Source: Xanthostigma xanthostigma (taxonomy: Eukaryota; Arthropoda; Insecta; Raphidioptera; Raphidiidae). From it: a stretch of DNA of 64,000 nt. This document shows positions 1 to 64,000 of this stretch, in pieces. The notes under the pieces were generated by a model. That model saw nothing but the letters and a program-made list of their open reading frames with translations, was not told the DNA's origin and made no database searches. The stretch covers positions 53,353,108 to 53,417,107 of the forward strand of contig OY754467.1 in assembly GCA_963575645.1 (NCBI GenBank), written 5' to 3'. Position 1 is the first letter of the stretch, and every line of letters starts with the position of its first letter. Both the position numbers and the translations under genes were made by a program.

Positions 1-383
1 AAACACTTGACTCCAGTTGTGTGAAAAAAACGCATCAGACAAAGATAGCGAGTCGATATTCATCGATATAGGTGTGTGTTTCGCAAACACATTGTTTCAT
101 ACGCTCTCTTATCTTTTTCTACCCAAATAAAGAGAGGAGTAGGACAGAGGTAGTGAAAGAAACGTGCTCAGATATGCTCGAATGTGCTAAAAATACCCGA
201 ATGTCCCCAAATTATCGATTATCGAGTGAAGTTTGAATTTATATGTAGTAAAAAAGGTAAAAAATTCGGAAAAGTTAGAAAATCCGTTCAAATCATGAAA
301 TCCGTTCCAGTATCCGTTCAAATTTATTTCTACTCGAAAAATCCGTTTGGAACGGAAAAATCCGTTCATCTGGCAGCCCTGTT
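1..383. other. AT-rich flank without a recognisable gene
   Basis: No credible coding sequence. Between about 280 and 370 the octamer ATCCGTTC (or one mismatch) recurs five times at irregular spacing, a short diverged repeat. The short open frames here have no domain or codon bias. Confidence 0.5.
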
Positions 384-995
384 ACCGAGATGAATGTTGT
401 GTCCAAATTTCATGATGATCGGAGTTATCGTTCAAAAGTTTTTGTCGTTAAAAAGCAATATTTATACTTTTTTTAAGTTATAAATATCTTCTAATTCTAA
501 ATCAATAATGACTGTAATTAATAAAATATAATAAATATTTAATTGAAAACACTGTAGGAAAATTATTTTTATATAGGTACCTATAAACAGTTTTCAAATG
601 AGCTATTAATTAGATTTATTTAATTTTAATTAGTCGTAAATAAAATTAAAATAAATTTAAATGTAAGCCTTAGAAGAAAGCAATGTATATTCGCCGACGT
701 GGGGCTTGAACCCACGACCCTGGCATTAAGAGTCTCATGCTCTACCGACTGAGCTAGCCGGGCTTGTGAATGTGAGGCGCTAATATTGCAATATTTAGTT
801 ATAATTTGTCGGACGGACAAATTTTGAGATACACCTTGCAACATTTTTTATTGATGCTCCGCTCCAATTGGTCGTAGCGTGATATTATATAGCCTATAGC
901 CTTCCTCATTAAATGGGCTATCCAACAAAAAAATTTTTTCAATTCGAACCAGTATTTTACAACAAACTCTTCAGCTTTATATATTAGTATATAGA
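384..995 (-). mobile_element. Non-autonomous Helitron, family 1, tRNA-bearing, 3' truncated
   Basis: Read on the minus strand, the element starts with TC at 995 (TCTATATACTAATATATAAA, then a GTTTG-rich stretch) and runs through the family-1 body that reappears at 4148, 30138, 31739, 33094 and 45456. Its 3' end, which in other copies finishes CTAG after a CCCGGGTG motif, is missing here and the match stops near 384. A tRNA-Lys-like sequence lies inside. TC...CTRR ends with insertion between A and T define Helitrons, so the class is inferred from the better copies. No Rep or helicase ORF is present. Confidence 0.6.
692..763 (-). tRNA. tRNA-Lys(CTT)-like sequence inside a Helitron, probably a pseudogene
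   Basis: The minus strand reads GCCCGGCTAGCTCAGTCGG, then a loop with anticodon CTT, then GGGTTCAAGCCCC. These are good A-box and B-box (internal pol III promoter) segments of a eukaryotic tRNA-Lys. The 3' half of the anticodon stem (TGCCA, against the TCTCA needed to pair with TGAGA) and the 3' acceptor strand are degenerate, so the fold is broken. The same tRNA body sits at the same place in three other Helitron copies, so it travels with the element. Confidence 0.6.
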
Positions 996-1552
996 TAGTT
1001 ATGTTTGGGCACCTGCATAAAAACTGACTGACTCATCAACGCACAGCCGAAACCACTGAACCGTGAAACTTGAAATTATAAGAATGTTTTTCCTCCTTAT
1101 TACGTAGAACAGATTTTTAGGGAATATTAATCTTTGAAGGGATGAAAATGAGGGACTAACACATTTCGCACTAACTGTGGGCGATGCCTATTTTAAATTA
1201 ACTGGTTAACCTCGCTATCTTCATAAACACAGAGTAGTTAACTTCTTGAAACTTACATAAATTCTATAAAAAAACGTCGTTAACAAAGGATTTTTATTAC
1301 GGACGAATTGGTTATTTTATTATACATCTTGCTTTATTTAGTGTCCCCAGGCATTTAGAAAGGCGTACCTATTCGGTGTGCAAAAGATCATAAATTCATA
1401 TCATCCGTATTGCTTCGAGTTGATACAGAACTTTGCGTAAGCAAATCGATTTATTATATTCTGAAAACATTTCAGTCATTGAAAATAATCAAACTCTTTG
1501 ATTTTGATCTACAATTTGAGTTCTAAATTCTGCACAAAGATTTAATAATATT
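996..1552. other. Intergenic, no feature seen
   Basis: AT-rich sequence with no long ORF, tRNA or clear repeat boundary. Confidence 0.4.
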
Positions 1553-1874
1553 GGTACACGAATCTAAAAGACTCGGAAGTTAGATGCGAATGCGGGCTTG
1601 CGCTTGTACAGTCTGTTGAAAAACTACAAACTCGCAACTCAACAAAACTAAAATAGCAATAACAATTTGACAATAGCGTACTCGACTGTACTTTAAAGCA
1701 GGAAAGCGACAAGTGACAAAGGCAACGAGCGATCACGGCCAATCACCGACGAGCGCACGTTCCGTGCAGGTAGCTGGGAGGTGGTGGGAGTATCAACGGC
1801 TCTAAAATGTGCCTTTGCGACGCTGTTTGTGACCAACTTCCGAACCTTTTAGATCCGTGGCGCGTATTATACTT
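1553..1874. mobile_element. Short TIR element, family A, copy 1
   Basis: A ~320-bp unit bounded by inverted ends of about 35 bp. The left reads CACGAATCTAAAAG and the right is its imperfect reverse complement ending GTGGCGCGTATTATACTT. It is about 90% identical by eye to copies at 6035 and 22512. The left terminus is clipped here. No coding capacity is evident, so this is a MITE-like non-autonomous DNA transposon of unassigned superfamily. Confidence 0.6.
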
Positions 1875-3170
1875 TATTACAAGAAAGCATGCAGCCCTGC
1901 CAACTTTGAACAGCGTTTGAAGAACGTAGGTACCAGGGGCGGATCTAGATTTTTCGGGGCCTTTTGTTTTGTTAGATCAAAATCGGAGTTCAAACTTGGT
2001 GACCTTACAAAATAAAAATAAAATGATTAAAAAAATTGTCAAAATTTATCCCAAACAATGCCAAAATGTATCCAAAAATCTGTTAAAATTCATTCAAAAA
2101 ATAGTGTGCCATAAAGCAGAATAAGACATTTTTTATATCTTTTTTTTGGTCCAAACTATAGCGGCTTGTAGGATTCGCAAAATGATCAATTTTGTTGCAT
2201 TGCCCCATCGCTTTTGGAAACTACATCCAAGAAGCATGGTAACCAAATCTGTAATCTTGACGATTACAACATATAAGTTTAATTAAAATCGGTGCAGTGG
2301 TTTCTGAGATACGTGCCTTTGAACCTTGTGATTACTAATTTATTACAGAACCATCTGTGTACGAAGTTAGTACATCGATGTGTTTTTTTATTTGAAGTTT
2401 GCAAGCGCAAAATACGCATATTTGTAGGGAAATTGTGAATCCAGCAATCATAAATCTACATAATCTAGGTTGTCTATCTAATACTAATTTTTAAAGTTAT
2501 ATAATTGACAAGGTGATTCAGGGGTCATAATGTAACTGCTGGAAATGTTTTAAGAAGTACCTACTTATGCGAGAATATGTCAATCTCTTGATGCTGAGTG
2601 ATTGCGGGTGTTATAATGTTTGCCACTTGGACTACCGTGTCAGTTAACTAAAGATGTACTTTTACGATGTTTGTTTGAGATAAGCAATCTCTACATTGAA
2701 CGATATTTTAAATATACCTTAAAGTAATCGGCTATTTGACCATTATTTTTAAATTGTCTAAAATCGTTTTTTTGGAAAAAATACCACTCGCAATTTTAAA
2801 TATTTAAGTTGGCACGAAAACACCAGCCTACTCTGACGTCATTTTTGTAGTATACATAAATTTACCTGAATCAAAATTGGTTCATAAAAGCTGGAGATAT
2901 TGGGAAATATATATAAAATCACCTTTTTTGAAGTCAATTAAAAAAAAACGACTGAACCAATTTTAACAAAAACTATATAGACTTGAAAAATATTGTGAAC
3001 AGAATGGCTTCGAAAGTAACATTAAAAAATATTTTTCTAAAAATCATCTTATAATTTTGAGGTGTATCTTATCGACCTTTAAACAATATTGGCTGATCTT
3101 AAGCTAGAATCGCGATCGTTATTATACAACGATTACATACTATCTAATATAATCTACTTACATTCATATG
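1875..3170. other. Intergenic, no gene recognised
   Basis: AT-rich with many stops in all frames. Short stretches resemble the decayed dispersed repeats seen elsewhere in the window (for example around 2170-2340), but no boundaries can be set. Confidence 0.4.
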
Positions 3171-3175
3171 AAATT

Positions 3176-3738
3176 ATTTTTGACGTGATAACGTCTTATA
3201 AATTGATGAATCACCAATCTTATAAATTGATAAAACACCGGCTGCATGCACGAAAAAGTGTAACGTTCGTAACGCGTAACGTTCCGCCTGACCCTGTGCG
3301 TGCTTTTTGCTAATTTCTCGCTCAATTTAAATCAGATCGGTTTGAAACCAGTCTTAAACGAAAGAGGAGAACATTTTACATAGATTTCGTATAACAGAAT
3401 TTGCCTAAACAGTTTTTTATACAAATTTATATAGAAAAATAGCTGTATAAATGCAACATGAAAACGGCTGCATTTCTAATGTTTAATTCAATTTTTTGAC
3501 ATTAGTATTTTGTGAAATGCAACGCCTTCTAAGTTAAGAATTGGAATAACTAATTATTATTAGAACATAATACTTTGACAGTTGCAAACGTCACTTTTGA
3601 CATTTCTTATCATTCCGACACCAAGGATAAGCGGATTGAAACCAAATTTTGGGAGGTTTAGGTTATGTATTACGGAATACGTTATCACGTAAAACTAGCG
3701 TCTGTAAACCGACTTTACAGACAACCAATTTTTTAAGA
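3176..3738. repeat. Dispersed repeat family D, copy 1
   Basis: A ~560-bp segment starting TTTTGACGTGATAACGTC and ending ...CGTTATCACGTAAAACTA...ACAACCAATTTTTT. The cores ACGTGATAACGT and ACGTTATCACGT are inverted near the two ends. Other copies are at 23357 and 62441. The copy at 62441 interrupts a T-tract of a THAP element, showing that the family inserts into T-runs. It is non-coding and of unassigned class. Confidence 0.6.
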
Positions 3739-4147
3739 GAATTTCTATAGCGCTCTGCATTTGCGTCAGTTATTTGAAAGACACCTGTGGTTTCAAACTC
3801 ATCTTTCGTGTAAATATCTAGCGAAAAATGTATAAATTTAGTTTTATAATATAAACACTTTTTATGATATCAGATTATAACATTTTATTTATATAAATAT
3901 TTATTTATTTTCAATCGTTTTACTGATGTGTTCTGATCATTAGAGAAAATATCGTTCCATGTAATTATTGCAATCGTGAAATTATTAGTTAACCAAGTAT
4001 GAAATATTTAATTATAATAATTATATGTCGTACAGGTTTAATTCGGACATTTTTTTATAAAAGTTGTATAATACAGGGATGCACAAAAAACATCGGTTTC
4101 TTCTGAGCATTGATGTTGTTTTGTTCGATCGATGTTGATCTATAATA

Positions 4148-4470
4148 CTAGCGGTCCCGCTCGGTTTCACCCGGGGGCAAAAGAAAATGAGTATGCACGT
4201 TCATCTTTGTTTACCGAGATGAATATTGTGTCCAAATTTCATGATGATCGGAGTTACTGTTCAAAAGTTTTTGTCGGACGGACAAATTTTGAGTTACATT
4301 TTTAATTGATGCTCCGCTCCTATTGGTCGTAGCGTGATATTATATAGCCTATAGCCTTCCTCGATAAATGGACTATCCAGAAAAAAAATTGTCAATTCGA
4401 ACCAGTAGTTTCTGAGATTAGCGCGTTCAACCAAACAAACAAACTCTTCAGCTTTATATATTAGTATAGA
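4148..4470 (-). mobile_element. Short Helitron, family 1, without the tRNA
   Basis: The plus strand begins CTAGCGGTCCCGC and ends ...CAGCTTTATATATTAGTATAGA, so on the minus strand it starts TCTATACTAATATATAAAGC and ends GCTAG followed by T. These are canonical Helitron termini. The ~320-bp internal deletion form lacks the tRNA-bearing centre found in copies at 384, 30138, 31739 and 33094. Confidence 0.7.
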
Positions 4471-4950
4471 AGTATAGATGATGGATTAACTCACAAGATT
4501 GATTCTGTAATCAAATATTTGGAAGTTTTTCGCATATGTTACATAATTTATTAACAGTAGTAAACAGCTGTAATTTGATAAGTTATAATTTGTAAGTAAG
4601 TTCAAAGTATAAAATACTAGATTAATTTCTCTCATATAGTTGAAACATTATACAGTTTCTGTGTCGTAATCCAGTATCGATAATCTTTATTTATTTACGG
4701 CGTTAAAGGCAAGTTATAATAATTTAAATAGATTGCGAACTATTCGTGTACCTATACATAAAATTATAGATTAGACTCATTAAATTCGTGTATCGGATTT
4801 GCTCAAATGATGGCGTGTTACAGATTGTACTTGCATGAATGAAGATAAAGATTCTATAGAGAAGATAGTCGGTTCGATCCCAGTCGGTGTTTGTAGTTAA
4901 TTTTTTCTTATAACTTATCCATCTTACACCATTTGATAGATATTTGTTTA
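4471..4950. other. Intergenic, no feature seen
   Basis: AT-rich, no credible ORF or RNA. Confidence 0.4.
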
Positions 4951-4952
4951 TA

Positions 4953-5165
4953 CCGAGCGGGGTGGCGTAGCGGTGAGAGCACTAGACTAACATTCGGGAG
5001 GTACCAAGTTCGAATCCCGGTGGGGGCAGATGTGGCTGGAACTTTTTCCTGCTGCCTCTCGCCGACAAATGGCAATTCCTGTACCGGCCATCTTGTTGAG
5101 GTTTTCCACGGTTTTCCTCAATAATTCCAGATAAATATCGAGATGGTTCCTTATTCAAGGCCATA
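4953..5165 (+). mobile_element. tRNA-derived SINE, copy 1
   Basis: The head is tRNA-like: an A-box region GGGGTGGCGTAGCGGT and a B-box GTTCGAATCCC about 40 bp apart. It is followed by a tRNA-unrelated body with CTTTTTCCTGCTGCC, GTACCGGCCATCTTGTTGAG and GGTTTTCCACGGTTTTCC. The copy at 7564 shares both head and body. Tail and target duplications were not clear, so the 3' border is approximate. Expression would be by RNA polymerase III from the internal promoter. Confidence 0.75.
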
Positions 5166-5770
5166 TCCGATTACCTTTCAAACTCATGTGTTCAAAATTT
5201 GCCTACCTTATCCTAATGTCCTAAAATTCCTTCATTCTCCCATTGATATTAATTAGTGGAAGTTGAAAAAATGTAGAAAATAACGGGAAAATACTAATGG
5301 GGCGAATTTTATTTTGCAGTAACTTAAAAAGTAAGGCTTCAAAAAACGGTTTTAGTAGAAAATTCCCGTCTAGTTGGAAAACGTCTGTTTTCTGCAATAT
5401 TTACCTGTCTCTCATGGTTAGACTATTTAACAGTTTTAGATGGACATACTGTAAATGTTATTTTTACTTTCATTCAAAGTACTTACATAAGTGAAATGGA
5501 AAAAACCGTCTTGTGTTTCAATTCACAAAAAAATAATCTAATTTGTCTCAGATAATTACTAATTGAGAATATTTAATTTTCTAATTCTTTTTATATTTAA
5601 TATGTTTGGCTGTACAGCTTGCATCGCAATTATATTCATTGATAAAAAAATTGATGAAATGTGTTTGCTAAAACTCTTATGAAATTAGCACTTTCAACTT
5701 TTCAATTACAAATGAACGAATTGTAAAAATTTATGGTGAAATTTTGTTTTTATTGTCGTTTTTGATAGAT
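5166..5770. other. Intergenic, no gene recognised
   Basis: No domain-bearing ORF. The small open frames have no recognisable composition. Confidence 0.4.
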
Positions 5771-5912
5771 ACAGTAAGGCCTAGCACACATGAAGAGCGT
5801 TTAACGCGCGTTTACAATTTCTATACAATTGTATATAACTGTTTACATGATAACGCGCGTTCAACGCGCCACCAACGCGCGTTGAACGCCTCTCATATAA
5901 ACTAGGCCTTAC
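5771..5912. mobile_element. Short palindromic MITE
   Basis: About 140 bp with ~40-bp inverted ends: AGTAAGGCCTAG at the left and CTAGGCCTTACT at the right. Each is followed inward by a version of GAGGCGTT and AACGCGCGTT. Several AACGCGCGTT decamers lie in the arms. No coding capacity. Superfamily not assigned. Confidence 0.6.
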
Positions 5913-6034
5913 TCTCATATTTTTTGTATCTTCAATTAATCAACTATCAATCTTTATATTAACAATAAAATTGTAGAGTATATTTTAGTAATCCTATATG
6001 TATTTTATCCGATAAATTCGAGAACCAGACGTGA

Positions 6035-6366
6035 AGTATAGTACGCGCCACGAATCTAAAAGGCTTGGAAGTTAGATGCGAATGCATGCTTGCGTTTGTA
6101 CAGTCTGTTGAAAAACTACAAACTCGCAACTCAACAAAACTGACATAGCAATAACAACTTGACAATGGCGTACTCGACTGCACTTTAAAGCAGGAAAGCG
6201 ACAAGTGACAAAGGCAACGAGCGATCACGGCCAATCACCGACGAGCGCACGTTCCGTGCATGCAGCTGGGAGGTGGTGGAAGTATCAACGGCTCTAAAAT
6301 GTGCCTTTGCGACGCTGTTTGTGACTAACTTCCGAACCTTTTAGATCCGTGGCGCGTACTATACTT
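6035..6366. mobile_element. Short TIR element, family A, copy 2 (best copy)
   Basis: Complete copy. The left end AAGTATAGTACGCGCCACG is matched by the right end CGTGGCGCGTACTATACTT, and the inversion continues inward for about 35 bp through TCTAAAAGG and GGAAGTTA. The interior is non-coding and matches copies at 1553 and 22512. No obvious target duplication outside the palindromic termini. Confidence 0.7.
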
Positions 6367-6531
6367 TGACTATTTGACTGCTAAGTACCTACTCGATTTT
6401 CTAAAATTGACCAATGCTCTTGAATATCAAAAAAAGAAAAAATATTTTTAAATCATTTTATAGCCGTTATGATATGATTCTAACGTGAAGTTTGACATAG
6501 AATTTTATTTTTATAAATATTTTTGGCCTTG

Positions 6532-6753
6532 TCAAAGTTTTTTATTCTTGTTTTTTTTATCTGATGCACTTTCCATTGCTTGCTGTGTCAAATGTTCCGC
6601 AGCTTTTATCATTTCTTGTGTAGTTTCAATGATTTTTTGTCCTTCAGTAAGTCGTTCGTCAGCAAATTTTCCCGCATTGTTTAAAGCCTGATGTCCTGCT
6701 TCTAAATTTTTCTGAATTCCTTTACGAATTTCTTCATGTAAATTTTTGTCCAT
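6532..6753 (-). CDS. Small hydrophilic helical protein, unrecognised
   Basis: A 73-residue frame from ATG (context ACAATGG) to TGA. It is rich in Lys, Glu, Ala and Gln, with regular heptad-like spacing through residues 5-60 that predicts long amphipathic helices. There is no cysteine, signal peptide or membrane segment, and it ends in a Lys/Asn-rich tail. An AATAAA-type polyadenylation signal lies about 25 bp downstream on the minus strand. TTTCAG just upstream of the ATG could be a splice acceptor, so this may be the last exon of a longer gene. Composition resembles LEA-like or other helical stress proteins, but no family is recognised. A second minus-strand ORF of similar Ala/Lys-rich character starts about 620 bp upstream. 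Confidence 0.45.
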   Translation of the reverse strand: MDKNLHEEIRKGIQKNLEAGHQALNNAGKFADERLTEGQKIIETTQEMIKAAEHLTQQAMESASDKKNKNKKL

Positions 6754-7207
6754 TGTACTGAAATTTTGTTCACTGTCTACCTATAAATTAGTTATGTCAT
6801 CTGTTATTTGTCAAAATTGGTAGTTATGGTTTTTGCTTCGTTTTTTTCAATAACTGATCAAAGTGTCCAGAGAATTGTTTTTTAAACTCTTGTCGAAATA
6901 TTCAAATATTTGATTAACGTCTGATTAGAATTCTTCAATAAATAAAATTATTAAAGTTATTATTTTTTCAATTTTGATAATTCAAAACCTAAAGCGATTA
7001 TTTTTTTAAATACCAATTAGAAATTTTTATAATTTTTAGATCAGTTCTGAAGAAGTCCCAAATCCGGACCGAAACGTTAATGTATATATTATTATTTCGT
7101 GTCGAAATAATTAAAACTTACTTTATAGTCTAGTTCGTATGCACTCTGAACCGTTATCCATGATGATATTTGATTTTATGCTGTTATTTTTTTATATTTA
7201 TATATGA

Positions 7208-7375
7208 TTATTTTTTTTGTTCTTTTATGACATTTTGCACATCTTTAGCTTGTGGTTTTGTGCCGTCAATGTTCTGCTCGATATTTTTTACAGCTGGATT
7301 TGATATCTTTTTTGCAGCGGCGTCCGCAGCACACGCTTTTTTCGCCTGAAAAACTGCGAACTGTATAAGAAGCAT
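7208..7375 (-). CDS. Small Ala/Lys-rich ORF or terminal exon, unrecognised
   Basis: A 55-codon frame with its first ATG at 7375 (after an in-frame stop) and TAA at 7208. The start gives a short hydrophobic N-terminus followed by an Ala/Lys/Asp-rich helical stretch and a lysine-rich end. Alternatively TTTTTCAG at 7346-7353 is a splice acceptor and translation enters at 7345 from an upstream exon. Its amino-acid character and orientation match the ORF at 6532, suggesting neighbouring small genes or exons of one gene. It is too short for a family call. Confidence 0.3.
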   Translation of the reverse strand: MLLIQFAVFQAKKACAADAAAKKISNPAVKNIEQNIDGTKPQAKDVQNVIKEQKK

Positions 7376-7563
7376 TTCTTAAATTTTCTGAATCACAGAC
7401 TTTCACTAACTTCTATTTACAAAGTGGATTTTGATTCACGCGTTTCTTTTCTGTCGAAAAAATTGTATTATATAATTCAACTTGATATTACCGTAGTAAC
7501 GCGTTTTCTTTCTTTAGTGATTTGAGAACCTCGCAAGGATGTAGAAAGTATACTAAAATTTCT

Positions 7564-7730
7564 CCGAACGGGGTGGCGTAGTGTTAAGAGCACTAGAATC
7601 GCATTAGAAAGGTATCGGGTTCGAATCCCGGCGGGGGCAGATGGGACTTTTCCTGCTGCCTTTTGTCGTGACACGGTAATTCCTGTACCGGTCATCTTGT
7701 TGAGGTTTTCCATGGTTTCCCTCAATAATG
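7564..7730 (+). mobile_element. tRNA-derived SINE, copy 2
   Basis: Same family as the SINE at 4953: tRNA-like head with GGGGTGGCGTAGTG and B-box GGTTCGAATCCC, then the shared body TTTTCCTGCTGCC, GTACCGGTCATCTTGTTGAG and GGTTTTCCATGG. The body is truncated after TTTCCCTCAATAAT. Several point differences from copy 1 show that it is not a recent duplicate. Confidence 0.75.
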
Positions 7731-8060
7731 AAGTGCAAATTGGATTTATTGTTTATTCTTAAAAATAACAATAATTTGAAAATATTTGCCTGAAAAAAAA
7801 ACATTACTGACAAAGTACCAATAAAAAATAATGCCTTTTTTTTGGAGGTTAATTCATTTTTTTTTTATTAAAAGATTTATTTTTGTTTCAGGTAAGTACG
7901 AATTTATCTACGGTTCATGAACTATTAAGTAAGTTTGTTGATACATCCAAAGTTTATTATAGTTTATAATATTAGTGTAATTAATGTAATTCACAAAGTA
8001 ATTTCAAACTTGAAATTTATTCTAAATAAGTTGAAAGGGAATTTAAATTATTGGAAGATT

Positions 8061-8220
8061 GGCATAGGATCAATGAACTAAGCAAATACTGAAGGTTTTT
8101 TTATTACATTTTATTGTCTGACGTTTCGGCAAACTTTATGCTATCTTTATGCCAAAACGTCAGACAATAAAATGCAATAAAAAAACTTTCAGTATTTGCT
8201 TAGTTCATTAATCCTATGCC
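8061..8220. repeat. Long perfect-looking foldback
   Basis: Two ~72-bp arms, starting GGCATAGGAT at 8061 and ending ATCCTATGCC at 8220, are near-perfect inverted copies separated by a loop of about 15 bp. The arms include CTGACGTTTCGG. Outside them GGAAGATT and AATCTTCC continue the inversion imperfectly. As RNA it would form a long duplex. No protein coding is credible here. Confidence 0.75.
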
Positions 8221-8574
8221 ACCAGGATTCATCTTTTAATCTTCCAACATTTAAACAGGATCATCATCACTCTAAGTTATTAGAGTTATTTTTACAATTT
8301 AAATTATCTCAGTTGATCTATGGAACTATTTCAATACTATTACCTCACATAAAATATTTTTTTTCTTTTTACTTTTCGACTACTTTCAAAACCAGATCAA
8401 GAATGCAGGTACACATTTTTTATGTATTTTTCAATGTCAGTGTCAGTCACCAAACCCATACTCTGTTACATCATCTGTTAAAATGTGTCTTCATTATTTT
8501 TTTAATCAGAGATTAGATCTAATTAATCAGTTATATAATTTCACTGAATAGAACCAATTTTTAATACACGCTAG

Positions 8575-9086
8575 GAAAGTATCTTTTCACAAACGACATT
8601 TGCGCCCTCGTGTTTTTTTTTTTAATTCTGTCATATGTTATACGTGCATTTTAATAAGGATTAATTTTGTTGAATAAAATGGGTAAAAAGCTTTCAAATC
8701 GGAAGTACTGTGTTGTTGATTGTAAAGATACACCAACTAAACATCCAGAATTACAATTCCACCGTTTTCCTTGATTTTCTTATTAATTAGAGAGGAAAAA
8801 AATGGACTACAGCAGTACGTCGTCAAGGATAATTAAATTTTATTTTACGTCTGTAATCATTATTAAATACATGGAAAATATCATAATTGTTATTTTGCTA
8901 ACAAAAATTAGATTTAAAAAATTTTGAAATAAAAAATGTGTATCATTTATGTTATAGTTTTTTTACTGACATTGTGCGTAAATATTTTTTTATAATTAAG
9001 AATAACGCTGGTTTCCATGGGTTTGTAAGTTTCGAGTGAACCAGATTTAAAAAAAATAAAACACGAGATGGCGCAAAAGTCGCATT
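8575..9086. mobile_element. THAP-type DNA transposon remnant, copy 1
   Basis: It shares ~500 bp with the element at 62395. The left inverted end GAAAGTATCTTTT...TTTGCGCC is followed by CTCGTG and a T-run. The right end ACACGAGATGGCGCAAA is the inverted partner and is cut short. The interior holds a decayed THAP exon. THAP domains are DNA-binding domains of P-element-type transposases, so a P-like origin is inferred. Confidence 0.55.
8679..8774 (+). pseudogene. THAP zinc-finger exon, N-terminal fragment with premature stop
   Basis: From ATG the frame reads a Lys-rich start, then CVVDC followed by a spacer and ELQFHRFP, the start of the C2CH THAP signature. A TGA replaces the Gly codon that follows FHRFP in the sister copy at 63118, and a second stop follows a few codons later. 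It is inactivated. Confidence 0.6.
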
Positions 9087-9428
9087 ATAACTAAATTTTA
9101 TTAAAATCAGTAGGTACGATGTTGCATTGTAAGGTTGCAAATGCCATATGAGATTTATAAACAAAGTAAATCAATAAAAATAGATAGTGTACCTACTTAT
9201 AATTTCCTTTTTCACAAAATGGTACAATAAAAATGTTAGTCTTGTGTTTCAATTTACAATAGTAGATTTAACAACTTCATCGAGTGCGTCTATTATTGAC
9301 AGATTTAACCCTTCAGTAGACGCGTATCTTCCATAAACAGTAAAGCATCGCTATCAAATGCCTTTGGAAGCCATTTAGATTCATGGCAAATAAAGTATGT
9401 GTCATTCTATTGTTAGTACTGCTTATAT

Positions 9429-9592
9429 TTTCGGACACCTGATGGCGCCACTACCCAGTGAAGTATTTGTTTCGGCCACCTGATGGCGCCACTAGCCAGT
9501 GAAGTGTCTGTTTCGGCCACCTGATGGCGCCACCAGGCATTGAAGTATCTGTTTCGGCCACCTGATGGTGCCACTAGTCAGTGAAGTATTTG
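9429..9592. repeat. 41-bp minisatellite, four units
   Basis: Units begin at about 9431, 9472, 9513 and 9554, an exact 41-bp period. Each contains TTCGG(C/A)CACCTGATGG, the palindrome GGCGCC (GGTGCC in the last unit) and CAGTGAAGTATTTG. A few substitutions per unit. Confidence 0.85.
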
Positions 9593-10291
9593 TCATCCTC
9601 TTTCTATCTTCACTAACTTATGTCTCCCTCTCAACTTCCGTTCGCCTCGCCCGATCACACTTCCGTAACGCTCTCGTCACGCATTCACCAGCTCACTCCC
9701 CAAGTCAAGCGTGCGTAAAGAAGTTTTACTTCAAAAATCTTGAGGAACTATTTGATTTTTCAAGTGATTTGAACTTGATCTTCGGGTTTTGATATTTGAC
9801 TTAAGCTTGACTTGATTTCGAGCAGCTTGCAGAAAACCAAGCCCTACAAAACATGGACTATTAGTAATTCACACGTCCATTGAAGGGTTTAAATAAGTTC
9901 GCATCAACTCACGAAATTTAATACGGAAATCTAAGCAATAAATACTTTTCTAATTGACTTTTGTGTAGTTTGTTTATAAATCTCAATTAAGTTGTTTATT
10001 TGTCAACATTACAGGTAACATTACGTACGTAGATTATAAATAAATAAGTAGGTACATGAGGAAAATTGGAACGTTGATCTATTAATATTGTTGAGTAGGT
10101 ACATTAAAATTGTTGCAGTAATTAACTTATTCTCTGTCTGCTTAGCAGTAAGATTAATGAGTTCTCGAATGCTTTTAGGCAAGCTGATATTTTACTATCA
10201 TTCTCCATTAATATTGTTTTCAAATGAAACAGTCGAGCAGTTTTGCTTGAGACTTTATTGAATTTGTAATTAGGTTACGTTGCATTTCTCT
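9593..10291. other. Intergenic, no gene recognised
   Basis: The short plus-strand frame at 9565-9792 begins inside the minisatellite and has no recognisable domain. The rest is AT-rich and featureless. Confidence 0.4.
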
Positions 10292-10632
10292 TCTATACTA
10301 ATATTATAAAGAGGAAAGCTTTGTAAGTTCTCCAAAACTACCAATTCGATTTCAAAATTTTTTTCACCATTATTAAATAAAAACACCGTTATAGCATATA
10401 TCTCTTCTGCGCATGCGCCGATTTTCCCCAAAAACAATAGGGCTCTTCATATTTCCATACCAATCATCCTTCCAAAATTTGGTTTCAATCCGCTCATCCG
10501 TTTGACCTGTATCGTGTTCACAGACTAACAGACGCACAGAGTTTTTCCAAAAATGTGTTTTTTGGATTCGGGGGACCTCAAAAGGGAAAGATATTGTAAA
10601 ATTTTTAAAATGTGATTTTTGACCTAAACTAG
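10292..10632 (+). mobile_element. Helitron-like element with TC...CTAG ends
   Basis: It starts TCTATACTAATATTATAAAG and ends AAACTAG followed by T, which fit Helitron termini. The body differs from family 1. No clear 3' hairpin and no second copy were seen, so the assignment is tentative. Immediately downstream, ACCATTCCCCACTTGTGG occurs twice 56 bp apart. Confidence 0.4.
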
Positions 10633-10729
10633 TATCTACCATTCCCCACTTGTGGGTTGGAATGGTAAAAGGGTAATAGTTGTTTAATTAGTACCATTCC
10701 CCACTTGTGGTGTTGGAAGGGTTAAAACT

Positions 10730-11199
10730 CATATTGAAGTTATTCATGATTTTTTCAATCGTTCATGTCAAAAATCTTTTATATTTTTATTATTTACGAA
10801 ATTTATTATTAATCTTCGAGTTAACACGCACTTGTTAATGATTGATATTTGGATGAACGTCTAAGTAATTAAACAGCCTTGTAATCGGTGAAATGTAATT
10901 ACCACTAAAATGTCTAAATAAAATAATTCACTGCGCAGCGCTTTTTAATGCGGTCAGAACGATGCGTGAATGTCAATAATAAATATGTCTTATAAAACCA
11001 ATTATTTTTATGAATTTTGACAGACACTTATTCCGTAATCGTTCGAAAAAATATTACGTCAACGTGGAACGATTATGATCATCAAATATATGCCAAAACA
11101 TCATATCATATTTTTGAATCTATTCAAAAAGTGTAATTAGGTATTAATGAATGCTACTTCTATTTTCAAAGATACAGGGTTGAGAAATAGGAAAATATA
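10730..11199. other. Intergenic, no feature seen
   Basis: AT-rich, no credible ORF. Confidence 0.4.
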
Positions 11200-11631
11200 C
11201 TTTATTCAACACGCGTGAGTAATATATAATTTCGGCGCCCTGCTAAATTCGGGAGAAATAATAAATTACTTCCTGTTGAGCCGAAACTGTACGATAATGT
11301 ATTACTGCATAGTTTCTGGACCAGTAGGAACGCGGTAGCGATTTGTATATATGAAAACAGCATCGCAATTCAGCGAAAGTCAGAGTCATCTTGTGTGCAT
11401 CGAGGGCGGCGGGTACGTCAATCAATGAAGTGATTTATTCTTTTTTCCACCTCTTTTATCAGGGCCCCGATTACATATTACTCGTGCTAGTTGAATAAAG
11501 TATTATGTGCGACTATTGATGGAAGGATAATATTCCACTCACGTGTTACCGCACTCGCTACGCTCGTGCGGCAAATTTCACGCTCATGGAATCTTCTCCT
11601 TCTCTCACTAGTCGCACAATATACTATTATT
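11200..11631. mobile_element. Composite inverted-repeat element, family B, copy 1
   Basis: Two nested inverted structures. The outer arms CTTTATTCAACACGCGTGAG and ...GCTAGTTGAATAAAG bracket the first ~290 bp. Next to them, TATTATGTGCGACTA and TAGTCGCACAATATA bracket the last ~130 bp. Both parts recur in the same order at 27596, so they move or duplicate as a unit. No ORF of note. Confidence 0.6.
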
Positions 11632-12267
11632 TTTATAAATTCGACAAAAAAAAATCGGATTAATAAATTGAATAACGTTAATAATAAAGGTGGCCTAACT
11701 CTTTAAAGCACTTGTGCGAAAAAGTGTCATTTTACGATCGCTAGCGTGAAAAGCAACTATTTGATAAGAGGTCGCGCAAAAAATAATTTTGCCACTTTTT
11801 ATGGAATAAAAGCCGTGACACAAATGCATTTGTAATTTTGCTTTTTTATCTTCAGCGCGGGTCAGTTTTTGCACAAAAACTCGTTCTACTGCCTTCTAAC
11901 ATTTTATTTATTAAACAGTTCAAGATGCACATCCAGCATAGTTACGTGTCAAAGAAGAGTTCGTTCATGCGATCATCACTGAACTTTAGGCATGTTGCAG
12001 ACATGATCTTCTAATGCAGATTTAACTGATAGACAACTCGCACTGAAAGTCTTCAATATGTTTGAAATTTTGTGTTTTAAAAATTTATTTACAGAGTACA
12101 GACTATTGTTGCGCCTACTGTGCGAACTTATTTGTGTTTTATTTGTGTTGCCGGATGATAGCCAAAAATAAGCCATTGGCATAAACCAAAACTTAGTTTT
12201 CGTTGCGTAAATTGTTATTAAAAAAATGTTGATATATTTTTTTTATTAACAAAAAAAAATAAAACAA
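11632..12267. other. Intergenic, no gene recognised
   Basis: No credible ORF or repeat border. Short frames only. Confidence 0.4.
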
Positions 12268-12856
12268 TCGTATATATTAATACGCTAAGGTTAAAGATGT
12301 TTGCCTCCCTTTTTAGAAAAAACTTCACAATTTCTCCACAATAATTATATATCATTTTACAGATAATTGCTTGCTCTACTGACATCGACAACTAAAAAAT
12401 TTATTATTGCTTTTGTTTTAGTAAATTAATTAAAATACAGCAACGCTGAACAACGTCTGCCATCTGACGGCTTTAATTTTGAAACAACGTCAACATTTCG
12501 ATTTGTCATCTGACCTTCATATTGTAATACAATAGACCAATACTGCATGCTGCCATCTGACGGCTATAATTTTGAAACAGCGAGCAACGCTGAACAACGT
12601 CACAGCAATGCTGCATGATGCCATCTGACGGCTTAGCTCAACGCTTTTGCTACTTGCGCCTTTATATGACAATTTTAGTAAAATATTTCTTCGATCTGTG
12701 ATCTGAGCTTCATATTGTAATACAACAAAAAGAAGAACGTTATAAGCAGTGTGCAAAATTAGAAACGAATTGAATACCTGCAATCATATTTAAAAAATAA
12801 TTTTGTAATAATTATTATACTTATTTAGTGCGAATAATTCGCACAGGTCACACTAG
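12268..12856 (+). mobile_element. Non-autonomous Helitron, family 2, copy 1
   Basis: It begins TCGTATATATTAATAC preceded by A. It ends with the hairpin GTGCGAATAATTCGCAC, 9 bp, then CTAG followed by T, a textbook Helitron 3' end. The interior carries three copies of GCCATCTGACGGC plus CAACGCTGAACAACGTC repeats. The family recurs at 34730 and 47303. An open frame across the interior is shared by copies but starts without ATG and has no domain, so it is probably not translated. Confidence 0.75.
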
Positions 12857-14280
12857 TTCTCTTATAACAGTATAAGTGAAACTTTACTATGTCTGAAACT
12901 TCATGCATTAATATTTTTTGTTTAACTATCTTGAATAAATCATTTCAAAGCTTGAACTTGTGCAGAACCTCTGATTAAAGCTTTTGAATCTCCGCTTTAG
13001 ATAAAATATATAATGGTTTGCTGACTTAATGGTATGGTTTAGTTTTAAGCCAAATAACGTCTAGACTCTAGACTTTGAAGGCAATGTGACCTCAATTTCG
13101 CAATACAGTAAACGCAAAAAAGGTTATTAAAAAAAAAACGGTAAATTAATATTGTGATGATTTGGTGTTGATTTTTTATTATCCTTAGTATTAATAAATT
13201 ATCAATATCGTTTGAATTTACGATTACAATTTTATAAGTTAAATTTTTTGATTGCCATTTAAAATTTAAAAAGTTATAATTTATTGTTTATAAATTACTT
13301 ACGTTTTTTTTAATAATTTTTTTTAATTAGGCATTCACATTAAGTTATTTTTAACATTTGAATTTTAACTTCTATCCACAAGATAGACACTTAAAAAAAA
13401 TTAACTCCTAAACTAAAGGATATACAGAACTTATTACCTACAAAAATCAGGAATGTGCTTTTTCTATCAGCTTTTTTGCTGCATTTTTAATTCCTTGGGA
13501 CACTTAACTTACTCGAGTCTTCAATTATGATTTGCAACGTTTAAAAATAATTTAGAAAAAAAATAGTCTGGAAGGTTTTTTAGGAGCCATATTCCCAATT
13601 ATTCGATTACACCTTTTTGTATTAATAATATCTTTTCTGTTCACCAAATCGTCTTCCAAAATATATTTTATATATACTTACAGTCAATTTGTTTAAGCTA
13701 AAATAAAGGAAATTTACCTAGCTTTTAATATATCGTTGTTGGTTCTGTAATAGCTCCTATGTGCATAGTTGGCAGATTTTACGTTTTTTAGATGAAAAGA
13801 TTCAGGAAAGAGCTAGTAATACTTCCAAATTAATTTTACAGTAACCAACAAGGGGAAATAACTCTTATGTGAAAAGTTGTATCAAATAATTCCTCCCATA
13901 TACCAATAAATCCGAAAATAACGTTAAATATTTTTTAAGAATATACTTTGTCTTAATTAAACATGTATAGTGAAGATAAGTATGAATTAGTAATATACAT
14001 CTGAAATTGCTAGTTCTTACCATCCATTGCTGAAATAACCACTTTTTCTTTTCTGCAAATTTTATTTTTTGCACATGGGAGGTATTACAGAACCAATGAC
14101 GATATCATGAATTATTAACACAAATTCTGAATTTGTTAGTCTTTAATCAACTTTATGAATAAGAAGGAAAATAGAACATAATACACATTCATCCTTGAAA
14201 ATCAAAGATCGTACAACATTCTAATATACTAATAAAATAATAAAAAGTGCCATCTCAATAATTACCAATAAACGAAGTGA
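12857..14280. other. Intergenic, very AT-rich, no gene recognised
   Basis: Long A/T runs and stops in all frames. No RNA gene or repeat boundary recognised. Confidence 0.4.
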
Positions 14281-14282
14281 TT

Positions 14283-14374
14283 ATATTTATATTATTAAAC
14301 GCTACCTACTCGATATAGATACATTTATTTATTATATTATTAAACGCTACCTACTCGATATAGATACATTGAAC
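14283..14374. repeat. Tandem duplication of ~52 bp
   Basis: TATTATTAAACGCTACC followed by TACTCGATATAGATACATT occurs twice in direct tandem with no visible change, indicating a recent slippage or duplication event. Confidence 0.8.
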
Positions 14375-14489
14375 ATCTCTAATAATGCATTGAACAGTTT
14401 TTTCTCATCTGCTAAAGTCGTGCTTGTTGGTAGGAAAATACGAAGGAAACGCTCATGATCGATTTGGAAGATGGAAATGCTTTGACGGA

Positions 14490-15215
14490 TGATTCCACTG
14501 GAAAAACTATGTGCGTCAAGTTGGATTGGACAATTTTTTTACGCCAATCGTCAGTGCTACGTTAGTGCCGTATGCTGTTAAAATTTCAGCGCTAGTAGTG
14601 CCGGAAAAACGTGGAAAATATAGAGGGTTGTTGGTATCCCATCCAACTTGACGTCAAGTTGGTAGGAACACCCCTTAAAAAACGAGTTTTGAAATATTTT
14701 TTGCGCCAATCGTTAGAGTCGCATACTTTCAAAATTTCAGCGTTACTGCCAGAAAATTGTGGAAAATATAGAGGGTTGTTGTCCCATCCAACTTGACGTT
14801 CAGAAATCCCTCTATATTTTCCACAATTTTCTAACAGTAAAGCTGAAATTTTGACAGTATGCGGTACTAACGATTAGCGCAAAAAATATTTCAAAAGTCG
14901 TTTTTTTAAGGGGTGTATCATCTAGGTCTACATCAATCGAAAAGGGAAGAATAAAAACCCTCTATATTTTCCACAATTTTTCGGCAGTAACCCAGCACTT
15001 TTGACAGTATACAGCACTAACAATTGACGCAAAAAAAAATCAAAAGTCGCTTTTTAAGGGGCGTTCTATCCAACTTGACGTCAAGTTGGATGGAACACCA
15101 ACAACCCTCTATATTTTCCACAATTTTCCGGCGCCAATGCTGAATTTTTAATAGTATATGGCACTAACGTAGCACTAACGATTGGTGTAAAAAAATATTT
15201 GAGGGGGTGAAGATA
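14490..15215. repeat. Cluster of five ~150-bp units in switching orientation
   Basis: A unit containing GAAATATTTTTTGCGCCAAT, ...AAAATTTCAGCG..., GGAAAATATAGAGGG and CCCATCCAACTTGACG appears twice forward (14490-14640 and 14650-14790). It then appears three times reversed (14805-14920, 14955-15080 and 15097-15215). The palindrome CCAACTTGACGTCAAGTTGG, with the CRE-like TGACGTCA at its centre, joins units near 14643 and 15070. No coding frame crosses it. Confidence 0.65.
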
Positions 15216-15892
15216 ACTTGGAAAATTTTATCCCGCGTACTCGGTGATCTGTAGCTTAAATAAAAAAAGGTTTGGGACAAAAGATGTCTTGTTTTGCCCG
15301 AAGAACTAGACCCAATAAAAAAATGCGATTGCCATTTAAAATTTCGAAGTTACCCCCTGCCTCCCCTCACGGGGGCACCACATTGTGAGGAATTTTAGTG
15401 AGCGAAAAATACATTACAATTTTCATTCTCAACATTTTCAAAAAACGTTTTTCTCTCTATGATGTGATATTCTGGTGTTACGGGACTTTTTGAACATCAT
15501 GTATAATATATCGGTACATGCATTTATTAGATTGTTATAATATTTAAAATTTCTAATTAGTGCTTGAAATACATAACTGACACAATTGAATGAATTATTA
15601 GCTCTTGTTGTTGTTGTGATCTTTATAAGGAGAATAGCATTGTCATTTACGATACTTTCTTAATGAGGGCTATTTAATATAATGTGGAAGGCCACGGCCT
15701 ATTACTGCGGATTTAACTGACAACCATAACTTGCGGTTACGATTGGCTAAGCGAGTTGCAAAATAACAGTAAAGCGTCAGTTATGCGAACTCGTTGCGAT
15801 TTGTTCGTCTTGAAAAAGCTCGAATGTATATTCATTACAGATAATGCGGTGGAAAAATGCAAGTATTGTTAATTTGTATATTTTTACATATA
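15216..15892. other. Intergenic, no gene recognised
   Basis: No ORF with recognisable domain and no clear repeat borders. Confidence 0.4.
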
Positions 15893-16145
15893 CAGTCGAA
15901 CCTGGATAAGTTCAAGGGACTGCGATCTCTTTTTCGCTTATGGAGGTTTTTCACTAATCTGACTTTCAAGTTTATAGAGGTACAGGAATGATCTTTCTCA
16001 CTTATAGAGGTCTATATATAAAAAGCTATTTATGATTCATTCTTAAATTTCGTGGAACTATTAATATTTAATACGTTTGACTATTGCTTATATAGAGGTA
16101 CAGACAAGTAGTAGTCTTAATTATAGAGGTCAATGCGTCAGGCAT
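15893..16145. mobile_element. Left end of a pogo-like DNA transposon
   Basis: TA followed by CAGTCGAACCTGGATAAG resembles pogo/Tigger-type inverted termini. Downstream the motif TTATAGAGGT (one mismatch allowed) recurs five times in about 230 bp, like subterminal transposase-binding repeats. The matching right end was not found, so this is a broken copy. A possible C-terminal transposase fragment lies at 18245. Confidence 0.45.
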
Positions 16146-16199
16146 CATGGCGCGCATGGCAAGATATCACACTTTCGGCCCTTGTGGTGTAATATATAC

Positions 16200-16761
16200 T
16201 GTTGCGTGCCCCCTGTTGGGACGACTATGGATTATGTAGGAACGACAAGAATATAACAATCGAAAGCAGGTAAAGACCCGACCTTTTTAGAATAGCCTGG
16301 AGAAACCAATACATGTAAAGGAAGGAATCCCGGTACTTCTAGAACATTCGAGAAGCGTGGGACGGAGCTATAAAAGGCGAGCGGAGTGGTTAGTCAGTCA
16401 GTCAGTTGTTCGTGTTGTTCACGTGTTGATACAAGTGCTCTGGCATTACGACATAAATTATTTGGTTATACTGTGAAGATAAATAACCTTTAGCGAGTGC
16501 AATTATATAAACCTGGTTTTACATAAATGACTTATAGTGTGCTGATAAACTTTGTGTTGTGTTCCTGTGTTGTAAATATTTTGTGTACTTAATTTAGTGA
16601 CTATATTCTCTGTTACTTAGTCTTTTATTTTATTATTTAGAACTGTCGTTATTTTATTTTTGTTAACGTTATTATTGCTGTTAAGTTAAAGAAGTACACT
16701 TTCGTTTGTGTTTTGTTAAACATTTATTATTGTAAATAAATAATATCCACCACGGACTACA
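16200..16761 (+). mobile_element. Possible solo LTR with promoter and polyadenylation signal
   Basis: It starts TGTTGCGTGCC and could end GGACTACA, giving TG...CA termini. Inside lie a heat-shock element, a TATAAAAG box, a run of TCAGT initiators and a downstream AATAAATAA signal in U3-R-U5 order. No target duplication, primer site or second LTR was found, so it may instead be another promoter-bearing segment. Borders are tentative. Confidence 0.4.
16336..16408 (+). promoter_or_regulatory. Heat-shock element, TATA box and initiator cluster
   Basis: At 16336-16355 four contiguous pentamers alternate exactly: nTTCn, nGAAn, nTTCn, nGAAn (CTTCTAGAACATTCGAGAAG). This is a full heat-shock factor site. 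TATAAAAG follows at 16369-16376. TCAGTC/TCAGTT initiators at 16395-16406 place a start about 27-35 bp below the TATA box. Spacing and order match an insect heat-inducible pol II promoter reading rightwards. Confidence 0.65.
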
Positions 16762-17342
16762 GCAGCTGTTGGTAAAACACAGTGAAGCCTTGGTACAGCA
16801 ACTTGTAGATGTTTGACAACATCGAAGGAACAACTTTATGTGAATCGAGCGTAACATCAACGCCCATCCGAGACACTAGCCTAAAGCAATGTTTTTCGAA
16901 AAGTGGACCAGCATTCGCTGTCATTCGTATTTGGAAGGTCGTCAACGTTCGCGAACTCAATTATTCATTCACTCTTTTTTTTCTTCTTGTGCATCCTTAA
17001 ATTAATAATTTATAATAGTAGTTGTGTCATAATAATTGGCATGCTTCAGGCCATTGGATTGCAGTTCATGTGTCAGTTTTATGTTACATTCTTTATATCT
17101 GTGTTTAAAAGGAAAAATCACGTATGTCGAGTTTATTCACAATGAAAAAAGACGGCACTGCCCATCACATGTTGTATGTGCGTCGCTAACACCACATGAA
17201 ATGAAAGAACGTGGCCCATTTTAATAGCGGATTTTGTCCTGCGATAATCTTGCACACAGGTGAATTCTATTGCAATGTTTCTAGTGTTTGATTCATAAAA
17301 TCATGGTACTTTAAATATCCGTCTCGGGATTAGATTGTAATA
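16762..17342. other. Region downstream of the heat-shock promoter, no gene recognised
   Basis: Frames of 60-80 codons overlap on both strands near 16757-17224. They lack recognisable domains, and the plus and minus versions are equally good, so no CDS is called. A transcript from the upstream promoter would cross this stretch. Confidence 0.4.
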
Positions 17343-18139
17343 CAGTGAAATCTCTCTTAAGCGGACACCTTCGGGACTATTAAAATATGTCCGCCTAAGA
17401 GAGGTATCCGCGCATGGGAAAAATTAAAAAACACATATTATGTAGGTATGTATGTACATACATACATAATTACATACTACATAATATGTACATACATATT
17501 TTTTATTTACATAATAGGGTAGAATTTTATTGTTTTCTCATATACATTAATATGCATACGTATGAAATCAAAAAATCAAACATAAAAAATATAACTTAGT
17601 TGGCTTGAAAAAATCAATTATGGTAGTTTGACGCGTATTAGTTTTAAGCACGTTGTCTTGAAAATGTAATTCCAAGTCAGATAACATCTGCATTGCTGTT
17701 GAATCTCCTTTAGGTTTGGCAAATTCTTTAATTGTTTTCAACATACCAATGGCCTGCTGATAACTTATAGCATTAGATTGATCAGTTATGGTTATTTCTT
17801 CATCGGATTCGTCAGATTCAACTAACGTCAGGTTGTCGCCTTTTTTTACAATTTTGTTAAAAGAGGTGTCATCATCATCTTCCACTAATAAGTTATTATC
17901 GATGGTAATGAATTCGCCTAAATAATTTTTTTATAGTGCAACGTGTTGCAACATTTTTAATTTTGTGTCCGTTTAAGAGAGAATTTTACAAGTTTTGTAC
18001 TTAAATATTGCGTCCGCGTCCGCCCAAGAGAGATTATGTCTTATGGAATTCTCTTGTACTTCATTCCGGACTATCACATAGTGTCCGCCTAATAGAGCTG
18101 TCCGCTCATTAGAGGTGTCCGTTATGAGAGGTTACACTG
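17343..18139 (-). mobile_element. Internally deleted pogo/jerky-like DNA transposon
   Basis: Inverted termini CAGTGAAATCTCTCTTAAG (left) and its imperfect partner GAGAGGTTACACTG (right) are flanked by TA on both sides, the target duplication of the Tc1-mariner-pogo group. Subterminal motifs such as GTCCGCCTAAGAGA recur at both ends. Only the C-terminal part of the transposase remains, on the minus strand. Confidence 0.75.
17568..17885 (-). pseudogene. C-terminal fragment of pogo-like transposase with PIP box
   Basis: A 105-residue frame. Residues 1-40 are acidic (repeated Asp/Glu/Ser), and residues 40-80 form a helical segment typical of the C-terminal tail of pogo/Tigger/jerky transposases. 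Residues 86-93 read QTTIIDFF, a perfect PCNA-interacting (PIP) box Q-x-x-I-x-x-F-F. PCNA binding has been described for Drosophila pogo transposase. The DNA-binding and DDE domains are missing, so this is a deletion remnant and not a functional enzyme. The ATG is simply the first in the surviving frame. Confidence 0.6.
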
Positions 18140-18244
18140 TATTTCAACAGTATTAGTAAGACTTTGGCATATATTAATACCCTCTTTATAGCGCAACAGC
18201 CATTCTGTATTACGAAGAAATATGTTCATATTTAGGCGTCAGCA

Positions 18245-18343
18245 AATATTTACAGACGTGAAGAGGACGATTCTGAACCATCACCAATTATTCAACAAGC
18301 TCTTGATGCCGCCAAACTTATCGAAAAAATCGTATTGTGAAGA
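18245..18343 (+). pseudogene. Possible C-terminal pogo-like transposase fragment
   Basis: An open stretch after an in-frame stop and a possible acceptor (CATATTTAG) encodes an acidic segment REEDDSEPSP followed by a helix QQALDAAKLIEKIV and a stop. The acidic-then-helix layout is like that of the transposase tail at 17568. Too short for certainty. Confidence 0.3.
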
Positions 18344-18399
18344 TGATTCCGCCATATCCGAAGACATGCATTATAATTTACCATAGACGACTTTGCCTT

Positions 18400-19025
18400 T
18401 TTCCTGTAGATATGTACACATTGAAGTATCCAAGGATAAACTCTGGTCACATCTGCTTGCCCCAGTTTAACTATAATTTTATTATTTATTTATTATAGTT
18501 TGTTGTGAAAAACTATTCACCGTCAAATGCTAGGTAAATGATTTATGCTTATTATTTTGTTGCAAATTTTAGCTTTTAAGGAGGTTGATCCGTTACAGTC
18601 CCAATCAAAAGTAAGTCGAATTCTAAATGGGAACTTTTCCATAATAAATTTTTACAAAAGGGTATAAGTCGATGATACCAATAAATTATTGTCATAAAGG
18701 CGTAAATAAATCATTTTTTTAATATTATTAATTATTTCAGTATTTTACTTAATGGACTAACTTTTGGATTTTTTGTACAACGTTAGGTTAGAAAAAATAA
18801 ATTTGTGTAAATATCTGTATTTTTTGCAGTAAATTATTAAAAAAAGAAATTAGAAGTAATAAAAATTAAAATTAAATCATTAAAAAGTTGAAAATTTTGT
18901 TAAAATTGTTAAGAATAAAAGTCCATAATCGAAAAGTGCTAAGGTTTAATTTTTTTTTTTATTGATTAAAAGTCTCCTAATTAAATTGGAAAAAATATTA
19001 AAACATGCGTAAGACATCGATGCTT
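18400..19025. other. Intergenic, no feature seen
   Basis: AT-rich without ORF or repeat borders. Confidence 0.4.
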
Positions 19026-19750
19026 TAAGGCCCCCATACACCTCGTTCTTTTTTGGCAGTTTTCATCGTCACGATAAAACACGTCGGTCAAAACCGAAGT
19101 GTATGGGCAAAAACTGTCGATGAAACACGGCAGTTTTTTTATCTGCCGAGTCTTGATTTTAAACACGACGTGTTTGCTGGTTGTCGTTTTAAATCGTAAT
19201 GTGTGGCGCTTTCCGATAAGAATCGACGTGTTTATTCAGTGGTGCGACGTACAGCAAATAAGTCATATTAATTAAATGATTGTAATTAGTTTGAGTATTG
19301 ATTTATATTTTAACCGTTTTAGTGCTAAGCAATTTTGACAAAAATAAATGAAAATTGCTATAAACATATTGATTAATTTAGAGGAAAAAATAATGGTGTC
19401 AAATAAAACACTCTAATTTAGACAAATATCAAGCAATTTTATTAATTATTTTTGCATTATATTGTTTATTAATGTTTATTAAACATAAAATAATATCAAT
19501 ATTATTGTATTTTCCATCAAAGCAGATCGTATTAATGATGCCACGACTTCAGAAAAACTGAACGAAACTACGCCTCTGTGTGGATATGGCCGTTGTTCGT
19601 GTTTAAATTAACCGTACAGTTTTACCCGTGCGGTTAAAACTGCCATAAAAGAACGAGGTGTATGGGGATGGCCGTTGTTCGTGTTTAACCGTACAGTTTT
19701 ACCCGGCGGTTAAAACTGCCAAAAAAGAACGAGGTGTATGGGGGCCTTTA
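19026..19750 (-). mobile_element. Non-autonomous Harbinger-like element, copy 1
   Basis: Termini TAAGGCCCCCATACACCTCG and CGAGGTGTATGGGGGCCTTTA are inverted. The right end carries a second partial copy of the terminal ~80 bp (two GAACGAGGTGTATGGGG blocks). On the minus strand near 19560 begins the same 5' transposase region that is better preserved at 51774. The two copies share the terminal duplication, so it predates their spread. Confidence 0.65.
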
Positions 19751-20584
19751 CATATTAGTTAGTTTTCTGAACTGCTGACATTATTTGGTTATTTGCAAAA
19801 AATTAAAATGTACCGTTTGTATGCTAGTTGACATTTTTCATAAGACTACATATGTAAAAGGTTTTTTTTAATTTTTGACTTTTTATAAATCTCCTAATGA
19901 TTTTAGATTTCTTACAGAAAATTTTGTCATAAAAAAATCTATTTAAAAAACTTTATTTCAGATTTGTTTCATTATCTTCGTAAAACGGCTCAACCTCCTA
20001 ATGATGGGAATAATCGAGATACTGCGATAATCGAGACATTAGTAATCGAATGATTTCAAATTACCATAATCGAAACATTTTGCTGATCTAGTAGTTTGCG
20101 CATTGATCTATAATTTGACCTTTCGGTAATAATATGTAAATTAATAGTGAAAGAAATTCAATTTGCACGTCAATTATTTTTATTGACTTTATATAATAAT
20201 TTTGACTTTTTTATTGTGTGATTGATTCGCCTTTAGTAAAAGTAATAAGTACAATCCATACATTCCACAGCCGCCATTAAGCAATCTGGAACAAAATTTC
20301 CAAAGCTAAATTAATTTTGATACTTGTAGTTTCCATGTGACATTGCCTGTTTTTTTTTTTTTGAAAAAAAATTTTTCCATTTGAAACTAAAATTAAAAAA
20401 AAAATAGCTATTTTGTTACAATTGAAAGCTTCTAACTTTTTTTCTAATAATTATTTTGGCATTTTAATGTCACATTGAAGGTACAAAAGGACCCCTTAAA
20501 AGTTTCATAAAATTTTATGGAACGGTTTTTGAGATATGATGTACGGAATCTCAGAAAACTATGTTTTGAGATAATGACTTTTTA
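19751..20584. other. Intergenic, no gene recognised
   Basis: AT-rich, with no credible ORF. Confidence 0.4.
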
Positions 20585-20705
20585 GTGTATTTGCCATAAG
20601 GCACTTACACTATTGGCGTCGGTCGGATGGCGGGACCTAGGTGTCGGACCAAAATTTCTCGACGTTTCATAACTTTCTAAGAAGTTTGGCACCATTTTTG
20701 GAAAT

Positions 20706-20755
<50 letters not shown>

Positions 20756-21288
20756 ATATATATGTGTGACCACGATAACTCTCGACAGACTTAATCGATT
20801 TAAATGAAATTTGGTCCACATGTTGGAATCCATCATCGCAAGAAGCCTATTTAAAATGGGCCCAATCGGGCCATTTTAAGGGGGGTATTTAGGGGTTGAA
20901 AAATGTTTTTGGGCCCAAAAATACCGAAAAAATTCTCAGAATCGTTTCAAATTTGAAATTTAACCCTTTAGTAATTATTGAAATGTGTTGCTAAAATTTT
21001 AATAAAATCGGCCCGACAGGACCGGACTTACAAATTTTATGAAAACGCAAGTTTATTGATATGGATTTACATACTGAAGGGTGTATATAATTTGGTAAAG
21101 ATGTTGAATTAGTATATAGTATTGAAATTAAGTAAAAAAATGTTGTTTTATGGGGTGTATAAAGGAGTAATTTTTTTTATTTTGTCCAAAAACAAAGTTA
21201 AGTTCATACAATAGAACCACACTGCTTATAAAAGCAAATACACTATATTGTCGGCAGGGTTTCGCACTGCGACCCGAGTTTTTTTTAA
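20585..21288. repeat. Dispersed repeat family E, copy 1, with TA microsatellite
   Basis: The ~700-bp segment starts TAGTGTATTTGCCATAAGGC. Near its end it has AAGCAAATACACTA, an 11-bp inverted partner, followed by TGTCGGCAG and GACCCGAG. A (TA)n run fills 20705-20763. A second copy at 37547 is about 90% identical with a different TA length. No coding frame. Confidence 0.65.
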
Positions 21289-22113
21289 ATTCTGCCCTTA
21301 TTTATCACTTTTTGGCCCACTTATCTGGGCTTACCAGTCTGTATCCATTCCCGATCCACATTGGGGCTCTTCCTGGTTTGCGGCAAAATGCTAGTAAAGA
21401 TCTATTCTTTTACATAAACAAATAAAATAAAAATCGATTTTTTAACCCTCTTAAAAAGCTGTTTCTCAATAAATTGTTTTAGTATGAACTGTTTAGTTAA
21501 CTTTATTCTCAACCTTGTCAGTTTTGCTTAGAGTATATAAAATATTATTGTAATGATCAAATTTATATTTGGTGCTTTAAATAATTAATGAAAATGATAC
21601 ATTCACGAAATGTTTTATTTCTCCTTGAATTGCATCGATGTGTCATAAGCAAAAGTAATGTCAAATTTACTATGTTATACGACGAATAGTTTTAGTTAAA
21701 ATTTTATGGAGTGGATCCTAACAAAAAAAACGTTATGTACAGATTCATAGACGTACAGACAAAGCGAGTGCACACTTCCAACTATGCTATAACCTAGTAA
21801 AGAAGTTAGTTTTATGAGAAAAATAGTCTCCAAAAAATATGAGCAATAGCTTATTCGATTTGGAAAAATATTCCGAAAAAATACATATTTTAATTTTTTT
21901 CGTCAACAAAAATTGCATTAATTGTTATTAACAAAAAACGAAAAGAAAAAAAGCCCCTCAGATTTTTGTGCAATTACTCAAAAACTATAAGCGATAGCGG
22001 ACATTGAAAAAGGGATTCTTAAAGAGGAGAAAATTTCCAATTATAAAGTCCCTTTCCCGGAACTCTATCTCTATTATACAAATATTAAGAGCACTGTAGT
22101 TGAAACAAAAATA
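21289..22113. other. Intergenic, no gene recognised
   Basis: No credible ORF, RNA or repeat border. Confidence 0.4.
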
Positions 22114-22262
22114 AAAAATAAAGAATAGTTACTTCTTACCACTACAGTTTTATTATTTTATTATTATGTACATTTCGGGAGGTATGCTATCTTCAGCAAA
22201 CACTAAACTTAAGTGTTTGCTGAAGATGAGATGATAAGAAGTAACTATTTTTTATTTCTATC
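22114..22262. repeat. Foldback inverted repeat
   Basis: AATAGTTACTTCTTA and TAAGAAGTAACTATT bracket the segment. An inner hairpin ATCTTCAGCAAACACT and AGTGTTTGCTGAAGAT meets at AACTTA. It would fold into a stem interrupted by internal loops. Confidence 0.55.
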
Positions 22263-22511
22263 TCTATTATTTATAGTTTTAATTTAACGTTGAAAATACG
22301 GTTCCGCGCGGCCGTTACAGCTCGAGCGCAACGCCCTGTTGAGAGAGTACAACACATAAAATGATTTTTTTGTAGTAATAAATAATTTTAAAATTAGAAT
22401 AAATGGACTACATTATCGCTAAGATTTTTTTAGAAGGCTTATATGTAAAATGTAATTTGCAAATCTTGAACCCGAAAATACTAATTCCGCTTTATGTGAG
22501 TTTTTTTTACT

Positions 22512-22804
22512 CTACGCGCCACGAATCTAAAAGGCTCGGAAGTTAGATGCGAATGCGGGCTTGCGCTTGTACAGTCTGTTAAAAAACTACGAACTCGCAA
22601 CTCAACAAAACTCAAATAACAATAACAACTTGACAGTAGCGTACTCGATTGTACTTTAAAGCAGGAAAGCAAGTGACAAAGGCAACGAGCGATCACTGCC
22701 AATCACCGACGAGCGCACGTTCTATGCAGGTAGCTGGGAGGGCTCTAAAATGTGCCTTTGCGACTAACTTCCGAAACTTTTAGATCCGTGGCGCGTATTA
22801 TACT
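22512..22804. mobile_element. Short TIR element, family A, copy 3
   Basis: It matches copies at 1553 and 6035, with TACGCGCCACGAATCTAAAA at the left and GGCGCGTATTATACT at the right. It carries a ~25-bp internal deletion near 22740. Confidence 0.65.
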
Positions 22805-23356
22805 GTTGTTATTGATAGGAAATTAAAATTAAATTTTTACTCGCAATTATTCAACTTTATATATTATTGTTTAAAATTTTATGGTCCATTCTATACATTA
22901 AACACCTACATATTAAAGCTACAAGATGATGAATCTATGCCCCTTCACTTTGCTTGTTCGTGAATCTGAATTGATCGTTAATAAATTGCTGCGGTTTTAG
23001 TTAAAGTGTTTGCAATTTAACTTAAAAGTTTCGTTGTACTTTTAATTTTATAAGAAATTAATTGCTTACATGTTGTATGATCGTGATGACGATATATCGT
23101 TAATCAATATTCATTTATGATTTTTTTTTATATTAACGTATTAATTGGCTTCGTGTTAATGTTAGTTTATGTATTTTGTTTTCATTGAATTTTAATATCA
23201 TCTTTGCTTATATTGTGACTTCATAGCTTTTAAATCGCGAACAAACAAATAGACATACAATGTTCCCTCTAATTTTTTCGCTGATTGATCTGTAAAAAAA
23301 GTATAAGGGAGCAAAAATGTTCGAAACGTATGTAACGATATAAAGCGTGTTTTTTA
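22805..23356. other. Intergenic, no feature seen
   Basis: AT-rich without ORF. Confidence 0.4.
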
Positions 23357-24035
23357 GTTTTTGACGTGATAACGTCTTATAAATTGATGAATCACCAATA
23401 TTATAAATTGATAAAACACCGGCTGCATGTACGAAAAAGTGTAACGTTCCTAACGATCGTAACGTTCCTAACGTAACGTTCCTAACGCGTAACGTTCCGC
23501 CTGACCCTGTGCGTGCTTTTTGCTAATTTCTCGCTCAATTTAAATCAGATCGGTTTGAAACCAGTCTTAAACGAAAGAGGAGAACATTTTACATAGATTT
23601 CGTATAACAGAATTTGCCTAAACAGTTTTTTTATACAAATTTATATAGAAAAATAGCTGTATAAAATATAAATGCAATGTTGTCTAATGCATGGCGCGAC
23701 GCGGTCGGTTGTCTTTGTTTGCCGTACATGGAAATTAGAAAATAACGTATGTCTTGTCTTAACATGAAAACGGCTGCATTTCTAGTGTTTAATTCAATTT
23801 TTTGACATTAGTATTTTGTGAAATGTAACGCCTTCTAAGTTAAGTATTGGAATAACTAATTATTATTAGAACATAATACTTTGACAGTTGCAAACGTCAC
23901 TTTTGACATTTCTTATCATTCCGACACCAAGGATAAGCGGATTGAAACCACATTTTGGGAGGTTTAGGTTATGTATTACGGAACACGTTATCACGTAAAA
24001 CTATCGTCCGTAAACCGACTTTACAGACAACCAAT
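23357..24035. repeat. Dispersed repeat family D, copy 2
   Basis: Same ends as the copy at 3176 (TTTTTGACGTGATAACGTC ... GACTTTACAGACAACCAATTT). It has extra CCTAACG repeats near 23450 and an ~80-bp extra segment containing CATGGCGCGACGCGGTCGG near 23690. Confidence 0.6.
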
Positions 24036-24486
24036 TTTTTTTTTTAAACTATATTTTTTAAGATTATGTAACTAGATTTAAGATTATACAAGTATACAAC
24101 TAGATACATAATCTACTATTATATTTTGCCTCCGTTGAAGTAACAATACAAGATACCCGGCGCCTGTGCCACTGTCATTACTGTCTACAGCCGCCATCGG
24201 AACTTACGCAATCGCGTTCATCGACATCAATAAGTTCTCATCGATGATGAGATACCGATCTTACCGATCGTTTGATAACCGTTTACTATTTGTAACAGCG
24301 GACAGTATAGCTTTTCATCCATTGAATGTTTGTCTATTTTAGACGTGTGACGGTGTAATTTATGTAAATTGTCTCCTCATGCTGTCGTCGCTATAGGTAT
24401 TATACATTGCATTGATACATTTCCTTTTACTTTCGCTGGGAAGCCGCGCTGTCCGCATATTCGACCGACGTTATGCATGCTAATTT

Positions 24487-25145
24487 ACCAGGGATTCAGC
24501 GTGTCAAAATCTGCCGGGTAACATTAATATCGACCCGTTCTGGGAGACTTCGATTTTGAAAATTTTTACAGGGCCGACGATTATTTTTTCATCTTAAATA
24601 AAGTGCAGTATCGACCGGAAATTTATATAATATATGGTCCTATGCAAAAAATCATGCTGAATCGAATGAGCCTATCTAGAAGTCTGTAGCTATTGTAGTT
24701 TTCAAACTATAGTGTTTTCAATTTTTTCAAGAAAAATTTATCTCCTAAACCAAAAGAGATACAGAGCTGCGGGTGGTCTCATTGGATTCAGCGTGATTTT
24801 TTCCATAAGTATACATAATATTACCGCATCGGAAGGCTCTTAGTGCATCAAAAAGCCGCCGATTTGCAAAAACATCGAAAAACTTCAATTTTTTGGAAAA
24901 TATAAAAGTGTCACGGATATGCCTGAATTTACTTGACCTTATAGAAAAAAGTGCGCTGATTCGAATAACTGTATCTCTTCTGGTTTCGAAGTTATGAGCA
25001 TTTAAAGTTTGAAAATTTCAAACTCGATTATCTCCGAAACTAGACAAGATACAGAGCTGCGCCTGTGCTCATTGGATTCAGCTTGTCAAAATCTACCGGG
25101 TAACCTTAATATTGACCCGTTCTGGGAGACTTCGATTTTGAAAAT
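24487..25145. repeat. Cluster of GGATTCAGC-containing repeat units
   Basis: The motif GGATTCAGC(G/T)TG with GAGACTTCGATTTTGAAAAT occurs at 24490 and 25074 as near-identical ~70-bp blocks. Related blocks starting GATACAGAGCTGCG and ending TTGGATTCAGCGTGA lie between. Related sequence recurs at 36045-36460. It behaves like a diverged satellite-type repeat with no coding frame. Confidence 0.5.
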
Positions 25146-25152
25146 ATTTACA

Positions 25153-25444
25153 GTTCTAATATAAACACAGAGCAAAACGTGTCTGTTGTCTGACTGTGAG
25201 CGAAATGACGCCACGTTGGTTTGTGGGCGTTAGTTCAAGTGGCCACGTAACAAGATACTGCTTCCTGATTGGTTCTTGCTCATACCTAGCAGCAGATCTA
25301 GCAGGGAAAATAGCCCCTGTTCTAATTTTAAAACCTATCTTTTGAGCTAGCAGGCCAGCCCGCAGTGAAGTCATTTCCAGCTTCGTACCCAGCCTACCGG
25401 CTTGCAGAACTCCTAGCAGCTTTTCTAGCCTCGTGTGCAGCGGT
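25153..25444. mobile_element. TIR element, family C, copy 1 (left-truncated)
   Basis: Matches 48610-48903 along its length. Right end CTAGCCTCGTGTGCAGCGG equals the inverted terminus of the full copy at 48482. The left terminus is missing. Confidence 0.6.
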
Positions 25445-26261
25445 TTGCCATGTCACCAAGGGGGGTAGAACATTTCACCGAGTCAAGAAATATATTTCAG
25501 TAAAATTGTTTCTCTCATCAAAATCAAGTACGATTTCTAGGTATACGAATAATCGTTCCGTTGACACGTGCTTAGATTTTGTTCTTTATATAGTACGCAA
25601 TGGATTATTATTATAATAGACGTAATTGTCGAATTTGTGCATTTAAAACTATTATATAAAACAGCCGGAATTGCATTTACGAAAGTTATAACTGATGATC
25701 ATGTCTGTCTAGTTAATGATATTTATAACTGAAATAGTGAAAGGGGTCATGCCAACCTGAACAATAAGAGCTATACCACTTTAGCCTAAAACTATAATCA
25801 CATGTCCATGTTATAATATTAACATGTTTGTTTGATTGTTACAGGCGGAAGAAAGGTTTATTGTTGAATTTAAATTTTTTTTTTTTTTTTTTTAACTTTT
25901 CATCCTAAATAATATATGGATTAAGTTAAATTTAATATGCAAATCTTTGATTATCGTCTGATTAGAACTCTTCAATAATTATCGACCAATTTTTTCAGAC
26001 AATATATTAACAAAAATATATTGATAAATTTAATATGCATATTTGATTGTTTCTATCAACTAAAAACTACCTAGTTTTATTGACAAAACGGTGTATAAAT
26101 AGTCTATTGAAAAATAGTTAAAATAATTGAAAAAATTTGAAAAGAAGTTTGACCCTGCAGGCCATCCCTGTAACTTCCGCTATTTACGAGTTCAAAACGC
26201 TCAAAACTATATAAAATATAGCAAGAAGTTTATTTTTTAGCTCTTCGAGCTCAAAAAAAAA
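25445..26261. other. Intergenic, no gene recognised
   Basis: Contains an 18-bp T-run near 25876. No credible ORF. Confidence 0.4.
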
Positions 26262-26830
26262 AAAACACTTTGTTACGAAATTTTCGTTCACGATATCTCA
26301 TGAACAAATGAACCGATTTTGATGCGATTTGCGGCAGTCGACGCAATTTTTTAACCTAAAAAAGTAATTTAATACAGAAAAATCGATCTCATAGGAATTT
26401 TACGAGCAATTTATAAAAAACACTTTTTTGAAAATTTTTCGTTCACGATATAACAAATAAGCCGATTTTGATGCGGTTTGCTGCAATCGACGCAGTTTTT
26501 TTAACCTAAGAAAGTAAATTATTACAAAAAAATCGATTTGATAAGAATTTTACGAGTAATTTTAAAAAATTACTTTTTTCCTAATTTTTCGTTCACGTTA
26601 TCTCACGAACAAATGAACCAATTTTGATATGGTTTGCGGCGATCGACGCAGTTTTTTTAGCCTAAGAAAGTAATTTATTACAAAAAAATCAATCTGATAA
26701 CAATTTTAAGAGTCATTTTAAAAAAAACACTTTTTTGCGATTTTTTCGTTCACGGTATCTCGTGAACAAATGAACCGATTTTGATGCGGTTTGCGGAAAT
26801 CGACGCAGTTTGTTAAGGAGAAGAGCTGAT
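26262..26830. repeat. ~155-bp tandem satellite, four units
   Basis: CGTTCACG(A/T/G)TA followed by GAACAAATGAACCGATTTTG, a CGACGCAGTTTTT block and AAAAAATCGAT recurs at 26285, 26440, 26590 and 26747 (spacing 155, 150 and 157 bp). Units differ by scattered substitutions. It leads into a unique-looking tail with CAAGATCACGTCAGATG and a (CA)n run at 27053. Confidence 0.75.
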
Positions 26831-27595
26831 TAGTTTTTGGAATTAATCGGTTTAGTAGTTTAGAAAATTTTTTACAAAAACAAATTTTTAAAAATTTTTT
26901 AAACTGGTTTTTTTAAGATTTCTCAAAATTCTTTGGGCCGAATCGTTTCAAATTTTCAGGAAGTCTAAGTTCATCAAGATCACGTCAGATGCCGCAAACC
27001 GCGTTTCAGTCGGACACTCCGTTCAAAAGATATAAAAGGTTTACATACATATACACACACACACACAGCCCTACGGACATCATCGCCAAAATAGTTTCAA
27101 TAGCTTCCTAGGACCTCAAAACATCGAGATCTGGCGAAAACTCGATTTTCGAAAATCGGGGTGAAACCAATAACTTCCCGATTTTTGAAAAAAAAAAAAT
27201 TTTTTTTTTTTTTTAGAGCGGGAAGTTAAAAAAAAATTTATTTTTCGTGTCATACTACGCTACTGTGTGTGGTACATATTGGAAGTCGATGAAGTTGTTA
27301 TTTCTTTATGATTTTTTAATAATAATGTAGTCGGTGTTTATTTTACAATAAAACTTTAGTATGTTTGTACAAAACGGCATAATATTTGCACAATTTACTG
27401 TTACAATCGTAAACAGTTTGTTGTATAACAAGACAATAAATATATGTGAAAAACATTTATTATCTAAATTCTAAAACAATTTATTTCTTTCATTTGAAAA
27501 TATTAAGTTTTTACTTAAATCAATATGTCTGCAAAGATATGTTATTATTTATAATTATGAACGTAAATTATCAAAATTATGATCGCAGTTAATAT
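26831..27595. other. Repeat-derived intergenic sequence
   Basis: Holds a short CA microsatellite near 27055 and long A/T runs around 27190. No ORF of note. Confidence 0.4.
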
Positions 27596-28095
27596 TTTAT
27601 TCAACACGCGTGAGTAATATGTAATTTCGGGGCCCTGCTAAACGTGGGAGAAATAATATATTACTTCACTATAGTGTAATAATGAATTTTCTGGCGTGGG
27701 AGAAATAATGTATTACTTCACTAGTGTAATAATGAATTTTCTGGACCAATAGAAACTCAGTAGCAAGCCCAAGCGCTAAATAATGAAAAAAACTGCAAGT
27801 AGCTTCTGGACCAATAGGAACGTGGTAGGCGGTATTGTATACTTATATGAAAACAGCATCGCAATTCAGCGAAATCATGGCAATCTTGTGTATACACTGA
27901 CGGTGGTACGTCAATCAATGAAGTGATTTATTATTAATTTTCCCTCTTTTATCAGGGCCCCGATTACATATTACTCCTGCTAGTTGAATAAAGTATTATG
28001 TGCGACTATTGATCGAAGGAGAATATTCCACTCGCGTGTGTTTTACGCTCATGGAATCTTCTCCTTCTCTCACTAGTCGCACAATATACTATTAT
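27596..28095. mobile_element. Composite inverted-repeat element, family B, copy 2
   Basis: Same nested layout as 11200: outer arms TTCAACACGCGTGAGTAATA and TATTACTCCTGCTAGTTGAA, then the TATTATGTGCGACTA ... TAGTCGCACAATATA pair. An internal ~60-bp duplication (GTGGGAGAAATAAT blocks at 27645 and 27697) is specific to this copy. Confidence 0.6.
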
Positions 28096-28180
28096 TATTT
28101 TAATTTGATAATAACAATTTATGCGTATATTGAATAATACATGTTTTCCGCATAAAATACGTATAGGTACTAGGTACATA

Positions 28181-28753
28181 CAGTATGTAAACACGTAAGG
28201 TGCACATAGTGAAATTAGCATTGGGAAAAAATACTTGGATCAGAGTTAGCCATGACTGCATTAATTGTTATTTCTATTGAAATATCGTGGGGATCTTGAG
28301 GATTTCTATTTTATTTTGATTTATTTTTATTTTACTTGACTTTTTTAATAATTCAAAGCTTTTATAAATCATTGTTTTAATTTTTTTGTACAAAAATAAA
28401 ACAAAAAAACAACTCCATCTGTTTGGAAACATTTCATTCAAAAATTGTCTGACTTGTATGACATATGCGCGTTGGTAAATCAGTGACCCAATGTCTTTAG
28501 GTTCAACACGAATAGGCGGAGATATTTGATCTCGCACCATATTTGAGTATTTTTGGAAATTTAATGTCCCATTAATAAAAAAAGTCCGATTATGTCGTAA
28601 TCATTTGAATATTTTCTTCGGTAGTATACACATTCATTTTGCAAAAGAATATTATCTGTCAAATTGAAAAACAAGATTTCAAGGCTCACTCTGATCCAGT
28701 TATTTTTTCCCAATGTTAATTTCCCTATGTGCACCTTACGTGTTTACATACTG
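28181..28753 (-). mobile_element. Mariner-like non-autonomous element, copy A
   Basis: Termini CAGTATGTAAACACGTAAGG and its inverted partner ending TTTACATACTG are flanked by TA on both sides. The inversion continues inward for more than 60 bp. Same family as 50299 and 52584. TA target duplication and CAGT ends fit the Tc1-mariner superfamily. Contains an 88-codon frame (28274-28540, minus strand). Confidence 0.8.
28274..28540 (-). pseudogene. 88-aa mariner-derived ORF, copy A
   Basis: ATG-initiated frame whose residues 27-42 include VRQFLNEMFPNRW. This matches the segment of mariner-type transposases that precedes the WPPRSPDL motif, but that catalytic motif is absent. After residue 42 the sequence becomes hydrophobic, then Lys/Ile-rich and low complexity. 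The same frame is open in copies at 50299 and 52584. It cannot be a transposase. It is probably a fusion left by an internal deletion. Confidence 0.5.
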
Positions 28754-30137
28754 TATAGGAATCCCTATAAATTTCTATATAATACGGTGCATTCTGTTTT
28801 AATAGTGTAAGCAACATAATTTTAAGATATTATAAATAAGATATTATCTAGAAGACAGCCTATATATTTATTTCTGTCTGCGGACATAAATGAGCTTACT
28901 CCAGTAATATCCGCAGACAGAGACAAAACATAATATATTCCCGTCTCAAATTATTGCTTGCTGATTCTTAGTGCATTGTTATGATTAACTAAAAGTTTTT
29001 TTCTTCCAAATTTCGTCTAAAAATGATCCTTCCGACTATTTTTGATTGTTAAATTTTTGTTTCAATTGCAATACTCCTTGTTGATAATTGACAAAAAATT
29101 AACAATACTCTTAAAAGACACTGTAGATTATAGACGCTCAACAATAAAAACAAAAAAATTCTAAATTTCTTTGGGATCACATTAATGCTAGCAGAAAACT
29201 ATTATTTATCTTTTTACGTGAAAATAGAGCGGAAATGAGTAATCTTTAAACGCAGTTTTTCATCACGGAGTAAATTAAAAAGTTTCTGCAGTGTACAGAT
29301 CGGTTTATAGGTAATCTTACTTTTGTGAATTGTGATTCATCTTTTCAATTTCATTTATTACTTTCTTAATTTTTCGTCAGTTTGCGACATGGCTTGTGCA
29401 ATGCATACTTATAAATTTGATAATAAAAATGCATACATTTTATTACGTATGTATTTATTTTCCATGTTTGTGTAAATCATCTGACAAATGATACCCGTAA
29501 TTCCCATAAACAAAGATACAAATTTTCACTTGTCAAAAATACATTAAAATTATTTATTTGTATGTGCCTGTGTCTAATTTTTATGGCTGTTTTGAGTGTT
29601 TATTCACTACCGCGTGCGTGTATCATTTGACGCCCACAATTACATGCAAGGAAAGTGTTTAAAAATTCAAGATCAATTAATTAAAATGTTGCTTCACGCA
29701 CTTTTGTTTTTTTCACGCAGTCTTGAGAACTATTTTTTTTTTTGATGAAATTTCGTTAAAAGGGGGGGTTTCAAGCGAGAATAGTAAAAAAGACGAGGGG
29801 GTTGCGGGGTGAAGAGGAACGTAAACAGAGAAAATCCATCGATGTTCACGATACATGAGTGTGAGAGAAATGCAAATATGTACGTATGTCGGAGATTATG
29901 CAAACAGTTTGACAAGTCGACTTTGACAATTGAAGTGTATATTTAGATTAGTTAATTTTTTAAATGGGGCCTGCTATTTAAAAAAGGTAAGGGGGATGAT
30001 TATGCCTTCGAACGATGTTTCCCTTTTTCTTAAAAAAGTCTAAATCTATAGACGAAATGTCGTACATTAATAAATCTAATTTTGTCCATTATCCTGCGAT
30101 TTTTCTTATTAATTATTATCTCGATGAACACTTTATT
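28754..30137. other. Intergenic, no gene recognised
   Basis: Contains a 12-bp perfect hairpin TCTGTCTGCGGA ... TCCGCAGACAGA at 28883-28922. No credible ORF. Confidence 0.4.
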
Positions 30138-30737
30138 TCTATACTAATATATAAAGCTGAAGAGTTTGTTTGTTTGTTTGTTTGTACACGCTAATCTCAG
30201 GAACTACTGGTTCAAATTGAAAAAAAATTTTTTTTGTTGGATAGCCCATTTATCGAGTAAGGCTATAGGCTATATAATATCACGCTACGACCATTAGGAG
30301 CGGAGCATTAATGAAAAATGTTGGAAAATGTATCTCAAAAATAAGCTTCTATTCTTGTGAAATGCACTAACTAGATATACTCGTATTAGCGTTGTGAGTA
30401 CACAACCCCAGATGGCTCAATCGGTAAAGCATGCGACTGTCAATATCAGGGTCGTGGGTTCGAGCCCCACGTTGGGCGAGTATATTTCTATTTTTTTATT
30501 TTCTACATTGTTTTCTTCTAAGGCTTACATTTAAATTTATTTTAATTTTATTTAATTAATTTAAAAAAGTATAAATACTGCTTTTTATCGACAAAAAACT
30601 GTTGAACGGTAACTCCGATCATCATGAAATTTGGACACAACATTCATCTCGGTAAACTAAGATGAATGTGTGTACTCATGTTCTTCCCTTCCCCATTCGT
30701 TCTTTTGCACCCGGGTGAAACCGGACGGGGCCGCTAG
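30138..30737 (+). mobile_element. Helitron, family 1, tRNA-bearing, complete
   Basis: Starts TCTATACTAATATATAAAGC, then GTTTGTTTGTTTG. Ends ACCCGGGTGAAACCGG, ACGGGGCCG and CTAG followed by T. An internal tRNA-like sequence lies on the same strand. No Rep/helicase ORF, so it depends on an autonomous Helitron. Confidence 0.75.
30403..30478 (+). tRNA. tRNA-Lys-derived sequence with GTC anticodon, probably a pseudogene
   Basis: GATGGCTCAATCGGTAAAGC (A-box region) and GGGTTCGAGCCCC (B-box) are intact. The anticodon loop reads CTGTCAA where the minus-strand copies have CTCTTAA. Acceptor pairing is poor (about 4 of 7). It is embedded in the Helitron in the sense orientation. Confidence 0.55.
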
Positions 30738-31738
30738 TATAATATATGTTTTGAAGATCTTCATTTGTATAGTAATTTATATAATTCACCTGTATGTATG
30801 AAGAATGTATTAATCTGAATTTAATAGCTAGAGGCTCGGATATTTTATGTGATGTAATCATAAATTAATTATTTAGGTGCAAATGATATTATGCCCATAT
30901 GACTGATGCTGAATTAATTTCTCTTTCTATTATAAAATGTGAGTTCAGTCGTTGACTTGAATATTACTCATAACTCTTTTCATTTCTGCATCGACTGACA
31001 ATATTTTTTGTTTTATTTTTTAACTAATTATGTCGATTTTCACGTAATTAGTCGCTATTGCATGTCTACTTCTCACCCAAAGATAACGTGTTCAGATTCT
31101 GGTTTCGAGTTTAAACGAAAAAAAAAAAACGAGGTAGGTCGCACTTATATTGCATTGAGCTCATCCAGCTCGGCTGTGTGCCCGAAGCCTACTAGCGCCG
31201 CTAGTGGGTAATAGGGAATTATTGAACTCACTTTTTATGGAAATCGCGACATGTTTCTAAGGTGATAAGTCAAAAACTTTAGTTGGCCATGATGTGTCAA
31301 AAAAAATGTAATAAGGAAAACTGATGTTAATTTGTTTACACTGATAGCGGAACGTCAAATTAGGGCGCCAATGGTCTTTATTTTACTTAAATCGCCATCA
31401 GCGCAACAGCCCGGAACACAACAAGCATTTCCAGATCGCTTAGTTTTCCTATGTTTTCTTTGTAATTAAAAAAACTTCATAAAATTATAACTATTTTCAC
31501 TTTTAATAAACATTGCTCACTGACATACGGAAAATTTAAGCTTGAAGTTTCCCCTAGTGCTCACCACAAACGCTCGCATCGAAAAATTTGTAACTCCGCC
31601 TCTCTGCACATAGCCCATAGAATATAAATAAAATTTATATTCTTATTTTGTAGGGAAACCCATTTTGAAGTCGTCAAACATAAGTGTTTCAGCTACATTT
31701 TCAATATTATTGTTTAAACAATCTTTGATATTATTTTA
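30738..31738. other. Intergenic, no gene recognised
   Basis: Open frames of 60-67 codons only, without domains. GCCGCTAG-type short repeats near 31195. Confidence 0.4.
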
Positions 31739-32359
31739 TCTATACTAATATATAAACCTGAAGAGTTTGTTTGTTTGTTTGTTTGTTTGAACGCGCTAAT
31801 CTCAGGAACTACTGGTTCAAATTGAAAAAAAATTTTTTTGTTGGATAGCCCATTTATCGAGTAAGGCTATAGGCTATATAAAATCAGGCTACGACCATTA
31901 GGAGCGGAGCAGTAATGAAAAATGTTCCAAATGTATCTAAAAAATAAGCTTCTATTCAGGTGAAATGCACTAAGTATACTCATATTAGCGATGTAAGAAT
32001 ACAACGCCGGCTAGCGCAATCGGTAGAGCACAAGGCTGTCAATACCATGATCGTGGGTTCGAGCCCTACGCTGGGCGAATGCATTTTTATTTTTTTTTTA
32101 TTTTCTACATTGATTTCTTCTAAGGCTTACATTAAAATTTATTTTAATTTTATTTAATTAGGTAATTAAAAAAAATTATTAGTTAAAAAAAGTATAAATA
32201 CTGCTTTTTATCGACAAAAAATTTTGAACGGTAACTCCGATCATCATGAAATTTGGATACAACATTCATCTCGGTAAACTAATATGAATGTGTGTACTCA
32301 TGTTCCTCCCTTCCCCATTCGTTCTTTTACACCCGGGTGAAACCGAACGGGACCGCTAT
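31739..32359 (+). mobile_element. Helitron, family 1, tRNA-bearing, 3' end mutated
   Basis: Starts TCTATACTAATATATAAACC after A and runs collinear with the element at 30138 for its full length. The terminal CTAG has become CTAT. Two near-identical copies 1.6 kb apart in the same orientation could recombine. Confidence 0.7.
32005..32077 (+). tRNA. tRNA-Lys-derived sequence with GTC anticodon, probably a pseudogene
   Basis: GCTAGCGCAATCGGTAGAGC and GGGTTCGAGCCCT are the A- and B-box regions. The anticodon loop CTGTCAA equals that in the copy at 30403. Acceptor strands pair poorly. Confidence 0.55.
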
Positions 32360-33093
32360 AATTTATAATCTCGATTTTCAGAGAAGCAAAATGCAACTAT
32401 TTTGTATACATCATATTATAAGTATGTACAACATTGACGGTTTTTTTAACTAATTAGGTAGGTATAATAAAAATCTGACAACTAAATTTAGTGAGCCGAT
32501 AAATTTTAATTTATGTTATATGTAGGTAATAGTTTTCAGCGATAATTGAATTATTATTAAATTGATTTAATTGTTTTAATTTCCAATATAAAATCTATAA
32601 TTACATTAAATGAGGAATTTAAAAAATTCCCAGGTAATGTGATTAATATTAGTTATTATTATTGACCATTATAGTGTGTTCAACAGACAGCAACATTGAA
32701 CAATGACATTAATAATTTATTTTAATTATAACATTTTTTTCACATACTGTTTCTTACGCGCTAATTAAGGAGATTTTTAAAAGTTATTCGACTTTGATAC
32801 GAGATGACCTGAAAATGTCGTTCGATAATATTTATCATACTTTAAAGAAAGTGGAGGAGACAATTTTCTGCTGTCTATTTTATCACGTAGCCTATTTTCC
32901 GCTCTACTGAAAATATCATCTTCGAAGTATTTCCAGTCAGATAACCGTATCGAGTGATGAGTCGTACGAAATTAATTCAAAATTCAACTCGGAATAACGA
33001 TGGGGCTTTAGCTAAGCCTATACTTGGTTAGAGTACGATAACTCGATGTGCAAAATATCCACTGGAAATACACAATTGTTATTTTATATCACA
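32360..33093. other. Intergenic, no feature seen
   Basis: AT-rich without credible ORF. Confidence 0.4.
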
Positions 33094-33831
33094 CTAGCGG
33101 TCCCGCCCGGTTTCACCTGGGTGTAAAAGAACGAATGGGGAAGGAAAGGACATGAGTACGCACATTCATCTTAGTTTACCGAGATGAATGTTGTGTCCAA
33201 ACTTCACAATGATCGGAGTTACCGTTCAAAAGTTTTTGTCGTTAAAAAGCAGTATTTATAATTTTTTTAAGTAATAAATTTCTTTTAATATAATATATTT
33301 AATTGAAAACACTATAGGAAAATTATTTTTATATAGGTATCTATCTATAGTTATAACAGTTTTCAAATGAGCTATTAAGTAGATTTGTTTAATTTTAATA
33401 AGTCGTAATAAAATTTAAAAAAATTGAAATGTAAGCCTTAGAAGAAAGCTATGTAGAAAATAAAAATATATTCGCCGACGTTGGGCTTGAACCCAAAGCC
33501 CAGGCATTAAGAGTCTTACGCTCTACCGACTGAGCTATCCGGGCTTGTGAACGTGACGCGCTAATATTGCAATATTTAGTTAAGGCATTTCACCTGATAA
33601 TATTTGTCGAGCGGACTAATTTTGAGATACGCATTGCAACATTTTTCATTGATGTTCCGCTCCAATTGGTCGTAGCGTGATATTATATAGCCTAAAGCCT
33701 TCCTCGATAAATGGGCTATCCAAAAAAAAAAACATTTTTTTCAATTCGAACCAGTAGTTTCTGAGATTAGTGCGTTCAACCAAACAAAAAAACAAACAAA
33801 CAAACTCTTCAGCTTTATATATTAGTGTAGA
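33094..33831 (-). mobile_element. Helitron, family 1, tRNA-bearing, complete, longest copy
   Basis: On the minus strand it starts TCTACACTAATATATAAAGC and ends CGGGACCGCTAG followed by T. It carries the tRNA in the sense direction of the element and an extra AT-rich segment shared with the copy at 384. Confidence 0.75.
33473..33543 (-). tRNA. tRNA-Lys(CTT)-like sequence, probably a pseudogene
   Basis: GCCCGGATAGCTCAGTCGG and GGGTTCAAGCCC are recognisable, with anticodon loop CTCTTAA. T-stem and acceptor pairing are damaged. It is closest to the copy at 692. Confidence 0.55.
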
Positions 33832-34729
33832 TTTTAAGCTTTGACTTAAGACAAATTATTTCACTCGTTTTTTCATTTCATTATTCTAAGCTGCCACTGG
33901 TAGGATATCCTAATTTTGTTTTTGTTTTGATCGATATTAATTTTGTGCCAAGTTAAATTGAACAATCTATAAACTGTGTTTCGCAATGATTCGAAGTCAT
34001 TTTTGTTACGAATCTTTTGTGTTATAAATTATATTAATGACGTATATAAAATTCGTTTCATTCTATTACCTACTATTCATTATGCTAGAAATTTAAACTA
34101 ATATAGCGTCATTAAAATTTATGTCTTGTAAGATGTTAAATGGAGTCTTTAATGATGACTTTATGTACAGTTTATTGGGAAATAAGACAATATTAGAACG
34201 CCTTTTCGAATAGATCTAATCTTGACTGGTTAAAATCATAAAATGTTACAATCACAAATGAAAATTACCCCTATTGTCTCTAGTTTCATTTTGTATATAA
34301 CTGTTTTTATCGTAAAATGAGTCGGAAAGGAGATATTGTCAAAAAACTGCTTTTAGGCGCCATTTTTCCAAAATGGCGGCGCTAGCGGCAAAAATACGAG
34401 GTGGAAAAGTAGAAATTCGGAAAGAGCACCTCAAAATCTATAACATTACCAATTTTCAAAACTCCCGGAAAACTTTCCAGGTAACCACTATATTTCTCAC
34501 CAAATGACTGTACCTACTATATTTCTAACGAAAAACACAGACGTGCTAAATTATCTTTGTCGATAGTATCGGAATTCGAATCTGATACCCAATAATGTAG
34601 TTACAAACAAATTTTCTGAAAGGAAGTTTATTTAAGAGGAATAAAGATCAGAATATTGTAGGAATAGATTGATCTAAAACATAAAGGATTTAAAAAAACA
34701 TATATCAAAAACTTTTTTTTAAACCAATA
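33832..34729. other. Intergenic, no gene recognised
   Basis: Contains a GC-rich hairpin GGCGCCATTTT / AAAATGGCGGCGC near 34360. No ORF of note. Confidence 0.4.
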
Positions 34730-35328
34730 CTAGAGTGACCTGTGCGAATTATTAGCACTAAATAAGTATAATAATTATCACTTTACAAAATTATTTTTTA
34801 AATAATATGATTGCAGGTATTCAATTCGTTTCTAATTTTGCACACTGCTTATAACGTTCTTCTTTTTGTTGTATTACAATATGAAGCCCAGATGACAGAT
34901 CGAAGAAATATTTTACTAAAATTGTCATATAGAGGCGCAAGTAGCAAAAGCGTTGAGCTAAGCCGTCAGATGGCATCATGCAGCATTGCTGTGACGTTGT
35001 TCAGCGTTGAACGCTGTTTCAAAATTAAAGCCGTCAGATGGCAGTATGCAGTATTGTGTCTGTTGTATTACAATATGAAGGTCAGATGACAGATCGAAGT
35101 GTTGACGTTGTTGCAAAATTAAAGCCGTCAGATGGCAGACGTTGTTCAGCGTTGCTGTATTTTAATTAATTTACAAAAACTTAAAGCAATAATAAATTTT
35201 TTAGTTGTCGATGTCAGTAGAGCAAGCAATTATCTGTAAAATGATATATAATTTATGTGGAGAAATTGTGAGGTTTTTTCTAAAAAGGGAGGCAAACATC
35301 TTTAACCTTAGAGTATTAATATATATGA
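34730..35328 (-). mobile_element. Non-autonomous Helitron, family 2, copy 2
   Basis: Reverse orientation. The CTAG terminus is at 34730-34733, with the 3' hairpin (here GTGCTAATAATTCGCAC) next to it. The TC start is at 35328 (TCATATATATTAATAC) after A. The interior carries the CCGTCAGATGGCA repeats of the family. Confidence 0.75.
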
Positions 35329-36040
35329 TTTGCTTTCGAACACACAGTATGTTGAAATTAATTTCATTTGAAGCGAAAAGAGATTAATCGAAATTAAATG
35401 CTTAAAATGCTCTAAAATTACCCAATATACGTTTTGTGTGGGTGAAGTAATGTAGTGTTAAGATTAAACTAAACGTTATATAACTATATTCAAAAAAGCA
35501 AAACACAATAACATAAGATTGAAAAGATCTCTCATTAAAGATCTATAAAGAAAAAGATTGCTAAATGATAAAAAAATGTAATTACAGGTGCATCAGTTTT
35601 CTTTGTTTAAGAAACAATTGCATAAATGTTGCACATTTCTTTTAATGAAAGTAATAAACTATTAATTATATAAAATTCCTATTATATTCTTCATTAATTC
35701 TCAAAGTCATTATTTTTCATGTATATCTTCTTTTTAAATACCCAGCCTAAATTATGGCATTATTAGTTTATTATGCGTCATTTGTCATTTTCATGCCATA
35801 TTTTTTATGTCTGTGGCTAAATATCAAAACCGTTTATGTCATTTTTTTCGTAATTTTTATTCAACTACCATAGTCTCCAAAGCAGATATTGTTTTAAATA
35901 AACATTGTTAATTTTAAACAAATATAAATATAATTATTATTATAGCTCGTGGGCTACTATGTCAGTGGCGTTACTTGGAAAAAGAGACGAGGGGTGGTTA
36001 AATACTATTTTTTTTTAATTCAAAACTTTTTTTGGACGAC
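35329..36040. other. Intergenic, no gene recognised
   Basis: AT-rich, no credible ORF. Confidence 0.4.
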
Positions 36041-36044
36041 ACGA

Positions 36045-36460
36045 GACGCTTTACAACCATGCTGGATTCAGCGTGTTTTTTTCTGTAAGCATGATGATAT
36101 TGCAAAAGTTCCGAAAGATTTCGATTTTCGTCAAAAATCGCATTTTTTAAAGGGGTATGCCTTGAAAAAATTGCAAATATCGACTTCTTTAATATACTTT
36201 TGTAATTGAGAATGCTTACAGAAAAAAATACGCTGAATTCAATGACCGTAAGCAAACGTCTGTATCTCTTTTAGTTTGGAAACTACGGCATCTCGAAGGT
36301 TTTATATGATTTTCTGAAAACTATAAACGCAAATAACTTCTAAACCAAAAGACACACAGACGTTTGTTTGTGCTCATTGGATTCAGCGTATTTTTTTCTT
36401 TAAGCATGATGATTTTGCCAAAGTTCTGTTAGATTTCGGTTTTCGTAACAAAAATGGGTC
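36045..36460. repeat. GGATTCAGCGT repeat units, second cluster
   Basis: GGATTCAGCGT(G/A)TTTTTTTC followed by TAAGCATGATGAT appears forward at 36064 and 36379. A reversed form appears near 36220-36245 (AAAAAAATACGCTGAATTC). It is related to 24487-25145. Confidence 0.5.
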
Positions 36461-37024
36461 TAGAGAAATAAACACGTGGATCATTTAAAAAGCCTGAGTA
36501 GGTCTATGTCTTATTTGCTCACTGCTCTATAATATTACAACAGCGGCTTGTCATTCCTGGATAACGTCTAATATTTTTGAAAATTGATTTGAAACTGAAT
36601 TTTTACACTAACACGATAATAGTTTACTTTCATTTTAGATTATTAATATTCTTCACTTAAAACGTTGATTGGTAATTATTATGGCCAAATACCTATCTAA
36701 ATTATTAAAAACATCAACAAGATTAATATATTGTGATTTATGGTAAAAGTTAATGCGTGAAACTTCCTGTTGAAGATGGTCAGACTTAAACATTTGACAT
36801 TTTATTTTTTTTATAGAAATAAAATGGTTAAATCGTAGGCAAACCTATAATAAAAGATTTTTTTTTATGTTATAAAACAGGGGTGTCCAGAATTTTTGCA
36901 GTAAGGGCTCTAGTCACCTACTTGAAGATATTGGAAGCCGTAGCTAAATTTCTTGTTATAAAAATATAAAAAAATCACTAATGTTAGTCCTTTATCTTTG
37001 AATACATTAATAATTAATATAATA

Positions 37025-37168
37025 GCTCTGTTTCAACCTTTCTGCGAACGGTAATATTATCGTCACAGTCTTGCGCAGTAGCTAAAAAACCGATACAGTT
37101 TGGTTTTAGCTACTGCGCAAGGCTGTGACGTTAATATTATCGTTCGCAGGGAGACTGGAACAGTGCTA
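37025..37168. mobile_element. Hairpin MITE
   Basis: Two ~60-bp arms, AGCTCTGTTTCAACCTTTCT ... and their imperfect reverse complement ending GGAACAGTGCT. Both include CTGCGAACG, TAATATTATCG and GCGCAGTAGCTAAAA. Loop about 18 bp. Non-coding. Confidence 0.65.
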
Positions 37169-37546
37169 ATATAACTTACTGTAGAAGATTCTTGTAATAG
37201 ATAGAGTTCTTATACTAGATTGGAAGCATAATATTATTTTACAGAGGTTTCGAAGGCTGAACCGTTTTGAACCGAAGACTGCCGAATTTAAACGAATGCG
37301 TAAGGCATAGAGATTAAAAAAAATATTTTTTATTAGTTGAACCACAATTAAGACTAGCCAGAAGCCCTGAACAGAACGATTACCTAATTTTTTTTTCTTT
37401 GTTTCAGGTAAGCGGACTTTTACATTAGATATTTTGTGGGTAAGTTTAATATAACCTTTAAAAAGTTAAGGAAATTGGGATATAATTACTTTCCAGCTTC
37501 TTAGTTTATTCGTATACAATGAAAAATAAAGTAGTAATTGAATTAT

Positions 37547-38262
37547 TAGTGTATTTGCCATAAGGCACTTACACTATTGGCGTCGGTCGGATGGCAGGAC
37601 CTAAGGGTCGGACCAAAATTTCTCGACGTTTCATAACTTTCTAAGAAGTTTGGCACCATTTTTGGAAAAGTATGTTTATATATGTATATATATATATATA
37701 TTTATATATTTATATATATATATATATGTGTGCGGGCTATAACTTTCGAAGGAGTTAATTGATTTTAACGAAATTTGGACCACATCTTGAAATCCATCAC
37801 CGCACGAAGCCTATTTAAAATGGGCCCAATCGGGCCACTTTAAGGGTGGGTTTTAGGGGTTGAAAAATATTTTTGGGCCCAAAAATACCGAAAAATTTCT
37901 CCGAATCGTTTCAAAATTGAAATTTAACCCTTTAGTAATGATTAAAGTGTGCTGCCAAAATTTTATTAAAATCGGCCCGACAGGACCGGACTTACAAATT
38001 TTATGAAAACGCTAGTTTGTGGGTATGGATTTACATATTGAATGGTGTATTTAATTTGGTGCAGATATTGGATTGATATGTAGTATTGAAGTTAGGTAAA
38101 AAAATTTTGTTTTAAGGTGTGTATTAAGGTGTAATTTTTTTATTTTGTCCAAAAACAAAGTTAAGTTCATACAATAGAGCCACACTGCTTATAAAAGCAA
38201 ATACACTATCTTGTCGGCAGAGTTTTGCACTGCGACCCGAGTTTTTTTTAATAATACTGTGG
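37547..38262. repeat. Dispersed repeat family E, copy 2
   Basis: Collinear with 20585-21288, including the TA microsatellite (37680-37728, interrupted differently) and the GCAAATACACTA block near the right end. LTR element 1 lies only ~165 bp to the right. Confidence 0.65.
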
Positions 38263-38770
38263 GATGGAACAAATAATTGTTGAAATTTGAACATCGAAAC
38301 ACCTCCTATGTATATATTTCAAAAAAACTAGATCTGTTATGAATTATGACAACAATATCACCGAAAAGTACATAAATTATTTAGGTCTATTGTTTTCCCA
38401 AAACTAATAGTTTGGTATAACAAAGCATGTAACGATATTAATTTAATAATATTAATATCACGGTAAAATCTAGTTTGCTTTATATTCGTGTACAGTAATA
38501 GGTACACGAAATTGTGTTCAAACGCGTTTATGGTTAAGCAGAGACCGGTATTAAGTACGTATTAGCGCCGCGTCTAATTGAACTTATATTTTTGTAATTA
38601 ATATTATGTTGTCCGCCAATAGATGGCTACTCATTAATTTCCTTTTTAATTAATATTTTTATTAAAAATGATTAGCGGTCGTACCTACTGCGGTTCGACA
38701 TTTATTGGTGTCAAGCAACAGTGCGCATAAAAATTTGTCTTTCAGTGACCACCCTGTTGGCTCAGTGGCT

Positions 38771-38805
38771 TGCTAGTTTACGATCGTGTTCCGTCTATTC
38801 TAGTA
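38771..38805 (+). promoter_or_regulatory. LTR hairpin 1
   Basis: Stem TGCTAG / CTAGTA (6 pairs, one G-U) closes a 23-nt loop containing the self-complementary octamer ACGATCGT. Confidence 0.6.
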
Positions 38806-38847
38806 TGGCCTATCTAGTCTAACGGGGAAAGCTTTGAATAGCCCTTT

Positions 38848-38888
38848 AAGTGCTGGTTTACGATCGTGTTCCGTCTATTCCAGCATTT
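38848..38888 (+). promoter_or_regulatory. LTR hairpin 2
   Basis: Stem AAGTGCTGG / CCAGCATTT (9 pairs, one G-U) closes exactly the same 23-nt loop as hairpin 1. One A-U pair of hairpin 1 is a G-C pair here, and its G-U is a G-C. Confidence 0.7.
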
Positions 38889-38923
38889 TGTGGATTCATT
38901 CTCAGCTCGCTTGCCGAAGATCT

Positions 38924-38972
38924 GGAAACTATTGAAGTACGATCGTGTTGTCGTCTGCTCCGATAAGTTTCC
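38924..38972 (+). promoter_or_regulatory. LTR hairpin 3
   Basis: Outer stem GGAAACT / AGTTTCC plus inner ATTG / CGAT with one bulged A closes a 26-nt loop that again contains ACGATCGT. Confidence 0.65.
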
Positions 38973-39010
38973 CGGTGTCTTCTAATAGCACACTGCTTGA
39001 CCATCGCGAG

Positions 39011-39049
39011 GGTTCTGGATCATGATCGGGATTTCGTCTGTTCCAGACC
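39011..39049 (+). promoter_or_regulatory. LTR hairpin 4
   Basis: Stem GGTTCTGGA / TCCAGACC with one bulge closes a 22-nt loop related to the others (GATCG..TTTCGTCTGT). Its palindrome is TCATGA rather than ACGATCGT. Confidence 0.6.
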
Positions 39050-39492
39050 TTAGCGTAAATCGACCCACGACCGCAACGACCGTATTAAATTCAATGACCG
39101 TGCCGAGGATATAAATAATGACCTAATAAAAAAACACAACGTAGGAATGACCTAGAGATTCGAGTTAAATATAATTAGAGTCCCGCCCGAGTTTAGGATC
39201 CTTCAGACCGCTAGACTCATTAACTTTATTATTATGTGAAATTGAATGTGACCGTACAAATAATATCGTTATTTGCACTGATGGGAGTATTTAATTAAAA
39301 GTACTCTGTTGACCGATGAAAGTAAATTAGCCATTTGAACCTATTGTTTATTTCCATTATATATTTTGTGTATTGTTATAATTTGTCATTTGAGTTTTAT
39401 ATATTACATTATACGTGTTAAAACTTTAACGCTCGAACCTGTTTATTTAAAAACCCAACCAACCCCCACAAGAAAAATAATAACGTAACAAC

Positions 39493-39510
39493 TGGTGCCG
39501 TGACCAGGAT
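39493..39510 (+). promoter_or_regulatory. Primer binding site of element 1 (tRNA-His type)
   Basis: TGGTGCCGTGACCAGGAT, two bases after the LTR, is complementary to a 3' end reading ATCCTGGTCACGGCACCA, which fits eukaryotic tRNA-His. The tRNA identity is from memory of tRNA-His 3' ends. Confidence 0.75.
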
Positions 39511-39574
39511 TCTTATAAAACAAAGATCCGATTGACCTATTGTTGTAACAATACCGACCGTACACGGGTTCAAA

Positions 39575-40561
39575 ATGGAAGAAGAGCAGATTGATGAATC
39601 CACACAGGCAACGTCAACACCGCCTGAGCCAATCCGACCCGACCCAAATGTTGAACAAAATATTGACATTGCTGACCGACCTAATGATTTTTCAGCACGC
39701 TTGCGTGCATTGAACTTAGACCTAACGCCCGCTGTCCGTTCCTATAAAGCTATTCCCGTGTACAAATGGGGAATAAAGTTTACCGGGGACGAACGAAATA
39801 GTTTAGAAACGTTTTTGGAGGATGTAGAAGACCGACGCCGTGACAACAGTATAACAACAACCGACTTGTTGCACTCAGCTTCCGGACTGTTTGGAGGCTC
39901 AGCCTTACAAGTCTACCGCTATGCTCGAGATAAGTTACGTACATGGGATGAGCTAGTGCAAACGTTACGCAAATCTTTTAGAGATCCAGACTATGACCAT
40001 TTATTAAAAATAGAAATTAATAAACGAAAACAGGGACCTACTGAACCATTTTCTGTTTATGTCGCAAAAATGTTTAGTCTATACAAACGTATGGAGCGTC
40101 CGCCTGCATATAGTGAACAAATGCAGACAATTGAACTTAATTGTCTTCCCGATTATCAGGAACAAATAAGCGTGAACGAACCCCGAACCATTGGCGAACT
40201 TGAAAACTTAGTTTCTCGACTTGAACGAGGACGACTGAGAGCACGCCGTCAATCGCGCCCCCCGAACCAACTGTTGGAGCCCGACTTATCAAAAGTATCC
40301 AACATGACCGGAACACAAAATGATAATATACGGGTGATCCAAAAGTCACGAACTAGCCCTGTTTATGAAGTAAACACTACGAACGATAAACCGGCATTCC
40401 GCTACAAGTGTTGGAACTGTCGCAAACAAGGACATGCATACAGAAACTGCCCTAACCCGCCGAATCACCAATTCTGCAATACGTGTGAAATGAACGGAAC
40501 TACGACGACAAATTGTCCTCGCTGTCGACAGACACAGGGAAACGACCGACAGGCACGTTAA
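39575..40561 (+). CDS. gag: Gag polyprotein of element 1
   Basis: 328 residues. Residues 60-220 form a Ty3/gypsy-type capsid domain, and residues 217-230 are Arg-rich. A CCHC zinc knuckle follows (C279, C282, H287, C292; spacing X2-X4-X4). A second cysteine set (C301, C304, C314, C317) resembles a C4 ribbon. Gag forms the particle that packages RNA. The ATG is the first in frame after the primer site. The frame overlaps pol, and the slippery heptamer lies 16 bp before the stop. The frame is uninterrupted, so the capsid gene is presumably still under use. Confidence 0.9.
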   Translation: MEEEQIDESTQATSTPPEPIRPDPNVEQNIDIADRPNDFSARLRALNLDLTPAVRSYKAIPVYKWGIKFTGDERNSLETFLEDVEDRRRDNSITTTDLLHSASGLFGGSALQVYRYARDKLRTWDELVQTLRKSFRDPDYDHLLKIEINKRKQGPTEPFSVYVAKMFSLYKRMERPPAYSEQMQTIELNCLPDYQEQISVNEPRTIGELENLVSRLERGRLRARRQSRPPNQLLEPDLSKVSNMTGTQNDNIRVIQKSRTSPVYEVNTTNDKPAFRYKCWNCRKQGHAYRNCPNPPNHQFCNTCEMNGTTTTNCPRCRQTQGNDRQAR

Positions 40562-40582
40562 CAGGTCGTAAACGTCGCCTGT
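40537..40582 (+). promoter_or_regulatory. -1 ribosomal frameshift signal of element 1
   Basis: GGGAAAC at 40537-40543 is in the gag frame as G GGA AAC, the X XXY YYZ form. After a 5-nt spacer a stem-loop spans 40549-40582: ACAGGC+ACGTT pairs with AACGT+GCCTGT (11 pairs, one bulged C, 11-nt loop). Shifting -1 enters the pol frame directly. Confidence 0.9.
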
Positions 40583-42357
40583 ATTCCTCTAGACCGACCT
40601 TAAAACAATCTGCACCGACCGCTGAACAGAACGTGATTTCAAAAATGCCAGGAGATGCCCGACCGTATTTATTTGTGACCATTGGAGGAAGAGAGTTACC
40701 CGGATTATTAGATTCAGGAGCTAGCCGAACGATGACCGGACCGAGAGGAAGATTGCTACTCGCTGAACGGGGATACCGCCCTCGACCTTCAGTAAACAAA
40801 AAAATTCAGACCGCTGATGGAACCACGTACTCTGTTGAAGAAGAAATGAGTGTGTTAATGACCGTATCTGACCGAACACGCCGTATCACTGTCCTATTAG
40901 TGCCCGAATTACCGCAAGATTTAATTCTCGGCATTGATTTTTGGACTGCTATGCAGATAGTGCCCGATATGAGTAGAGGAACTTGGACATTTTCTCCGAA
41001 CACTGACCATGTAACGACCATAACGACCATCACGCCCAAAGAAAAGTTGAGGAACAAAAGGTACAGAAAAAGAAAAGACAACGCTAGCAATGATGCGTTG
41101 TGTGAACCTCTGAACGATACTGTACCGATTGATGTTATCACTTTTCCGGAACAATTACATGACCGCTGGTATAATAAAATGACCGAAAATATTGAAGCCA
41201 ACCCTGATGATTATCCACGATGGAAAATTCACGACAACAAGATTTATAAAAAAATCACCGACCGACACCACTTTCCAAATCCTGCGTATGAATGGAAATT
41301 AGTGGTGCCCAATAAATTACGACCCGAAATACTCAAACAGTTTCACGATGAACCGACCGCCGGACACTTAGGTGTCGCCAAAACATACGACCGAATAAAA
41401 CGAAGTTATTATTGGCCGAAAATGATCGTTGACGTAGCACGATACGTACATGACTGCAGTGTATGTCAACAAACAAAACCTGATAATAAAGCGCCCCAAG
41501 GAAAAATGGGACAAGACCGGACCGCAGATGTGCCCTGGAGAACGATCAGTGCTGACCTGATGGGCCCTTTTCCTCGATCGAAAAGGGGTCGTAGATACCT
41601 ACTGGTTGTTCAGGACACGCATACAAAATTTGTCTTGTTATTCCCGCTTCGGGCCGCCACGTCAAAATTAGTCGCTCAACACTTGAACGACTCAGTTTTT
41701 ATGATATATGGTGTTCCCGAGTTTCTAATCTCTGATAATGGAGCCGAATTTACCGGGAAAAATGTACGCGAATTATTAGCAAAATTTGGGGTAAAGGCGT
41801 TATTAAATGCCCGTCGACATTCGCAAGCGAATCCTACCGAGCGCACGAACTTGACTATAAACAATATGCTACGCGCATATGTGGCCGACAAACACCACGA
41901 GTGGGACGCTAACATAGCCGAGCTTGGCTTTGCGTTGCGAACTGCGCGAAGCGATGTCACCAACTACACCCCTGCTTATCTGAATTATGGGCGCGAACTA
42001 AAAATTCACGCCAGTGAATATCAAAACGTCGCTCCCGATACAACAAACGACCACGTCTCGGAACTGATACATCTTTTCACTGAAGTAAAAGATCGCTTGC
42101 AAAAGGCTCATCAAGACAGCGCCGTCCGATATAATTTGCGCCGCCGGACAAATGAGTACAATATAGGAGACCGAGTTCTGAAAAGGAAATACGCACTATC
42201 CAATGCTACGCAGGGATATGCCGCCAAATTAGCTCCCCGGTACGAGGGCCCGTTTTCCATCAAGAGGAAAATTTCGCCAATAATTTATGAGCTAGCAAAA
42301 ATGGACGGTAAAAGCATTGGAATATGGCATATTAGTGATTTAAAAACGTTTAACTAA
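40540..42357 (+). CDS. pol: Pol of element 1: protease-integrase, no reverse transcriptase or RNase H
   Basis: Entered by -1 frameshift; an in-frame ATG exists at 40513 but is probably not the start. Numbered from that ATG (614 aa): retropepsin at about 50-160 with active site D67-S68-G69 and the ILG motif at 138-140, then a basic linker (176-190). Next comes the integrase N-terminal region (205-330) with zinc ligands H278, H285, C315 and C318. The catalytic core has D348, D408 and E443, exactly D-x34-E between the last two. A GPF motif lies at 579-581. The normal ~550-residue RT/RNase H block between protease and integrase is absent with no stop or frameshift. Protease and integrase look functional. 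The element can process Gag and integrate, but not copy RNA. Confidence 0.9.
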   Translation, partial: KRPTGTLTGRKRRLYSSRPTLKQSAPTAEQNVISKMPGDARPYLFVTIGGRELPGLLDSGASRTMTGPRGRLLLAERGYRPRPSVNKKIQTADGTTYSVEEEMSVLMTVSDRTRRITVLLVPELPQDLILGIDFWTAMQIVPDMSRGTWTFSPNTDHVTTITTITPKEKLRNKRYRKRKDNASNDALCEPLNDTVPIDVITFPEQLHDRWYNKMTENIEANPDDYPRWKIHDNKIYKKITDRHHFPNPAYEWKLVVPNKLRPEILKQFHDEPTAGHLGVAKTYDRIKRSYYWPKMIVDVARYVHDCSVCQQTKPDNKAPQGKMGQDRTADVPWRTISADLMGPFPRSKRGRRYLLVVQDTHTKFVLLFPLRAATSKLVAQHLNDSVFMIYGVPEFLISDNGAEFTGKNVRELLAKFGVKALLNARRHSQANPTERTNLTINNMLRAYVADKHHEWDANIAELGFALRTARSDVTNYTPAYLNYGRELKIHASEYQNVAPDTTNDHVSELIHLFTEVKDRLQKAHQDSAVRYNLRRRTNEYNIGDRVLKRKYALSNATQGYAAKLAPRYEGPFSIKRKISPIIYELAKMDGKSIGIWHISDLKTFN

Positions 42358-42419
42358 TCACACGAACAACTAAAATGAATTACGTAATCTAAGATCAAAA
42401 TTATTTATGTAACATCGAC

Positions 42420-42455
42420 TATAAAAAGACCGGCGATAACAGCAGTCTCATTCAG
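42420..42455 (+). promoter_or_regulatory. Candidate internal promoter for ORF3
   Basis: TATAAAAAG at 42420-42428 is followed 30 bp later by TCATTCAGTT (42449-42458), an arthropod-like initiator. The ATG of ORF3 is at 42462. The same TCTCATTCAG could instead serve as a splice acceptor for a subgenomic RNA. Confidence 0.5.
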
Positions 42456-42461
42456 TTGAAA

Positions 42462-43001
42462 ATGGACTTCCTAGATATCGACGACGTACCGACCTTCGAA
42501 GATGAACAGCGCACACCCGATACGCCGCCGACACTATCGCCGTGCCCTTCTATCAACTCCTTCAACAAAATACCGCAGGAACGCTTCCCCGAAACGCCGC
42601 CAACGCGAGGAATAGAGGATCGTTCACCCCTGGAGCTGCTACCGTGGAGGTTGATCCAATTGACCCTCTCACCCCCTAAGAGGCGTCGACGTGTGATCCC
42701 GCCGCCGGTTCCAGAGGCTTTACTGAGGCCACCGGCGACTATAACGCCAGCCGCCAAATCGACACCACCACCACCAATAAAACCTCCAGCACCTTTAAAA
42801 CCAGCTATAACGCCAGTGTCAACGCCGCCGACGTCGCGACCGTATGTGCCGCCGCTGCCCACCTGGACTCCAGCCTTGAGAAGACGATGTAGGAGAAAGA
42901 CCGTACTGCCCGATGGACGCGTGATTCGTTTCACGAAGGCCGCCAACGGACAAATCCGTATGGGACGCGTTGTCCCCAGTGTGTGTAAAGTAGTGGACTA
43001 A
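42462..43001 (+). CDS. ORF3 of element 1: Pro- and Arg-rich accessory protein, unrecognised
   Basis: 179 residues from the first ATG (two codons upstream the frame has TTG-AAA). The N-terminus is acidic, the middle (about 70-150) is strongly proline-rich, and there is a basic patch PPKRRRR near residue 75. A compact basic C-terminus begins LRRRCRRKTVL. No signal peptide, membrane span or zinc motif is present, so it is not an envelope protein although it occupies the env position. GC content is higher than its surroundings. Basic patches suggest nuclear entry or nucleic-acid binding; this is inference. No family is recognised. Confidence 0.7.
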   Translation: MDFLDIDDVPTFEDEQRTPDTPPTLSPCPSINSFNKIPQERFPETPPTRGIEDRSPLELLPWRLIQLTLSPPKRRRRVIPPPVPEALLRPPATITPAAKSTPPPPIKPPAPLKPAITPVSTPPTSRPYVPPLPTWTPALRRRCRRKTVLPDGRVIRFTKAANGQIRMGRVVPSVCKVVD

Positions 43002-43142
43002 GGTTTTGTGCTGAGTAAGCTAAAGTGTTTGGTATGTGAACTTTTGTTTTTTTTTTGATAAATAGTGATTATTTCCTAATGCAATATTAACATTTAGAAC
43101 ATTGACCGCATTTTGAAATATCACGATACCTTTTTTTTGTTG

Positions 43143-43440
43143 TAGATTATTGAAATGTTGAATTTCAACTATGTTTGATATATTTTAATACAATATTCAT
43201 ATTAATGATTTTTGACCGTATTAAATAAATCACGACATAGTATTAATTTTTTTTAACTTTGCCCGTGTTGGATATATTCTAATACAATATTCATATTAAT
43301 GATTTTTGACCGTATTAAATATATCATAGCACAATATTCATGTTAATGATTTTTGACCGTATTAAATATATCATATTACACAATATTCAGTTTAATGATT
43401 TTTGACCGTGTTTATGATATTAGAATACAATATTGACCTT
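43143..43440 (+). repeat. Tandem repeats in the 3' region of element 1
   Basis: Units of about 55-60 bp containing ATTTTTGACCGTATTAAATA and ACAATATTCATATTAATG recur four to five times before the purine tract. Copies decay outwards. Confidence 0.7.
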
Positions 43441-43802
43441 TTTGAAATTTGACTGTATTGATGAATACAGAAGTTTTGAACTTTCATTATTTTGCCCGTA
43501 TTTGAAAATTATTAATGCAGACCTTTTGTAACTATTAATAATTTGGACCATATTTAGAGATAAGATAAATGTTTGAACGTTGATAGTAGTATTAAGGACA
43601 TTGAACTGTGATTATTTACGTTTATTTAAAACGTTGAAGTGAAATATTTTGTTTTGTATTTTTGATATTTAGTCATATGAACGATAGTGAATAATATTGA
43701 AAATTGATCAAATGATTGCCCTAAGTACAATTTTTGTTTTACATTTAAGTTTATGACCATTGGTGCACATAACTATGACCTTATAATCGCGTATTTTTAC
43801 AC

Positions 43803-43814
43803 GGGCCGGAGGAG
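43803..43814 (+). promoter_or_regulatory. Polypurine tract of element 1
   Basis: GGGCCGGAGGAG directly abuts the 3' LTR start TGTAAC and would prime plus-strand synthesis. Two cytosines interrupt it. Confidence 0.6.
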
Positions 43815-44877
43815 TGTAACGATATTAATTTAATAATATTAATATCACGGTAAAATCTAGTTTGCTTTATATTCGTGTACAGTAATAGGTACACGAAATT
43901 GTGTTCAAACGCGTTTATGGTTAAGCAGAGACCGGTATTAAGTACGTATTAGCGCCGCGTCTAATTGAACTTATATTTTTGTAATTAATATTATGTTGTC
44001 CGCCAATAGATGGCTACTCATTAATTTCCTTTTTAATTAATATTTTTATTAAAAATGATTAGCGGTCGTACCTACTGCGGTTCGACATTTATTGGTGTCA
44101 AGCAACAGTGCGCATAAAAATTTGTCTTTCAGTGACCACCCTGTTGGCTCAGTGGCTTGCTAGTTTACGATCGTGTTCCGTCTATTCTAGTATGGCCTAT
44201 CTAGTCTAACGGGGAAAGCTTTGAATAGCCCTTTAAGTGCTGGTTTACGATCGTGTTCCGTCTATTCCAGCATTTTGTGGATTCATTCTCAGCTCGCTTG
44301 CCGAAGATCTGGAAACTATTGAAGTACGATCGTGTTGTCGTCTGCTCCGATAAGTTTCCCGGTGTCTTCTAATAGCACACTGCTTGACCATCGCGAGGGT
44401 TCTGGATCATGATCGGGATTTCGTCTGTTCCAGACCTTAGCGTAAATCGACCCACGACCGCAACGACCGTATTAAATTCAATGACCGTGCCGAGGATATA
44501 AATAATGACCTAATAAAAAAACACAACGTAGGAATGACCTAGAGATTCGAGTTAAATATAATTAGAGTCCCGCCCGAGTTTAGGATCCTTCAGACCGCTA
44601 GACTCATTAACTTTATTATTATGTGAAATTGAATGTGACCGTACAAATAATATCGTTATTTGCACTGATGGGAGTATTTAATTAAAAGTACTCTGTTGAC
44701 CGATGAAAGTAAATTAGCCATTTGAACCTATTGTTTATTTCCATTATATATTTTGTGTATTGTTATAATTTGTCATTTGAGTTTTATATATTACATTATA
44801 CGTGTTAAAACTTTAACGCTCGAACCTGTTTATTTAAAAACCCAACCAACCCCCACAAGAAAAATAATAACGTAACA
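43815..44877 (+). repeat. 3' LTR of element 1
   Basis: 1063 bp, identical by eye to the 5' LTR, including all four hairpins (offset 5387 bp). Confidence 0.95.
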
Positions 44878-44881
44878 AGCA

Positions 44882-45298
44882 TATTAAATCACATTCTTTG
44901 AAATCATTAAACTGTACAAATTTCGACCGGCTCTATTGTTGGCGTGAATCCCAAATCTGTTATAAATTACTCTCTCTTTTCCCCAATTATCTTGTCGATT
45001 TTTATCGAAAACGTGTACGGAATTACCTTTAATAACATTATAATTTTGCTTTGTGAAAAGTTTAAAAGTGTTTGACAACAAATGATTAATTGGTTTCTTT
45101 AAAATTAAGTTAAACTGTTATTTCATTTATATTATTAGAATGGTATATTTGAGAAATGCACAGTATTAAGTCAGAAAACGTTGATTATATGGTTTCACAA
45201 TATTCTTTACACTCATTACGTTTATTTAAACCCAGATCTTTATACGATTTTCTTGATAATAAATAATGATACTCATTTTCTTCAATCCCACCATCCTG
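44882..45298. other. Intergenic, no gene recognised
   Basis: No domain-bearing ORF. Confidence 0.4.
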
Positions 45299-45327
45299 TA
45301 GGGCCACTAAGGATCTTTAGTGGCCCT
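45299..45327. repeat. Perfect 11-bp hairpin
   Basis: AGGGCCACTAA, six-base loop, TTAGTGGCCCT, followed by a pyrimidine-rich run. Function unknown. Confidence 0.6.
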
Positions 45328-45455
45328 CTCCTCTTCTTTCTGCTTCGATTTTTGTCTTCTTTTCACGTCCTAGTTGGTTGACCTGACACTCTGAGCCCCT
45401 CGTAATTTCGGGTCGAGAAAAGTTAATCGTGTCTCGATATTTCTCCTAGTGATAA

Positions 45456-45813
45456 TCTATACTAAAATATAAAGCTGAAAAGTTTGTTTGTTTGTTTGGT
45501 TTAACGAGCTTATCTCAGGAGTTACTGGTTCCAATTGAAAAAATTTTTTTGTTGGATAGCCCATTTATCGAGGAAGGATATAGGCTATATAATATCATGT
45601 TACGGCCAATAGGAGCGTAGCATCAATGAAAAATGTTGCAAAATGTAACTCAAAATGTGTCCGTTCAAAAAATAAGCTTTGAACTGTAACTCCGATCATC
45701 ATGAAATTTGGACACAGCATTTATCTTGGTAAACTAAGATGAATGTGTGTACTCATGTACCTCCCCCTCTATTCGTACTTTTACACCCGGGTGAAACCGG
45801 GCAGGACCACTAG
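45456..45813 (+). mobile_element. Short Helitron, family 1, without the tRNA
   Basis: Starts TCTATACTAAAATATAAAGC after A and ends ACCCGGGTGAAACCGG, GCAGGACCA and CTAG followed by T. Same internal deletion form as 4148. Confidence 0.75.
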
Positions 45814-46208
45814 TATCTGATATTATTTATCTGTTAGCTCCGCTACATTTATTGAAAATTGTTGTATATATCAATTTGATCTTAGGTAATTTCTATTTGG
45901 CTTTAAAGTATTTTTTCAGATGTATCTCGTAAAATCAAAAGAATAAAATTTCTAACTCTGTTATAATGCGTTAAGGCTGTTAAGAGTATGATTTGAATTT
46001 ACCTTCAGAGGGCAATACATTTTTGGAATCCACTTTTCCAAAAACTTCAAAGAAAAAAATTTTTTTTTGAAATTATCTTTCTCATACCATGCATTTTTAA
46101 TTCTATTTTACACGCTTTATATTAACTTCACTTGTAAGTTTGTATGTATGTATGTTTGTAACCTTCGTTTGGACTACAGCAAGTGGTTTATTACTGTAGT
46201 ATAATATG
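45814..46208. other. Intergenic, no feature seen
   Basis: Short GTATGTATGTATGTTTG repeat near 46140. No ORF. Confidence 0.4.
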
Positions 46209-46313
46209 CCAGCACTGTAACTACAGTGGTTAGCCGTGCGGTCTAAGGCACGGGTCTTCGCTGACGTCAACTCTCGGAATCACGGGTCGTGGGTTCTAGT
46301 CCCGTCCACGCCG
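46209..46313 (+). mobile_element. tRNA-Leu/Ser-like sequence with A-tail, SINE or retropseudogene
   Basis: GTGGTTAGCCGTGCGGTCTA (A-box region with a class II D-arm) and GGGTTCTAGTCCC (B-box) are ~55 bp apart, with a long variable region between, as in tRNA-Leu or tRNA-Ser. A run of nine A follows, and the 5' acceptor pairs with the 3' strand only partly. The adjacent GCCGAAAAAAAAATTG / TTTTTTTTCGGC forms a hairpin. Confidence 0.5.
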
Positions 46314-46375
46314 AAAAAAAAATTGTTTTTTTTCGGCAAATTTTTGACAATAAATCCAACTCAAAGTGGAAAATA

Positions 46376-46735
46376 AATATAGTTTAAAAAAACTAAAAAA
46401 CACGCTTTATATCAAACTAAAAAGTGAAAAATATATATAGTTTAAAAAAACTAAAAAAACGCCTTATATCAAACTAAAAAGTAAAAAATATTTTTTTTTA
46501 AAATAAGCTTAAAACAATAGAATAACAAATACAAGTATTATTGTGAAAAAAGCGTAGGGCGCTTTGTTCCACATTTTCGTACATCAAGCGTCCCACGCTT
46601 TTTTCACAATAATACTAGTATTTTTTATTCATTATTGTTTTAAGCTTATTTTAAAAAAAATATTTTTTACTTTTTAGTTCGATATAAAGCGTGTGTTTTA
46701 GTTTTTTTTTTTAAACTATATTTATTTAAATAGCT
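46376..46735. repeat. Long foldback element
   Basis: The left arm (AAACTAAAAAACACGCTTTATA ... AAAATAAGCTTAAAACAATA ... ACTAGTATT-like) is mirrored by the right arm (TATTGTTTTAAGCTTATTTT ... TATAAAGCGTGTGTTTTAG), meeting around GCGTAGGGCGC / GCGTCCCACGC. Each arm is about 150 bp. Short duplications of the AAAAAACTAAAAAA block precede it. Confidence 0.65.
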
Positions 46736-47302
46736 ATTACATTTGTTTAAGTGTAACAGCTCGTCGCCGAAGATAACAACTATACCATTCACATATAAGT
46801 AAATTCTTTTTTTTTTTTTTGTTTGCAAGTAATATATTGTTTTATTACCGCATAACTGTAATGAATATTTGGCAATTTCAGTAACTGCACTGGATAGTCT
46901 ATAATTATCTATAACTAGACAAAATAAATGAGCGCCAACACAATAGTGCATCTGAATGACGTAATCCCTCTAATTAAAGTGCAACCAAGAAGTCTATATT
47001 TGGCAAATGCATTTTTGGAATTTCAGTGAAAGCCTATATTTTAAGCTATGAGTGAACAATTGAACATCGACTTCGTAGTGATGACAAAATCTTTAATCAT
47101 AATAAAAAAGAAAAGGATATCTTTTTTGCAATCCAAAGTTCATTTTTACGTCGATGCGTAGCGTATAGTGCCCACGGTGAGAGTTGAAGCCAGGCACGTC
47201 ATCAATAATATGGTAGTGAACGCCCACTTACCCGCAGACAGTGGTGTGTGGAATAAATTCGACATATACATTTATAGCGACAATTACATTTGCAAATAAT
47301 AA
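46736..47302. other. Intergenic, no gene recognised
   Basis: No credible ORF or RNA. Confidence 0.4.
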
Positions 47303-47879
47303 TTAAGGTTAAGATGTTTGCCTCCCTTTTTAGAAAAAACCACACAATTTCTCCACATAAATTATATATCATTTTACAGATAATTGATTGCTCTATTGAC
47401 ATCGACAACTAAAAAATGTATTATTGCTTTTGTTTTTGTAAATTAATTAAAATACAGCAACGCTGAACAACGCCTGCCATCTGACGGTTTTAGTTTTGAA
47501 ATAACGTCAACACTTCGATCTGTCATCTGACCTTCATATTGTAATACAACAGACACAATACTGCATACTGCCATCTGACGGCTATAATTTTGAAACAGCG
47601 AGCAACGCTGAACAACGTCACAGCAATGCTGCACGATGCCATCTGACGGCTTAGCTCAACGCTTTTGCTATCTGCGCCTCTATATGACAATTTTAGTAAA
47701 ATATTTCTTCGATCTGTCATCTGAGCTTCATATTGTAATACAACAAAAAGAAGAACGTTATAAGCAGTGTGCAAAATTAGAAACGAATTGAATACCTGCA
47801 ATAATATTTAAAAAATAATTTTGTAAAGTAATAATTATTATACTTATTTAGTGCGAATAATTCGCACAGGTCACACTAG
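47303..47879 (+). mobile_element. Non-autonomous Helitron, family 2, copy 3 (5' truncated)
   Basis: Collinear with 12268-12856 from AAGGTTAAGATGTTTGCC to the 3' hairpin GTGCGAATAATTCGCAC and CTAG|T. The TC start is missing. Confidence 0.75.
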
Positions 47880-48481
47880 TTTAAATCTAATAGCTATCGA
47901 ATATGACTGTGGTGCCCTCAAAACAACACTTCTCATGGGATGTATTACGAATTAATACAAAATCAAATTTTAATTAAATTCTCTTCCTACAAAACAATTG
48001 CTTGGTTATTGAGAAGATGACGCTTCTCACGCTTACAACTTTCGATCAAAACTGTTTTTCTCACTTTAGATCCCTACAAATGAGTTTTGATTTACCATCA
48101 CCTCTCATGCCGTATAATGCCCGCACGCATTTTTACTAATGGTGACGATAAACAAATAACTGTTTATTAATCTTTTCCACGCGAGCATATTTGACATTTG
48201 GATTTATTATTTACATGCCAATCTAACGCACTTAGAACTTAACATGTCAAATCTGAGGCTGATATCGATATGATATTCAATAATGATGATTGGTTATATG
48301 ATATACAAATCGTAATAGACATTCTATAGTTATTATATTTGCTTATCTTGTTGACCAAGTTACATATTCAGTCTAGTGTCTCCTTTTATAGTTTTGAGAT
48401 TTTTTTGTCACGGTCGCTCCATGCAAATATAACATTTTCTTCAAGAGTCTTGCCTACACAGTGTTACCTATATCAACTAAA
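47880..48481. other. Intergenic, no gene recognised
   Basis: No credible ORF. Confidence 0.4.
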
Positions 48482-48903
48482 GATCGCCGCGCACGAGGCT
48501 AGATTTGCCTACTAGTTTTCTAGCGCTGGTTTTTTCTTGATTGCTGTTAAGTGCTCGCTTCTCACGAGACTTTGTTTTGTGGATAGATCTGGTGCGCGCG
48601 CAGTGACAGTTCGAATATAAACACAGAACAAAACGTGTCTGTTGTCTGACTCTGAGCAGAATGACGCCATGTTGGTTTGTGGGCGTTTGTTCAAGTCGCC
48701 CACGTGACAAGGTACTGCTTCCTGATTGGTTTTTGCTCATACCTAGCAGCAGATCTAGCAGGCAAAATAGCCTCTGTTCTAATTTTAAAACCTATCTTGT
48801 GAGCTGGCAGGCCAGATCGCAGTGACGTCATTTCCAGCTTCGTATCCAGCCTACCGGCTAGCAGAACTCCTAGCAGCGTTTCTAGCCTCGTGTGGAGCGG
48901 TCT
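48482..48903. mobile_element. TIR element, family C, full copy
   Basis: GATCGCCGCGCACGAGGCTAG at the left and CTAGCCTCGTGTGGAGCGG at the right are inverted imperfect termini. The interior matches 25153-25444 (for example AACAAAACGTGTCTGTTGTC). Several CTAGCAG motifs repeat inside. Frames crossing it are shared noise without domains. Confidence 0.65.
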
Positions 48904-49230
48904 TAATATATTATGAAAAATGCATTTTGATAGTTTCATTATACAGCGGTTATACTTCTAGATATATGGGAAAACGTGTCTCTTGAATTTTTGTCGGTCT
49001 GTCTGAGCAACACTCGAAAGTATTTGATTCGATTTTTATGACACTTATAATAAGTACTGCCTACACTCTAATGATACCCAGTAGATACGTATATTAAAGG
49101 TTACTTTTTACCCAGTTTCAGTTAAAATTGACATTAAAGTGTGATAGGTTGAAATGTAAAGTAGTTATTGACTGAAATAATAACATAGTACTTCATTCAA
49201 TGACTGTCAGATGTCAGGGTCAACTTAACG

Positions 49231-49440
49231 CTCTCATCTGATAGAATTTACTCAAAGTTATTAGTTCAGAAGCAAACAAAAAATACTGTTTTAGTACCAA
49301 GCAGCGGCATCTGATTGAATTCGTTCAAATCTATTCGTTCAGAAGCAAACAAAAAATACTGTTTTAGTTCCAAGCAGCGGCATCTGATTGAATTCGCTCA
49401 AGTCTATTAGTTTAGAAGCAAACCTGGGTTAATTTGCTAA
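49231..49440. repeat. 73-bp tandem repeat, about three units
   Basis: GCGGCATCTGATTGAATTCG followed by TCAAATCTATT and AGAAGCAAACAAAAAATAC recurs with a 73-bp period (49304 and 49377). Partial units lie on both sides. Confidence 0.75.
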
Positions 49441-50298
49441 AAGCTATTAGTTCAGACGCCGGGTCGCTAACGAAATACATTTTGCAGAATTTTATATCTA
49501 TCGCAGCAGAGTCAAACCGGGACGGGTCGCAAGTTATTATACTTATTAATGAAAAAATCTGTATTACAACAAAATAGTGACTATAGGTACTATTATAGTG
49601 ATTTAACAATAATTTAACCCTGTGTACTTTTCAATTTTAAAATGCTTCCCGTGACAAATATGTTCTATTTAATATGTAAACATGTCGCGCAATCAAAAAA
49701 AAAAATAATATAGGTATATAGACAGAAACATCATAAATTTGTTAATTAGTTTTTTGCAATAAGATGATTAGACATCTCATATATTATTAGTAACACCGTC
49801 AGTGAATCTTCTAATTCCATTGACAAACACAAAATCGAGTTTACTGTTGCGTGGCCTTGTCCTATAACACCTCATCGTATTTGCGTAATTACATAACATC
49901 TGAAGATGCATCTCTCACTTTTAACATAGAATATTAGGGAGATGATATCTGTATAAACTCAAAATTTGATATCCATTGTTTTATGGCCACTTCGTGTACA
50001 GATAGAGTCGCTGTCTTAAGACAGGGTTGTATCAAAAATAGAATTTTAATCTTCAAAAAATAGTTACATTTTTTTAGTATTAATTAATTTATTATTGTCA
50101 ATGCACCTTTCAACAAGACCGTGCGATCTTTTAGTCAATGGTTTTATGAAAGATAAAAGTTTGCGATGTATTTCATGCTTTGTCATACAAGAATATTAAG
50201 ATTAAAATATTAATAACAGACATGGTTGCATTTGACGATGTCTTCTCGAAAGAAAGTAAATTAACGAGATACCAATCTTTGCATACGTGAGATTTATA
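49441..50298. other. Intergenic, no gene recognised
   Basis: No domain-bearing ORF. Confidence 0.4.
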
Positions 50299-50868
50299 CA
50301 GTATGTAAACGCGTAAGGTGCACATAGGGAAATTAGTATTGGGAAAAATACTTGGATCAGAGTTAGCCATGACTGCATCAATTGTTATTTCTATTGAATT
50401 ATCGTGGTAATCTTGAGGATTTCTATTTTATTTTGATTTATCTTTATTTTACTTTGCTTTTTTAATAATAAAAAGCTCTTATAAATCATTATTTTAATTT
50501 TTTTGTACAAAAATAAAACGAAAAAACAACTCCATCTGTTTGGAAACATTTCATTCAAAAATTGTCTGACGGGTATGACGTATGCGCGTTGGTAAATCAG
50601 TGACTCAATGTCTTTAGGTTCAACACGAATAGACGGAGATATTTGATCTCGCACCATATTTAAGTATTTTTGGGAATTTAATGTCCCAATAATAAAAAAG
50701 TCCGATTATGTTGTAATCATTTGAATATTTTCTTCGGTAGTATACACATTCATTTTGCAAAAGAATATTATCTGTCAAATTGAAAAAAAGATTTCAAGGC
50801 TCACTCTGATCCAGTCATTTTTTCCCAATGTTAATTTCCTTATGTGCACCTTACGCGTTTACATACTG
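50299..50868 (-). mobile_element. Mariner-like non-autonomous element, copy B
   Basis: CAGTATGTAAACGCGTAAGG ... CGCGTTTACATACTG flanked by TA. Carries the same 88-codon frame (50391-50657, minus strand), open and about 90% identical to copies A and C. Confidence 0.8.
50391..50657 (-). pseudogene. 88-aa mariner-derived ORF, copy B
   Basis: Same layout as 28274: a mariner-like segment ending FLNEMFPNRW, then a hydrophobic patch and a Lys/Ile-rich tail, with no catalytic motifs. Confidence 0.5.
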
Positions 50869-51773
50869 TATAGGTACTTGTGATTTGTTTATGTTGCGTA
50901 GTTATACATACATTTAAACAGGATCTCGGATTTTTTTAAAGTAAAGATCATCAAATACTTTTTATTTGCACCCAATATTAACTCGTCAGTGAGCCATTAT
51001 CTTATTAGTAAAAAGAAAGAAAACATTTCTACTTACAACCCTTAGCAGTACCATTACTATTATTTTAAAGTGATTTTGGTCATAGTTTTTCTTTAGATGC
51101 TATGCCCCTGAATTTAATTTTGCCTTGGGCCTCCACTGGATTTCATATTTATAATGTATTTTATTTTTTATACTGAAGTTTACTAAAATAATTTTCATTG
51201 GTTCATTAATAAGATCGGAAATACAGATCACTGATCAGACACATGCAGTTTCATGTGGAACCATTCTGAGAGCAGGGTGGCTTTTTAAATAAATTCGTGG
51301 GAGGACGGAAGCCTCCTCCTTTGTTTACACTAAGTTTAATCTCTCAGCAACTTTAATCTCAAAGTAAATATCCAAAGGTTACAATAATTTAAACTATTAT
51401 TATAATAATAACGGAATCAATAATTTGAATGCAGAATTTATCTTTGAATGAACAATAATACAGGAACACAATTAAATAAAAATAAAAAATGCATAAGAAG
51501 TATTTTGCAATTGTGAAAGTTGATTGAAATCATTATTCAGAGATGACACTATCTTTAGGAAAAAAATCACTGCAATGCATTCTTATGAGCTGTAAGTATT
51601 TTTTTAAACAAATACCACTTACTGGTGTCAATACACAAGAGACAAGTCTACTCAATGAATTTTATTAATCATTTAATACCAGGAGTGTAAACATAAATAA
51701 TATTTTTTTTAACAATTTAAGATTTACATTGAGGCCGCTGGCTTGCACTATACTTGGGTTGTGCAGTCAGGAG
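50869..51773. other. Intergenic, no gene recognised
   Basis: AT-rich, no credible ORF. Confidence 0.4.
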
Positions 51774-52561
51774 TAAAGGCCCCCATACACCTCGTTCTTT
51801 TTTGGCAGTTTTAACCGCCGGGTAAAACTGTACGGTTAAACACGAACAACGGCCATCCCCATACACCTCGTTCTTTTATGGCAGTTTTAACCGCACGGGT
51901 AAAACTGTACGGTTAATTAAAACACGAACAATGGCCATATCCACACAGAGGCGTTGTTTCGTTCAGTTTTTCTGAAGTCGTGGCATCATTAATACGATCT
52001 GTTTTGATGGATCCTACGACAACGTTAGCAGTTGCAGCCGCAGTGGCTATAAAATTAAAATTTTCAAAAAGAAAACGTTCAAAATGGACTAAAGAATGGT
52101 TACTCAAACGCAGGCAATTTTCACACGTAAATCTTCTAAATGAATTACGACTAGAACCAGGAGATTGGTTTAATTTTCGATACAATTGTATGAATTGAAC
52201 GAGCTGAAACTTGAACCTGGGGATTGGTTCAATTACCTGAGAATGGACGAACATACTTATTTTGAGTTATTATTAAAATATAAATCAATACTCAAACTAA
52301 TTACAATCATTTAATTAATATGACTTATTTGCTGTACGTCGCACCACTGAATAAACACGTCGATTCTTATCGGAAAGCGCCACACATTACGATTTGAAAC
52401 GACAACCAGCAAACACGTCGTGTTTAAAATCAAGATTCGGCAGATATAAAAACTGCCGTGTTTCATCGACAGTTTTTGCCCATACACTTCGGTTTTGACC
52501 GACGTGTTTTATCGTGACGATGAAAACTGCCAAAAAAGAACGAGGTGTATGGGGGCCTTTA
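51774..52561 (+). mobile_element. Non-autonomous Harbinger-like element, copy 2
   Basis: TAAAGGCCCCCATACACCTC at the left and GAGGTGTATGGGGGCCTTTA at the right. The left end carries the same duplicated terminal block as copy 1, in opposite orientation. It retains the 5' part of a Harbinger-type transposase gene. A mariner-like element begins 22 bp further right. Confidence 0.7.
52007..52300 (+). pseudogene. N-terminal fragment of a PIF/Harbinger transposase
   Basis: From ATG at 52007 (MDPTTT start), the frame continues with a basic stretch and WTKEWLLKR, then LLNELRLEPGDWFNF. This matches the N-terminal region of HARBI1-type proteins. The frame breaks at 52198. Immediately after, a second partial copy reads NELKLEPGDWFNYLRMDEHT and FELLLKY, so a ~60-bp tandem duplication disrupts the gene. 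The DDE catalytic domain is absent. It is not functional as transposase. Confidence 0.65.
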
Positions 52562-52583
52562 GGAATCGTTAACGACAAGCATA

Positions 52584-53156
52584 CAGTATGTAAACACGTA
52601 AGGTGCACATAGGGAAATTAACATTGGGAAAAAACAACTGGTTCAGAGTGAGCTTTGAAATCTTGTTTTTCAATTTGACAGATAATATTCTTTTGCAAAA
52701 TGAATGTGTATACTACCGAAGAAAACATTCAAATGATTACAACATAATCGGACTTTTTTTATTAATGGGACATTAAATTCTCAAAAATACTTAAATATGG
52801 TGCGAGATCAAATATCTCTGCATATTCGTGTTGAACCTAAAGACATCGGGTCACTGATTTACCAACGCGCATACGTCATACCAGTCAGACAATTTTTGAA
52901 TGAAATGTTTCCAAATAGATGGAGTTGTTTTTTTGTTTTATTTTTGTACAAAAAAATTAAAATAATGTTTTATAAGAGCTTTTTATTATTAAAAAAGCCA
53001 AGTAAAATAAAAATAAATCAAAATAAAATAGAAATTCTCAAGATTACCACGATAATTCAATAGAAATAACAATTAATGCAGTCATGGCTAGCTCTGATCC
53101 AAGTATTTTTTCCCAATGCAAATTTCCCTATGTGCACCTTACGCGTTTACATACTG
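52584..53156 (+). mobile_element. Mariner-like non-autonomous element, copy C
   Basis: CAGTATGTAAACACGTAAGG ... CGCGTTTACATACTG flanked by TA, in the orientation opposite to copies A and B. Carries the 88-codon frame at 52797-53063. Confidence 0.8.
52797..53063 (+). pseudogene. 88-aa mariner-derived ORF, copy C
   Basis: Open frame equal in length to copies A and B, with VRQFLNEMFPNRW at the same place. No catalytic domain. Confidence 0.5.
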
Positions 53157-53345
53157 TATAATATCTATTATTTAACTATATAGATAGCGATAGTAAGGTA
53201 TACGGCAAACTCTTTTAGCGAATAACGGTTTGTGTTTTTGGAACGATTTTCTGTAATGCATTAATGATTTCCATAGTTACCAGATCAACAAAACTGTCCC
53301 ATGTGCGATGGAATAATGTATTAATTAGTAGTGACCTTGCCAGCG

Positions 53346-53928
53346 TGTAGCGTACGGTGTTATGTATGCCTTTTCCAAAATTAATTTTTATTTTATCGGT
53401 CAATTAGCATCTCCGGAAAACAAATGGCTTATGTTAATGGCTCTTTTTCGTAATCGTGAAAGGTAAAATAACTTGATCTATACTAATAATAAAATAATTC
53501 GCTTACCTTAGAATAATTGTATTTTTATTAATTTTATATGATATAAATTTTGGTTTTATTTTATAATTTTATGATTTCACAATTTTAATATAAATTTTAA
53601 TTTTTTGCAATTTTAATATAAACTGGATTTCGTAATTTTAATTTCTGTTTGTTTTTTGTAGATTTTTAATAGATATATTATATACTTTGTTATTTGTAAT
53701 TTTAATATTTTTAACATAAATAAGTATTGGTTATTTTATTTTATTTATAAATTTTTAACTTAAATTCTAAATATATTTCAGTAACTTTTTATCAAAAAAA
53801 TCGATTTATATGACCTTATCATTAGGAATCTTTTTGTCGACTGACTGACCAGTACAATCCTACAAAATCAAACTTTCAAAAAAAACGAAAAGAATTACAG
53901 GGTGATCAAAATATAACGTTCCGTTACA
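53346..53928 (-). repeat. 3' LTR of element 2
   Basis: 583 bp, reading TGTAACGGAACG ... ACCGTACGCTACA on the minus strand. Very AT-rich interior. Confidence 0.95.
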
Positions 53929-53938
53929 TTATCCCCCA
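53929..53938 (-). promoter_or_regulatory. Polypurine tract of element 2
   Basis: On the minus strand TGGGGGATAA abuts the 3' LTR. It is purine-rich except for the Ts. Confidence 0.5.
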
Positions 53939-53989
53939 GGACGGAGAAGAAAAAAAAAATATTCAAAAAGATTTTTTTTTTTTTTTTTT

Positions 53990-56900
53990 TTATACTTCAA
54001 AATTAAACCCATTATTTACACTATTAATTTTTCGCAATTGTTCCAAGTGTACAGGACCCAACTCTTTATCAGATTGTAGTTTTTGCAAAATATAAGTATT
54101 GTTTCCCTTACAGACTTTTATGCGGTATGGACCTTTGTACAATAAATCGATTTTTTTGCATTTTCCATCAACTAATGACGATAGAGTATGCGTTTTAATA
54201 AGAACAAAATCGCCTGGCGATAAACTAACGCACTTATGGTTTCTTTGATGATAGGCTTGGCGATATCGAGCCTTTTGCTCAATACGATGTCTAACAAGAA
54301 CATTGTCGTCATCTGTATCGGCACTAACAGAAACAGGATACTCAATCAAACGCTGAAGATGGGGTCGGATTTTCTGACCGTACTGCAGTTCGTGTGGGAT
54401 GCACTGGGTGACTTCGTGGACGTTCTCGTTGATGTAACGTTGAATAGCAGGCAATTTACGCATCCATGTCGAATGTTGACCATTACAGTAGAGACGCAGC
54501 AACGTGCCAACCTGTCGATTACATCTTTCCACCGGATTGCACTTTGGCGTATAAGGAGAAGTGTACATAACTTTGACCCCCAGGTCTTCCAGAGGCCGCA
54601 CCCATTTCTGCGAACGAAAGGACGCCGCATTGTCAGTTAGGACCTTTTTAGGCCTTCCATGTTGTGGAAAATATAAATTTATCAATTTTTTGACCATGAC
54701 ATTGGTCGTTGCTCTACGCATCGGATATAACGAGACATATTTAGTAAACATATCTAGGACGACTAAAATGTGCAAACATCCACCTGTTGAACGGGTAAGG
54801 GGTCCTAAAACATCAACTGATAAAAGTTCGTTTTTATCATTTACAATGATAGGGTTCATGGGACCGTACAAGTATTGAGAAGGGTATTTAGCTGTTAAAC
54901 AGGGAATACACGAATTAACGAATTTTGCTATCTTTTCTCTCATATTCGTGAAATAGATATGTTTACGTAATAAGTGATACAGTTTATTAATTCCTGGATG
55001 TCCATAGCTTATATGCCAATATTTGATTGTTTCAAATTCCAATTGTTCGGGTAAGCAAAGTTGCCAGCTTTTACTCATAAAATTGTATTTAAATAGAATA
55101 TTTAGATATAAGCCGTAAGGACATTTCGGAGTTAAATTTACAATTTCATTTTCAGTCGTTTTCTGTGCAACAGAATTAATCACATTAGACCACTGATTAT
55201 CTTGTCTTTGCAATTTCTCAACATTTTTATATAATTTGCATAAATGAGTTGGTAATTTAATATATTTCAACTGGTAGAGATGGTAGATTAAATCTTTGGA
55301 CCCGTCAATGCAGTTTGTAGTGTCCAGACACCTGGTTAATGCATCAGCAGCCACATTTATTTTGCCGGGGCAGTATTCAACCGTTAGATCAAATTCTTGC
55401 GTTTTTAAACCCCAACGCAACAAACGGCTATTATAAATGCAACCCTTTTTTACAAGATGCGATAAAGCTTGACAGTCAGAGTAGGCAACCACTCTTTCAC
55501 CATACAAAAACATACGCCATTTTTCAAGGGCTTCTATCAACGCCAAAAATTCCTTTTCCACTATAGAATAATTAATTTGGGCGCCTTTTAATATTTTACT
55601 GAAAAATGCTAGGACATTTTTATTGTTATTATCAGTCACTTGAAATAAAATACCGGCAACTGCATAAAAAGAAGCGTCAATTTGTATATAATAGGGTTTA
55701 CCTATTATCGGGTGTTTTAATAAAGTCACAGAAACAAATTTTATTTTCAACTCCTGAAAAGCGAGTTCATTTTCAACTGACCAAGAAAAAGCTTTACTAT
55801 TAGATTCTTTTAGCAAATCGTATAATGGTTTAGCAGTTTTTGCAAACTGATAAATAAATCTCCTGTCAAAATTGCATAATCCAAGAAATTGTTGCACTTG
55901 TTTTTTATTTTTGGGAACTGGAAAGTGTTTTATAGCTAAGGTGCGTTCTGGGGAAGGCCGAATCCCCTCAGCAGAAATCAGGTATCCCAAAAACTGAACT
56001 TCTTTGGTGCAAAATGAGCTTTTGTTAAAATTAAGTACTATGCCACAATTTCTTAAGCGCTCAAACAACATCTTTAAATGCTTCAAATGATCGTCGTAAG
56101 ATTGTGATATGATTAGTATATCATCAACGTAACTAATCGCAAACGATTGTAACAAATCACCTAAAGCATTTTCTAAGCAAGAAATTAAGGCAGATGTGGC
56201 AGTAGATATTCCAAAAGGAACTCTCGTGAATACATACGATTTACCATTTACCACGAAACCAGTATACTTTTGGTGTTCTTTGAGAATTGGAATTTGCCAA
56301 AAAGACTTTGTCAAATCGAGAACGGATAGATATTTAATTTTTTCAAACCTTTGCAACAAATGTTCTATGTTTTCAGTGCGGTTGGTTTCTGAAATCAGAC
56401 GTTTATTTAACTCCCGCGCATCTAAGACTAAACGTATAGTGCCGTCCTTTTTAGGGACTACGTGTAAACTATTGAGATACGGAGTATTACATCGAGCTAT
56501 GACACCCTGAGAAAGCATATTTTTAATTTCCGTGTTTACGGCTTCGCGTAATTTATAAGGAATACCATATAAACGACCCCTGTAGACAGAGACATCATTA
56601 AGCTCAAGTTTGTGAGTGTAACAATTCGCGCAACCAGGTGAATCATTGAAAATATCGCGATAATTATACAATAGTTCGGCTAGTGGTTCGTTATTTGTAC
56701 AATTTTTATATTGAGCTAATTTATTCAAAATTTCCCGGAAAGATAATTGACTACCGGACTCGTTTCCACCAGACAAGGCACGAATGATGTGATTTTGTTG
56801 TACACAGACGGCTTTGTTATCACTTCCCAATTCCATATCACCTCTATGAAGTAGAGTTGATGCAGAGCGTGCCTCACCACTTTGGTATTTAGCAACGTCA

Positions 56901-57838
56901 TAGCATAAAGTCGGCGTAAGGTTTAGTCTGACAGAATCAGTACTAGAATTTTTTGTCATATGTGACTTAGCTAGATTATTAACTTGAATATTACAAGTAA
57001 TATCAGCATTGTAGTCATCGTCGTAAATGTAGTCTATTTCACAAGAAGTGAAGACATCACTAAATTGAGAGTCGAGAGTCAGTAAGTTCTGACTATCAGC
57101 TTTAAGAATTGATGTGGAATCGGTATAGTGGTTTTTATTATTCTTAATGAATTCGCGGCTCATATCATTGTCTCGCCTTAATTTAGGAGAATTTGAGTCA
57201 CGTGTAATCATCCTTACAGGCTCCTGGCTCTGACATGGGACCGAATCACAAAATGAAACCTCTGTTACAATATCATTTATACGAAATTTAACAACACAAT
57301 CAATGTAACTAATTTTTGCGGAATGCTCCCTAAGAAAGTCAGACCCCAATATAACATCAGTTCTCAAACTGTTCACAACAAACATTTTACAATTAACTTC
57401 GATATTGTTAATTTTTATATTTACTATGATCTGTTTTCGTATCATTGATGTTCTGAAGCCAATCGCACCGCTGACTCCACACTTAGATACGGGTATCCAA
57501 TTAATTTTATTATCAGAATTTAAATAGTTAAAGAGTGTTTCTGAAATAGCCGTTATTTCAGAACCAGTATCTACTAACGCCTCCGTAGAACAGTTAGCAA
57601 TGCTTATTGAAATTTTAGGTGATTTGTTAATCAGAAAATGATCGTTTTCAATATTAGGAATTAAAGTATAAATTGGTAAAATATTGTTTTGATTAGAATC
57701 TAAGTCACTATCATCCTCTGATTTACATTCAGGAACAATTTCAATACAAAAATCGTTTTCGTTTTCTGACCAATCAGGATTTGAGCACGATTGATTATCT
57801 CCTTCTTCAAGATCGTCGAAGAAGGAGTTTACCCGTTT
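53990..57838 (-). CDS. pol: Pol of element 2: protease, reverse transcriptase, RNase H, integrase
   Basis: Entered by -1 frameshift at 57835-57841 and open to TAA. The protease motif ALVDTGSE lies around 57560-57585, upstream of the first in-frame ATG at 57445. Numbered from that ATG (1151 aa): RT at about 285-480 with D377 and YVDD at 439-442, RNase H at 585-705 with D590, E630, D657 and D701. The integrase zinc ligands are H811, H816, C846 and C849, the catalytic residues are D878, D938 and E973 (D-x34-E), and GPY lies at 1105-1107. All key residues are present. It copies the RNA and integrates the cDNA in the nucleus. Confidence 0.95.
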   Translation of the reverse strand, partial: KRVNSFFDDLEEGDNQSCSNPDWSENENDFCIEIVPECKSEDDSDLDSNQNNILPIYTLIPNIENDHFLINKSPKISISIANCSTEALVDTGSEITAISETLFNYLNSDNKINWIPVSKCGVSGAIGFRTSMIRKQIIVNIKINNIEVNCKMFVVNSLRTDVILGSDFLREHSAKISYIDCVVKFRINDIVTEVSFCDSVPCQSQEPVRMITRDSNSPKLRRDNDMSREFIKNNKNHYTDSTSILKADSQNLLTLDSQFSDVFTSCEIDYIYDDDYNADITCNIQVNNLAKSHMTKNSSTDSVRLNLTPTLCYDVAKYQSGEARSASTLLHRGDMELGSDNKAVCVQQNHIIRALSGGNESGSQLSFREILNKLAQYKNCTNNEPLAELLYNYRDIFNDSPGCANCYTHKLELNDVSVYRGRLYGIPYKLREAVNTEIKNMLSQGVIARCNTPYLNSLHVVPKKDGTIRLVLDARELNKRLISETNRTENIEHLLQRFEKIKYLSVLDLTKSFWQIPILKEHQKYTGFVVNGKSYVFTRVPFGISTATSALISCLENALGDLLQSFAISYVDDILIISQSYDDHLKHLKMLFERLRNCGIVLNFNKSSFCTKEVQFLGYLISAEGIRPSPERTLAIKHFPVPKNKKQVQQFLGLCNFDRRFIYQFAKTAKPLYDLLKESNSKAFSWSVENELAFQELKIKFVSVTLLKHPIIGKPYYIQIDASFYAVAGILFQVTDNNNKNVLAFFSKILKGAQINYSIVEKEFLALIEALEKWRMFLYGERVVAYSDCQALSHLVKKGCIYNSRLLRWGLKTQEFDLTVEYCPGKINVAADALTRCLDTTNCIDGSKDLIYHLYQLKYIKLPTHLCKLYKNVEKLQRQDNQWSNVINSVAQKTTENEIVNLTPKCPYGLYLNILFKYNFMSKSWQLCLPEQLEFETIKYWHISYGHPGINKLYHLLRKHIYFTNMREKIAKFVNSCIPCLTAKYPSQYLYGPMNPIIVNDKNELLSVDVLGPLTRSTGGCLHILVVLDMFTKYVSLYPMRRATTNVMVKKLINLYFPQHGRPKKVLTDNAASFRSQKWVRPLEDLGVKVMYTSPYTPKCNPVERCNRQVGTLLRLYCNGQHSTWMRKLPAIQRYINENVHEVTQCIPHELQYGQKIRPHLQRLIEYPVSVSADTDDDNVLVRHRIEQKARYRQAYHQRNHKCVSLSPGDFVLIKTHTLSSLVDGKCKKIDLLYKGPYRIKVCKGNNTYILQKLQSDKELGPVHLEQLRKINSVNNGFNFEV

Positions 57839-57841
57839 TTT
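57799..57841 (-). promoter_or_regulatory. -1 ribosomal frameshift signal of element 2
   Basis: On the minus strand AAAAAAC (57841-57835) sits in gag frame as A AAA AAC, one codon before the gag stop. After a 7-nt spacer comes a perfect 10-bp stem CTCCTTCTTC / GAAGAAGGAG with a 9-nt loop (57827-57799). Confidence 0.9.
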
Positions 57842-59478
57842 GAACTGGCATCAAAATTGGTTTCAACGCCTTCGGGAAACTGAGAAGGAAAATCATAATT
57901 AACTTCCAAAGAATTAATCCTAGTTTTTGGAATAGCACCTTGGTTCACAAATCTATTATTAGATTGCCGATATGTAGACGTGTTAACGAAATTAGAAGTT
58001 TTATTTTTATTGTCATAACTGGTTTGTGCAGATTTGACAGGGTCGGGCTTTGCATTTTGTTCAAAATTATCGCGCGAATCTTTAGCGTTGAATGAATTAT
58101 TCGAATTTGGACGATATGCATTAAATGGTCTATAACTTTCAAGTTCATCCAATTCTTTTAAAAGATTATAAATTTCAACAAAAGAACCAATTGTAGCAGT
58201 CAACAGAACGCGTTGTACATGTACGGGAAAGTGTCTTCTAATAAGTGAAATGATTTCAACATCTTGTAATGGTGGATTTAGTTGCTTAGCTTTCCTATAA
58301 ATGGTTATAAAATAATCTGCCATAGACTGTTTCCTTTGGTTATTATAGGTATCCGAATATAGTTGCATTCTTATTTTATGCTGCTTATTGAGGCCCCAGT
58401 ATTCTGATAGAAAATTATTTTTGAATTCAGTGTAGTTAGTAAAAAACATTTGAAAACCCCCAAACCACCTTAGAGCTTTATCAGACAACGACTGTTCTAC
58501 AATTATGAGTTGATATGCCTCCGGTATATTTTGACATCTAAAATAATTTTCTAATTTTTGTAAGTATTCAATTGGATCCTCATCATTTTCACCAGAAAAG
58601 AGTGGTAAATTAATTTTTATTGGACAATTAAAATTATAATTGAGCGGGAAATTGTTCGAATTGTTAAACTGATTTTGATTCAAACCGTGATTATAGGAAT
58701 CATATTTAAGTTTATTTAAATTTTGATTGTATCCATTCGTAAAGGCTTGATATTGAGGTAGATTTTGATAATTACTAGTATTAGTGACTGGTTGTTGAAT
58801 ATAATTACTGTGACAAATCGGACGTGATAAATTCATAAAATTTACATTTGTGTTCGCTCCATAATAATTATTTGAATTATTTCCAAGGTCGCAATGTGTT
58901 CTTAACATATTGATTGTATTATCAACACGATTTGGAACTTGTTCAAAATTGGTTGCAACTGGTGCGTTAATTGTGTTACTTGATACTATATTGTCAACTG
59001 GATTAATCGAATTTACCTGATTAGCAGAATAATCATTTCTTTGAAAATTATTAAAATTTGTACGAGCAATGAAATTAGAATCAGAATATGTTACCTGAGA
59101 TTGCATTACATTTGTATTATTAGAATACTCCCTCAAATTATCCATAACAGGTATTTCCACATTGTATGTACCATGCTCATCCATTAGAAATGTGCTGCGT
59201 GTTGATACACCCCGTTCTTCCATTCTATTTCCAAATTGGGAATTATTGACATCATTTCGTTGATTAATTTGTGAAGCTGTTGTATTACCTGCAATGCTTG
59301 GGAAAACCACTGGATTATCTGAATTTACAATAGGTAATGAATGTGTTGATAATTCGGGTGAACTATTAGAACCCCGTGACGCTAAGTCTTCATTTGGCAA
59401 ACTTGAGTTATCGGTCATGTTCCGATTCCTCGTTGTGCTGCGAGTAACTCTGGTAGGTGTACGACTAGTCATTATCAA
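57829..59478 (-). CDS. gag: Gag of element 2, Asn-rich, no zinc knuckle
   Basis: 549 residues. Residues 1-285 are low complexity, very rich in Asn and Ser. Residues 286-450 carry a retrotransposon gag domain (LPLFSGENDEDP, ALRWFGGF, MADYFITIYRKAKQL). The C-terminus is again Asn/Ser-rich and contains no CCHC motif, unlike element 1. The first ATG is followed two codons later by a second. RNA binding would rely on basic and disordered segments, which is inference. The frame is intact and joins pol through the shift site. Confidence 0.9.
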   Translation of the reverse strand: MIMTSRTPTRVTRSTTRNRNMTDNSSLPNEDLASRGSNSSPELSTHSLPIVNSDNPVVFPSIAGNTTASQINQRNDVNNSQFGNRMEERGVSTRSTFLMDEHGTYNVEIPVMDNLREYSNNTNVMQSQVTYSDSNFIARTNFNNFQRNDYSANQVNSINPVDNIVSSNTINAPVATNFEQVPNRVDNTINMLRTHCDLGNNSNNYYGANTNVNFMNLSRPICHSNYIQQPVTNTSNYQNLPQYQAFTNGYNQNLNKLKYDSYNHGLNQNQFNNSNNFPLNYNFNCPIKINLPLFSGENDEDPIEYLQKLENYFRCQNIPEAYQLIIVEQSLSDKALRWFGGFQMFFTNYTEFKNNFLSEYWGLNKQHKIRMQLYSDTYNNQRKQSMADYFITIYRKAKQLNPPLQDVEIISLIRRHFPVHVQRVLLTATIGSFVEIYNLLKELDELESYRPFNAYRPNSNNSFNAKDSRDNFEQNAKPDPVKSAQTSYDNKNKTSNFVNTSTYRQSNNRFVNQGAIPKTRINSLEVNYDFPSQFPEGVETNFDASSKNG

Positions 59479-59578
59479 AACTAATTTTAATTGAATATAT
59501 AATAACTAAGATTTTTTTTTTTTTTTTTTTTTTTATATATAAAATAACAGTATGCCAAATTTGTTACCACATGCTAAT

Positions 59579-59596
59579 ATCCCGGTTGAGCCCCCA
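59579..59596 (-). promoter_or_regulatory. Primer binding site of element 2 (tRNA-Pro type)
   Basis: On the minus strand TGGGGGCTCAACCGGGAT, four bases inside the 5' LTR, complements a 3' end ATCCCGGTTGAGCCCCCA, fitting insect tRNA-Pro. Identity is from memory of tRNA-Pro sequences. Confidence 0.75.
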
Positions 59597-59600
59597 TTTA

Positions 59601-60183
59601 TGTAGCGTACGGTGTTATGTATGCCTTTTCCAAAATTAATTTTTATTTTATCGGTCAATTAGCATCTCCGGAAAACAAATGGCTTATGTTAATGGCTCTT
59701 TTTCGTAATCGTGAAAGGTAAAATAACTTGATCTATACTAATAATAAAATAATTCGCTTACCTTAGAATAATTGTATTTTTATTAATTTTATATGATATA
59801 AATTTTGGTTTTATTTTATAATTTTATGATTTCACAATTTTAATATAAATTTTAATTTTTTGCAATTTTAATATAAACTGGATTTCGTAATTTTAATTTC
59901 TGTTTGTTTTTTGTAGATTTTTAATAGATATATTATATACTTTGTTATTTGTAATTTTAATATTTTTAACATAAATAAGTATTGGTTATTTTATTTTATT
60001 TATAAATTTTTAACTTAAATTCTAAATATATTTCAGTAACTTTTTATCAAAAAAATCGATTTATATGACCTTATCATTAGGAATCTTTTTGTCGACTGAC
60101 TGACCAGTACAATCCTACAAAATCAAACTTTCAAAAAAAACGAAAAGAATTACAGGGTGATCAAAATATAACGTTCCGTTACA
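59601..60183 (-). repeat. 5' LTR of element 2
   Basis: 583 bp, identical by eye to 53346-53928. A GGTCAGTCAGTCG initiator-like run lies about 75 bp from its start on the minus strand. Confidence 0.95.
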
Positions 60184-60187
60184 AGCG

Positions 60188-60724
60188 GCAGAAAATAGCC
60201 TGGCAGCTCTCATTCCCGTCTAAAATTCGGAGTGAATTCCTACTCATTAGCGAATTTAATAACCGCAATTTTTTTAAAGTACTCGTGAGTTTCCTTAAAA
60301 TATCTTAGGAACCAATTCAACTTTTCCCGCGAAAGCTAGTTTATATAAGAAGCCTAAAAAGTAAGCAAGCCTTTTAATGAAACAGTAGTCTGCTTTCAAC
60401 AAGAGTAATTCAAAACTTATTATGTTTTCGTTTTTCTAATGACTGTTTGCTCATTTAGTTAATGCTGTTAACTGATGTTTATTTTATTTATTTGTATGTA
60501 TTATGCACATCACACATTATTCTTTTTACTCTTATGCTAATCGTGTTCGGGATTGTCCTGCATTTCCATTGAAATATTTCGTATATAGAAATGACTAACG
60601 GACTTTTTTTATTTATATATAACACTTGCTTTTTGGTACTACATGCAGCCAGTGACCTCAAAAACAATCCGTCGCAAGATCCGTAATTTTTTATTGATTT
60701 GTTGATACCTTATGACTAATCACA
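60188..60724. other. Intergenic, no gene recognised
   Basis: No credible ORF. Confidence 0.4.
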
Positions 60725-60729
60725 CAAAA

Positions 60730-60945
60730 AAAAAATATTTTTAACAAAAAAATTGAACCGACTTCACACTAAAAAGTAAAAAAGAATTGCGTATTGAAAT
60801 GTTTTGGAGTCGGTGTCAGCCAAAATGAAATCTATTCTGAGAACTACACCGACTCCAAAACATTTCAATACGCAATTATTTTTTACTTTTTAGTGTGAAG
60901 TCGGTTCAATTTTTTTGTTAAAAATATTTTATTTTTCTCTTTTTA
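60730..60945. repeat. Long foldback element
   Basis: Arms of ~85 bp: AAAAATATTTTTAACAAAAA, TTGAACCGACTTCACAC and GTATTGAAATGTTTTGGAGT, then GTCGGTGT. They mirror ACACCGACTCCAAAACATTT ... GTGAAGTCGGTTCAA. Loop ~35 bp. GAAGTCGGTTAAAAA also occurs alone at 61204, hinting at a larger repeat family. Confidence 0.7.
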
Positions 60946-62394
60946 GTGTTAATCTAACACTAAAAATCGGTGAACATACATAAAAAACATTATGCGTTTC
61001 TTTGAAATTTGAGAGTTTCCCTCGATTTCTCCGGATTCCACAATCAGATCCTGACTTGGTTCCGATGGGACCACCTCTGAGGTGCGCTCTTTCGAATAAA
61101 AAAAAAATTTGAAAATCGGTTCATAATTGACGGAGAAATCGGTGAACATACATAAAAAAAAAATATAGGTACAGACGAACATAGAACCTCCTCCTTTTTG
61201 TTGAAGTCGGTTAAAAAATCAAGTTGAGCAAAAGAAAAGCTTCAAGGGGATTTGGAGATCACTGTGATCAAAATTTCTTCACATATCCCAGTAGATAAAA
61301 ATGATAATTCAATGTTTTAAAGATTAATTTATCTTATTGTCATTGCATGATAAAACTATAAATATTAAAAGAAAATATCTCCAGTTTCGTTATCTTGAAT
61401 TTCGTGAATTGACCCGATTTTTTAAAATTGTAGTTAACTTTGACTCTTTGATTCTCTGAGACTTTTTTCATGTTAATCTTGATTTTTTTTGTGATAATGT
61501 CTCATTTAGACCAAAAATCAATCGAATATTTGTATAGTTTCCAAGAGGCTAAAAAAATTTCACCTTATCTTGCAATAATAAGTTTATTTACTATATGTTT
61601 CAGTCTTGCTCGCGCGTTGAAGTCTCCGACACAAATATTGCTCGCATACAAATCCTTTTGTTACGGCATGATATTCATAATGGTGTTTATGTATCACACG
61701 ACACGTTTTTTTCAGTTTGGCTATTTAACTTATACAGGATGTTCTGCACAAGAGTGACATAACTTAAGAGGCAGTTTCAAGTTCAAAACTGTTTTATACA
61801 CATTGTCTAAAACTCGATATTAACGGAACTATTGGTGATATATTTAAAGAACAAGCATATTTAATATCGCCGATAATTCCGTTAATATTGAGCTTAGAAC
61901 ATATAATGTATTTTTGACTCATAAGAAATACATCCTTAAGATATGTCAGTCGCGATGCAGAACATTATAATTAGTTGCTCAGGTAAAATATTGCATACCT
62001 ATTTTTTTAAGTTTGGAAGATTTTGGCAATGCCAGTAAAAATCCTTTGAGATCGCTGTAATATAAACCGTATCGGCTTAAGGATAGAGCGAGGAGCAGAC
62101 GTCGGGTCGGGAAAAGCGTCGAAATACAAATATTCGAAATATTCGTCGTTACTTTTCTGAATCGAAAAATACGTCAGTTGCTTCTCAAGTGCTTTCAGTA
62201 CGTTTTTAGTTGTTGTGAAATTAGAATTGGTTCGAGAAATATCGGGCTTCTCGCTTTGCCCCAGAAATTATGCGAAGCCGCCGCTAGCTATAACTGTTCT
62301 TGAGTTTTGATTGTTTAAAAAGTAATTTTATAAAGTTAACCTCAAAATATATGATTCAGAAAAATAATTAAAAATTGACATTATTATACGTGCG
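60946..62394. other. Intergenic, no gene recognised
   Basis: AACATACATAAAAAACAT / CGGTGAACATACAT blocks repeat at 60971 and 61140. The hydrophobic plus frame at 61470-61757 lacks a recognisable domain. An imperfect hairpin (GATATTAACGGAAC / ATTCCGTTAATATTG) lies at 61818-61900. Confidence 0.4.
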
Positions 62395-62440
62395 GAAAGT
62401 ATCTTTTGACAGGCGACTTTTGCGCCCTCTCGTGTTTTTT

Positions 62441-63035
62441 TTGACGTGATAACGTCTTATAAATTGATGAATCACCAATCTTATAAACTGATGAAACACC
62501 GGCTGCATGCACGAAAAAGCGTAACGTTCCTAACGTTCCGCCTGACCCTGTGCGTACTTTTCTCGAAAACGGCCCTAACGATTTGGATGAAATTTACTGA
62601 AATGGGATTTTGGGGGACAAAAAATCGTTTTAGCTAGGTCTCATCTCTCGAAAAAATCGTTTTCATACAAATTTTATCATTATAAAAATCAATTTTTTGA
62701 CGTATGAAAATACTTAAATATTGTAAGTAGGTTTTGGAATTTTATATAAACAATGAAACAACTGTTTTCAAAATATCATGACAGTTAATCTTCGAGACTT
62801 AAAATAAATACGAAAGAAAGAAAGTTAAAAAAAACAATTTTTATTATAGGTGGTGAGTAATTTTAATAAATAAAATTAACCTAAATTTGAAGCGAAAGAT
62901 GCAATATCATAGATTCGAATTATTATAATTATTATATGTAGAAGATAGGAGAAATAGAACATAAATTACGTATTACGGAATACGTTATCACGTAAAACTA
63001 TCGTCCGTAAACCGACTTTAGACAACCAATTTTTT
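62441..63035. repeat. Dispersed repeat family D, copy 3 (nested, internally rearranged)
   Basis: TTTGACGTGATAACGTCTTA at the start and ACGTTATCACGTAAAACTAT...AGACAACCAATTTT at the end match copies at 3176 and 23357. The centre is different or strongly diverged. Confidence 0.6.
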
Positions 63036-63117
63036 TTTTTTTTAAATTCTGGTACAGCCAAAACCTTAGTGTCATATGTTATACGTGCATTTTAATAAGG
63101 ATTAATTGTTGAATAAA

Positions 63118-63276
63118 ATGGGAAAAAAGCTATCAATTCGGAAGTGCTGTGTTGTTGATTGTAAAGATACACCAACTAAACATCCAGAATTACAATTCCA
63201 CCGTTTTCCTGGATTTTCTTATGAATTAGAGAGGAAAAAAATTGGACTGCAGCAGTACGTCGTCAAGGGTAATTAA
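63118..63276 (+). CDS. THAP zinc-finger exon, open
   Basis: 52 codons from ATG to TAA: CVVDC, a spacer with CKDTPTKHPE, then LQFHRFP and a charged helix ERKK. The first half of a C2CH THAP domain is complete to the HRFP motif. The expected downstream Cys, His and AVPTIF-like residues are missing, so either a 3' exon follows (GG|GTAATT at 63267-63274 looks like a donor) or the gene is truncated. It sits inside a non-autonomous transposon. Confidence 0.5.
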   Translation: MGKKLSIRKCCVVDCKDTPTKHPELQFHRFPGFSYELERKKIGLQQYVVKGN

Positions 63277-63530
63277 ATTTGATTTAACGTCTGTAATCAT
63301 TATTAGATACATGAAAAATATCATAATTTTTATTTTATTAACAAAAATAAGATTTAATAAAAAATGTATATCATTTATGTATCTAGTTTTTTTACTGACA
63401 TTGTGCGTAAATATTTTTTTTTTATTATTAAGAATAACGCTGGTTTCCCTGGGTTTTTAAGTTTTGAGTGAACCAGATTTTAAAAAATCAAACACGAGAT
63501 GGCGCAAAGATCGCATGTCAAAAATACTTT

Positions 63531-64000
63531 AATAGCGTATAGAGTTTAAAAAAAAAAACAGAAATCGAAAATTATGTAAACGCGACCAGTTAAATAATAC
63601 TTAAAATAATACTAAATTAAATACAATAAAATCAAACCGCATACATAGATATTGTATGCAAGTACGGCCGGATAGACAGATATGAAATGCGTGTGTAAAA
63701 GTTACAATGGTTAATAACTTGTTCGGACAATATCGTCGCCAGAACATTATAGAAAAGAAGAGGTTGTTTTTAACGCCGCGTCTCGGATGTGTGGTGAGAG
63801 AGTACATGCTAGTACTACTAGTGAGAGGTTGTGACCCCCTTTTTCACTCATCTAAATGTTAAAAAGAGAGACCGGGTGTGCGGGGTACAGTGCAGACTGG
63901 CCATCGATATCCCCCGACTTGCATGAGGATGTCTTCTGTAACCCACAAGGAGAATGTACATATACGTACCTAATAATGTATATTATATTTTTTTTTCTTG
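63531..64000. other. Right edge, no gene recognised
   Basis: No credible ORF or RNA. The sequence after 63770 is less AT-rich and may belong to something continuing past the window. Confidence 0.4.

What the first reader, a model, noticed from the sequence alone, without database searches (positions are those of the whole stretch)
38428..44877. Recently inserted LTR retroelement that encodes Gag, protease and integrase but no reverse transcriptase
Protease (DSG, ILG) is joined through a ~50-residue basic linker to a full HHCC/DDE integrase in one open frame. The RT/RNase H block is cleanly absent. All frames are intact and the two 1063-bp LTRs look identical, with a 4-bp target duplication, so the element moved recently despite lacking RT. 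Most non-autonomous LTR elements (TRIM, LARD, TR-GAG types) lose integrase too. Keeping capsid, protease and integrase while borrowing RT is a distinct parasitic strategy.
Basis: partly seen in the sequence, partly recalled or inferred. Interest (0 to 1): 0.92.

Follow-up and report, generated by a model that had tools for sequence, protein, structure and literature searches.

The report
RT-less Gypsy retrotransposon family, recently jumping
A jumping gene that lacks the copying enzyme its life cycle needs has nevertheless spread to dozens of intact copies in this genome, apparently by borrowing the enzyme from a rare relative with which it keeps exchanging DNA.

Summary
Window 38428-44877 is a Ty3/Gypsy element with identical 1063-bp LTRs, a 4-bp target duplication, PBS, PPT, gag, a PR-IN frame and a third ORF, and no RT in any frame. 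It is not a one-off: the host assembly (623 Mb) holds at least 59 full-length matches to the PR-IN frame, 58 without a stop. All 25 RT-less loci tested lack RT; of 20 with both LTRs compared, 13 pairs are identical and 5 differ once. An RT-containing sister exists: one intact copy (L009), one broken (L051/L016). L009 resembles the RT-less copies everywhere except one ~500-bp block (PR + linker): 89 private bases in 508, against 13 in 3808 elsewhere. Synonymous difference is 0.37-0.40 in PR, 0.02 in IN. So the RT-less cassette is old, in a backbone shared with the RT+ form, as expected if both RNAs are co-packaged and recombine. A second family (C) has lost RT and PR, probably independently, and also moved recently. 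Closest precedent: mouse IAP 1Δ1 with its proposed master copy. A new variant of a known kind.

The parts
38424..38427 (.). target-site duplication AGCA, left copy
38428..39490 (+). 5' LTR, TGTAAC...GTAACA
   Evidence: identical to 3' LTR over 1063 bp
39493..39512 (+). primer binding site TGGTGCCGTGACCAGGATTC; resembles the 3' end of animal tRNA-His (recalled, not tested)
   Evidence: the match to tRNA-His could not be tested (searches unanswered)
39536..40561 (+). ORF1 gag (first ATG 39575); Retrotrans_gag, weak CCHC
40537..40543 (+). GGGAAAC slippery heptamer, read G GGA AAC in the gag frame
   Evidence: heptamer also present in family C
40549..40582 (+). hairpin 5 nt downstream of the slippery site
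   Evidence: -17.4 kcal/mol, z only -1.0; stem kept in C and L009 sequences
40489..42357 (+). ORF2: PR-IN frame, 622 aa, no RT
40603..41110 (+). the RT-less cassette: PR plus linker, the only block in which RT-less copies and the RT+ copy differ consistently
   Evidence: 89 of 508 private bases in L009
40657..40956 (+). retropepsin domain (DSGA, ADG flap, ILG)
41059..41100 (+). remnant of the RNase H C-terminus marking the RT/RNase H deletion
41305..42351 (+). integrase: H2C2 finger, DD34E core, SH3-like C-terminal domain
42462..43001 (+). ORF3, proline-rich, no Pfam match, present in families A, B and C
43172..43455 (+). AT-rich tandem repeats (~94 bp unit) in the 3' untranslated region
43799..43814 (+). 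polypurine tract ACACGGGCCGGAGGAG
43815..44877 (+). 3' LTR
44878..44881 (.). target-site duplication AGCA, right copy

Best explanation
The element is one copy of a Ty3/Gypsy family (A) that exists in two forms on one shared backbone. The common form has a short cassette (PR + linker, RT and RNase H deleted) and encodes Gag, PR and IN. The rare form has a long cassette (PR-RT-RNase H). Shown: copy numbers, recent insertions, the old divergence confined to the cassette, and extensive recombination outside it. Inferred: both RNAs are packaged together in particles; RT from the rare form (or a close relative) copies the RT-less RNA from its own PBS and PPT; IN made by either form inserts it; copy-choice template switching during reverse transcription keeps LTR, gag, IN and ORF3 common to both. 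The RT-less cassette is an old, long-maintained allele, not a recent deletion, and far outnumbers the RT+ form.
For: 59 full-length PR-IN matches, 58 without stops, in one genome. No RT in 25 of 25 RT-less loci tested. Of 20 RT-less copies with both LTRs compared (of 25 examined), 13 have identical pairs, 5 differ by one change, 1 (L035, truncated 5' LTR) is identical over the remaining 890 bp and 1 (L018) has 16 mismatches; 19 of 20 have a 4-bp TSD. L009 (RT+) has identical LTRs and a TSD, and its single frame holds gag, PR, RT, RNase H and IN. L009 private bases: 9/1112 in UTR+gag, 89/508 in the cassette, 3/1247 in IN, 1/1449 in ORF3+3'UTR; RT-less medians are 2, 1, 1, 1 (Fisher p 3e-71). 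pS of PR RT-less vs L009 is 0.37-0.40, of IN 0.020. The second, broken RT+ copy agrees with L009 at 65 of 75 diagnostic cassette sites but at only 10 of 28 gag sites. Rm = 33 among 22 RT-less copies. A PBS variant is shared by L009 and 4 RT-less copies.
Against: Only one intact and one broken RT+ A copy were found, so the cassette/RT linkage rests on n = 2, and the broken copy carries the RT-less state at 8 of the 75 cassette sites. L009 has slightly more private bases in UTR+gag (9) than any RT-less copy (maximum 8). Family counts are lower bounds, because the search scores only its best candidates (71 of 2328; 94 of 2046). Co-packaging and trans-complementation are inferred from recombination, not observed; Rm can be inflated by recurrent mutation or alignment error. 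PR on the RT-less branch shows only weak constraint (9 synonymous, 14 nonsynonymous changes; p 0.09 against neutrality).
Confidence: 0.82

Rival explanations
1. Recent one-off deletion: RT was lost from one autonomous element shortly before the family amplified, and PR differs only by chance or fast evolution.
For: Outside the cassette the RT+ copy is on average 97-100% identical to the RT-less copies.
Against: PR block pS of 0.37-0.40 against about 0.02 in gag core and IN; dN/dS there is 0.24-0.27, so this is not simply fast protein change; the broken RT+ copy carries mostly the L009-type PR (65 of 75 sites).
Confidence: 0.06
2. The helper is not family A but a more distant Gypsy element (for example the B family), and L009 is only a rare by-product recombinant with no role.
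For: B has 6 listed RT+ copies (91-92% RT identity) against one for A. Family C moved recently with no known RT+ relative above 77% IN identity among the candidates scored, so a heterologous helper probably works there; C shares PBS core, PPT core and LTR ends with B.
Against: A and B are near saturation at synonymous sites in gag (pS about 0.7), so there is no sign of exchange, while A RT+ and A RT-less share sequence throughout the backbone. LTR ends and PPT of A differ from those of B. LTR bodies of B and C show no BLAST similarity.
Confidence: 0.25
3. Mutualistic split genome: the RT-less form supplies most Gag and IN, the RT+ form mainly RT, and both depend on each other.
For: At least 59 full-length RT-less matches against one intact A RT+ copy found. 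L009 reads gag and pol as one frame and so may make no separate Gag.
Against: The broken A RT+ copy and 4 of 6 B RT+ copies keep gag and pol in separate frames, so fusion is not a rule; L009 could be an accident. No dependence of RT+ on RT-less is shown.
Confidence: 0.15
4. Assembly artefact: RT collapsed or missing in repeats.
For: Young repeats are prone to misassembly (general knowledge).
Against: 59 loci on 12 contigs, 4-bp TSDs in 19 of 20 copies checked, and open in-frame junctions.
Confidence: 0.01

Closest known systems
Mouse IAP type 1Δ1 (PMC6466679, PMC7411935: passages read)
   Same: Deleted, non-autonomous LTR element with a kept open pol-derived frame; needs Gag and Pol in trans; accounts for most new IAP insertions; a rare full-length master copy was proposed.
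   Different: Its 1.9-kb deletion removes part of gag and pol and makes a Gag-Pol fusion. Here gag and PR are intact, only RT + RNase H are removed, and the deletion allele is old. This is a Gypsy element, not an endogenous retrovirus group.
Wheat RLG_Sabrina_SA 'semi-autonomous' Gypsy (PMC9744471: passages read)
   Same: RT lost, Gag and protease kept, thought to be mobilised by a separate autonomous family (RLG_Wilma).
   Different: Sabrina lacks RT and IN and shares little sequence with its proposed helper; here IN is kept and the backbone is exchanged with the RT+ form.
RLG_Quinta with RLG_Cereba in wheat (PMC11302176: abstract and passages read)
   Same: Long-lived non-autonomous/autonomous pair sharing LTR ends and PBS.
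TR-GAG, TRIM, LARD, BARE-2 (recalled)
   Same: Non-autonomous LTR elements with PBS and PPT.
   Different: They lose IN, or all coding capacity, or gag translation; none is defined by Gag-PR-IN without RT.
Ty3 (solved structure 7q5b)
   Same: Integrase homologous over residues 237-604 (E 4.3e-33).
   Different: Ty3 is autonomous with RT between PR and IN (recalled).

Membership tests
Ty3/Gypsy LTR retrotransposon | LTRs with TG...CA ends, short TSD, PBS and PPT | tested here: met
Ty3/Gypsy LTR retrotransposon | PR-RT-RNaseH-IN gene order | tested here: not met
   RT/RNase H absent in this form; met in RT+ relatives L009 and L010
Ty3/Gypsy LTR retrotransposon | Gypsy-type integrase | tested here: met
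   Integrase_H2C2, rve, SH3_Tf2-1; Ty3 integrase best PDB match
Non-autonomous (trans-mobilised) LTR retrotransposon | lacks an essential enzyme but inserted recently | tested here: met
Non-autonomous (trans-mobilised) LTR retrotransposon | related autonomous element in the same genome with matching PBS, PPT and LTR ends | tested here: met
   L009: LTR 99.5% identical, same PPT, PBS variant shared with 4 RT-less copies; that L009 is active is not shown
Non-autonomous (trans-mobilised) LTR retrotransposon | RT supplied in trans in particles | not testable with these tools
   needs an experiment
TR-GAG / LARD / TRIM (definitions recalled) | no pol genes | tested here: not met
   intact PR-IN frame
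IAP 1Δ1 type | gag-pol fusion frame from a deletion within gag and pol | tested here: not met
   gag and PR are intact; the deletion is confined to RT/RNase H

The most novel reading that the evidence does not exclude
The two forms make up a stable, long-lived two-segment retroelement. Reverse transcriptase is confined to a rare genome, all other functions are common property kept uniform by copy-choice recombination, and the RT-less state arose at least twice (families A and C). In C it progressed to Gag + IN (and ORF3) only.
Probability: 0.3. Interest if true: 0.8.

Novelty: new variant of a known kind. Interest (0 to 1): 0.62.

Why it matters
It is a natural case in which the loss of RT alone can be separated from the loss of Gag, PR and IN, with the RT+ form, the old deletion allele and the recombining backbone all in one genome. 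It makes testable whether LTR-element enzymes act in cis or as public goods, how cheater and helper genomes coexist, and whether recombination through co-packaging rather than selection keeps genes intact in non-autonomous elements. In practice, annotation that classifies elements by RT would miss or misfile the 59 full-length copies found here (inference).

Tried and rejected
Gag-pol fusion as the hallmark of RT+ forms (a division of labour by frame) looked attractive from L009 and L010 but was dropped: L041-L044 and the broken A copy keep separate frames, and only L010 and L045 of the six B copies are fused.

RT hidden in another frame or strand: rejected. The other Gypsy element of the window as the obvious partner: its RT is 35% identical and its PBS differs; not favoured. 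Close relatives of PR-IN in IMG/VR: one stretch matched a pattern, none confirmed. dN/dS as proof that the RT-less form keeps IN under selection: dropped, because IN is exchanged with the RT+ form; the non-exchanging PR block gives only weak constraint on the RT-less branch. The within-family PR ratio is inflated by the degraded copy L018 (one search gives the count with and without it); one search also dropped, as out of frame, L009 (gag), L020 (IN), and L021 and L040 (ORF3). Frameshift hairpin: plausible, but z is only -1.0. Solo-LTR counts: not obtained (one search scored 40 of 189 candidates). In one search the IN segment was found by its motif in only one sequence, so that comparison was not made there; IN figures come. 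On recheck, two LTR pairs that one search had shown as identical were corrected: L021 differs at its first base, and L035 has a truncated 5' LTR.

Not answered: a search for RT+ copies with the RT-less PR type, for host tRNA-His genes, and an ORF3 search (tried once).
Full report
What is there. The window element (38428-44877) has two LTRs identical over 1063 bp, a 4-bp duplication (AGCA), a PBS two bases after the 5' LTR and a purine tract directly before the 3' LTR. ORF1 is gag (Pfam Retrotrans_gag 3.7e-05). ORF2, open over 622 codons, carries a retropepsin and a complete Gypsy-type integrase. ORF3 is proline-rich and matches nothing in Pfam. The best solved relative of the integrase is Ty3. 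No RT or RNase H was listed in six frames at a limit of E 10, whereas the same library finds RT strongly in a second Gypsy element in the window. A GGGAAAC heptamer stands in the gag frame, five bases before a hairpin, and would explain access to PR-IN by a -1 frameshift; this is an inference, and the hairpin is not exceptional against shuffles (z -1.0).

It is a family. A search of the window's own assembly (623 Mb, 28 contigs) with the 622-aa frame gave 77 matches, 59 of them covering residues 1-622 and 58 of those without a stop (71 of 2328 candidates scored, so these are lower bounds). I read 24 further RT-less loci: 20 of the 58 other full-length copies (L021-L040) plus 4 imperfect ones (L017-L020). 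tblastn with the RT of the RT+ relative found nothing in these 24 or in the window element. Of the 25, two gave a single LTR hit (L017, L039) and three had their 5' LTR partly outside the fetched stretch (L022, L023, L027). In the other 20, 13 LTR pairs are identical, 5 differ by one change, L035 has a truncated 5' LTR that is identical over the 890 bp that remain, and L018 has 16 mismatches; 19 of 20 have a 4-bp TSD, L035 being the exception. The RT-less elements therefore inserted recently and repeatedly.

The RT+ sister. One locus (L009, C8:31676500-31686499) has the same LTRs (99.5%), a TSD, and identical LTRs of its own, with RT and RNase H between PR and IN in a 1382-aa frame. A search with its RT (450 aa) listed no other copy of that type. 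The next matches are six copies at 91-92% (family B), then 75% and lower (94 of 2046 candidates scored). A broken second copy of the A type, which that search did not list, was found in L051/L016: its RT fragments are 94-98% identical in DNA to L009 and are interrupted by other DNA.

Where the two forms differ. Aligned with 23 RT-less copies, L009 behaves as an ordinary family member except from about 40603 to 41110, that is PR and the linker. Private bases of L009 are 9 of 1112 (5'UTR+gag), 89 of 508 (PR+linker), 3 of 1247 (IN) and 1 of 1449 (ORF3+3'UTR). For RT-less copies the medians are 2, 1, 1, 1 and the maxima 8, 4, 4, 12. Synonymous difference between the forms is 0.38-0.40 in PR and 0.020 in IN, and 0.018-0.026 in the gag core for four RT-less copies. 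Family B (L010) differs in PR from the A RT-less form by 0.53-0.56 and from L009 by 0.70, and in gag by about 0.7 from both, so the RT-less PR split from the RT+ PR after the A-B split, yet long before the present copies. The broken RT+ copy carries the L009 state at 65 of 75 diagnostic sites of the block (RT-less state at 8, neither at 2), but in the part of gag it retains it is mixed (13 RT-less, 10 L009, 5 neither). Among 22 RT-less copies (L018 left out) the minimum number of recombinations is 33 over 108 sites; recurrent mutation could inflate this. A PBS variant with two extra bases is shared by L009 and four RT-less copies. The simplest reading is two old alleles of one cassette, with free exchange on both sides.

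The junction. In RT+ forms the RNase H region ends ...YRKGKDNAGPDALSRALYEPQ or close to it. Some RT-less copies keep that end almost intact (L048), while the window copy has RYRKRKDNASNDALCEPL.

A second RT-less family. Family C (five intact copies L011-L015 plus one partial match, part of which is L050) has a gag frame and a 539-aa frame with integrase alone: both PR and RT are gone, apparently by two deletions with the segment between them kept. Four of the five have 4-bp TSDs, and the fifth (L014) has a purine tract before its 5' LTR, as in a tandem array. LTR pairs differ by 0-2 changes (one copy also by a gap) over 1038-1113 bp. Among the 80 candidates scored no known RT+ copy exceeds 77% integrase identity to C; one 78% fragment (C1:38659974) was not read, so its RT status is unknown. 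A and C are close to saturation at synonymous sites in gag (0.77), the left breakpoints of the RT deletions differ, and the A RT-less PR is nearest to A RT+. RT was therefore probably lost independently in A and C (inference).

How it probably works. RT-less RNA enters particles with RT+ RNA, is copied by RT made from the RT+ RNA, and is inserted by integrase from either. Template switching between the two RNAs explains the uniform backbone. I consider this well supported for A, with the helper either A-type RT+ or, less likely, B. IN need not be kept in cis: L019 (about 90 residues around the zinc finger deleted in frame, 541-aa frame) has identical LTRs and a TSD, and L052 lacks the IN core but lies between two LTRs that both match the window LTR almost perfectly. 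PR on the RT-less branch has 9 synonymous and 14 nonsynonymous changes (RT+ branch 17 and 10, 9 unpolarised). Constraint there is weak and not significant alone (p 0.09), and the difference between branches is not significant either (p 0.16).

What is known. Mouse IAP 1Δ1 elements lack part of gag and pol, need proteins in trans, make most new IAP insertions and may depend on one full-length master copy (passages read in PMC6466679, and PMC7411935). Wheat RLG_Sabrina_SA keeps Gag-Pro without RT and IN (passages read in PMC9744471), and RLG_Quinta keeps Gag (abstract and passages read in PMC11302176); both are thought to depend on separate autonomous families. In open-access full text I saw no description of a Gag-PR-IN element family lacking only RT/RNase H (searches, of which I saw the listings only, capped at 25 of 252 and 15 of 51, apart from the papers just named and passages of PMC5738225). 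Subscription papers and repeat databases were not searched, so this is not a claim of absence.

Counts are lower bounds. The tRNA identity of the primer is recalled, not tested.

Noticed in passing
53346-60183 (minus strand): A second recently inserted Gypsy element, with RT; LTRs 583/583 identical, TSD CGCT, different PBS (TGGGGGCTCAACCGGGATATT).
   Followed up: partly
42462-43001: ORF3, a proline-rich protein without Pfam match, is present in families A, B and C (dN/dS about 0.3 within A); function unknown.
   Followed up: partly
39575 region; L022, L023, L027, L052: Some A copies have a gag longer by about 120-140 residues at the N-terminus (480 aa; 457 aa in L023, which has a stop), like B and C; the window copy and L009 lack this part.
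   Followed up: partly
L052 (C10:27138282-27142408): RT-less copy that has also lost the integrase core in frame, between LTRs that both match the window LTR almost perfectly.
   Followed up: partly
39493-39512 and L009, L023, L026, L027, L029, L031, L035, L037, L038: The PBS varies inside the presumed primer match (small insertions and substitutions), unexpected if the full 18-20 nt are copied from the tRNA.
   Followed up: no
L009; L010, L045: Three RT+ copies read gag and pol in one frame: L009 by one set of base changes, L010 and L045 by another that they share; the other RT+ copies read keep separate frames.
   Followed up: partly
41734-41841: Integrase catalytic spacing is DD34E; the same NARRHSQANPTERTN context is seen in families A, B and C.
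   Followed up: no
L014 (C2:20544000-20551000): Family C copy whose 5' LTR is preceded by a purine tract, suggesting a tandem LTR-internal-LTR array.
   Followed up: no
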